The notes under the pieces are model-generated. The model did no database searches. It was not told where the DNA came from and worked only from the letters and a program-made list of their open reading frames with translations. From a virus, in IMG/VR virus record IMGVR_UViG_3300010430_000353, positions 1 to 29,527 of that record: 29,527 nucleotides of DNA; one strand, given 5' to 3'. How positions within the stretch are numbered: the stretch's first letter is position 1; each line of letters starts with the position of its first letter. Made by a program: the position numbers and the translations under genes. Positions 1-29,527 of this stretch are shown here, piece by piece.

Positions 1-1
1 T

Positions 2-754
2 ATGGGTCTGGGTATCACAGGTCTCGGTAATGTCCTTGGTGCCCTTGGCATTGAGTATGGGAGCACACAGGCACAACAATTCGTATCTGATGTAATGCAG
101 TTTATGGCCAATGAGTGTTATCTTGCTTCGGCCATGTTGGCGAAAGAAAAGTACCCCTTCCCCCTCTTTCTCAAGGAGGAATATCTGGATAGCAAGTTTG
201 TTCAGAAATTGGATAAGGATGTACAACAAGCCATTGCAGATTATGGTATTAGAAACTCACATCTTATCTCTATTGCCCCAACAGGTACTATCAGCCTTAC
301 AGCTAACAACGTAAGCTCTGGCATTGAACCTGTGTTTAGTCTTGAGTATGAACGTACTGTACAAACTCCAGACGGACCTCAAATCGAAAAGGTTGAGGAT
401 TACGCTTGGAGAGAATGGGGCATCAAGTGCAAGACAGCAGATCAAGTAACTGTAGAAGAACATGTAGCTATGCTCTGTGCTGCTCAACAGTGGGTTGACA
501 GTGCTTGTTCTAAAACTTGTAACGTCGGCAGTGAAGTTACTTGGGAACAGTTCAAAGACGTTTATATGCAAGCATACGAAGGTGGTGCAAAAGGTTGTAC
601 TACATTCCGTGCAGATGGTAAACGGTTTGGTATCTTGAATGCCTCTACTTCTGAAGATGTTGTAGTTGAGGAGGATAAACCTTCTGATGAAACTGTCGTA
701 GAGGGTGGTGCCTGTTATATTGATCCAGAAACAGGTATCAGGAGTTGTGAATAA
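2..754 (+). CDS. nrdJ: Adenosylcobalamin-dependent (class II) ribonucleotide reductase, C-terminal part
   Basis: This is the 3' end of a gene; the reading frame is open to the left edge, so the first ATG is probably internal. The enzyme reduces ribonucleotides to deoxyribonucleotides for phage DNA synthesis, using a cobalamin radical. The sequence shows the family's LISIAPTGTISL stretch followed by SSGIEPVF (about residues 89-112), then ACSKTCNV (about 167-174) and GAKGCTTFRADGKR, typical of the C-terminal part of class II enzymes. The tail ends with two cysteines in CYIDPETGIRSC, matching the pair that re-reduces the active site. The stop codon overlaps the next ATG by one base (TAATG), so it is co-translated with the holin. 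The family assignment is confident. The catalytic N-terminal half lies outside the window, so activity cannot be judged. Confidence 0.9.
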   Translation: MGLGITGLGNVLGALGIEYGSTQAQQFVSDVMQFMANECYLASAMLAKEKYPFPLFLKEEYLDSKFVQKLDKDVQQAIADYGIRNSHLISIAPTGTISLTANNVSSGIEPVFSLEYERTVQTPDGPQIEKVEDYAWREWGIKCKTADQVTVEEHVAMLCAAQQWVDSACSKTCNVGSEVTWEQFKDVYMQAYEGGAKGCTTFRADGKRFGILNASTSEDVVVEEDKPSDETVVEGGACYIDPETGIRSCE

Positions 755-1116
755 TGTGGGCTGCCCTACTCAACTTCTTTGGGTCTGGTATCGTAGGTCA
801 AATTGGGGAACAGCTCAATAGGGCCTATGAGTCCAAACTAGAGGCAGAAAACGATAAGGAACGTATAGAGGCAGATAAGCTTATTGCTACATTAACTGCT
901 CAACAAGCTATCCTTGTTGCAGAACAAAAGCGTTGGCTTACCGCATGGATTAGGCCAGCACTAGCCTTTCCAGTCGTACTATTCGTCTGGAAACTCATCA
1001 TCTGGGACACAGTTCTTGGATGGGGAGTAACACCATATCCAGGCGACATGATTGCTTGGTTGGTAACAACTATTGTGGCAGCCTATATGCTGACACGACC
1101 TTTCGAAAGGAGGTAA
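754..1116 (+). CDS. Holin, GTA-type three-helix family
   Basis: This 120-residue membrane protein probably permeabilises the inner membrane at lysis. It has a weakly hydrophobic N-terminus (residues 4-18), a charged helical linker (22-60) rich in Glu and Lys, and two clear membrane segments (about 66-88 and 98-114) separated by a short WGVTPYPGD turn. It ends in basic PFERR. The 'KRWLTAWIRPALAF' block before the first strong segment is typical of the 3TM holin family first named from gene transfer agents. An AGGAG lies about 10 bases before the ATG, inside the reductase gene, and the start overlaps the reductase stop. It is the last rightward gene before the terminator. Being outside the late operon that holds endolysin is unusual; a different membrane role cannot be excluded. 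Confidence 0.75.
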   Translation: MWAALLNFFGSGIVGQIGEQLNRAYESKLEAENDKERIEADKLIATLTAQQAILVAEQKRWLTAWIRPALAFPVVLFVWKLIIWDTVLGWGVTPYPGDMIAWLVTTIVAAYMLTRPFERR

Positions 1117-1192
1117 CTTTGCTCTCGTTTAACAAGCTCCAATGAGAGGAGGTGATCCCTATCTCCCTGGTATCTAGGGTATAGATACAAAT

Positions 1193-1232
1193 AACCCCCG
1201 CTCCGGCTTTCGCTGGGCGGGGGTTTCTTTTT
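1193..1232. terminator. Strong intrinsic terminator between convergent operons
   Basis: A 9-bp stem, AACCCCCGC at 1193-1201 pairing with GCGGGGGTT at 1217-1225, encloses a 15-base loop and is followed on the + strand by the T-rich run TTTCTTTTT. It ends the reductase-holin transcript. Read leftward, the same stem is followed by TTATTT, so it may also serve the late operon, whose last stop codon is at 1234. The rest of the 117-base gap (1117-1192) shows no gene. Confidence 0.9.
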
Positions 1233-1233
1233 G

Positions 1234-2997
1234 TTACGCATTGTCTGAATAAGACACCATACGCCAGTTACTGTTAAAAAATACTAAGTCAATAGTGTCG
1301 TGTATTGAGTTGAGTACACGATCAGATCCACATTGGATATTACCTGTACCATGTTTCACTGTAATCGTCCTACCTCCTGTAGAGGGGAACAGGGTTAGTC
1401 TATCCCCAGCAACAGCATTGGTGGTAGAGATAGTTGTAAGATCATCAGTACCTGCACCACCCTCTGTGTCTATCCTGTGAGCCTCATTTACAGGGGTGAT
1501 AGACCCTGATGCAATAGTCAAAGTAGCGACTGGACCACCTCGTGTCAACCCTCCATTAAACGACACAGAACCAGAGAAGGATACGGTGTCAGAGGACGGA
1601 TTTACCACTATGTCGTAAACGTCGGTGCCTTGTTGGTATTTCTGTGTGAAAGAACCTGACAGCTTATAGCTGTACGTGGACGGAACATCTTGAGCAGTGT
1701 AGATCTTGTACTCAGTCTGAACTGCTTGAACTGTGGTGTTCTCGTCAGACATACCAGAGTACATGTCAGATTGAGGTACTGTTTGCCCTGCCCAAGTGTC
1801 ACCACCAGACTGTTGGAACCCGATAGAAGCAAGACCACCTATCCCAGTAATTCTCAAGTTGGGGGCACTGCCTTTAGCTGCTGAGTCAGACCAAATACGT
1901 AGCTTGGGTTCGACAAGTGTAGCAGCAGCATTATTAACCCAGTGACCACCATTGACGTGCAAAGACGCAGTGTAGTCGTTAACAACACCGTTATCGAAGT
2001 AACAACTATCAAGATGGTTTTCACGACTGGCGTAGTTAGCCACTAGAACACCGTCAGTGAACGGGTTAGCTGCCCCATCTACAACGTTGCCAGATACAAA
2101 GTGTCCTTCAACGAAGTGTACTTGCGGTGGATCAGCAGCAGCATCGTCAGGGTCATTGCCGAAACGAACACACTCATTACACCAAAGTACGTTAGCGTTA
2201 TAGCAGTTCCAATCCCCTTCACTAACCTGAATACCTCTAGCAGTGTAGTTAGCCTGTGTCGTGTACTCAGCGTCACTCTGCTGGTACTCTGAGACCAATG
2301 GAGCATACAGAGCAAACGAACCAGCAGAACCTCTTACTCTAATGCCGTATCCTTTGAAGTTCCTGACTTCTGGGTAAAAGGCCCTTGACCCGGCTACTCC
2401 AAAAAAGTCAAGACAAGCTACAGATTTGTTGCCGTTCAAGTAACCAAAGTATTGGACAGCCTGAGTGCTTCTAACCTTTAACATAGCTACAGAGGTGGTA
2501 AGATCACCACCAGTAGTAGCAGTCCAAGAAGAACCTCTTAGGTCGAAGTTCATAAAATCAGTAGTGCCACCACCAGAAGCTTTGAACTCAATTTGGTTTT
2601 GAATAGTTACTCGTGAATTGTGGAACAGCCACGTTTGGTAGTCCGCCCCGTTGGCCTGCTGCCAAGTATAAAGAGTATACCAAGCGGCTTGGATTTCGGC
2701 TGAAGCCTCTACCCCATCTACTGCACCAAACTGTTCAGCATGGATAATTCCGTTATGGAGTAGTTTAGCTTGACCAGAGATACCTGTTAGGTCGTGGTAA
2801 CTGCCTCCATCATCCGTCCCAGTTGCAGCAGCTACAATCTCGTAGGTTGCCCCTCCTCCGTCTCCCGGATTGAGGTATCCTAAAGTTTCCACTTTATCCC
2901 CGACAAGAAGCCTATCCTCAGCTCTCATGTCAGAGACTGTATTGAACTTCCATTTCAGACCATCGACAACTGATGGTGTTGGTTTTGTAAGTGTCAT
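1234..2997 (-). CDS. Tail spike / receptor-binding protein with beta-helix and C-terminal cap
   Basis: This 587-residue protein is the last gene of the late operon. Its N-terminal 40 residues contain MRAEDRLLVGDKVETLGYL followed by GDGGGATYEIV, the entry motif seen in many phage spikes before a right-handed beta-helix. The middle is Gly/Asn/Val-rich with regularly spaced short strands (for example RNFKGYGIRVRG and RENHLDSCYFDNG), consistent with a helix. The last 80 residues (TEGGAGTDDLTTIS to FNSNWRMVSYSDN) resemble a common C-terminal binding or trimerisation cap. A polysaccharide-cutting activity is possible, but I see no specific catalytic set. The ATG at 2997 is used; a TTG directly before it (3000) also has AGGGA at reasonable spacing. 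A palindrome resembling a Fur box lies 36-48 bases upstream. Confidence 0.8.
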   Translation of the reverse strand: MTLTKPTPSVVDGLKWKFNTVSDMRAEDRLLVGDKVETLGYLNPGDGGGATYEIVAAATGTDDGGSYHDLTGISGQAKLLHNGIIHAEQFGAVDGVEASAEIQAAWYTLYTWQQANGADYQTWLFHNSRVTIQNQIEFKASGGGTTDFMNFDLRGSSWTATTGGDLTTSVAMLKVRSTQAVQYFGYLNGNKSVACLDFFGVAGSRAFYPEVRNFKGYGIRVRGSAGSFALYAPLVSEYQQSDAEYTTQANYTARGIQVSEGDWNCYNANVLWCNECVRFGNDPDDAAADPPQVHFVEGHFVSGNVVDGAANPFTDGVLVANYASRENHLDSCYFDNGVVNDYTASLHVNGGHWVNNAAATLVEPKLRIWSDSAAKGSAPNLRITGIGGLASIGFQQSGGDTWAGQTVPQSDMYSGMSDENTTVQAVQTEYKIYTAQDVPSTYSYKLSGSFTQKYQQGTDVYDIVVNPSSDTVSFSGSVSFNGGLTRGGPVATLTIASGSITPVNEAHRIDTEGGAGTDDLTTISTTNAVAGDRLTLFPSTGGRTITVKHGTGNIQCGSDRVLNSIHDTIDLVFFNSNWRMVSYSDNA

Positions 2998-3032
2998 CAA
3001 CCACTATTCCCTATTTTATATTTGAACCGGGC

Positions 3033-3045
3033 AATGATTATCATT
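3033..3045 (-). promoter_or_regulatory. Fur-box-like palindrome upstream of the last spike gene
   Basis: On the minus strand this reads AATGATAATCATT, a perfect 6-1-6 palindrome identical to the 13-base core of the classical enterobacterial Fur box (GATAATGATAATCATTATC). With flanks the match is 15 of 19 by my count. It lies in the gap between the two spike genes and overlaps the end of the putative 31-codon ORF. A chance palindrome is a serious alternative. Confidence 0.25.
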
Positions 3046-3139
3046 AAACTACCATCCTAGCAGAAAACTTTGTTCGCCCAGAAGTCGCTGTGATGTTCTT
3101 TTTCGTTGATTTCCATTTCGTCAGTTCCTTTATTTCCAT
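3044..3139 (-). CDS. Possible 31-residue ORF between the two spikes
   Basis: The spike stop codon and this ATG form TAATG, the coupling used throughout the operon. The frame gives MEIKELTKWKSTKKNITATS and 11 more residues, a basic peptide. No Shine-Dalgarno sequence precedes it. It could be a small coupled protein, a remnant of an older spike C-terminus left after module exchange, or chance. The rest of the gap (3001-3043) holds only the palindrome listed separately. Confidence 0.3.
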   Translation of the reverse strand: MEIKELTKWKSTKKNITATSGRTKFSARMVV

Positions 3140-5424
3140 TAAGTCGGTTGGACCTGCCAGCGGTCAATAGTTATAGTATCTGCTGCATTGCCAAGCGTTC
3201 CGTAAATGCTGATATACAGATCACTGGCGAATGAAATGCTTGTGGTGTCGGCAACATCATCATTCGGACCGCCGACTTCTTTACCATTGACATCCACCAC
3301 GACAGTCGTCCCAGATGTTCGGTAAATCTCGCCTGTGATGATAAATCTATTCTCATCGCCAGCCGCTTGGTTAATAACAATATTTGAGATGCCGCCCGCT
3401 CCCGTGTTCACCTCATAACGAACCTGTTTTGTGCCTGCTGTTCCTGAACAAAATCCTACGGCAGAAAACTTGATACGCTGCGATGCTGGCAAGTAGCCTG
3501 CCGGAATGATCAGCTGCTTTAGAAGAGTGATCGTTACCGTTCCCGTAACGCTAGATGGGGCCAGATCGTCAACAGTTGTCTTGAGGCCATAGCAGCGACC
3601 CACGCGCGAGTTATTCGCCAGTGTGTTGTCAAATACGATAGCTTCACCAGCACTAGGTCCGAACATATTATCGTCAGCGATCTGAATGAAATCTCCGTAC
3701 TCATCGACGCGTATGTGATTTTCCTGCGTTGGCAATCCCTGGTCGTCGTAGAATTGGCATCCACTGATAGAAATGTATTCCGGGTCAACACTCGTGCCGC
3801 CAATGTGGATGCCTCCATTGCCGGTTATTCCGCCAGGCGTGATTGTCCCATCTTGCCCGTTGTTACGCAGGACGCACCCCTGAATCGTCGCACGCAGCAA
3901 TGCTTGTCCCAGTAGGATGCCTGCCGCTCCATTTTCCTCCGAAACACATCCTTGAAAAATAAGGTCGTCTATTTCGCCAAGGTTTCGCCAGCCGTCTCCG
4001 TCATTGCCCCTCGCCTCACATGCGACAAAGGTTGCGTGCTTGGCAGTGCTTGCCGAAAACCCCGTTTCGAAACCACTGCCACCATTACCTTGTCCGTTGT
4101 TGTACGAAATGCAGCCAATGTGGCGCCCACCTGACTTGAACCCGTTAAGGTCATTCCCTGTTGCATGGCAAGAGACCCATTTCAGGCTATCGTGACCGCC
4201 AACGAATCCAGTGCCGCCAGCACCACCTGCAGCTTGGTGCGCAGCAGATCCGCAGTTTTCAGCTCGGCAATCAACGAAAGTGCTATCCCTGCCGCATTCG
4301 TTTGCCTCCACGCCGCCATTAGACAAGAACAGACCGTGGTCTACTGCGTTTCGTATAAGCACATTCTCGCCGCGCAATCTGTGACATGCGCCAAGGAAAT
4401 AAACGGCACGGGCGTTGTTGCTGCTACCTACAGTTTGGTTCGCCTGATTTCCGTCTACAATGATGTCGCGCAATGTAACGTCTGTAATGTCGGTTCCCGC
4501 CATAACGTTTCCGTTTGTGGCATCCAACATCTTGATTACGGGTCTAGAAGATGGGCCACCAGAGATTGCAAGGCCGGTGTGCATGGTAAGGCCAGAGTGC
4601 GCGTAAGTCCGCCCCTCACGCAGATTGATTGTATCTCCGAACGCCTGCTGGTACGCCAGCGCCTGGGTCCAAGCTGATGAGTCATCACTCCCATCTCCGG
4701 ATGCCCCAAAGTGCTCTAGGTAAACATCACCAAACGGCAGCCATCCAAGCATATCGCTGATCGCGGTCGCACCTGCTGATTTAATGTAAGATACAGTGCC
4801 ATCAGATACTACATTGCCGTCATCCCACTTCTTACCTGCCACAATATCGGACACAAAATCAGTACGAGAAGTATAATGAGATTGGTCAAGCTTAGCTTGT
4901 ACGTCTTCCCCATCAGAGGTGGATACTCCATTAGCACTAGGAGTGCCAGTAGAAGTAGACTCTTGGATGTTGATCTCTACATTATCTACACCCTTTGGTG
5001 GGGCCGTTGTAAAAGAAAGGGAGGTACCAGATACTGTGTAAGTGTCTTTTTGTTGGTAAATACCATCAATGTACACTTGAGTATTGGCCCTACTTACAGG
5101 GTCTTTGGTGAGAACGAAAGTTAGTGTAGAGCCATCACCAGAAAATCTATTAGTAGTATTAAATACAGTGCCAGGCCCCACTCCAGCTAAGATATCTGAA
5201 ATGTCTACTCCCTGTACAGTGAGGTTTCTTTGAACATCTACATCTCTAGCATTGAGAATATCATTAGAGTTCATATCGAGGTCAGAAAGCATTTGATTGG
5301 GCGTTGAACCGTCTCTGGACAAGGTGTTATCAAATGCCGAACCAATCTCATCCCAATTATTATTAATAGTCGTCCCTGAGTTTAGGATATTAGTTATATC
5401 AGTTAAGTTAGGTCTCTTTGCCAT
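3139..5424 (-). CDS. Tail spike with phage anchor and pectate-lyase-like beta-helix
   Basis: This 761-residue protein probably recognises, and may degrade, a surface polysaccharide. Residues 1-60 (MAKRPNLTDI, then INNNWDEIGSAFDNTLSRDG) match the virion-anchoring start of many podovirus fibres, and about residues 100-165 contain VYIDGIYQQKDTYTVSGTSL, a small beta-domain often repeated in fibres. From about residue 235 a beta-helix begins (HFGASGDGSDDSSAWTQAL, the usual pectate_lyase_3 entry), rich in Gly/Asn turns to about residue 620, followed by a beta-sandwich-like C-terminus. The ATG at 5424 has GGGGAGAAAG 8-9 bases before it; 15 codons further upstream the frame is open but lacks a signal. 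Base composition changes at about 4720: 4201-4260 has 36/60 G+C and 5341-5400 has 19/60, so the binding part looks acquired. The start overlaps the holin-like gene by 17 bases. Confidence 0.85.
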   Translation of the reverse strand: MAKRPNLTDITNILNSGTTINNNWDEIGSAFDNTLSRDGSTPNQMLSDLDMNSNDILNARDVDVQRNLTVQGVDISDILAGVGPGTVFNTTNRFSGDGSTLTFVLTKDPVSRANTQVYIDGIYQQKDTYTVSGTSLSFTTAPPKGVDNVEINIQESTSTGTPSANGVSTSDGEDVQAKLDQSHYTSRTDFVSDIVAGKKWDDGNVVSDGTVSYIKSAGATAISDMLGWLPFGDVYLEHFGASGDGSDDSSAWTQALAYQQAFGDTINLREGRTYAHSGLTMHTGLAISGGPSSRPVIKMLDATNGNVMAGTDITDVTLRDIIVDGNQANQTVGSSNNARAVYFLGACHRLRGENVLIRNAVDHGLFLSNGGVEANECGRDSTFVDCRAENCGSAAHQAAGGAGGTGFVGGHDSLKWVSCHATGNDLNGFKSGGRHIGCISYNNGQGNGGSGFETGFSASTAKHATFVACEARGNDGDGWRNLGEIDDLIFQGCVSEENGAAGILLGQALLRATIQGCVLRNNGQDGTITPGGITGNGGIHIGGTSVDPEYISISGCQFYDDQGLPTQENHIRVDEYGDFIQIADDNMFGPSAGEAIVFDNTLANNSRVGRCYGLKTTVDDLAPSSVTGTVTITLLKQLIIPAGYLPASQRIKFSAVGFCSGTAGTKQVRYEVNTGAGGISNIVINQAAGDENRFIITGEIYRTSGTTVVVDVNGKEVGGPNDDVADTTSISFASDLYISIYGTLGNAADTITIDRWQVQPT

Positions 5425-5599
5425 TTTTATTCTTTCTCCCCAGAATACGCTGTACAGTATCTGTCTCATAGATCCTTAGAGCTGTCCAAATAATAGTTAG
5501 AGCTACAGCAACAAGGGGTAGACTGTCCGTAAGGAATGCCGCAACCCCAGTGGTAGAGGCTACGACATCCACGACATGTTTCTCGTCAGGGCTAATCAT
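5408..5599 (-). CDS. Small holin-like membrane protein
   Basis: This 63-residue protein has an acidic N-terminus (MISPDEKHVVDVV), an amphipathic stretch, one clear membrane segment (about residues 26-44, SLPLVAVALTIIWTALRIY) and a basic tail (GRKNKNGKET). Size, topology and place directly after endolysin fit a small phage holin. Its ATG overlaps the endolysin stop as ATGA, and its own 3' end overlaps the spike gene by 17 bases. It could instead be an antiholin or pinholin partner of the holin at 754-1116. I see no family-diagnostic residue. Confidence 0.65.
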   Translation of the reverse strand: MISPDEKHVVDVVASTTGVAAFLTDSLPLVAVALTIIWTALRIYETDTVQRILGRKNKNGKET

Positions 5600-6276
5600 C
5601 TCTCACCTTTGTTCCTTGCTTGTACCCTATTATACACAACATAGGCACCAAAGGCCACCAAAGCCACGGAAAGGCCCACCAGTACATAACCTTGAAGTTC
5701 AGGGGCTAGTGTAGCCACAGAACCAACAAGGCCCGTAGCACCCGCTACCATGCCCCCTGCGCCACTAAGGATTTCCTTGGACTGGTTCAGGGGTTTTAGT
5801 ATGCCGTTTGTATCATTTTCTGCGAGAAAATTTCTGGAGGGTTGTCCGTCAACAGGGTTTAGAAACACTTCCATCTCTTCAGCCCTACGACGTACTAGTC
5901 CACGAAGAACTACCTTATTCTGGTATTTCCACTTAGGAAACTCATTGGCAGCACCGTTGTAGTCCCCGGCATTGAGTTTTTTAAGGAGAGTAGATTTCTT
6001 AAAGTTGGTTTCACCAATGTTGAACACGAATGATACAAGAGCATCAAATTGGTTTTGGTTTAGTCCAACCTTTACCTCACGGTTAACAGCATCAACCGCC
6101 CACTTCACATCTTCCTCGAAGTAGTGTTGTGCCATCTCTCTGTTAATTTCCATACCTTGGTAAACACCTTTGGTATGACCCCAACCAATAGTCCAGACAT
6201 CATTCGGGGTGGGCTTGTAAGCCTTAAGCTTTAGCCCCTCCCATTTCTTAATTAGGTTTTCGTTATGTAATCTCAT
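5596..6276 (-). CDS. Endolysin, GH24 lysozyme with C-terminal membrane segments
   Basis: This 226-residue muramidase should cleave peptidoglycan at lysis. The N-terminal domain begins KKWEGLKLKAY, with the predicted catalytic Glu at residue 13. VWTIGWGHTKG (27-37) carries the conserved Thr and Gly-His of T4/P21-type lysozymes, with Asp26 probably standing in for the usual active-site Asp. QNQFDALVSFVFNIG and LLKKLNAGDYNGA follow as in GH24. The enzyme domain ends near residue 145. It is followed by a hydrophilic linker and then two hydrophobic stretches, about 172-192 (Gly/Ala-rich) and 196-217 (strong), ending in a basic tail. A C-terminal anchor is not standard for this family. GGAG lies 8-9 bases before the ATG, and the start overlaps the upstream stop as ATGA. 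Confidence 0.9.
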   Translation of the reverse strand: MRLHNENLIKKWEGLKLKAYKPTPNDVWTIGWGHTKGVYQGMEINREMAQHYFEEDVKWAVDAVNREVKVGLNQNQFDALVSFVFNIGETNFKKSTLLKKLNAGDYNGAANEFPKWKYQNKVVLRGLVRRRAEEMEVFLNPVDGQPSRNFLAENDTNGILKPLNQSKEILSGAGGMVAGATGLVGSVATLAPELQGYVLVGLSVALVAFGAYVVYNRVQARNKGER

Positions 6277-8522
6277 ACCAAATTCTCCAAAGCAGATCTC
6301 AGTTCATCATCACTGACATTTTTAAAGCCCTCCCACTCCTTACGGACCTGAGACATGGCCTTATCAACATCTCCACCGGCTGCTCTAAGCCTACGACCGA
6401 GCAGTGCGTTAAAGAGCCTGTTCTGCATTTCTTCGTTAAACATCTCATCACCAGACAGGCCAAGCTCTTTCTTAAGACCTTTCAGTGTAGTACCAACAAT
6501 TTGGAAACGACCAACTGGGGTAGCTACTCTGCCTACTTGTTCTTTAGAGAACTGTCTGTACTCATCAGATGTTTGGAAATCAATTACCTCATCAACAGTC
6601 ATTTGACTAACTTTGGTCCCCTCGAACTGACTATTTTGGGAGAACCCAAGTAGAGTATCGTAGTCAGCAGTACCACCCGTCTCTGTACGATCAAGGAGGT
6701 TCAATAGGGGTTCAGCCTCAGGGGAAATACCAGGAGTAGCTTGGAAGTCTTGAATGGTAAGATCGTCACCAGCGTCTCCACCGGGCACTTTCTCTTGACC
6801 ACCTCCACCAACCATGTCGGGGTTGAGGAACTGCTCAGACATCTCATTCCACATAGCACCATAATCACTACGCCCCTCCAAGTGAGCAAGGGCTTTAATA
6901 GTATTATTGATAGCGGGTTTGAGGTTTCTGTTGAGTTCACGAGCCTTCTTGACAGCTAGTGCATTAGCAGGATCAGCTGCCCTAAACGCAACACCATTAA
7001 CATCCATGACAGCCTTAACTGCATCAGGGGTTGCTTGTTGTTGCTCTGGGGAGAACCTCATACCAGCAGTGGCACGACCAAGATCTTCACCTTGAGTATT
7101 GTCAATCAGGTGTTCAGGAATTACTTTATCTTCTCTGAACTGCCTACGTACAAGTCCCCACACCTCGTCGGCGTAGTTACGCTGAATTACATCAGCCGCA
7201 CCTTGAAGAGCCTCATCAGAGAGTTCACCACTGTTACGAGCTTTGAGGAACCCAGCGGTAGCGAAGAAGTTAACCATCTTCATGCCAGACTTAGGATCTC
7301 TCCGAAGCATACCTTCATATACCTCGGCGCTCTCCAAGACACTGTTCATGTGTACAACAGCTTCTTGGCGGGTGGACTCGTCATCGGAAGATAGACTGCT
7401 TACCACGTTGTCGAGATAACCCTCTAGTGCAGTACTCTTATTACTTTCAGTTACGAAAGGAGTTTCAGGCACATCACCATTGGGTCCGTTGTTAGACATA
7501 TAATTAAAGGCAGCATTCATGGCCTCTTGATTATAAACAGCAAGCTGTTGAAGTGCGCCTTGCCCAAACAACTTACTTGCCACCGCCACTTTAGCCACGG
7601 CGGGGTCAGCAAGGGCGATTTTAGTTTGGAGACTAAGGGTCCTTTCAATACCACGAGTAAGCTCTTCATCAGAAAGCTTGCCAGTGGCTCTGTCAATGTA
7701 CTGTTGACGAAGCAGGTCAAATGGTGCAAGCATAGCACTTGACTCATGAGTAGACAGGTTACCAACAATAGAGGTAGTCTGGCTACGGAAGGCCAAGAAC
7801 ATATCTTCGATGGCTTGTACTTTCTCAGCCTCTGTACCACCACCATCAACAATCTGTTGAAGCTGTGTCTTCATACCTTGGAACTGAGCAGGTGCCAAGT
7901 CCGCAAGATAACGTTGACTCTCAGCCTTCCTTTGGGCGTCAAGTTCATTACGTCTTTCTTGAGAAAGGTTAAGTTGTTTAAGTTCGAGGTCAATGGTACG
8001 AGTAGTTTCTTCGTACCGCCTCTGAGCTTCAGTGGCCTGACGAGAATAACTCTCTGCTTTCTGATATTCCTCATCAGTAGCATCAGGCGCCAGTAGGCCG
8101 TCAGAGATAAGCTGCGAACGTCTAGCAGAAATACGTTGTTCTTCTTCAGTACCTTCATCCACAATCTGGGCACCACCAGCAATGCCAAGGATACCAGACT
8201 GGGCTTTAACGAAATCAGAAGAGAGTGAGGGGCTAGCTTCAATAGCCCCCACCAAGTTTCTACGCATGAGTGTACGAGCATAAGTGCTGCTGTACTTTCC
8301 CTGAGACACCCCTTCAGCCACAAGAAGCTGTTGCCGAGTAAATTCGGCAACAGAACTTGCATCACGCTTCTCGTTAAAGTTCTTAACAAGATCTTCCGCT
8401 TGACCAAACATACGGGCTGCGGAGTCTAGGTAGGATACATCCTTACCAACACCTTGTTGTGGAGTAACGAACGAAGGTACTTCAGGTGCTTCTGTTGATT
8501 GAGCGCCGAAGTTAACGGGCAT
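6273..8522 (-). CDS. Internal virion / ejection protein with C-terminal muramidase-like domain
   Basis: This 749-residue protein lies after the giant ejection protein, in the place of a T7 internal-core protein. It has no signal peptide. Residues 1-600 are mostly charged helix with Gln/Glu/Arg-rich coiled-coil stretches (for example 165-205). From about residue 606 a lysozyme-fold domain is recognisable: DRTETGGTADYDTLLGF, with Glu614 as likely catalytic acid, then SQMTVDEVIDFQ and VGRFQIVGTTLKGLKKELGL (GRFQ at 671-674), and an alpha-helical end. Such virion-associated domains open the cell wall during DNA ejection. The start overlaps the previous gene by 11 bases, with GGAG about 8 bases upstream. 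The hydrolase call is family-based inference; the N-terminal part is unrecognised. Confidence 0.8.
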   Translation of the reverse strand: MPVNFGAQSTEAPEVPSFVTPQQGVGKDVSYLDSAARMFGQAEDLVKNFNEKRDASSVAEFTRQQLLVAEGVSQGKYSSTYARTLMRRNLVGAIEASPSLSSDFVKAQSGILGIAGGAQIVDEGTEEEQRISARRSQLISDGLLAPDATDEEYQKAESYSRQATEAQRRYEETTRTIDLELKQLNLSQERRNELDAQRKAESQRYLADLAPAQFQGMKTQLQQIVDGGGTEAEKVQAIEDMFLAFRSQTTSIVGNLSTHESSAMLAPFDLLRQQYIDRATGKLSDEELTRGIERTLSLQTKIALADPAVAKVAVASKLFGQGALQQLAVYNQEAMNAAFNYMSNNGPNGDVPETPFVTESNKSTALEGYLDNVVSSLSSDDESTRQEAVVHMNSVLESAEVYEGMLRRDPKSGMKMVNFFATAGFLKARNSGELSDEALQGAADVIQRNYADEVWGLVRRQFREDKVIPEHLIDNTQGEDLGRATAGMRFSPEQQQATPDAVKAVMDVNGVAFRAADPANALAVKKARELNRNLKPAINNTIKALAHLEGRSDYGAMWNEMSEQFLNPDMVGGGGQEKVPGGDAGDDLTIQDFQATPGISPEAEPLLNLLDRTETGGTADYDTLLGFSQNSQFEGTKVSQMTVDEVIDFQTSDEYRQFSKEQVGRVATPVGRFQIVGTTLKGLKKELGLSGDEMFNEEMQNRLFNALLGRRLRAAGGDVDKAMSQVRKEWEGFKNVSDDELRSALENLV

Positions 8523-11500
8523 TAAGGTTCTCCTCTAGTGCTTGAAGACTTTCACTGGCCTGTTTTCTCAACTGACCCTCTGGAAGCCTATTAATCATTT
8601 TCCATACATCTTTGGAAGGTTCCAGTCCCATGGCTCTGTACAAATCGTTTACCATACGGAAGTCTCCATTTCTTGCATCATTTTCAAGTTGTTTTTGAAT
8701 GAGACCCATAGCTCTAGGCCTGTCAGAGCCAAAGACCCTCCAAGCTTCCATGAACATACGTTGTCCCATATCTTTTTCTCTACTAGTCATACCACGACGA
8801 GCAAGGTGCCTCTTAAGATCAGTATACCAAGTACGAACATCATCGTCCTTGAACTGTGCGTTACCGTATTTAAGCTCGGCAATTTCTCTGTACCCTTCCT
8901 CAGTCTTAGTGCGGAAACCAAAGAAGGCCATAGCAGCTTCAACCTTGGTTACATCTTGGTCTGTAATACGTCCAGTGCTAGAAAGTTTAGTACCAGTATA
9001 AAACGAGTAATTAGACTTAAATGCATTGGAGTACCCAGAGTAAAGATTAGCAGCACCAAGTACAACGTCAGAGAACTTAGTATCGAGTTCTGGATCGTCA
9101 TAGTCATCAACTACATTGAAGTATCTCAAACCTGTTTTGAAGGCTTGGGTAACTCTAGGATTGTTGCCGAACAAAAGGCTACCAGACGGTGAGTTAGCAA
9201 TTGCTTCTCCAAATCCAGTATCCATAATGGCAAACAACAAGTTGCCAACACCATATGCCTCCGCTGGTGCCAAATCTCCCCAATCAATCTGTTGATCCTC
9301 GCCTGATGCCAAAGTAAGGGAAGCATTAAGCGTAGCATCCAACAACCCATTCCTAAGAAGATCTTTTTCAGGTGATGGAGGGCCATCGTCCAACATAGAG
9401 TTAATGGCTGCAATTGGTAGAGTAGCACTCCCACCGAACAACACAGAGTTATAAGCAAGGAGTTTAATACGTTCCTTCCTACTCAGATTACGGTTAAACG
9501 CGCCTTGAAGCAGTGCTTTATGTTGTACAGAGAAAAACTGAGTAACAAGTGACAAGTTGTTCTTAGCATAAGGCATATCACCAGCACGGTTCATATTGAA
9601 CGTATAAGCACGGGCTTGTCCAAGAATTTCATCTTGTACCCTCTGGCTGTTAATATCCTTACCCTCTTTGATAGCTCTGTCTCTGAAAGTAAGCCAAGCT
9701 GTCATAAGAACATGTTGTTCAGCAGCATCAAACCCAATCTTTTGTGCAAAGTTTAGTGGTTTGCCTGTAATATTACCAACTCTTTGGGCTGTGGTAAGAT
9801 CTGCCATACGAAGGAGGTCATCACGAATAAAGTTGTGGGCATCGACAGCCTCAATAATACCAGCTTTTTGGACGGCATCCCAAAGCTCTACTCCACGTCT
9901 GTTATTCTTGGTAATACCAGCCCTAGCCAAATCAATAGCCGTAACATCTCCAATCAATCCTCTGCCAAAGTAACTTGGGTTAATTGGAGCAAGTTGCAAC
10001 GACTGAGCACTCTGGATAACCAGCTGTCTTGCAGGGTTAGCTGCCAACAACAGTCTAAAGGCCATAGCCTTACCAGCACCAGTAGGAGAGAACTTACCAG
10101 CTTCGTGGATTAATTCTTCACCTTTAAGGGCACCCATACGACCAAGTTGGTCACTAGCTGCATTAAGTACGGCTCTATATCCCTCGTCAATAGTATTAAT
10201 ATATCCGTTCTCCATAGAGTAGATATAGTTAAACAGAGTACGTGCATCTGCTACCATCTTGGGAGGGCTGTCTGCAAACCCCTTAATGTCAGTAATACTT
10301 CTAGGGAATCCTACTTGACCAGTGCGTGGGTTTACTTCCAACTTAAGATACTTGCCGTAGTTGTTCATCCAACGTGCTCTCATATTGTCGAGAACAGGTC
10401 TCATGGCAACTTTAGTAGTCATCTGTTGTATCTGACCAGCCACTGCCTCTAGTGGGTCAATGAGGTTGGTATTACCGGCATTCCACAGGTCTACACCAGC
10501 ATCAACCAGTCGTTCACCCCTCACACGTTGTGCGGAGAAGCCTCCAGCACTTGCCATCTGAAAGCTGCCCTCGTCAAAAGAGTTTGCTCTTTCATCCGGC
10601 CTACGTTTATCAGGCCTTGCATCAAACGTGGCATTAGGGTGTGCTTGACGGAGTTGTTGGAGTGCCCTGTCTCTGTCGGCAGTATTCCTTGCGGACGCAA
10701 CTACCTTAGTCATAGGACGACCACTAGGGTCTTTGACAGTCATCTCCACAAACCATTTAGCGTCATACATGACAGGATAGTATCCTTGCCTGTACGAAAG
10801 GACTGCTTCGTTTTGACCAATAGCCTTAGTGTAACCACCAGAAGATGTATTACGAGAAATGGCTAGGTCTGTCCATTGCCCTTGCACTTGAATAGGATCA
10901 GCCAACCTAATAATTTCCCCACCAGTGTTATACAGGGTATCTGCATCACCAATAGGGGCGATAGTCCCAGTCACTGGATCAAACGCATTGGTATTGTCCC
11001 CGACAAAACCACGCTTAGCAGGACGGCCAATAAGCTTGGTATTGCTACCATTATGAACAAGCACTTTGTAGCCCTTACCACGCATGGTCTGTGCCATATC
11101 AGCATTAGCTGCATACCACATAGCGTCGTTGGCGTCACGCCACACCTTTAGTGCGTCAATCTCGTCCGAGTTAAATCCCCTCACTCTAAGATCCACAACA
11201 TCAAGAGGCAGCCCCTTAAGGTTTGCTTCATTAATGTAATCGGACATCATAGCTCTACGGTTTTTGGGGAGCTTGGAATAGATATCAGTGAAGGCTTGGA
11301 AAGTGTCTACATACAACTTCTTCAAGTAAAATTGTCTATCAACCGCTACTGCTGTAGGTTCCACGATACGGGGGTGGAGTACACTAGATGCATCCAACAG
11401 GTTTTGAGTAAGTGAACCCTGACCCCTGTTGGCCAAAGACCACTCAGTGGCTGGGATGTAATCCAACCAGTTACGCTTAGTGGTGAGAAGTTCATACTCA

Positions 11501-13263
11501 GAGAAGTCCTCTGGACGGAACTTATAGTTCGTATCCAGTTGGATAGCATAGTCATCATACTTCTCTTGAAATGGTACTCCCATCTCTGCTGCCTTAGCTT
11601 TAAGCACCTCTTGTGCTTGAGCGTCAGAGGGATCAATCTCCACCCACTTATCTCCAGTACGACCGAGTACGGTGAAGTCACTCTCCTCAAATCCGTAATG
11701 GCGAAAAGCGAACATAGCGTTGTCAAGGGCCTCACGGGGAGAGGAGAAGCCGGAGTCTCTAGGGCTGTAACGACCGCTTACCTTGAAGGTGGCATCGTCA
11801 TTAGTCCCAACAACCAAACTTTCTCTGTGGACTTTCATGCCCTCGATATTTTCAAGACCATTAATCAGGTTCTCAGTAACCCTATTAACCTCTGTCTCTG
11901 TGAGATACGAGTTGCCATCACGGTTTCTCGCTTCTCTCAGGGCCAGAGGTTCTTTTGTTTCTGGGGCATCCATAACAACTTTGTTAGGGGCTTCTCCATC
12001 AACAACTTCTGGTTCCGGCAAAAGATCCTTAGCAGCCGCTTCTTCACGAGAAGTACCATAGAGGGCTTGTGCCATCTCATCAGTCTCATCGTTCATGGCA
12101 GCTTGATGAATTCTCCGGGCTTCTTCCGGGTTCACATCTTTAACAACCTGAGAGGGGGAGGTGGTCGGCACATCAGTACGGGTTGCCTCGATACGGGCAT
12201 TAGCCATACGGTCAGTTACATCCTCATACTCACCTTCGATGATAGTGCCTTCAACCTGATTGTACCTACGAGGGACAACAACATCAGAACCCGCCTCTAG
12301 GATTTCACCCTCAAGAACATCTGTAGCTCCAGCGGCAGCCCTAGCGGCCTTACCACTCTTGCCAATGGCACGGATAGAAGCACCGATACCAATAAGGTCT
12401 AATACAGAAGTAGCATTATCAAACCAACGTTCAAAGTCACTGTAGTCGTTGTCAATAGCTGCCCTCTGTAGCGTCTCAATCGCTGCAAGAGCGTTACCAT
12501 CTGGAAGTACAATGTCCTCGTGCTCTTCCACCAATTGGATCAGACGCTCTGTGAAGGCAGCCCTATTTTCCACAGGCACAGCACGAATTAGGTTATACAA
12601 CTCTTGTTTTTGGTTGCCAAGCATCACACTAGTATCTAGTGCATCTTGCCCAGACAGATCACGAAGGAGGGCATCAGTATGGAGCCATTCAGCCATAGGG
12701 ACCATAAGCTCTCCAACATCTAGCACGGCCCCAGCAACAGATTGTTGAGACTGCCCCTTAAAAGAATTGATAGCCTTTTGAGCTTCAATCTTCTGCCTGT
12801 TGACTTCAGCGATAAGGCCAATGGCAGTGGTCCTACTATTTGCTGCTTGCTCCGTTTCATTAACACCCGCATCTGATACTGCTGCCTCTTCGGCCACAAT
12901 ATCAAGCTCAGAGCTGTTCGGAGTTGGCAGTTTACCATTGCCAGAAAGTGCATCAAGTGCAATCTTTCTAATATCCACACCAACAGTCTCGTCAGTCGCA
13001 ACACTAAGTGCGGCCTGTTCAGAGTCCCTAATCAGAGCATCTCTAATCATCTGTTGACGAAGAAGGTAACGCTCCCTCGACTCAGGGTTGAGCAAGTCTT
13101 CTTTAGTCTGCCTATATTGTTCCAAACTTGGTCCAGTGATAGCAGAGTCCATAGCAGAGAGCATGGAAGCATTGTTCTCACTAATAGGCACCCCACTTCT
13201 ATCGGGGGTAATGTCATCTAGTGACAGTGTATCCTCTTTAAAATCGTCAAGTTCGAGTGCCAA
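8512..13263 (-). CDS. Giant internal virion (DNA ejection) protein, 1583 residues
   Basis: This is the largest gene of the window. Position (after tail tube B and gp14-like, before the muramidase-bearing protein) and size point to a T7 gp16-like core or ejection protein that enters the cell with the DNA. It starts with TTG: no ATG lies near, and AGGAG sits six bases before the TTG. Residues 1-450 are acidic and low in hydrophobics. A hydrophobic run near 293-313 (LIGIGASIRAIGKSGKAARAA) is followed by a more globular centre. Residues about 1190-1330 carry conserved-looking text (ARAYTFNMNRAGDMPY, VTQFFSVQHKALLQGAF) and a hydrophobic helix (LAYNSVLFGGSATLPIAAI) that could interact with membrane. 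I see no enzyme motif. Function by position is fairly sure; mechanism is not. Confidence 0.75.
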   Translation of the reverse strand: MALELDDFKEDTLSLDDITPDRSGVPISENNASMLSAMDSAITGPSLEQYRQTKEDLLNPESRERYLLRQQMIRDALIRDSEQAALSVATDETVGVDIRKIALDALSGNGKLPTPNSSELDIVAEEAAVSDAGVNETEQAANSRTTAIGLIAEVNRQKIEAQKAINSFKGQSQQSVAGAVLDVGELMVPMAEWLHTDALLRDLSGQDALDTSVMLGNQKQELYNLIRAVPVENRAAFTERLIQLVEEHEDIVLPDGNALAAIETLQRAAIDNDYSDFERWFDNATSVLDLIGIGASIRAIGKSGKAARAAAGATDVLEGEILEAGSDVVVPRRYNQVEGTIIEGEYEDVTDRMANARIEATRTDVPTTSPSQVVKDVNPEEARRIHQAAMNDETDEMAQALYGTSREEAAAKDLLPEPEVVDGEAPNKVVMDAPETKEPLALREARNRDGNSYLTETEVNRVTENLINGLENIEGMKVHRESLVVGTNDDATFKVSGRYSPRDSGFSSPREALDNAMFAFRHYGFEESDFTVLGRTGDKWVEIDPSDAQAQEVLKAKAAEMGVPFQEKYDDYAIQLDTNYKFRPEDFSEYELLTTKRNWLDYIPATEWSLANRGQGSLTQNLLDASSVLHPRIVEPTAVAVDRQFYLKKLYVDTFQAFTDIYSKLPKNRRAMMSDYINEANLKGLPLDVVDLRVRGFNSDEIDALKVWRDANDAMWYAANADMAQTMRGKGYKVLVHNGSNTKLIGRPAKRGFVGDNTNAFDPVTGTIAPIGDADTLYNTGGEIIRLADPIQVQGQWTDLAISRNTSSGGYTKAIGQNEAVLSYRQGYYPVMYDAKWFVEMTVKDPSGRPMTKVVASARNTADRDRALQQLRQAHPNATFDARPDKRRPDERANSFDEGSFQMASAGGFSAQRVRGERLVDAGVDLWNAGNTNLIDPLEAVAGQIQQMTTKVAMRPVLDNMRARWMNNYGKYLKLEVNPRTGQVGFPRSITDIKGFADSPPKMVADARTLFNYIYSMENGYINTIDEGYRAVLNAASDQLGRMGALKGEELIHEAGKFSPTGAGKAMAFRLLLAANPARQLVIQSAQSLQLAPINPSYFGRGLIGDVTAIDLARAGITKNNRRGVELWDAVQKAGIIEAVDAHNFIRDDLLRMADLTTAQRVGNITGKPLNFAQKIGFDAAEQHVLMTAWLTFRDRAIKEGKDINSQRVQDEILGQARAYTFNMNRAGDMPYAKNNLSLVTQFFSVQHKALLQGAFNRNLSRKERIKLLAYNSVLFGGSATLPIAAINSMLDDGPPSPEKDLLRNGLLDATLNASLTLASGEDQQIDWGDLAPAEAYGVGNLLFAIMDTGFGEAIANSPSGSLLFGNNPRVTQAFKTGLRYFNVVDDYDDPELDTKFSDVVLGAANLYSGYSNAFKSNYSFYTGTKLSSTGRITDQDVTKVEAAMAFFGFRTKTEEGYREIAELKYGNAQFKDDDVRTWYTDLKRHLARRGMTSREKDMGQRMFMEAWRVFGSDRPRAMGLIQKQLENDARNGDFRMVNDLYRAMGLEPSKDVWKMINRLPEGQLRKQASESLQALEENLNAR

Positions 13264-13276
13264 AATACTCTCCTAA

Positions 13277-13711
13277 TTAATCAAAAATACCGGACTCGTC
13301 AGCCACTGACAGGCCAGCATTAATAAGGTTGCCATAACCCCTTGCTATCCTACCTCTCGTCTCGGCAGATGCAGCTTCCTGGTTCAGACTACCAATTCTT
13401 TCTGCTGCTTGTGTTTGTCCACTTTGGGCAGCAATTTGAGATTGGAATGAAGCACCTAATGCTGATGTAGCTCCCACTAATGCAGAACTGCCACCGGCAC
13501 CCTGTGCCTCGGCCCCAGCAATAAGTCTTGCTCTCCTTACTCTCTCTTCTCTGGCAGCCCTACGTCGGGCCAATTCATTACGTCTTTTCTCGGACGCAGT
13601 TTTGACCGCACTAGCCTCACGCCTAGCTGACTCAGCTTTACTGGCTTGTCTGGCTTGGACAATGGTGCTAGCGGCAGAAATAGCCAAACTGGCAATTGCT
13701 ACTACACCCAT
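13277..13711 (-). CDS. T7 gp14-like internal virion protein
   Basis: This 144-residue protein starts with a hydrophobic helix (MGVVAIASLAISAASTIVQ), then an Arg/Ala/Glu-rich coiled coil (about 20-75) and an Ala/Gly/Gln-rich second half ending AGLSVADESGIFD. T7 gp14, the ejected outer-membrane pore component, has the same plan: hydrophobic start, long Ala/Gln-rich helix, similar length. Here it is also the first of three consecutive internal-protein genes. The ATG at 13711 overlaps the upstream stop (TGATG) and has GGAGAAG 4-5 bases before it. An upstream in-frame ATG at 13744 would start inside the previous gene and is unlikely. Confidence 0.65.
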   Translation of the reverse strand: MGVVAIASLAISAASTIVQARQASKAESARREASAVKTASEKRRNELARRRAAREERVRRARLIAGAEAQGAGGSSALVGATSALGASFQSQIAAQSGQTQAAERIGSLNQEAASAETRGRIARGYGNLINAGLSVADESGIFD

Positions 13712-14019
13712 CAGTCTTCTCCAAAATACCAGGCACCAATCCAATATTCATTGTTCGGGCCAAATTTTTCTACTGTTTCGCACGGCTTAACCATATTCCA
13801 AAACCTAGTAGATTTTTCATCATCAGAGGTAGCAAAGGCCCATTCATGGCCCTCGCTCTCCAATTCCTTGAATAGTCCCTCTACGCCGGACTTAAGCCTC
13901 TTTAGCATACTTTTATTCCAGTTGCTAGAGATTTCAGTGTGGATGAAGATAAAGCCGCCAGCTTCTTCTGTCTTGACGACAACATCTTCGTCTTCATAAT
14001 AAACTGAGTTGTCCATCAT
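13711..14019 (-). CDS. Small virion-region protein, possibly gp13-like
   Basis: This 102-residue acidic protein has strand-helix-strand character (DVVVKTEEAGGFIFIHTEIS, then a Lys/Leu helix, then HEWAFATSDDEKSTRFWNMV and a beta end). The last half, with W/F residues followed by 'STRFWNMVKPCETVEKFG', resembles the end of GNAT-type folds and of T7 gp13, which also sits between tail tube B and gp14. The synteny is seen; the homology is inferred. The start overlaps the tail tube B stop (ATGA). Two adjacent ATG codons exist (14019 and 14016); GAGGA touches the first, so the exact start is uncertain. Confidence 0.6.
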   Translation of the reverse strand: MMDNSVYYEDEDVVVKTEEAGGFIFIHTEISSNWNKSMLKRLKSGVEGLFKELESEGHEWAFATSDDEKSTRFWNMVKPCETVEKFGPNNEYWIGAWYFGED

Positions 14020-16277
14020 TCCTCACTATTAGCGTTTACATTCATAGACCACCCATAAATGTGTAGATTTTTGTTTGACTCTGACTCAATCCTAAAGGCT
14101 ACAGATTTACCATTACCCCTAATTTTGTTTCTGGTGACAACCACAGTTTGGCCGTTGTCCCTACGTTGCGGACGATATGCCTGCCTAGGATTAGACCATT
14201 TATACGCTTCGTAACTATCTGTCCAATCCCACTTAGAACGAAGGATACAAGAACTATTATCTCCCTCGGCAGGTGTAACTTCAGTCCTCTCGAAAAATGT
14301 GGTGAGGTATGGTACAGACTTGCGTGTACGAGGTTCTCCTAACGTAATAAACCCCGAGTTGATAAATGCCTCAGAGTCAATGTTACCAAGACCTTTCCAG
14401 TCTGTGAAAGTTGTATCGGAGTAACCACCAAAAGTGTAAAGGATAGTTGGTGATTTTTCCAGTAAGATACAATAATAAGAACGTTCTGCTGACCTACTTG
14501 ATGGGTCTGTAAGCAACGTAACCTGATCACCATTTACAGTTACTTCAACAGAGTTTACAGTAATGTTCGATACAATGTCAGACAAACTTACCGATTGCCC
14601 ACCAGAGACGGAGGATACGCCTAGTACACTAGAGCCAGACACCTTAATGAGATTACGTGTAAATGCTCCAAACCTGATACTAAATATTAACTCATTAACC
14701 TGCGACTGGTCTAGTGGATTTTCACCATAAACCCACCTAACAGAATTATTTACATTATCGTAATAAGAGCTTACAAAAGATTTTTGGTCGTTGTCAATGC
14801 TATTAAACAAGGACTTTACAGAGTCCTCGGCTATGTCATTGACCTCCCACTCACCAGTGCTAGCATTACGAGAGACTAAGTAAATAGAAGAAGATCCCCA
14901 ATAAAAAATAGCACTTTCAGAAAGAACTACGGAGACGGCTGATACGCAGCCATCATTATTGAGCCTTTCTACACTATACGTAGTGGCTACAAAACTATTA
15001 CCATCTGCACCAGAGATCCTCCAAACTCCATTATCTGCGATAACGAATAGGGAAGTCCCAATAGCAACCAATCTTCTAATATTGTGAGCCCCATTAATTT
15101 TAATGTATCCTCCATCAGTATCTACCAATGCAGGGTCTTCAATCGAAGTGGGATCTGCTTGTTGATAACATTTACCTACATCAACTTCCGAGTCAACAAT
15201 CTGGCTAAACAGTACGTAACTAGACAACCTAGGAGACTGGGAGTCACCATCAGTAAGCTCTCCAGAGAACCCAGAATACCACACCCTACCTGCGTAAGAC
15301 TCAGCCACAGTAGCTCCACCAGCTGTAGTATCGTCTGGAAGAGTGTTTACAGAAAGAACCAGCTCTGGGTTGTCTGATCTGAGCTTAGCCTCTTGGCTTA
15401 GTCGAGAAGCACCCCTATTGAGTAGATCAATAATGAAATATCCTTTAGGTGCCGCTGTAGTACTAGGCTTGGTAAGATAGCTGTTCTCAGCCCAGAACCT
15501 TTCGACCGTTTTATTGGACAGGGCAGTATTAGGGTATACAAATGGAACCAAACTGTCTGAGTATGACGGATACTCAGTGTCCCCACTTCCACTATAAAAT
15601 CTTTGTATTGGATCAGCTACCTCTGGGGGATCAACCTGTGAACGAACCCTTGGCAATGCCCAAGTTTGGTTCCTTAGGTTGTAGAGATATTTATTACCAA
15701 TTACGGACGGCCTGGTTTGATGGCTATCTGGATTAGAAAAATCTGTTCCGCCTGGGTTGGCAGCAACCCCCCAAAAATCTCTAACTTTTAGTCTAAAGGT
15801 GCTTTCTGTAACATTCGTGCCATCATACCCCAATAGCAGCACATCTTTCCTACCAGTCACTACAACAAGGAACCCATCTACAGATGCATAGCTAAAATTA
15901 ACAGAGTATCTTGATGCACCAAAGGTTTTTTCGTAGATCTTACCACTACTGATAGAATTAGTATTAAGTGTATGTACAGCCAAGTAATTGCCGATTTGCA
16001 CTACTAGAAACTCTTCGCTAGAGTATCCGCCCGGACCAGCCCAACGAAACTGGCTCCTACCTAGTTCTTTTGTGGCGTCCTCAGTGATTCCAGTATCTAC
16101 AGAAACATAACTTGTTTCTGGGGAAAATCCAAGTCTACGTGACCTACTACCATCCCTGTTAATGCCCATATTCTGCTCATCAGAACTTGACTGAGCTGGA
16201 AAATTTAGGGGGTTAGCTTCTGTATTAATACCCCCTAAAAATTGATTAACGTGTACTTTTGCCCTTTGTTGCGCCAT
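14016..16277 (-). CDS. Tail tubular protein B-like (nozzle) protein
   Basis: This 753-residue protein has a beta-rich sequence starting KVHVNQFLGGINTEANPLNF and SSDEQNMGINRDGSRSRRLG, the characteristic opening of tail tube B or nozzle proteins of marine podoviruses. The middle has repeating short strands compatible with a beta-propeller (for example IRRLVAIGTSLFVIADNGVWRI about residue 410). It would form the distal end of the short tail, to which the spikes attach. It overlaps the preceding 67-residue gene by 32 bases, with AAAGG before the ATG. T7 gp12 has about 794 residues, so the length is ordinary. Confidence 0.85.
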   Translation of the reverse strand: MAQQRAKVHVNQFLGGINTEANPLNFPAQSSSDEQNMGINRDGSRSRRLGFSPETSYVSVDTGITEDATKELGRSQFRWAGPGGYSSEEFLVVQIGNYLAVHTLNTNSISSGKIYEKTFGASRYSVNFSYASVDGFLVVVTGRKDVLLLGYDGTNVTESTFRLKVRDFWGVAANPGGTDFSNPDSHQTRPSVIGNKYLYNLRNQTWALPRVRSQVDPPEVADPIQRFYSGSGDTEYPSYSDSLVPFVYPNTALSNKTVERFWAENSYLTKPSTTAAPKGYFIIDLLNRGASRLSQEAKLRSDNPELVLSVNTLPDDTTAGGATVAESYAGRVWYSGFSGELTDGDSQSPRLSSYVLFSQIVDSEVDVGKCYQQADPTSIEDPALVDTDGGYIKINGAHNIRRLVAIGTSLFVIADNGVWRISGADGNSFVATTYSVERLNNDGCVSAVSVVLSESAIFYWGSSSIYLVSRNASTGEWEVNDIAEDSVKSLFNSIDNDQKSFVSSYYDNVNNSVRWVYGENPLDQSQVNELIFSIRFGAFTRNLIKVSGSSVLGVSSVSGGQSVSLSDIVSNITVNSVEVTVNGDQVTLLTDPSSRSAERSYYCILLEKSPTILYTFGGYSDTTFTDWKGLGNIDSEAFINSGFITLGEPRTRKSVPYLTTFFERTEVTPAEGDNSSCILRSKWDWTDSYEAYKWSNPRQAYRPQRRDNGQTVVVTRNKIRGNGKSVAFRIESESNKNLHIYGWSMNVNANSEE

Positions 16278-16449
16278 TAGTAGAACCTTTCTTTAGGCTG
16301 TTGAGGTAGCCATCAATAGCCAACTCTACCTCACGCATATTAGTATACATGCCCCTAAGAGCTACTGGGATGGTGCCTTGACCCTTGGCCCTTACAGTGT
16401 ACATGGGGTATGTCCCCATTGCCTCAACTCTATAACCTTTATATTCCAT
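16246..16449 (-). CDS. Conserved small phage protein, unknown function
   Basis: This 67-residue protein, MEYKGYRVEAMGTYPMYTVR onward, has a beta-rich front (YKGYRVE, MYTVRAKGQG), then the helix-like NMREVELAIDGYLNSLKK and a basic Thr/Lys tail. Short proteins with this GYRVE...MYTVRAKGQGxxPxALRGxYT pattern occur next to tail tube genes in related phages, as I recall, without assigned function. It starts at TAATG on the tail tube A stop, and its tail overlaps tail tube B by 32 bases, so the three are co-translated. Confidence 0.75.
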   Translation of the reverse strand: MEYKGYRVEAMGTYPMYTVRAKGQGTIPVALRGMYTNMREVELAIDGYLNSLKKGSTNGATKGKSTR

Positions 16450-17198
16450 TATTTTCTTCCATAATCTGGGTACTTAATGCCACCCGCTGTTCGCCAAGAC
16501 TTACGGGACAAACGCCTACTATTCTTAAGAGCCGATTGTTCTGACTTGATGTCTTGAATTTGTCTTAGTTTGAATTGCGCCCTGCTTGTAGCTTCCTCTT
16601 CCAAATACGAGAATGCGTCCACAGGCATGTCTGGGACAAAACTATCGGTCAGACTGAATGCTGGAATAACGAAACCCTGAGCTTGGAGTTTACTCCCTTG
16701 CAAGGTACTGTCCACAGCAGAGTCATAAGAGTCAAATACCAGATCTGTATCATTAAACGAAGTAAAATACTGTGGATCTTTATCATTAGAGATCAAGAGT
16801 TCGATACCAGAGTCATCTACAACTACATCAACACCACTGTTGTCGTTGTTCCTGACGTTAACCTTGCGAAGAAAGTCGTCTGGGTCTAGATACTTCACTT
16901 CCCTGTACTCTTTACGAGTAGCCCCAACATCTGCCATATTATAGAAGACAGAGATTAGCTCTTTAACATCTTCATTCAATGTCATGTGTGTAGGGTAGTT
17001 AGAGTCAGATCTGGGTGTCAGAGCTACAGCACGTCTTGAGCTTGGCCAATTGGTTCTGCTCATAATATCGTTGTAAGTCTGCCTTACGATACGTGCAACC
17101 TGTTCTGACTCTTCAGTATCCGAAATACCGTTAACCTCATCACCATCCATTGAAGACAAAATGTCCTGAACGATTTCAAGTAGTGTCTTACTAGCCAT
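16449..17198 (-). CDS. Tail tubular protein A-like (head-tail adaptor)
   Basis: This 249-residue protein begins MASKTLLEIVQDILSSMDGD and continues ARIVRQTYNDIMSRTNWPSS, the typical start of T7 gp11-type adaptors, whose helices dock under the portal. It also has 'HMTLNEDVKELISVFYN' (residues about 70-87) and 'YLDPDDFLRKV', common to the family. The C-terminal third is helical and basic (ARAQ-type helix, SRRLSRKSWR). The gene overlaps by one base the fibre-like gene upstream (TGATG) and the 67-residue gene downstream (TAATG). T7 gp11 has 196 residues; the extra length is within what marine relatives show. Confidence 0.85.
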   Translation of the reverse strand: MASKTLLEIVQDILSSMDGDEVNGISDTEESEQVARIVRQTYNDIMSRTNWPSSRRAVALTPRSDSNYPTHMTLNEDVKELISVFYNMADVGATRKEYREVKYLDPDDFLRKVNVRNNDNSGVDVVVDDSGIELLISNDKDPQYFTSFNDTDLVFDSYDSAVDSTLQGSKLQAQGFVIPAFSLTDSFVPDMPVDAFSYLEEEATSRAQFKLRQIQDIKSEQSALKNSRRLSRKSWRTAGGIKYPDYGRK

Positions 17199-17797
17199 CA
17201 GATGCTCCCAGGGTGGTTTCTAACGATAGTGACACTAGGATTTGTGATGGTTACTGTACCAGTGTCTGTTTTACAGAACACTTGGATGCCATTATTAGTT
17301 GTGGTATCAGTTAGTGCCAGTAGTGGAAACCCAAAAGACAATGTGTAGGGAGTAGTCTTACCAGTAGCAAGAAACCTTTCTAGGATTACAATTGAGGGAG
17401 ATCCACCAAGCCCAATATCAAACTCTACGGTAAGTTGTGTGGGCGAAGCACTTTCTGCTGTAACGGGAAAGTCAAATCTCAGATCATAGGTGTCACCAGT
17501 TTCAATAGGAGTTATCTTGTCAGTTGTGGTATTCCACAACGACCCTGTACCCCTGATGATAAGTGGGAGCTTCGTCTCGTCTGTAAGAGACCCGGCTCCA
17601 TCAATCGACAGTTTAGATGCTGTAGTATTAAAGACTTGAGCAGCTCCGTTATCTTGATAGTAAGCCCATCCTGTTGGCCAATCGGTCCAAGTGCCACTAC
17701 CAGCTCCGTCAGAGATATACACCCTGCCAGCATCTTGGAGGGACACTCCTTTAGGTTCGTGGATTTCTCCTTCTGGGATGTCTACATGTTCAACCAA
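17198..17797 (-). CDS. Beta-sandwich structural protein (fibre/decoration type)
   Basis: This 199-residue protein begins EHVDIPEGEIHEPKG, then QDAGRVYISDGAGSGTW: a short collar motif found in many phage structural proteins that links them to the virion. It is followed by a Thr/Gly/Leu-rich beta domain of about 140 residues that looks like a jelly-roll. It starts with TTG, with GGAGG seven bases upstream. It sits just after the internal terminator, so it is the first gene of the tail part of the operon. It may decorate the capsid or join head and tail. I do not recognise a named gene. Confidence 0.7.
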   Translation of the reverse strand: MVEHVDIPEGEIHEPKGVSLQDAGRVYISDGAGSGTWTDWPTGWAYYQDNGAAQVFNTTASKLSIDGAGSLTDETKLPLIIRGTGSLWNTTTDKITPIETGDTYDLRFDFPVTAESASPTQLTVEFDIGLGGSPSIVILERFLATGKTTPYTLSFGFPLLALTDTTTNNGIQVFCKTDTGTVTITNPSVTIVRNHPGSI

Positions 17798-17810
17798 TGT
17801 CTATCCTCCA

Positions 17811-17846
17811 TAATAAAAATGGGGGCAGAGATTTCTCCCTACCCCC
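17811..17846 (-). terminator. Intrinsic terminator after the head decoration gene
   Basis: On the minus strand an 11-bp stem starting GGGGGTAGGGA pairs with TCTCTGCCCCC around a GAAA tetraloop and is followed by ATTTTTATTAT. It lies between the decoration gene (ends 17854) and the next gene (starts 17797). It probably limits, without fully blocking, read-through from capsid genes to tail genes, giving high capsid and lower tail expression. Confidence 0.9.
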
Positions 17847-17853
17847 TATCAGG

Positions 17854-18363
17854 TTATACCTTAGCGTCTACGTAACGAATGACGACGCGAAGTTTACCAG
17901 CAGTGGTAACAGTGGGGGAAGTGCCACCAAGTGCAAGACCAACGGTGGTCTCAGCAGCAAGGCCAGCAGCCCAAGTACCTGTCAGGGTAGAGGTGACATC
18001 ATAAGTGCCAACTGCTTCCGCCTGAGCCTCACTGATAACGAGGCCGTTAGTTACCTCGGAGGTTTCAGTACCAACCAGAATGGTAGGGGACGTACCTCCA
18101 AGTGCAAATGCTTCATCGACCACAACATAGGCGTCCTCGATAATAGCACCAGCTGGGATCTTGGGGGCCAGCAGCGCATAGGCTGCATTAGAAACCATGT
18201 TGGCGTCAATATCAAGAGTAAGTTCGGATACAAAACCAGCAGTGCGAGTAACACCAACAGTCTTACCAACCTCACGCTCGTTGTAGTGATTATTTACGGC
18301 TGTGGTGACATTGCCCGAACCAGAGTCGGAACCGTCACCAAAACGTGCGCGTTCAAAAGCCAT
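17854..18363 (-). CDS. Head decoration / head fibre protein
   Basis: This 169-residue Ala/Gly/Thr/Val-rich protein is encoded directly after the major capsid gene and before a strong terminator, as expected for an abundant capsid-surface protein. It opens MAFERARFGDGSDSGSGNVT and has a beta-rich body with two copies of ALGGTSPT (residues 87-94 and 144-151), about 57 residues apart, suggesting an internal duplication of a strand-turn-strand unit. AAGGGG lies nine bases before the ATG. Decoration is inferred from place and composition, not from a named family. Confidence 0.7.
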   Translation of the reverse strand: MAFERARFGDGSDSGSGNVTTAVNNHYNEREVGKTVGVTRTAGFVSELTLDIDANMVSNAAYALLAPKIPAGAIIEDAYVVVDEAFALGGTSPTILVGTETSEVTNGLVISEAQAEAVGTYDVTSTLTGTWAAGLAAETTVGLALGGTSPTVTTAGKLRVVIRYVDAKV

Positions 18364-18376
18364 GGATTAATTCCCC

Positions 18377-19324
18377 TTATTGTACGGCAGTTGCCGAGGT
18401 GGCGATCACACCTAGGGTGTCGATACGCTGGATACCGAAGCCCCAACGGGCACGGTCAACGAATTCGTCACGGGCATAATCTTTATTACGTTCACCTTCC
18501 ACACTAGGCATACGACGCCATGCGCCCATCACAGGCTTAGTCTGGTCGTCAAGAACACACATACACAGGTTGAACACAGCATCAGCAATGGAGTTAGTAC
18601 CATCGTTAGCCGAGCCTTTATACAAGCGGTTGGAAGTCATAATGTCCCAGCCGTACCAGTTAGAGATAAACCGCATACCAGAGGCAAGACCTTGGCGCAG
18701 GATATTCTCAGCAAACGGAGTAACATCATTAGTAATGGAGACCTTCAGGTTAAGGGTAGCCTCAACAACCGGGTCAACAATACATACACGACCAGCAGCC
18801 GGTACATTTGCCTTATCGAATGCAAGACGCATCAGAACCAGATGTTCAAGCGAGAACACATCATTCGTTTCACCAGAAACGATAAAGTGTGCAAACCCGT
18901 TAATATTGACAGGATCAGTGATGCCCTTAAACGGATCAGCTGCTGTCGAAAGGAAGTCAGTCTCATAACGTTCCTGAAGTGCGCGGGTATGTTCAGCAGA
19001 ACGAGCAGCCATAAGCTGTTCGACTTGCATACCATCCTCACGGAGATCGTCAGTTACGTACCAAGCATCACCGACGTATTCAGTGATGGTGAAGGTGATC
19101 TCACCCGACTCAATCGGGTTGTAGACCAGCGGCGTATCTTCTGCGGCTTCTTGCAGGGTGACCGAACCGATAGTTTTGATGTGCAGCGTATCGCCATGCA
19201 TGAAGTCAGCCACGTTGCGGAACATAGTTTCCGGCAGCAGACCATCATGCAGGTTCATCAGGATGAAGTCAGAATACTGCTCAGCCTCAATGAATGCACG
19301 GGTATTGGAAGTAAGTTGTGCCAT
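18377..19324 (-). CDS. Major capsid protein (HK97 fold)
   Basis: This 315-residue protein follows the scaffold gene directly. The order of N-terminal helix (TRAFIEAEQYSDFILMNLHD), E-loop-like strands (HIKTIGSVTLQEA), spine helix (MQVEQLMAARSAEHTRALQE) and P-domain strands fits the HK97 fold. The YVGDAWYVTDDL and FAHFIVSGETNDVFSLEHLVLMRLAFD segments are typical of marine podovirus capsids. Its ATG overlaps the scaffold stop (TAATG). The only ribosome site is GGAG ten bases upstream, so translation is largely coupled. The length is short for an HK97-type capsid but usual for this phage group. Confidence 0.85.
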   Translation of the reverse strand: MAQLTSNTRAFIEAEQYSDFILMNLHDGLLPETMFRNVADFMHGDTLHIKTIGSVTLQEAAEDTPLVYNPIESGEITFTITEYVGDAWYVTDDLREDGMQVEQLMAARSAEHTRALQERYETDFLSTAADPFKGITDPVNINGFAHFIVSGETNDVFSLEHLVLMRLAFDKANVPAAGRVCIVDPVVEATLNLKVSITNDVTPFAENILRQGLASGMRFISNWYGWDIMTSNRLYKGSANDGTNSIADAVFNLCMCVLDDQTKPVMGAWRRMPSVEGERNKDYARDEFVDRARWGFGIQRIDTLGVIATSATAVQ

Positions 19325-20088
19325 TAATTTTCAACTCCAAGTCGTTTATTGGTATACTCTTTCGACTTGCGCATAAGTTCCACCAGATCTTTGTTGGAAT
19401 AACCACCATGTGCGATACCCTTACCAACCTCTACTGTAGGACGAGGATTGTTGTCTGGGGCAGCGACAGGAGGAACGCTAGTCGATTGTGAAGGTTGTGG
19501 AGAACCTGCCTTAGCACCACCAAGCAAACTAAGAGCCATAACTGGGTTTGATTTAGCCAGTGACTGTAGTTCAGCTGGTGAAGTGTTCAGCTCTTTGGCC
19601 TTAGCTTGAATGGCCTCACGAGCTTTATCAGCATCTCCATAAAGTTCAGAAAGCTTGCTCACTACGTGTTTGAGATTTGACTCTTGTACTTTGGACTTCT
19701 CCGTTTCCGTAAGTCGTTGTTCAATAAGTTGAGCAATCTTCTCCTCGCTAAATCCTTCAGCCTCTTTCGGGGTCTCCTCTGGAGTCTTTGGAGCAGCGGT
19801 GGGGTTAATCCTATTTACAAAATCTTCGATACTACCCATTTGACTTAACTTAGTGTTCGCCTCATTAAATTGATTTTCCAACTCTTGCTTTTCTTGCTTG
19901 AGCTGCTGGATGAATTGTTGCGAAGCTGCCAGTGCATCAAGTGCAGTATCAACGTCTTTGTATTTAGGTTCCCCATTCTCATTCTGGATCTTCGTCAGCT
20001 TGTCGGCAAACGGATCAGCCTGAGTCTGGCTGGGGTCACCAGCCGTATTTTGTTGTTTATCTTCAGTGAACAGATCCTGGTCAGGCAT
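19324..20088 (-). CDS. Capsid scaffolding protein
   Basis: This 254-residue protein is highly charged and Gln/Glu/Lys-rich, with a clear coiled coil (about residues 50-85, AASQQFIQQLKQEKQELENQ), a Pro/Glu linker (90-115), a second helical region and a basic C-terminus (DLVELMRKSKEYTNKRLG) that would contact capsid subunits. Order portal-(small gene)-scaffold-capsid is the standard podovirus arrangement. AAAGGAG lies five bases before the ATG. It is the first gene after the A+T-rich island 20089-20299, so it may have its own promoter. Confidence 0.85.
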   Translation of the reverse strand: MPDQDLFTEDKQQNTAGDPSQTQADPFADKLTKIQNENGEPKYKDVDTALDALAASQQFIQQLKQEKQELENQFNEANTKLSQMGSIEDFVNRINPTAAPKTPEETPKEAEGFSEEKIAQLIEQRLTETEKSKVQESNLKHVVSKLSELYGDADKAREAIQAKAKELNTSPAELQSLAKSNPVMALSLLGGAKAGSPQPSQSTSVPPVAAPDNNPRPTVEVGKGIAHGGYSNKDLVELMRKSKEYTNKRLGVEN

Positions 20089-20299
20089 ACTGTCTCCTTT
20101 AACGAAAGAATAGATACGAGAGGGGATCTGTACGAATAAGATGCAACCTTCTCGTTCCGATAGACTAATATTATTATATATAACGTCTTATATACTAACT
20201 AATCTATCTAGTATAATATTAGTAATTAGTAATAATAAATACTATTATTCTAACCACCCCTATCTATATATACGTAAAAAATGGTCGATTTGTCACAAA
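20089..20299. promoter_or_regulatory. A+T-rich island with nested inverted repeats before the scaffold-capsid genes
   Basis: This 211-base gap in an otherwise gap-free operon holds no gene. It contains an exact 11-base inverted repeat, ACTAATATTAT (20164-20174) with ATAATATTAGT (20213-20223). Inside that repeat TATATAA (20177-20183) pairs with TTATATA (20188-20194) around CGTC, and nearby AATAATA (20231-20237) pairs with TATTATT (20243-20249). On the minus strand several TATAAT-like hexamers occur but no convincing -35. A late promoter, mRNA processing site or DNA-melting element would all fit. Confidence 0.5.
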
Positions 20300-20542
20300 T
20301 TAATTTTCAAGGAGTGAAATAAATTTTCTCTTGGCCTTAACTTGTGCCAATCTATCAGCTTGTAACAGTGCCCAATTAGGGCTATCAAAGTTTTCTTCGT
20401 TACGCATACTGGCGTGTAGAGCATCAATATCTTCGTTCAAGATTTCAACCATACGTTTACGCCATCTTGCACAATGGACGAACTGAGCATTAAGCTCAGC
20501 TTTCGTCTCATCGTCTAGTCCTTTTAGAACCCTAGTCTTCAT
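20300..20542 (-). CDS. Small helical protein between portal and scaffold, unknown function
   Basis: This 80-residue, mostly helical protein begins MKTRVLKGLDDETKAELNAQ, followed by FVHCARWRKRMVEILNEDID and the basic C-terminus AQVKAKRKFISLLEN. Its start overlaps the portal stop (TAATG), and it is the last gene before the A+T-rich island. Short helical proteins occur here in related phages. A packaging or head-assembly helper is possible, but I recognise no family. Confidence 0.7.
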   Translation of the reverse strand: MKTRVLKGLDDETKAELNAQFVHCARWRKRMVEILNEDIDALHASMRNEENFDSPNWALLQADRLAQVKAKRKFISLLEN

Positions 20543-22311
20543 TAGACACCTTCCTGAGCTAGTAGCTCTTCTTCGCTCATTTGTTGGGACATAATGTTGT
20601 CTTCTTCAGCTTGTGACGCAAGGGCTTGGATTTCTTGTTGCTCCGAGATAGCCACATTCTTGCCGAAGATGTTATACCCACGGAGATCTACAACATCAGA
20701 TACAAATTCTGACAATCCAACACCGGAGGTGTGGGGGGCGATAAACTGTTGTAGTGGCGAGTTAAATACACCAACAAGGTTCTGTAGTTCCTGTGCCCTC
20801 TGTGCAAAATGTCTGGCACCGACTGGGCGAAGAACACCATCAGCAGTAATGTCTTCCTTAGTCACCTCCAAAAACTCTTGGACACCGAGGTCATCATCAA
20901 TCACTCTAATGGTATCAAGTAGTGGGAAGTTACGGTGAGCACTCTCAAGCATGGAGTTGAGACACTTCTCCATGAAGACTTCAAACTGAATAATCTTTTC
21001 TTGGAAAATACGACCAGCAGCATTCTCAAGGGCTTGTACTTCGAAAGCCGTCTTTTCACCCGGAGTACGAATACCCATAGCCTCACGAGGAGCACCAGCA
21101 TACAGCTCCATACGAGCCTCTAGTTGTTCCACAAACTGTAGTGCTGCATATACATCACCAAACTGCTGAGCCATTTCTTGGACATCACCACCTTCGTCAA
21201 TGTGGATTTCACCATTGGGAACCCAATCAAACTGTTCAACGTCACCAATGACTTTCTTAGGAGGCATGACTTTAAGATCAAGAGCGTTAGCAGCCATGTT
21301 AACGTAGTGGTCGATCATATACTGCATACCAATAAGGTTATCCAATGGTCCCATTGCCCAAAGGTTCTCACCACGCTTACGCCATCCAACGTGGAATAGG
21401 GGAGGCATACCATCGTAGGTAGGGATCTCTACATTACGAACAAGGGTAGACCTATCTGCCACAGTGATCATACGTTGAGTCTCAAGTTCACCAGTATTGG
21501 CATTGTGGTAGTCACCATAAAACTCAAGCAGTTCTACTGAGTCTGAGAGGTAATACTCCTGCAAAGAGCCAAAACCATCCACTTGATACTGTTCAGTCTT
21601 ATGCCACTCATCAGCCGTATACGTCACAGCAGCCGCTCTGAGTAGTTCTCTACGTTCAAGGTACTCACCCCAGTAAGCCATGTCAGGTGACGTCTCAGCG
21701 GCCTTCCTAAGCGCTCCTACGGTGGTCATAGATCTAACTACCTTAAAAGTGTTCTCAAAATTAGAAGCCGTAGGGTTGAACACAATATCAAACGGACTGA
21801 TACGTACCAACTTAGGTCCAACGAAAGAAGCTACTTTTTCCTCGGGCGTTACTTTATAACGTGTCTCAAACGACGGCATTGCGAAGGCATTACCCTTGTC
21901 GATATAATCGTACAGGAGACGGCTGATAGTATCTCTAAATTCACCCTCTCTGGTCTTATTCTCCATATAAGACGTGATGGTCTTAGCTGTGGATTTCTTA
22001 GCAGAGTCCTTAGAGAACGCTACCCAAGTAAGCCACTTGTCATTGGGGAACAACGAAGACAGGTAATTTGAATGTAGGTTGTCCCTAATTTGGGTTAGTT
22101 TGGGTGTGGTGGTTTTGTGTGTCCACGGTAGCTTCTTATTGGTTGTAGTGGTAGTGTCGGTGGCATAGATATACTTATCAATCTCTGCCCACTCACTAAT
22201 CTTCGTGTGTCTCTGAGAATGGTAGGTACTCCACAGGTTCCTGATCCACTCAGACTCTTGGTCGGGGTTCAATAGGCCCCTAAGTTCTACTACTCTATCT
22301 GTCTCTGCCAT
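20542..22311 (-). CDS. Portal (head-tail connector) protein
   Basis: This 589-residue protein forms the dodecameric channel through which TerL pumps DNA. The opening 'WIRNLWSTYHSQRHTKISEWAEIDKYIYATDT', with KLPWTHKTTTPKLTQIRDNL (about 60-80), the long clip/stem region and the helical crown (EQLEARMELYAGAPREAMGI, then ALENAAGRIFQEKIIQFEVF, about 405-450) match podovirus portals of the marine type. It starts at TAATG on the TerL stop. The C-terminus is Gln/Glu-rich (AEEDNIMSQQMSEEELLAQ), as often seen in the portal barrel. Confidence 0.9.
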   Translation of the reverse strand: MAETDRVVELRGLLNPDQESEWIRNLWSTYHSQRHTKISEWAEIDKYIYATDTTTTTNKKLPWTHKTTTPKLTQIRDNLHSNYLSSLFPNDKWLTWVAFSKDSAKKSTAKTITSYMENKTREGEFRDTISRLLYDYIDKGNAFAMPSFETRYKVTPEEKVASFVGPKLVRISPFDIVFNPTASNFENTFKVVRSMTTVGALRKAAETSPDMAYWGEYLERRELLRAAAVTYTADEWHKTEQYQVDGFGSLQEYYLSDSVELLEFYGDYHNANTGELETQRMITVADRSTLVRNVEIPTYDGMPPLFHVGWRKRGENLWAMGPLDNLIGMQYMIDHYVNMAANALDLKVMPPKKVIGDVEQFDWVPNGEIHIDEGGDVQEMAQQFGDVYAALQFVEQLEARMELYAGAPREAMGIRTPGEKTAFEVQALENAAGRIFQEKIIQFEVFMEKCLNSMLESAHRNFPLLDTIRVIDDDLGVQEFLEVTKEDITADGVLRPVGARHFAQRAQELQNLVGVFNSPLQQFIAPHTSGVGLSEFVSDVVDLRGYNIFGKNVAISEQQEIQALASQAEEDNIMSQQMSEEELLAQEGV

Positions 22312-23909
22312 TAGGTATATCCACCAAATCTATTGCCCGAGGAATTACCAAGGGACAAAATATCCTTAACTTTATCATATCCACGCTTCATAGGCTTAAC
22401 AGCAATACTTACTGCTGAAGCCAGAGCGTCCTTCATATCGTCATGAGCAGGTCTAGCTAGTACAAGCTCTTCCTCAAGCATATTAGTCCAACCCCCCTCA
22501 AAGTGCCATACGTCCATATTGTCATACCTATGTTCAAGTACAGCGGCGATACGTTCCTCCTTACGACCTTCTTGTTTAGTAGGTCTATATTCCTCAACCT
22601 TGAGTCTCATACCATATTGCTTAACATAGTCCTTGATAGCCTCAACAATAACTGCCTGGGCTACTGTAACCTCTGCATTAAGTTTTTTAAACTCCCACTT
22701 CGAATGTAGGTCTGCGATATGTTGAAAATACTCTGAAGTTTTCTTAGACTTAAATCTGTCAATATCCAGTACATAAATATTGTTATCAGCATCAATACCA
22801 ATGACTACAATTGCTGTGTAGTCAGCGGAGCTACTAAGTGAGAACGCAAAGTCTACAGCTGCGAATACATTCAGTCTGTTGTTGTTGTAGTACCAAACTC
22901 CACCCTCTTTCCTCAAGAACCTCGGGTTGTAGTATTGGAATTTGTCTCTAGAGATACGTGCTGACCCAGGGTCATTTGGGTTGTTATAGTATTGGGCGAA
23001 GAACTGTACTGTGTCGGAATACTCTGCTCTAATACGTGCGAGCGTTCTCTTGTCAAACCCGAAGGCTTTACCATCTTCTCGTACTGCACGGGGCCACAGG
23101 AAGATGTCATCTTCTTCAACTTTAAATTCCTGAATATCCCAGACATGCTTCTTACCAACGTGTACTCCATCATCATCAAAGTCTTCGAATACCTGTTCTC
23201 TCCATACTGCATAAATATCAGATGGGTGGTAGCGAGTTCCACATGCCATAGTAAACCCACCAGCATTACGGATAGAGGTAAACTGGGAAGCTTTCTTACT
23301 AACAGCTTCACGGCCATCTTCAGTGTAGGCATTCTCAGGAACAACCAAGTCATCTGCACAAATTACGTCAGCGTGCCAACCAGTAGTGTTTGTAGTTAGG
23401 CCAGCACAGGCAATAGTAGCGTCTCTGATGCCCTCCTTACGTCTTTGGGGGTGGTCTACAATAATTTTGGTAGATGACCATTTCTCGCGCTTCCCAACGT
23501 CTGGGTGAATGTATTCTGGCCAGTACTTACTATACACTGTACTGCCTAAGATGTTTTTAATATCATAGAGCTGAGTAATAGCAAGTTCTGCTGTAGCTGA
23601 CACATATAAGATGGTAATCTCTGGGTGACGTGTAATCATCCATGCACACCATGTAGCAACCATATGAGACTTTAGATGAGCACGGGGTAGCATAATGAGT
23701 TTGTTAGCAGTGATAGAAGTACCTTTGCCATACAGGGTGTATTCCTGCATCCATCGGAATAGTTCCCTATGAATACTACCATACATATATCCAGGGTTAA
23801 CCAACCTAGCAAAGAGGAAGAGGTCCTCCTCAGCGGCTGACCTCAACTCTTTAGCTTTGGCTGGCATCTGGTCTAGCTTACTATAAGCCTCCCTTAGCCA
23901 ATCTTCCAT
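22311..23909 (-). CDS. terL: Terminase large subunit
   Basis: This 532-residue packaging motor has an N-terminal ATPase with a variant Walker A LPRAHLKS (residues 74-81), Walker B VICADD (182-187) and a coupling motif around ACGTRYHPSD (222-231). The C-terminal RNase-H-like nuclease has Asp353 in AAVDFAFSLSSSADYTAIVV, with Asp363, and a final acidic cluster in HDDMKDALASAV. The 'PRAHLKS' form of the P-loop, lacking GxGKS, is known in podovirus terminases. The start overlaps the small-terminase stop (TAATG), giving the usual pair. Confidence 0.95.
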   Translation of the reverse strand: MEDWLREAYSKLDQMPAKAKELRSAAEEDLFLFARLVNPGYMYGSIHRELFRWMQEYTLYGKGTSITANKLIMLPRAHLKSHMVATWCAWMITRHPEITILYVSATAELAITQLYDIKNILGSTVYSKYWPEYIHPDVGKREKWSSTKIIVDHPQRRKEGIRDATIACAGLTTNTTGWHADVICADDLVVPENAYTEDGREAVSKKASQFTSIRNAGGFTMACGTRYHPSDIYAVWREQVFEDFDDDGVHVGKKHVWDIQEFKVEEDDIFLWPRAVREDGKAFGFDKRTLARIRAEYSDTVQFFAQYYNNPNDPGSARISRDKFQYYNPRFLRKEGGVWYYNNNRLNVFAAVDFAFSLSSSADYTAIVVIGIDADNNIYVLDIDRFKSKKTSEYFQHIADLHSKWEFKKLNAEVTVAQAVIVEAIKDYVKQYGMRLKVEEYRPTKQEGRKEERIAAVLEHRYDNMDVWHFEGGWTNMLEEELVLARPAHDDMKDALASAVSIAVKPMKRGYDKVKDILSLGNSSGNRFGGYT

Positions 23910-24412
23910 TACTTATCCTTTCCAAACTCAAGAAGTTTAAAGTCCTCAGCAAACTCTGCTTCTTTATCAGCCCGCTTCTTGATTTCTTCCTGGACCTTAG
24001 CCTTAGAGGGCCTACCTCTCTCAGACTTATCCCAGCCCCTATCAGCAAGCCATTTAGCTGCTTGGTAGCTGTTCTCCTCTGTAGCCAAGTTAATGAGCAC
24101 ATTTACGCCTTCAGAGACAAGCTTAAGTTCAAGTTCTTCTCTCCATTGGTCAATGTGTTCTCTCACCCACTTATTAGCACAAAGCCTTCGCCAATGATTC
24201 CAATCGTATAGATGTTCATTGGCAAAATCATATTCTTTAGGGTCCATATGTTCAAGATAGAGTTTTTTTAGTGAGGGATATACTACTCCCTTATATTCTT
24301 TATCTTCTCCGTCCAATGTATAAACAGAGAGATTAGTGTCGTAACGATTTTCAAGAAACAGTCCCTGAACAATGTATCGCCCCTTAGAGTCTTTAAACTT
24401 ATTCTTATCCAT
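23909..24412 (-). CDS. terS: Terminase small subunit
   Basis: This 167-residue protein directly precedes TerL and overlaps it at TAATG. The N-terminal half is a mixed fold (VYTLDGEDKEYKGVVYPSLKKLYLE), and the centre is helical with many Trp/Arg residues (LYDWNHWRRLCANKWVREHI). RGWDKSERGRPSKAKV (125-140) is a basic 'GRPSK' motif that I associate with small terminases of related podoviruses and that could contact DNA. The C-terminus is an acidic coiled helix. The protein would recognise the packaging start site. The call rests on synteny plus this motif. Confidence 0.75.
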   Translation of the reverse strand: MDKNKFKDSKGRYIVQGLFLENRYDTNLSVYTLDGEDKEYKGVVYPSLKKLYLEHMDPKEYDFANEHLYDWNHWRRLCANKWVREHIDQWREELELKLVSEGVNVLINLATEENSYQAAKWLADRGWDKSERGRPSKAKVQEEIKKRADKEAEFAEDFKLLEFGKDK

Positions 24413-24624
24413 TAAACCACACCTGTAAACCCTGCTTCATCCCATTGATACATTCTCTCTGGCATAGTCCCAGTATAACCTTGAGCACCTAGCCATGCAT
24501 ACAGAGCATCTGGCAATGCTCCTGTATATCCTTGGGAAACTATAAACGCTTTCAGCATATCATTTAAAGCACCTGAGTACCCTGCTGCTAAAAGACTATC
24601 ATAAAGAGCTTTAGTATTCCTCAT
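24412..24624 (-). CDS. Small repeat protein (four GYTG-type repeats)
   Basis: This 70-residue protein is made almost entirely of an approximately 17-residue repeat: GYSGAL (15-20), GYTGAL (32-37), GYTGTM (49-54) and GFTGVV (65-70), each followed by a short amphipathic helix such as NDMLKAFIVSQ or PDALYAWLGAQ. The start overlaps the stop of the 43-residue gene (ATGA) and its stop overlaps the small terminase (TAATG), so it is surely translated. Related repeats occur in short proteins at the same place in other phages. The function is unknown. Confidence 0.8.
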   Translation of the reverse strand: MRNTKALYDSLLAAGYSGALNDMLKAFIVSQGYTGALPDALYAWLGAQGYTGTMPERMYQWDEAGFTGVV

Positions 24625-24752
24625 TTCTTCTTCCTTCGTTTAGACTGACTTGCCTTAATAGTACGTCCTTGCTTTTCTGCTTGGGCTTTAGTGGGATAGA
24701 CTTTACCTGCACTACCCCAACGGTAGCCACCTTTAACTTTTCTTACTGGCAT
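24621..24752 (-). CDS. 43-residue basic protein, first gene of the late operon
   Basis: MPVRKVKGGYRWGSAGKVYP is followed by a Lys/Arg/Gln-rich tail ending KRRKKK. I recall very similar short proteins (xPVRKVKGGYRWGxxGKxYPTKxxAExQ) in the head regions of many phages, without a known function; the basic tail suggests nucleic-acid binding. GGAGG lies ten bases before the ATG. The stop overlaps the next start as ATGA, the operon's usual coupling, which confirms the frame despite the short length. It is the first gene downstream of the leader with the ATAGCTCCG repeats. Confidence 0.85.
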   Translation of the reverse strand: MPVRKVKGGYRWGSAGKVYPTKAQAEKQGRTIKASQSKRRKKK

Positions 24753-24902
24753 TACTTAACGCCTCCGGCACTAAATGTTAGAACGAAGAAGGGATCGGAG
24801 CTATATATACTCATGGGCGGAGCTATGAGAAATACTTTAGCGGAGCTATACCTTCTCCGAACTCTCCTATTTTTGCGGAGAAAATAATTTGGTGTAATAC
24901 GT
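24753..24902 (-). promoter_or_regulatory. Late operon leader with three ATAGCTCCG repeats
   Basis: No gene is present. On the minus strand ATAGCTCCG occurs three times, at 24841-24849, 24818-24826 and 24796-24804, spaced 23 and 22 bases, about two helical turns. Upstream of them TTCTCCG and CGGAGAA form a 7-bp inverted repeat (24853-24882). This lies between the candidate -10 and the first late gene. Regular spacing suggests a bound protein, an RNA-binding array or a processing element. Confidence 0.45.
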
Positions 24903-24911
24903 ACTATAGCA
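24903..24911 (-). promoter_or_regulatory. Candidate leftward extended -10 promoter for the late operon
   Basis: The minus strand reads TGCTATAGT: an extended -10 (TGn) with TATAGT, five of six matches to TATAAT. No good -35 is visible; the spacer is a run of G tracts. Transcription would begin near 24896, about 144 bases before the first late gene. Confidence 0.4.
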
Positions 24912-25020
24912 ACACCCCCATTCCCCCCTTGCACCCCCTCACGCGCGTATGCGCACATACATGCGTAGCATAATCTCCTGGGTGTTGTCAATGGGTATTA
25001 CGCCATGATTGCATTGAATA

Positions 25021-25064
25021 GATACATATTTGTATCACTACGTGATTATTATCTAATGATATCA
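25021..25064. promoter_or_regulatory. Cluster of three palindromes in the divergent control region
   Basis: GATACA-TATT-TGTATC (25021-25036), ATCAC-TAC-GTGAT (25034-25046) and TGATATCA (25057-25064) follow each other in the gap between the leftward late genes and the rightward RNA/early genes. They look like operator sites. The stretches around them (24912-25020 and 25065-25173) show no gene; a TTGACA at 25108-25113 lacks a good -10. Confidence 0.4.
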
Positions 25065-25173
25065 ATGAGTTGATGGCCAGGTGGAGTATTCAAACGCTCC
25101 GCACCACTTGACATTGTGTTTGATTATTCTTATCCGCGCGTTGTGTGTTCTTATATCCATCACGATAGGATGT

Positions 25174-25182
25174 TGTTATACT
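25174..25182 (+). promoter_or_regulatory. Candidate rightward extended -10 promoter before the structured RNA
   Basis: TGTTATACT is an extended -10 with TATACT (five of six). Start would be near 25189, just before the small hairpin GGTAT-GGA-ATACC (25192-25204). No -35 match is visible. Confidence 0.4.
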
Positions 25183-25298
25183 ATCACATAGGGTATGGAA
25201 TACCTTACTTTTAATTGGTTTGGGTATATGTTGTTATGAATTCATCGAACGGCGCTACATCGCTAGGCCACTAGGTTGAAAGGTTCGGTAGGGGACTT

Positions 25299-25331
25299 GA
25301 TCTTGCCCCCGCCTTGTGCTTAAGTAAGGTT
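25299..25331 (+). repeat. Hairpin copy 1 with the CCGCCTTGTGCTTAA loop
   Basis: The stem is 25299-25306 with 25324-25331 (8 bp, three of them G-U). The loop region CCCGCCTTGTGCTTAAG (25308-25324) is identical over 17 bases to copy 2, while the stem sequence differs and still pairs. Confidence 0.75.
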
Positions 25332-25640
25332 CAGAGACGCAGGAAACGCAGACGTTAGATAGGAGTATCCTTAACCGGACTTGATCCCTGTCTATCAGAG
25401 CTTAGACTGCCATACGCTAGAAGTGCCTAGTCTCTACATATGACGCCGCTAACCCACAGCGTCTAACAAATAAGGGGTTGACAAGGTTGGCACCTCCTGA
25501 TAAGGTGTAAACAGTCAAGCACACTGCCCCACGGCAGGCATATTGACAATAAAAGTGGTCCCTTGAAAAGGGGTAGGTGTACCATAAGTAAACCATTCAC
25601 GCTTGGCACGACGTTTATATCGGCCACACTAAGGGTACTG

Positions 25641-25671
25641 ACCTAGCGCCCGCCTTGTGCTTAAGCTAGGT
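25641..25671 (+). repeat. Hairpin copy 2 with the CCGCCTTGTGCTTAA loop
   Basis: ACCTAGC (25641-25647) pairs perfectly with GCTAGGT (25665-25671). The loop carries the same 17 bases (25649-25665) as copy 1, 341 bases upstream. AAGCACA at 25517-25523, between the two copies, is exactly complementary to TGTGCTT in either loop and could form a pseudoknot. Confidence 0.8.
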
Positions 25672-26193
25672 TTGGAAATATATCCTCTAGGGGTAATACC
25701 CTAAGCGAGAGTTGGACTAGTAATAGGGAACAGCATTCCCGTGCTAACTGGCCAGGCTATGTGTGAGGGTCTGTGAATAGCTGCCGCCTTTAGGTGTCGT
25801 GTGTTCTTACTAGGTAAGCTCATACGTAAAAGAGACGGTGAAAGCAGGCTACGCAAGGCTAGTTAGTAATTGAAATATCCAGACTGTACGGCGATGTACA
25901 GGTAGTGAGGACGCGACCACGATAGGCGCGAAACAAGTGTGTGCGGGGCCAGGACCAGTTTGCCCTACGTCTGTAGAATGACGTCAATGGTTTGTGGTGT
26001 GATACCACTAACGGCTGACCTTTATTGCGATGCCGTGCAACCCAGCGGGTTCAACCCCGGTTGTGTGAGCTGGCGCTAGGCTATCCTAGTTGTCGCCCGA
26101 GATGTGTTAGCTCACTCAGCGTTGTGTTTGACTGTTTGCTAAGGCAAGCTGCCATTGATTGGCTGTTTACCTTAACAAACTATGGAGGATGCT

Positions 26194-26412
26194 ATGCAGT
26201 ATCTGAAAGAAATGCCTAACGGCAATCGCAAGCAAGTGGATCAGGAGCAGTTCCTGGTTGACAAGCACAATCCTGACTATTGTCAGATCATTGCAACCAG
26301 TGCCCTTGTCATCTATAAGTTGGCACGTCGTGCTACTGGTCATGTGCCTAAGCCTCTTCGTTATGGTGGCCGTGGTCGTGGCGGTCCTGGCACTGTATGG
26401 AATGGTGCTTAA
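26194..26412 (+). CDS. Small early-type protein, unknown function
   Basis: This 72-residue protein begins MQYLKEMPNGNRKQVDQEQF. The middle is helical (YCQIIATSALVIYKLARRAT) and the tail is a Gly/Arg-rich segment (YGGRGRGGPGTVWNGA), reminiscent of nucleic-acid-binding tails. The ATG at 26194 is chosen because GGAGG ends five bases before it; an earlier in-frame ATG at 26182 would overlap that ribosome site. It is the first gene downstream of the structured RNA and may share its transcript. I recognise no family. Confidence 0.7.
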   Translation: MQYLKEMPNGNRKQVDQEQFLVDKHNPDYCQIIATSALVIYKLARRATGHVPKPLRYGGRGRGGPGTVWNGA

Positions 26413-26415
26413 GTA

Positions 26416-26458
26416 ATCTAGTCTGCTGCCCTATATGGGCAGTGGTGTAGACTACTTA
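26416..26458 (+). other. Intergenic RNA hairpin between two early genes
   Basis: CTGCCC-TATAT-GGGCAG forms a tight 6-bp stem, with AGTCT and AGACT able to pair outside it across an internal loop. There is no T-run, so it is more likely an RNA-processing or stability element than a terminator. Confidence 0.5.
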
Positions 26459-26475
26459 ACCAAAGGAGAATAACT

Positions 26476-27066
26476 ATGACACATCGTCTACATAACGTGG
26501 TGTATGCACGGCTTGATGCTGTTGCTGCCGCCGAAAAGATCACCCGTGTTGAGCTGGGCCATCTGTCCCGTGAGCTGCTTGAGTACGTGGTGGACACACA
26601 TGACATTGATATTGTCAACCGCCTCATCGGTGTGCTGACCCCTGTCAACAAGCGTGTCTCTATCCTGTACTTCACTCACTTCCTTCCGTGGACTGTGGAA
26701 AAGGACAGCGACGGCAAGTTCGTGCGATTCGGTAAGATGCTGGGCAAGCCTAAGCAGGTGAAGAAACGTGTTGAACTCATTGCCGCATTCCTGGTTAATG
26801 AGAACAATAACATCTGGTCGTGGTCCGATGAACACATCGAGGTTGAACAGAAGCAAATCAACCTGGGTGAGAAACTGGAAACTGCAATCGTCCAGGCTAT
26901 GCAGGGTGTGGACACTGACAAGCAGCACGGTGACGCCCTATCCAAAGCTGACATCCTCACCGTTGTCATGAAACATATCACCGGCGATGAGATGCTTGAT
27001 ATCATCACGTCTGTCGCTGATGAGGTCCAGGAACAGGTGGACGATGTGATGGATGAGGCTGCATAA
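26476..27066 (+). CDS. Conserved-looking early phage protein, unknown function
   Basis: This 196-residue soluble protein has an N-terminal half with helices (LDAVAAAEKITRVELGHLSR) and a Trp/Phe-rich core (ILYFTHFLPWTVEKDSDGKF, residues 84-103). It is followed by KMLGKPKQVKKRVELIAAFL, the acidic segment NIWSWSDEHIEVEQKQINLG and a long helical acidic tail (DEVQEQVDDVMDEA). AAAGGAG lies seven bases before the ATG. Codon choice here is more G+C-rich than in the late genes. The mix of basic middle and acidic tail would suit a nucleic-acid mimic or host-takeover protein, but that is a guess. Terminator follows. Confidence 0.75.
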   Translation: MTHRLHNVVYARLDAVAAAEKITRVELGHLSRELLEYVVDTHDIDIVNRLIGVLTPVNKRVSILYFTHFLPWTVEKDSDGKFVRFGKMLGKPKQVKKRVELIAAFLVNENNNIWSWSDEHIEVEQKQINLGEKLETAIVQAMQGVDTDKQHGDALSKADILTVVMKHITGDEMLDIITSVADEVQEQVDDVMDEAA

Positions 27067-27081
27067 GCCTACCTATATAGT

Positions 27082-27132
27082 CAGCTGCGTCATTAGATTG
27101 GGTCCGTTTTGCAATGACGCGGCTGGCATTTT
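27082..27132 (+). terminator. Intrinsic terminator after the 196-residue gene
   Basis: A 13-bp stem (CAGCTGCGTCATT at 27082-27094 with AATGACGCGGCTG at 27113-27125, one G-U) has an 18-base loop and is followed by ATTTTA. The T-run is short, so termination may be partial and the tRNA island could be read through. Confidence 0.7.
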
Positions 27133-27160
27133 ATGGGAGAAAATATTGATTGCATTTGCT

Positions 27161-27181
27161 GGTCCCTTAGCTCAACTGGAT
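27161..27181 (+). pseudogene. 5' fragment of a split tRNA gene
   Basis: GGTCCCT-TA-GCTC-AACTGGAT is a textbook tRNA acceptor 5' strand, U8-A9, D-stem 5' strand and D-loop; no D-stem 3' strand or anticodon arm follows. Its acceptor strand pairs over all seven positions (one G-U) with AGGGATC of the fragment at 27611-27644, 450 bases away. The fragment is overlapped by the 3' end of the HNH gene on the other strand. Confidence 0.7.
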
Positions 27182-27522
27182 GATCTTCGAGAGTGTGTTA
27201 CTATAGAGTGACAATTAGCACACCGTACTTCACACTTACGTATCTCCTCTTTAATAACCTGCATTGAAAAACATTGACTTACTAAAGAAGAGACGTTATC
27301 TTTCTTTAAACCCCTTACATGGTCAAACTGCAAAGCCACGGGGTTGTCCTTATAACCACAGTCAATGCAACCACAAAACGTTTTGTAACGGTTAGTGAAG
27401 GCGATTAACTTAGGTCTGAGAGCTTTTTGTCTGGCCTTTCTCTTATCTTTATAATACTGTTTGTTGTCTTGGTAATGTTGTTTTATGTACCTTTTTTGGT
27501 ACTCTGGGTCATTACTTGGCAA
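27172..27522 (-). CDS. HNH homing-type endonuclease
   Basis: This 116-residue protein has a basic, helical N-terminus (KRYIKQHYQDNKQYYKDKRK) followed by a complete HNH zinc finger: C52-x2-C55 in CGCIDCGYKD, the catalytic Asp67-His68 pair in LQFDHVRG, Asn75-Asn76-like loop KKDNVSS, then C101-x2-C104-H105 in VRCANCHSIVTH. It would nick or cut DNA and promote its own spread. The start is TTG, with AAGGAGG six bases upstream. That ribosome site is the complement of the tRNA-Arg acceptor strand, and the last codons (RRSSS-stop) are the complement of the split tRNA's D-arm. It is the only leftward gene in the early arm, an obvious insertion. Confidence 0.9.
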   Translation of the reverse strand: MPSNDPEYQKRYIKQHYQDNKQYYKDKRKARQKALRPKLIAFTNRYKTFCGCIDCGYKDNPVALQFDHVRGLKKDNVSSLVSQCFSMQVIKEEIRKCEVRCANCHSIVTHSRRSSS

Positions 27523-27527
27523 TATCT

Positions 27528-27603
27528 ACCTCCTTGGTGAAACTGGATATCATACGAGATTTCTACTCTTGGGTTAGGGGTTCGAGTCCTCTAGGGGGTG
27601 CCA
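27528..27603 (+). tRNA. tRNA-Arg (anticodon TCT)
   Basis: This is a full cloverleaf of 76 bases with encoded CCA. The acceptor ACCTCCT/AGGGGGT has 7 bp with one G-U. The D-stem is GTGA/TCAT and the D-loop AACTGGATA has G18-G19 and A20. The anticodon stem CGAGA/TCTTG carries the loop TTTCTAC with anticodon TCT at 27562-27564. The variable loop is GGTT, the T-stem AGGGG/CCTCT has the loop TTCGAGT, and the discriminator is G. A20 and C35 are known arginine identity elements. It would help read AGA/AGG codons. It lies inside the split tRNA, back to back with the HNH gene. Confidence 0.93.
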
Positions 27604-27610
27604 ACTATCT

Positions 27611-27644
27611 TTCAACGTAGGTTCGAGTCCTACAGGGATCGCCA
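27611..27644 (+). pseudogene. 3' fragment of the split tRNA gene
   Basis: GTAGG-TTCGAGT-CCTAC is a perfect T-arm (27617-27633), followed by acceptor AGGGATC, discriminator G and CCA (27634-27644). Upstream, TTTCAAC could be the variable loop, but the anticodon arm is missing: eight bases earlier is the CCA end of tRNA-Arg. It pairs with the 5' fragment at 27161. Confidence 0.7.
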
Positions 27645-27669
27645 TGTGTAATCAGAGGAGTAATAGCCA

Positions 27670-27897
27670 ATGGCACATTATATGGGTAAGAAGAAGTTGT
27701 ACGAAGGTCGGAAGGGAGAGGTGATTGGAGGGGGCTATTTTGTACTACGCCGTGGGAAGAAAACCGGCAGAGTATCTATCAAATCGTCCTTGCCATTTGA
27801 GCATGGCAGCAAAGAGAGCGCTCTCAGAGAGTGTGATAGGCTAACTGAACTGTACCCTGGGGAGTCGTTTAAAGTGTTTAAAGAGGAGACAACCTGA
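27670..27897 (+). CDS. Small basic phage protein, unknown function
   Basis: This 75-residue protein, MAHYMGKKKLYEGRKGEVIG, continues with a beta-strand pattern (GGYFVLRRGKKTGRVSIKSS) and an alpha-helical region (GSKESALRECDRLTELYPGE) ending FKVFKEETT. It looks like a short beta-beta-alpha fold. AGAGGAG precedes the ATG by about ten bases. The stop overlaps the next start (TGATG). It is the first gene after the tRNA island. I recognise no family. Confidence 0.75.
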   Translation: MAHYMGKKKLYEGRKGEVIGGGYFVLRRGKKTGRVSIKSSLPFEHGSKESALRECDRLTELYPGESFKVFKEETT

Positions 27898-28132
27898 TGA
27901 AACGTTTTGCTGTAATGTTCAGCCACAACGGACGTAAAAGACGAAGGGTGTGCCCTTCAACTTCTACGGGGAGTCGGAAGAACAAGTTCGCTCTCACTTC
28001 GCCTCCAAGAGGTACGGCATTGAGTCTGTCCGCATGTGTTCCACCCTTACGGACTCAGACCAACCTGACCTGAGTAAGTCAGAGGAAGCAAAAACTACTC
28101 ACCATTCAACACAACCAGGAGAACTCCTATGA
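27897..28132 (+). pseudogene. Small phage protein split by an apparent -1 frameshift
   Basis: The ATG at 27897 overlaps the upstream stop and has GAGGAG in front. It gives MKRFAVMFSHNGRKRRRV, then runs into Ser/Thr/Pro-rich text and stops at 28073. The -1 frame, open from 27938, continues sensibly as PFNFYGESEEQVRSHFASKR and onward to a stop at 28130-28132 that overlaps the next ATG as ATGA. Together they read as one protein of about 78 residues (strand, turn, amphipathic helix). The switch must occur between 27938 and about 27950, within AAAAGACGAAGGGTG. I see no standard slippery heptamer, so a one-base lesion or sequence error is likelier than programmed shifting. A separate GTG start at 27950 lacks a properly spaced ribosome site. 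Confidence 0.55.
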
Positions 28133-28359
28133 AAACCTTTGGCCTCATTGCAAACGGTAAAGTCATTGAAAACGTCACTGTCACCATGCAGGCGACTGAC
28201 CTTGACGAGCAACAAACCCAGGGAATCTGTGTCCGCAAAAATATTGAGGATGAAAGCAAGGTCAAACAGGTTCGTGACAGTGTGCAGAAACGTAACATGG
28301 GCCGTCGGATGGCTCAGCAGGGTGCTACTGGCGTTCGTATCTTCCCTGTAGCAGCATAA
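28129..28359 (+). CDS. Small phage protein, unknown function
   Basis: This 76-residue protein begins with a beta-hairpin pattern (KTFGLIANGKVIENVTVTMQ), then a central acidic stretch (DLDEQQTQGICVRKNIEDES), a basic helix (VKQVRDSVQKRNMGRRMAQQ) and the hydrophobic end VRIFPVAA. The start overlaps the stop of the frameshifted gene (ATGA), and GGAG lies eight to nine bases before it. The 'MKTFGLIANGKVIENVTV' opening resembles phage proteins that form a small beta barrel; no function known to me. Confidence 0.75.
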   Translation: MKTFGLIANGKVIENVTVTMQATDLDEQQTQGICVRKNIEDESKVKQVRDSVQKRNMGRRMAQQGATGVRIFPVAA

Positions 28360-28360
28360 C

Positions 28361-28489
28361 ATGCACGACCTAGTAATGGGTCTATTCCTATTACAGCTAC
28401 ATAACACGGCTCTCTTATTGGGGGCCGTGTTGTTTGCCGTTGTGGTTTATTTTGTAATGGCAGCTGTATACAAATTTGGGAGAAAATAA
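28361..28489 (+). CDS. 42-residue single-pass membrane protein
   Basis: MHDLVMGLFLLQLHNTALLL is followed by a strong hydrophobic segment (GAVLFAVVVYFVMAAVY, residues 21-37) and the basic end KFGRK, giving an N-out/C-in single-pass design. The ATG lies one base after the previous stop (TAACATG) without its own ribosome site, so expression would be by re-initiation. The stop comes just before the start of the next gene. Possible roles include superinfection exclusion or a lysis accessory; nothing in the sequence decides this. Confidence 0.6.
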   Translation: MHDLVMGLFLLQLHNTALLLGAVLFAVVVYFVMAAVYKFGRK

Positions 28490-28490
28490 C

Positions 28491-28982
28491 TTGAACATAT
28501 TTGTCTATGATCCGAGCTACACACAATCAGCCTTGTGGCTAGATGATATGAGAAAGAACAAAATGATTGTGGAGTCAGCACAGTTGCTATCCACTGCCAT
28601 GAATGTTCTTGTGCCGAATCATGGCAAACCTGTTTATAAAACTTCCTATCTCAACCACCCATGCGCTAAATGGGCAAGAGCTAGCCAAGGCAATTTTCTT
28701 TGGTTGTTTAACTACGTCTTGGAACTGTACTCACAACGTGGTCGTCCCCATAAAACATCGAGACTGTTCCCTGTCTTTGAGAACTTCTCATCCAGGTCGT
28801 CTAACTTCACGGCCACCAAACAGACACCCTTCGTCAACTGCGCTAGAGCCAAGGACTTAGGTGTTGATTATACTCACATACCGAACGTCTATGCTGCCTA
28901 TCGTCTCTACCATCGTGAGCGTTGGAGTATGGATACAATTAAACTGTCATGGAAACACGGCGAAGAGCCGTTCTGGAGGTAA
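28491..28982 (+). CDS. Conserved phage protein of the 'NIFVYDP...NHPCAKWAR' type
   Basis: This 163-residue protein starts at TTG (28491), preceded by GGGAGA at seven bases; a TTG at 28476 in the same frame would lie on that site. Conserved-looking blocks are NIFVYDPSYTQSALWLDDMRKNK (beginning), MIVESAQLLSTAMN, YLNHPCAKWARASQGNFLWL with conserved-type Asn-His-Pro-Cys, RPHKTSRL, and QTPFVNCARAKDLG with YRLYHRERW. I recall this set in many phage and some bacterial proteins, sometimes annotated as a pyrimidine-dimer glycosylase relative, but without proof. The His/Cys/Asn residues hint at an enzyme acting on nucleic acid. Specific function is left open. Confidence 0.75.
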   Translation: MNIFVYDPSYTQSALWLDDMRKNKMIVESAQLLSTAMNVLVPNHGKPVYKTSYLNHPCAKWARASQGNFLWLFNYVLELYSQRGRPHKTSRLFPVFENFSSRSSNFTATKQTPFVNCARAKDLGVDYTHIPNVYAAYRLYHRERWSMDTIKLSWKHGEEPFWR

Positions 28983-28984
28983 GC

Positions 28985-29527
28985 ATGAAACTGTTGAAAG
29001 ATCTTGACCTTAAGGTTGGTGACAAAGTTAAGTGTGTAGGTAACGCTGTTAATGCCTGCCTTGGTGCGGAATACGAAGTTGTTCCCCATGAGTACTTGAA
29101 AGGTGAGCTTGCACTCGACCTAAATACTCTCCATGAGTTGAAATCATACTCCGACTCCTTGTTCGAAAAGGTAGGCGATAAGCCACTCATCACAATTGAT
29201 GGTGAGTATGCTTTGTCTGACGATCCCTATACACCTATCCGTATCTTATGTGTGGATAGGCCACACAGGTCACACCCAGTGGTAATTATGGATAAAGATG
29301 GCAACATCTTAAAAATGAGAGCTGATGGATCCAAGAATTACCCAGATGGCTCCTATATCGTGCCCCTGAAAAAGAAAGTTGGGACTATCTGGTGTGTGTT
29401 CGATAAGAATAACAATCTAATTACCTTACGTAATTCGGAAGAGTTGGCAGAAAGGTTTATCCGTATGTGGGAACCAAAAAATTGTAATTCTTATGAAATC
29501 GTGAAAATGGTGCAATCGGAGGACTAA
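28985..29527 (+). CDS. Phage protein with SH3/KOW-like segments, unknown function
   Basis: This 180-residue protein starts at ATG 28985, with GGAGG five bases upstream and the previous stop three bases away; an in-frame ATG at 28949 lies inside the preceding gene and is unlikely. The N-terminus KDLDLKVGDKVKCVGNAV resembles a small beta-barrel opening (GDKVxCVG), and PLITIDGEYALSDDPYTPIR, HPVVIMDKDGNILKMRADGS and GTIWCVFDKNNNLITLRNSE show repeated strand-turn-strand units. The C-terminus is helical (ERFIRMWEPKNCNSYEIVKM). The stop is exactly at the window end. I do not recognise the family. Confidence 0.75.
   Translation: MKLLKDLDLKVGDKVKCVGNAVNACLGAEYEVVPHEYLKGELALDLNTLHELKSYSDSLFEKVGDKPLITIDGEYALSDDPYTPIRILCVDRPHRSHPVVIMDKDGNILKMRADGSKNYPDGSYIVPLKKKVGTIWCVFDKNNNLITLRNSEELAERFIRMWEPKNCNSYEIVKMVQSED

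Follow-up and report, generated by a model that had tools for sequence, protein, structure and literature searches.

What occupies the gap between the two divergent gene arms of this phage? The first-pass annotation proposed that positions 25190–26160 specify a highly structured non-coding RNA. The window analysed here, 29,527 bases, is the entire IMG/VR virus record and, judged by its sequence, is a Zobellviridae-type phage record. Its large terminase is 72–75% identical to those of Pseudomonas phages PA11 and O4 and Salinivibrio phage CW02, all of which are Zobellviridae. The proposed setting between divergent arms is borne out. The late arm (terminase, portal, capsid, tail and endolysin genes) lies on the − strand to the left of the gap, and early ORFs lie on the + strand to the right. 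Zobellviridae reportedly encode no RNA polymerase (PMC9960094), so the host enzyme should carry out early transcription. The tRNA island said to adjoin the region is in fact a single tRNA-Arg gene, at 27528–27603, more than 1 kb from the RNA. A tRNA-like 5′ fragment, GGTCCCTTAGCTCAACTGGAT, seen by eye near 27158, directly adjoins an HNH endonuclease gene (27175–27522, − strand), after which comes the intact tRNA-Arg gene. Positions 27158–27603 may record homing into a tRNA gene.

As the first-pass annotation stated, the region contains no credible gene. Each of the six frames is interrupted by numerous stops across the core, in the window as in three relatives, and the indels between RNA homologues have lengths that are not multiples of three. 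The description 'highly structured' could not be substantiated from the single sequence: the + strand of the full region folds with unremarkable energy (z −0.86, a value equalled or bettered by 4 of 20 shuffles), and the − strand gives z −2.4. The many local stems reported earlier are moderately in excess when short, with 52 perfect stems of at least 4 bp (shuffles 32.8±6.7; one of 200 as high) and 14 of at least 5 bp (8.3±3.3; 16 of 200 as high), but not at 6 bp or more, where there is one against 2.3 in shuffles. For the sequences compared here, the proof of structure is covariation, not folding energy.

A related RNA is present at the same genomic place in three relatives. That in KZY1 (PQ867840, locus L090) was found by nhmmer (E 3e-12), that in G001 (IMGVR_UViG_3300038371_000007, locus L103) via a pattern taken from the 3′ arm, its homology to the window having E 1e-70, and that in L110 (IMGVR_UViG_2775506780_000001) was reached through an early protein. 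KZY1 and G001 were both assembled from metagenomes. G001 and the window are 72% identical over 499 nt. Comparison of the L110 gap with the KZY1 gap gives a score of 65.4 against 37±4.6 in shuffles (z 6–7), and model R3 (25881–25949), built from the window and G001 only, matches L110 at the corresponding place and strand with E 0.006. Models R1 and R2 do not match L110, which is thus a distant member. Run over about 100 mostly Zobellviridae-type loci, R1 and R2 recovered only the three known members, plus chance matches, and a distant DNA search with the window found nothing in phages or plasmids. One pattern scan of an 84,980-species genome collection gave two matches (L115 and L116) that the models do not confirm, and another scan of this collection was empty. 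The repeated 15-mer CGCCTTGTGCTTAAG led, in viral contigs, to seven loci lacking further homology and was set aside as a chance recurrence. No such RNA in Zobellviridae is described in the open-access papers searched. As a separate observation, a gene for a LAGLIDADG homing endonuclease in G001 adjoins a partial match to a capsid gene (L104 4506–6210) and may have inserted into that capsid gene or alongside it.

The conserved RNA core spans 25632–26129 on the + strand. RNAalifold of window positions 25620–26135 against G001 gives −138 kcal/mol, compared with −87±6.3 in 100 column shuffles (z −8.1), and the consensus energy is lower on the + than on the − strand. Two-sided changes that preserve pairing affect 26 of the 131 pairs (shuffles: mean 9.4, maximum 16), a covariation that rests on few events since only three homologues are known, one of them distant; the count of zero broken pairs in the consensus is partly an artefact of the method. 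The covariation in homologues on which the first-pass reading depended is present, and a conserved + strand RNA almost certainly exists, as judged from these alignments. The region combines conserved non-coding structure with covariation, as a large structured phage non-coding RNA should. The claim of structure from 25190 to 26160 stands for the core, but not for the first 300–450 bases, which are unsupported as conserved RNA; for the 5′ half (25190–25470), comparison with G001 over 25230–25476 reveals no convincing conservation of structure (z −1.5, 48% identity). The contrast of a conserved 3′ and a variable 5′ region recalls GOLLD, a resemblance in outline only.

A hairpin with the loop CCCGCCTTGTGCTTAA occurs on the + strand at 25638–25673, within the core, and at 25297–25331, outside it; the earlier copy is part of a 42-nt repeat with 83% identity, and its pairing was drawn by eye. 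The stem of the second copy is CCUAGC/GCUAGG in the window and is rewritten as ACUCAC/GUGAGU in G001 (L103 1045–1076), with the loop conserved. For the first copy in the window and the G001 counterpart of the second, the minimum free energy fold of the isolated piece departs from the drawn pairing. With two copies in the window and a slightly altered one in G001, on stems that differ, this loop is a candidate binding or kissing site. The GNRA-capped hairpin reported previously is probably the GAAA hairpin at 25560–25573, which is present but outside the conserved core; it belongs to a variable 5′ segment of the predicted RNA (25507–25631, + strand) with no conserved structure against G001 (z 0.7).

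Further into the core, a three-way junction at 25780–25840 (+ strand) with conserved CUUUAGG, UUACUAGGUA and CGUAAAAG is shared by the window, G001 and KZY1. Standard pairs are kept in 93% of cells across these three, and the changes are mostly one-sided. Five + strand hairpins follow between 25884 and 26036 (25884–25901, 25912–25930, 25967–25984, 25994–26008 and 26011–26036). The hand-drawn helices of this stretch are paired in 98% of cells and include eight two-sided changes, a level reached by three of 500 shuffles; sliding the partner sequence abolishes the pairing. The multi-part 3′ arm described earlier, at 26065–26115 (+ strand), was confirmed, and G001 and KZY1 have it too. The window and G001 share the outer helix GUGAGCU/AGCUCAC, in place of which KZY1 has CCGACA/UGUCGG, still paired. 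The inner sequence is nearly invariant and so is uninformative on its own pairing, and folding the arm from single sequences gives differing results.

Promoter-like elements precede the core on the + strand. P1 (25108–25136), TTGACA-N17-TATCCG followed by CGCG, is promoter-like by resemblance only; similar TTGAC[A/T] elements followed by CGCGCG occur in G001 (L103 280) and L110 (2742). The candidate extended −10 promoter of the first-pass annotation can be seen by eye as TGTTATACT at 25174–25182, but was not found in the relatives, and P2 is better supported. P2 (25478–25506), TTGACA-N17-TAAGGT, recurs in G001 (L103 929, −10 TAGGGT) and L110 (3124), where 0.02–0.06 would be expected per gap. 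It lies in an island before the core that is near-identical in the window and G001, namely (C/T)TAACAAATAAGGGGTTGACA, 17 bases, then TAAGGT or TAGGGT; the L110 island reads GGGGGTTGACA-N17-TAAGGT. A consensus promoter scan with standard limits reported no promoter, P2 included. P2 does resemble the sigma70-type elements found throughout Zobellviridae gaps, which places the likely start at about 25512; the RNA thus probably begins near this position, although the −10 of this putative promoter is poor.

The core ends at about 26129, and the sequence beyond differs between the phages. A long imperfect hairpin without a T run (26134–26180, + strand; −20.4 kcal/mol, z −4.95) is a candidate processing site, and L110 has a similar long hairpin in the corresponding position. 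The stretch from the RNA to the first early gene yielded no terminator, so the RNA may remain part of the mRNA. In G001, the RNA is separated from the first early gene by a match to manA RNA (RF01745; L103 1564–1776; 51.1 bits, cut-off 55.2). Marine sequences and cyanophages are the main known sources of the manA motif (PMC2864571). As this manA-type RNA is a candidate cis-regulator, its position suggests that transcription probably reads through. The corresponding spacer in KZY1 has an extra small ORF. Such differing material between RNA and gene suggests a separate unit rather than a switch tied to one ribosome-binding site.

The same slot in related phages is filled differently. The gaps of CW02, T2S1, KZY1-k141_1938105, PA11, Pecta and others hold one to three sigma70-type elements (TTGAC[A/T]-N17/18-TAnnnT), and most also hold the rRNA-type boxA CTCTTTAACAAT and near forms, against about 0.1–0.2 expected per gap; such sites number up to three or four per gap in relatives without the RNA. 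No exact boxA is present in the window or KZY1 gaps. Because the gaps of relatives hold promoter/boxA leaders, the RNA occupies the slot of those leaders. In Zobellviridae early-region gaps generally, boxA and sigma70-type elements often stand in tandem, far above chance, as at L089 6205, 6445 and 6671, L097 7440, 7653 and 7857, and L098 2840, 3087 and 3326, and they are also present in L092, L094, L096 and L100. This suggests that early phage transcripts of Zobellviridae are under rRNA-like antitermination.

The first gene after the RNA (26194–26412, + strand) encodes a basic protein of 72 aa with a net charge of +6 and GGRGRGG near the C-terminus. Amongst the loci examined, homologues (68–77 aa) were present only in the four RNA-bearing phages, and tblastn of the phage collection returned KZY1 only; the next gene (26476–27066), unlike this one, is spread across Zobellviridae. 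RNA and protein therefore co-occur, in four related genomes only. Structure prediction gives a beta-beta-alpha-beta-beta fold and a basic tail of low confidence (mean pLDDT 66), and a search of the PDB with this only partly confident model gave no significant match. That the protein binds RNA is a guess from its charge and sequence.

These data point to a new family of large, structured, non-coding RNAs whose members known to date all come from one Zobellviridae-type phage group. For its mode of action, we favour a stand-alone folded RNA over a cis-acting leader, and give an even chance to the full reading, in which the RNA arises as a leader and may then be set free and become bound to the small protein. 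Host RNA polymerase would start at P2 (about 25512) early in infection, so that the early operon would have the RNA as its untranslated leader. Cleavage at the hairpin at 26134–26180, by RNase III or another ribonuclease, may then follow, and the released RNA of about 600 nt would act in trans as a folded body, possibly bound by the small basic protein from the adjacent downstream gene. The early-operon setting suggests a role in host takeover or early phage gene expression, rather than in virion building.

Could the stretch instead act as DNA, for example as a replication origin or a packaging or recombination site, with stems that form cruciforms or protein-binding palindromes? It is intergenic and lies between divergent arms, and the − strand, too, does well relative to shuffles, as is usual for conserved stems. 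However, one-sided, G-U-type changes number 20 on the + strand against 6 on the −, G001 against KZY1 is significant on the + strand only (z −3.4, compared with −0.8), and unpaired loops and the three-way junction are conserved, all of which makes a DNA site very unlikely. A cis-acting leader of the early operon, that is, a large antitermination or regulatory element like HK022 put in the promoter-plus-boxA slot, is possible, if on the unlikely side. It would account for a position immediately 5′ of the first early genes with no intervening terminator, for the probable read-through past the manA-type RNA in G001, and for the sigma70-type elements, mostly with boxA, of relatives without the RNA, where the window and KZY1 have no boxA. 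Put RNAs, including that of HK022, are far smaller than the RNA here, though, the spacer between RNA and gene is of different kinds in different phages, and there is no likeness to any Rfam leader.

A rather doubtful extension of the stand-alone reading is a new class made as infection begins, in place of boxA leaders, and forming either a ribonucleoprotein with the co-inherited small basic protein or an RNA-only homo-oligomer. Candidate contacts in such an oligomer are the conserved, nearly self-complementary UUACUAGGUA and CUAGG/CCUAG. Only a few large ornate phage RNA classes are known, and the RNA here offers a handle on function through its predicted start and the co-occurring protein. 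As relatives have a different leader in the same slot, a swap experiment is possible. Being outside Rfam, the RNA is missed by standard annotation.

Searches with Rfam 15 at gathering and loose thresholds gave no real match in the region; mir-30 and a nematode snoRNA matched by chance. The first-pass annotation likened the region in size and setting to GOLLD and ROOL, allowing for a new class. Size and phage setting are indeed alike, but the model match and the tRNA island are lacking, the latter being a usual rather than a strict feature of GOLLD. Nanocages mark both classes, homo-oligomeric in GOLLD and RNA-only in ROOL. In the search that it proposed, neither GOLLD (RF02032), run without a positive-control phage, nor ROOL (RF03087), for which the control plasmid pMP118 was found (E 1e-29), matched the window phage, G001 or KZY1 up to E 10. 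Like GOLLD, which has a conserved 3′ half and a loose 5′ half (PMC12286853), this RNA is large, ornate, phage-borne and non-coding, with a conserved 3′ part and a looser 5′ part; it differs from GOLLD in its early-operon leader position and adjoining small basic protein. It shares with ROOL a length of about 600 nt, a phage link, many helices and the lack of a reading frame. A GOLLD or ROOL member too diverged for the Rfam models is very improbable, and a new class fits better, as no Rfam family matches.

Likeness to other phage RNAs is one of setting. The most abundant transcript of ICP1 is a non-coding RNA of about 800 nt from a 1-kb gap (PMC7567579). This lytic phage likewise has an ORF-less gap of about 1 kb and an RNA of no Rfam class (PMC7567579), a precedent by setting for the stand-alone reading, although the ICP1 RNA is near the lysis cluster, and models R1 and R2 found no homologue in ICP1. 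The manA RNA (RF01745) is also a phage-borne structured RNA in a 5′ leader and adjoins the RNA in G001; it is a separate element, with no match in the window. HK022 put is a structured RNA with which an early phage transcript begins (PMC9378689); the RNA here would hold a like position, as assigned by sequence only, from a predicted promoter.

Follow-up and report, generated by a model that had tools for sequence, protein, structure and literature searches.

Does a sequence repeated within an untranslated stretch of a phage genome mark an RNA element, and if so, what might that element do? The question is raised by a virus record of 29,527 nucleotides (IMG/VR IMGVR_UViG_3300010430_000353), which is possibly a fragment. 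We refer to this 29.5-kb stretch as the window. The window comes from a Zobellviridae-type podophage, whose large terminase shares 74% identity with the enzyme of Pseudomonas phage PA11 and 73% with that of Salinivibrio phage CW02. Between divergent packaging genes and early genes on the plus strand lies a region of 1.2 kb that lacks credible genes, and it is there that the repeat occurs.

Two copies of a stem-loop

The 17-mer CCCGCCTTGTGCTTAAG is found exactly at positions 25308-25324 and 25649-25665, as an initial sequence-only reading had reported. The window contains no further copy with three or fewer mismatches (0.03 are expected in shuffled sequences). Similarity between the two sites extends past the 17-mer, and can be described as 35 nt with six mismatches or as 42 nt at 83% identity. 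Copy 1 (25298-25334, plus strand) can form a stem of 25299-25306 with 25324-25331, enclosing a loop at 25307-25323. Copy 2 (25639-25675, plus strand) can form the corresponding stem of 25640-25647 with 25665-25672, enclosing a loop at 25648-25664. The copies are 341 nt apart.

In each copy, the flanks pair at eight of eight positions. The sequence-only reading had assigned 8 bp with G-U pairs to the first stem and 7 perfect base pairs to the second; pairing is confirmed in both, but copy 2 actually has eight pairs, of which seven are Watson-Crick and the outer one is G-U. Only five differences separate the copies in 33 columns, four of them in the stem. Both bases differ in one stem pair (U-A to A-U), a single base differs in each of two others (U-G to C-G and G-U to G-C), and the remaining five pairs are identical. 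When five random substitutions were introduced into either copy, with at least four falling in the stem, all eight pairs were retained in ~0.8 to 1.1% of trials. The earlier argument that covariation reveals selection on structure is therefore weakly supported, in that such an outcome would arise by chance in ~1% of cases. Selection may act on local pairing; as a basis for covariation, two copies are slender. The differences favor local stems, because cross-pairing of the two stems leaves a mismatch, by inspection, at the compensated pair.

The loop proper is 17 nt long, and its first base differs between the copies (C or G). This revises the description of an identical 17-base loop ending in CTTAAG: the final G of the 17-mer closes the stem, so that CTTAAG does not lie wholly within the loop.

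Energy calculations do not support both hairpins as favored folds. When hairpin 1 is forced, its region folds with -8.2 kcal/mol, whereas the local optimum reaches -14.6 kcal/mol. Under a nearest-neighbor model, the pairing probability of hairpin 1 is approximately zero in all contexts examined. Hairpin 2 is favored locally only, with a pairing probability of 0.98 that falls to ~0.1 in the whole leader. Two adjacent stem-loops are a possible fold for copy 1, and copy 2 is much poorer in that form. The fold of the whole leader is not unusually stable (z-scores of -0.2 to -1.75). No helix was found that joins the two copies, the longest after either landmark being 5 bp. A domain between the copies closed at long range by GUAUCCUUA and UAAGGGUAC was rejected, as it performed no better than mismatched controls.

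The leader and its distribution

Both copies reside in an untranslated early leader at 24940-26181 (plus strand) that is presumably transcribed as one RNA. It is noncoding in relatives too, and is syntenic with an early gene at 26476-27066 (plus strand) that follows the leader in these phages. In relatives, ~0.5 to 2 kb of noncoding sequence precedes this same gene, beginning beyond a conserved element on the packaging-gene side. In the window, this element occupies 24871-24937, 370 nt from copy 1. It is ~67 nt long, reads AGAAAnnnnn..AATGCA.. and then becomes C-rich, and profile matches occur in 38 other loci. Because many contigs stop ~30 to 170 nt from it, the element is probably a genome terminus or packaging site; terminal repeats are known for some members of the family (PMC9960094).

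Other features of this region are recorded here as observations. A long, near-perfect inverted repeat at 26135-26179 (plus strand) lies directly upstream of the Shine-Dalgarno sequence of the first early gene. Judged by sequence, it is a possible processing hairpin or RNase III site, and its match to an Rfam model is a chance one. Upstream of copy 1, TGTTATACT at 25174-25182 resembles an extended -10 element by eye; a promoter scan gave no sigma-70 match. A tRNA-Arg (TCT) gene is present in the early region at 27528-27603.

The stem-loop was not found beyond the window. DNA comparison with 50,697 phage records did not recover it, and the exact 17-mer has no match in IMG/VR. A 15-mer from the loop occurs there in seven unrelated places, none with the window's stems. 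A covariance model of the element, run over 57 sources that include the leaders of relatives, had no match outside the window. Similar-looking loops in four relatives' leaders (L033, L044, L045 and L058) were rejected because a looser scan for the loop gave equal counts on the sense and antisense strands. Searches with early proteins found no close relatives in IMG/VR, although the collections searched may omit records close to the window.

Homology to a part of this leader was found in a single phage, KZY1 (locus L085), from an oyster sample. It shares with the window two early genes and the 3' part of the leader, where 25728-26143 (plus strand) aligns with L085 1235-1701 (nhmmer E-value 9.4e-12). 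The hairpins are missing from KZY1. A consensus fold of the two leaders has a z-score of -1.65 for the sense strand and -2.7 for the antisense strand, so this pair provides no evidence of structure. As a separate observation, the L085 leader alone has a fold z-score of -4.9 over 709 nt, and at 1087-1230 it contains a long perfect helix of GCAUACUAUC with GACUAGUGUUG, accompanied by CAACACUAGUC with GGUAGUAUGC, around ~100 nt.

boxA modules in related leaders

The leaders of many related phages contain a recognizable signal. Using the gamma-proteobacterial boxA consensus GYTCTTTAANA (PMC5725501), we found 30 canonical sites on the sense strand and none on the antisense strand of 39 leaders, with 0.11 expected under a first-order model. 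To delimit these leaders, either the terminus element or the early gene was used; the set includes partial leaders and phages that are related to one another. Seventeen leaders carry at least one boxA (L006, L014, L027, L028, L033, L044, L060, L062, L077, L082, L086-L089, L092, L093 and L096), and 11 carry at least two. Often there are two or three per leader, spaced 166 to 351 nt apart. Outside the extracted leaders, the consensus occurs twice on the plus strand and 11 times on the minus strand in the orientation of the loci, counts that may include unextracted leaders. In the open-license papers to which our literature search was confined, we found no description of boxA-bearing Zobellviridae leaders.

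The sites are frequently followed by helices. In 13 of 22 boxA-to-boxA intervals, a helix of 9 bp or more without interruption (G-U pairs allowed) begins 0 to 3 nt after boxA. The same was true of 7% of mismatched pairs taken from different phages, and of 0 to 4 of the 22 intervals at offsets of 8 to 51; the offset controls are a little stricter, since they also leave out any helix that extends a preceding one. This anchored-helix test was designed after alignments of the same leaders had been seen, and it replaced a test of total duplex energy between consecutive boxA sites that gave a weak result. Because the helix sequences vary between phages, this amounts to covariation of whole modules. 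A strong boxB-like hairpin precedes 13 of 41 boxA sites (about a third), versus 13% of control positions, so it is not put forward as a general feature.

Additional similarities among these leaders were observed. TAATTACA is common to L033, L044, L077 and L087, where it precedes the third boxA, a few bases 5' of the 3' strand of the closing helix. A segment of 30 to 33 nt is 97 to 100% identical in otherwise diverged leaders (L064 800-832, L088 522-554, L089 188-220 and L028 408-437). Direct repeats resembling CCCAAGGAGCTTT occur several times in the L039 leader and fewer times in those of L045 and L058.

The relatives' leaders resemble rRNA operons in having the exact boxA consensus and then domain-closing helices (PMC10250234, PMC5725501). 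In rRNA operons, boxA is thought to be held near RNA polymerase while the leader strand awaits the trailer (PMC10250234). The window shares with rrn-type boxA, the NusB/S10 site in the leader and spacer of rRNA operons, the presence of repeated signals in a long untranslated RNA. The resemblance does not extend to sequence or architecture: the window leader has no boxA within two mismatches, the best site has three, and the repeat is no better than the rest of the leader. With a longest helix of 5 bp, the window also lacks a helix-closed domain right after the signal. The window thus has no counterpart of the relatives' modules. Both the 370 nt that separate copy 1 from the terminus element and the 341 nt between the copies are distances within the range of boxA sites in relatives, an agreement that is suggestive only.

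Possible roles of the duplicated element

Our preferred explanation, offered tentatively and at somewhat less than even confidence, is that this lineage of Zobellviridae-type phage has duplicated a stem-loop within its long untranslated early leader RNA, and that the element acts in cis on transcription or processing. Each copy would display the same loop sequence on a stem that is free to vary in sequence, which resembles a site bound by a protein or by the transcription machinery. The nascent leader might then be recognized at two points 341 nt apart, and recognition would allow transcription or processing of the untranslated RNA to carry on into the early genes. The boxA sites of related phages probably act likewise. 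Formation of the stems within the cell is presumed, as is any link to antitermination. In favor of this explanation are the exact repeat with compensated stems, the syntenic noncoding position throughout the family, the boxA modules of relatives and the boxA-like distances. It is weakened by the disfavored fold of hairpin 1, the ordinary stability of the leader, the failure of the window to reproduce the relatives' modules and the lack of a homolog with a conserved loop.

The weak fold of hairpin 1, the near identity of the two copies and the absence of the element from all relatives examined would suit a neutral, recent duplication of ~40 nt, with compensation that is partly luck. We consider this rather unlikely, because four of the five differences are in the stem, pairing is kept in all of them (~1% by chance) and one pair is altered on both sides. 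The G-U pairs bear on another reading, in which the copies are two inverted repeats with the same spacer that serve as a DNA site (an operator, origin or packaging site) for a phage or host protein near the terminus. An inverted repeat has the same appearance in DNA as in RNA, and the region adjoins the conserved terminus-like element. Of the three varying pairs, however, two include G-U, which is paired in RNA and does not fit duplex DNA symmetry, and relatives have no such repeat; a DNA-level role is accordingly improbable.

The loops could instead make contacts with each other or with the leader, at long range or between molecules, and so shape a large RNA. The UUAA of the palindrome does lie in the loop, UGUGCUU has a 7-nt complement at 25517-25523, and large oligomeric phage RNAs exist (PMC12286853). 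Nevertheless, we regard such a structural element as unlikely. The 7-nt complement is approximately at chance level (~0.7 expected, by estimate), and contact with 25517-25523 was dismissed on this ground. The loop is conserved in no homolog, and the G of CUUAAG closes the stem. Kissing through CTTAAG, as had been proposed, fares poorly on these points; moreover, the window contains 12 CTTAAG sites. Neither kissing nor multimer formation is supported. ROOL and GOLLD, in which self-complementary loops join chains (PMC12286853), resemble the leader in being large untranslated phage RNAs, but the window has no excess stability and no conserved loop, and these and other large-RNA Rfam families were undetected in it even at a permissive threshold; relatives gave no ROOL or GOLLD match either. 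Overall, apart from tRNAs and a group I intron in one relative, Rfam searches of the window and relatives at gathering and permissive thresholds returned nothing beyond chance matches.

Another parallel to a cis-acting duplicated stem-loop might be sought in the put RNA of phage HK022, which also has two copies and functions in early phage transcripts (PMC9378689). put RNA binds the zinc-binding domain of the RNA polymerase beta' subunit. Compared by description, put is ~70 nt with two stem-loops, and its copies lie downstream of two different promoters, whereas the window element is 37 to 42 nt with one stem-loop, and both copies lie in one region. We therefore do not call the element a boxA, a nut site or a put RNA, and describe it as a lineage-specific duplicated stem-loop.

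The element itself belongs to one lineage, and its surroundings are more general. In this phage family a long untranslated leader is retained, and boxA sites of the ribosomal type, with helices anchored to them, are often present in it. It is conceivable, if doubtful, that Zobellviridae make a large early untranslated RNA organized like a miniature rRNA operon, in which boxA sites alternate with helix-closed domains, and that this RNA either has its synthesis driven by host Nus factors or titrates them; the lineage of the window would have swapped boxA for its own duplicated RNA element in the same role. The boxA sites and anchored helices of these leaders would, if confirmed, represent the use of host rRNA antitermination machinery by lytic phages, in a family whose cultured members include Pseudomonas phage PA11 and Salinivibrio phage CW02.

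Follow-up and report, generated by a model that had tools for sequence, protein, structure and literature searches.

A putative HNH homing cassette splits a phage tRNA-Arg(UCU) gene and carries a diverged tRNA with the same anticodon

The window, i.e. the whole stretch of DNA analysed here, is a virus record of 29,527 bases. Its terminase is 74% identical to that of Pseudomonas phage PA11 and 73.6% identical to that of phage KZY1, both members of the Zobellviridae, and based on these identities the window probably belongs to the same family. KZY1 was also the only phage record matched when the window was searched as DNA, over 14% of the query. At positions 27161-27644 a tRNA gene is split into two halves by an insert, and the following features were assigned to this region.

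27161-27181, plus strand: 5' half of the broken resident tRNA gene, almost certainly tRNA-Arg(TCT) (GGTCCCTTAGCTCAACTGGAT), with the acceptor strand at 27161-27167 and the first part of the D-arm.
27172-27522, minus strand: HNH endonuclease gene, an open reading frame of 116 aa (PHROGs phrog_2255, HNH endonuclease, E = 1.5e-25; 70% identical to its relative in locus L001).
27182-27188, plus strand: GATCTTC, probably what is left of the broken tRNA's anticodon stem and loop (CTTC), judged from the same CTT/CTTC junction in loci L005 and L006.
27189-27603: putative extent of the inserted cassette (HNH gene and cargo tRNA), judged from the L005 and L006 junctions and from intact tRNAs; the right border is uncertain and may lie as far as 27606.
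27528-27603, plus strand: intact tRNA-Arg(TCT) carried as cargo, with the anticodon loop TTTCTAC and an encoded CCA (ARAGORN; Rfam RF00005, 48.7 bits).
27607-27616, plus strand: ATCTT TCAAC, probably derived from the 3' anticodon stem and the variable loop of the broken tRNA, judged from its position relative to the T-arm.
27617-27644, plus strand: 3' half of the broken tRNA (GTAGGTTCGAGTCCTACAGGGATCGCCA), with the T-arm, the acceptor strand at 27634-27640, and GCCA.

A first-pass annotation of this DNA had described a split tRNA gene with a leftward HNH gene and an intact tRNA-Arg(TCT) between its halves, and both points were confirmed: the acceptor strands of the two halves (GGTCCCT and AGGGATC) pair over seven positions, one of them being a G-U pair, and the open reading frame and the ARAGORN and Rfam tRNA lie where expected. 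The same annotation considered the anticodon arm to be gone, which is too strong for the arm as a whole, as GATCTTC and the ATCTT at 27607-27611 look like remnants of it. The GAT at 27182-27184 could pair with the ATC at 27607-27609, three pairs that by themselves weigh little.

The identity of the broken gene was investigated with intact tRNA genes from viral contigs. A pattern of 15 bases at the 5' end and 19 fixed bases at the 3' end, with 31-60 bases between them, matched eight intact viral tRNAs with the two ends found in the window, and all eight were called tRNA-Arg(TCT) by ARAGORN; since only single genes having both ends could match, the result speaks for the unity and identity of the gene and not for its frequency. 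The broken gene was therefore almost certainly a tRNA-Arg(TCT) originally, and the possibility raised in the first-pass annotation that the fragments are the ends of two different tRNAs is rejected. The 5' half is identical at 21 of 21 positions to three intact viral tRNA-Arg(TCT) genes, and the 3' half agrees with the same three genes at 23, 25 and 26 of 28 positions, a likeness that is far from chance. Furthermore, AGA and AGG make up 225 of the 447 arginine codons in 21 genes of the window, so a tRNA for these codons is plausibly needed by the phage.

The intact tRNA within the insert is the only tRNA that ARAGORN calls in the window (tRNA-Arg(tct)). Aligned with the three compared intact genes, it agrees in no more than 54 of 79 columns, and thus the cargo tRNA has the same anticodon but is no copy of the resident. 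The D-arm has a rewritten sequence, and the anticodon loop reads TTTCTAC versus CTTCTAA in the compared genes. The shared anticodon of the broken and the carried tRNA, which had been missed before, indicates that the insert would bring a replacement for the very gene it breaks. The cassette searched as DNA matched 8 phage records, at the tRNA part only, and the exact core of the cargo tRNA had no match in viral contigs, so that the HNH-tRNA pair of the window is at most a candidate for a mobile unit.

The HNH gene overlaps the 5' tRNA half, and its stop codon is the complement of the TCA at 27172-27174 within the D-arm sequence AGCTCAAC. The protein has no match in Pfam or NCBIfam and no meaningful match in a sequence search of the PDB, and a genome scan with it gave 79 bacterial loci. 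It is the only open reading frame of at least 60 aa between the halves. For this reason, and because the resident tRNA is left split, an integrase-type element in a tRNA gene was rejected as an explanation.

The insertion point was located by means of the relatives of the HNH protein in viral contigs, of which the best 80 of 225 were kept. In L005 (HNH 66% identical), the tRNA 5' half ends at CTT and is followed by an antisense HNH gene whose stop codon is formed at the junction; unrelated sequence lies on the N-terminal side of the HNH, and neither cargo nor 3' half was seen there. L006 (also listed as L125; HNH 61% identical) has the order of the window, namely 5' half, antisense HNH gene, tRNA-Arg(TCT)-like cargo and 3' remnant. 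The 5' halves in both loci extend to the anticodon loop (CTT or CTTC), which is where the HNH stop codon lies. The HNH gene also adjoins such a tRNA-Arg cargo in L001 and in L003 (66% identical), without tRNA halves. In the window, CTTC is found at 27185-27188, downstream of a D-arm that has apparently lost about 8 bases. Because L005 and L006 both have the HNH stop codon at the anticodon loop of a broken tRNA, with the HNH gene oriented as in the window, the anticodon loop was most likely the insertion site, and the D-arm deletion of the window would be later or secondary, although the assignment depends on few bases. The earlier view of a mobile HNH-tRNA cassette that landed in a tRNA D-arm can thus be kept in part: a cassette within a tRNA gene agrees with these junctions and with the Paundecimvirus alleles described below, and insertion in the D-arm proper was rejected on the basis of the junctions of L005 and L006. 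A relative with an uninterrupted tRNA, which the first-pass annotation had suggested as a check, was not found at the exact locus of the window. Only one phage record, KZY1 (L300), contains a match to the upstream gene, and it lacks a tRNA at that place. This upstream gene (196 aa) had no match in viral contigs, and the downstream gene (75 aa) matched 34 loci.

Removal of identical matches reduced the 80 loci (the best 80 of 225 relatives) to 58 distinct ones. An ARAGORN tRNA lies within 800 nt of the HNH gene in 29 of these 58 loci and a canonical tRNA-Arg(TCT) in 21, 15 loci match the D-armless pattern described below (about 11 of them of the TAT type), and 25 have either a tRNA-Arg(TCT) or a D-armless match. 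As an imperfect background, tRNA-Arg(TCT) accounts for none of the 39 ARAGORN tRNAs at 80 loci of terminase relatives. The HNH gene sits directly at the 5' end of a tRNA in seven loci (L031, L034, L043, L046, L066, L067 and L068), and in L031 the TAG within the TAGCTC of the tRNA serves as the HNH stop codon. The remaining 29 of the 58 distinct loci, again from the best 80 of 225 relatives, show no ARAGORN tRNA within 800 nt; L007, the next closest relative (57% identical), has none. The HNH family is therefore not tied to tRNA alone.

A parallel case with a different HNH family was found in Paundecimvirus-type phages (Zobellviridae). In phage PA11 (L139), recovered as a terminase relative, a tRNA 5' half is followed by an HNH gene that belongs to a different family and whose annotation notes similarity to T5 TflI, and by a tRNA-Arg(TCT) without a D-arm. 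A search with the FBPa8 locus returned 15 records. Phage JB8 (5% of the query) was excluded, as were the duplicates of PA11 and of O4, and the 12 distinct phages left were compared at one position after the same gene. K4, O4, PPAT and DMTU_1 (4 of 12) carry an intact canonical tRNA-Arg(TCT). FBPa8 (1 of 12) has the 5' half, an HNH remnant, a D-armless tRNA-Arg(TCT) and a 3' half starting with GCTGTAGG, the insert thus taking the place of about 13 bases of the anticodon arm. In PA11, TC6, PSA11 and Ty, the 5' half is accompanied by the HNH gene and the D-armless tRNA; PP21 resembles them with the HNH gene deleted, and these five of the 12 phages have no 3' half. IME180 and HHBS10_2 (2 of 12) carry the D-armless tRNA alone, without an HNH gene, and altogether the 3' half is missing in 7 of the 8 phages with the new tRNA. 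FBPa8 and PP21 (L295 and L299 compared with L294) apparently lost the HNH gene through a deletion bounded by short direct repeats TCTTGTAAT, while the tRNA half and the new tRNA stayed in place.

The 12 phages would form the trace expected of a stepwise replacement of one tRNA by another, with the direction of the changes, gain or loss, being presumed. This HNH lies on the opposite strand relative to the tRNA as compared with that of the window, and the series is a parallel rather than the history of the window itself. Presence and absence at the cognate site among relatives is seen for the TflI-like HNH of PA11-type phages; for the HNH of the window, a junction common to L005 and L006 was found, and an empty site was not. 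In both the window and the PA11-type phages, by sequence, the broken resident and the linked replacement are tRNA-Arg(TCT).

D-armless tRNA-Arg genes were identified in L001, L003, L006, L116-L119, L122 and L123 and in 8 of the 12 Paundecimvirus-type phages, and they also occur, unannotated, in Escherichia phage Av-05, Aeromonas phage AhSzw-1, Salmonella phage Arash, Acinetobacter phage phiAB441, Vibrio phage D260 and phage HSd1. The following genes were assigned as D-armless tRNA-Arg(TCT).

L118: 4863-4950
L120: 4620-4707
L121: 9755-9842
L125: 2816-2903
L117: 1811-1898
L122: 556-643
L301: 1202-1286
L302: 1202-1286
L303: 1201-1287
L304: 1195-1282
L305: 1195-1281
L306: 1182-1269

These tRNAs consist of a 7-bp acceptor stem, an anticodon arm, a T-arm and CCA, with no D-arm. 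A short C-rich stretch of the D-region is predicted to pair with a G-rich stretch of the long variable region, inside a second helix of 3 bp, forming a pseudoknot. In nine sequences of one subgroup, 95.6% of the cells pair and both sides change in 13 of 25 pairs; the observed values were reached by none of 500 shuffles, and slid versions pair at most at 46.2%, the nine sequences being related, so that shuffles overstate the significance, and being the same ones from which the structure was drawn. The outermost pair of the T-stem is formed in none of the nine. ARAGORN misses those D-armless tRNAs on which it was run, and the Rfam tRNA model recognises three of those from Paundecimvirus, with a truncated D-arm and at 38.7-44.5 bits. 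These genes appear to constitute one family, found in phages of several hosts and having a pseudoknot that the covariation of the nine sequences supports. The cargo tRNA of the window is not of this type. It matches model R1 weakly (13.9 bits, E 0.58, with 39 sources searched), and thus no D-armless tRNA is visible in the window.

Several related elements were observed beside this family. A second D-armless type, together with elements similar to it, was noted in L008-L050 (e.g. L010 near 3357-3440), at L307:1195-1271 and in L308 near 1195-1275. In many loci it lies directly after the HNH gene, with the anticodon loop CTTATAC (TAT, Ile-like). The similar elements, with the loop CTGATAA, occur in Streptomyces phages (EGole, annotated as tRNA-Leu) and in Kehishuvirus (unannotated). 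Aeromonas phage AhSzw-1 has a tandem D-armless pair at L302:1108-1195, Arg(CCT) followed by Arg(TCT). Just upstream of the D-armless tRNA at 1195 in Vibrio phage D260 (L305) is an odd tRNA-like sequence with a GCA anticodon-like loop and no ARAGORN call. At L117:1775-1898, a canonical tRNA 5' half is directly followed by a D-armless tRNA-Arg(TCT), with an HNH-like open reading frame downstream; a 3' half was not seen by eye in the 1.5 kb downstream.

According to the available text of a 2024 paper (PMC11551756), every known bacterial tRNA is canonical, and the words 'phage' and 'virus' do not occur in a review of unusual tRNAs (PMC7609411). The open-licence papers searched, as far as their text was available, contain no description of D-armless phage tRNAs. 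These tRNAs are candidates for natural exceptions to the canonical form of bacterial tRNAs and may be the larger discovery of this work.

Taken together, the locus of the window is probably a free-standing HNH homing cassette that replaces the resident tRNA-Arg(UCU) with its own diverged copy, a natural analogue of cleave-and-rescue. The target of the HNH enzyme would most likely be tRNA-Arg(UCU) genes, cut within the anticodon arm or close to it. When the break is then repaired by recombination with a genome that has the cassette, the HNH gene and the diverged tRNA-Arg(UCU) would be copied into it, so that the resident tRNA would be destroyed while decoding of AGA and AGG would be kept by the cargo tRNA. 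Cargo and resident differ in the D-arm and in the anticodon loop, a difference that may protect the cargo from the enzyme. Later, the halves and the HNH gene would decay and the new tRNA alone would remain.

Passive decay offers another account, in which the tRNA island was rearranged by ordinary recombination and the HNH gene and the second tRNA-Arg fell by chance, without any targeting, into an old tRNA gene. Such an origin would suit the HNH relatives that have no ARAGORN tRNA nearby (29 of 58 distinct ones, from the best 80 of 225) and the locus of the window, for which no empty site was found, but it does not account for the antisense HNH gene whose stop codon recurs at the anticodon loop in L005 and L006, nor for the common anticodon of the broken and the carried tRNA, here and in the Paundecimvirus series. 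We regard it as unlikely. There is less to be said for a swap driven by defence, with the HNH gene as a bystander and the new tRNA-Arg escaping tRNA-cutting nucleases of the host. Phage tRNAs of altered shape are reported, in the available text, to resist tRNA-cutting defences (T5 tRNA-Tyr and retron-Eco7; PMC13096335), and the replacement of a vulnerable tRNA by a reshaped one would be a point in common with our locus. A D-armless tRNA persists without an HNH gene in IME180 and HHBS10_2, and likewise in L116, L118, L119, L122 and L123, as a defence-driven swap would allow; since it leaves unexplained why HNH genes of different families lie exactly in the broken tRNA, we find this explanation very improbable. 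Restoration of the split tRNA at the RNA level, by an intron-like insert or by splicing of the halves into a functional resident tRNA, is hardly credible: the anticodon loop is the classic position of tRNA introns, and 7 of 520 trial joins of the window halves are called as a tRNA, in one case as Arg(tct), but the anticodons shift between these joins (act, gcc, tct, tgt), the joins lie away from the expected junction, about 8 D-arm bases are missing, the 3' half is lost from most Paundecimvirus phages with the new tRNA, and Rfam finds no group I intron or any family besides tRNA at E <= 1 on either strand of 24500-29527. The trial joins have little force, as many arbitrary joins are called as well when the halves have better arms (156 of 800 for FBPa8 and 85 of 800 for L125). 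An intron was rejected in view of the Rfam result, and splicing, which the first-pass annotation had held to be the more exotic option given the missing anticodon arm, is disfavoured by the lack of a ribozyme match, the damaged D-arm and the shifting anticodons.

Homing endonucleases in or beside phage genes are already known, and several systems resemble parts of the probable cut-and-replace cassette. Group I introns with homing genes occur in tRNA anticodon loops, so that a nuclease gene at this position of a tRNA is common to both; in contrast, no ribozyme was found here with Rfam, and with the damaged 5' half of the window no splicing would be expected. Synthetic Cleave-and-Rescue gene drives combine a nuclease that breaks a needed gene with a linked, differing copy of that gene. 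The locus shares the broken, plausibly needed gene and the linked differing copy, here natural, in a phage, with a tRNA as the target and with a putative resistance of the rescue. T4 SegB, as described in the available text, is a free-standing GIY-YIG homing endonuclease among tRNA genes (tRNA-Arg/tRNA-Ile) that drives the inheritance of that region (PMC2988022), and it is reported to cut within tRNA genes at the motif RAWTSGAAC (PMC13096335), by our own reading the complement of the conserved T-loop. It is a precedent both for a phage endonuclease gene lodged among tRNA genes and for cutting inside them; in contrast to the HNH of the window, SegB belongs to the GIY-YIG type and lies between tRNA genes, and the available text does not describe it as splitting a tRNA or bringing a replacement with the same anticodon. 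The HNH genes mobE in nrdA of Aeh1 and mobA in gene 60 of T4 are inserted inside genes as here, according to the available text (PMC2988022), whereas their targets are protein genes rather than a tRNA with a substitute tRNA. No cassette by which a tRNA is split and a substitute with the same anticodon supplied was found in the open-licence papers searched, as far as their text was available.

In the window, one homing nuclease would break a needed tRNA gene while bringing the stand-in, which amounts to a selfish strategy. Because the alleles exist in cultured Pseudomonas phages (K4 and O4 versus PA11 and FBPa8), a co-infection test is directly possible. Homing nucleases are usually thought to be harmless by virtue of their location in introns, inteins or intergenic gaps, and to our knowledge the break-and-replace strategy has so far existed only as a laboratory design. 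Tentatively, and with more doubt than for the locus itself, we suggest that phages may carry natural cleave-and-rescue elements in which unrelated HNHs would destroy resident canonical tRNA-Arg(UCU) genes and supply a substitute hidden from the nuclease by its shape. This substitute would often be a D-armless pseudoknot tRNA, an exception to the cloverleaf in bacterial cells, with nucleases that cut tRNA genes as the selective cause.

Two minor observations concern other genes. In Pfam, the region 28476-28982 of the window weakly matches pyrimidine dimer DNA glycosylase (PF03013), with E = 0.00076, a match that does not reach the curated cut-off. At a terminase relative (L204:5792-5874), ARAGORN calls a tRNA-Pyl(cta) among other tRNAs, possibly an amber suppressor tRNA.
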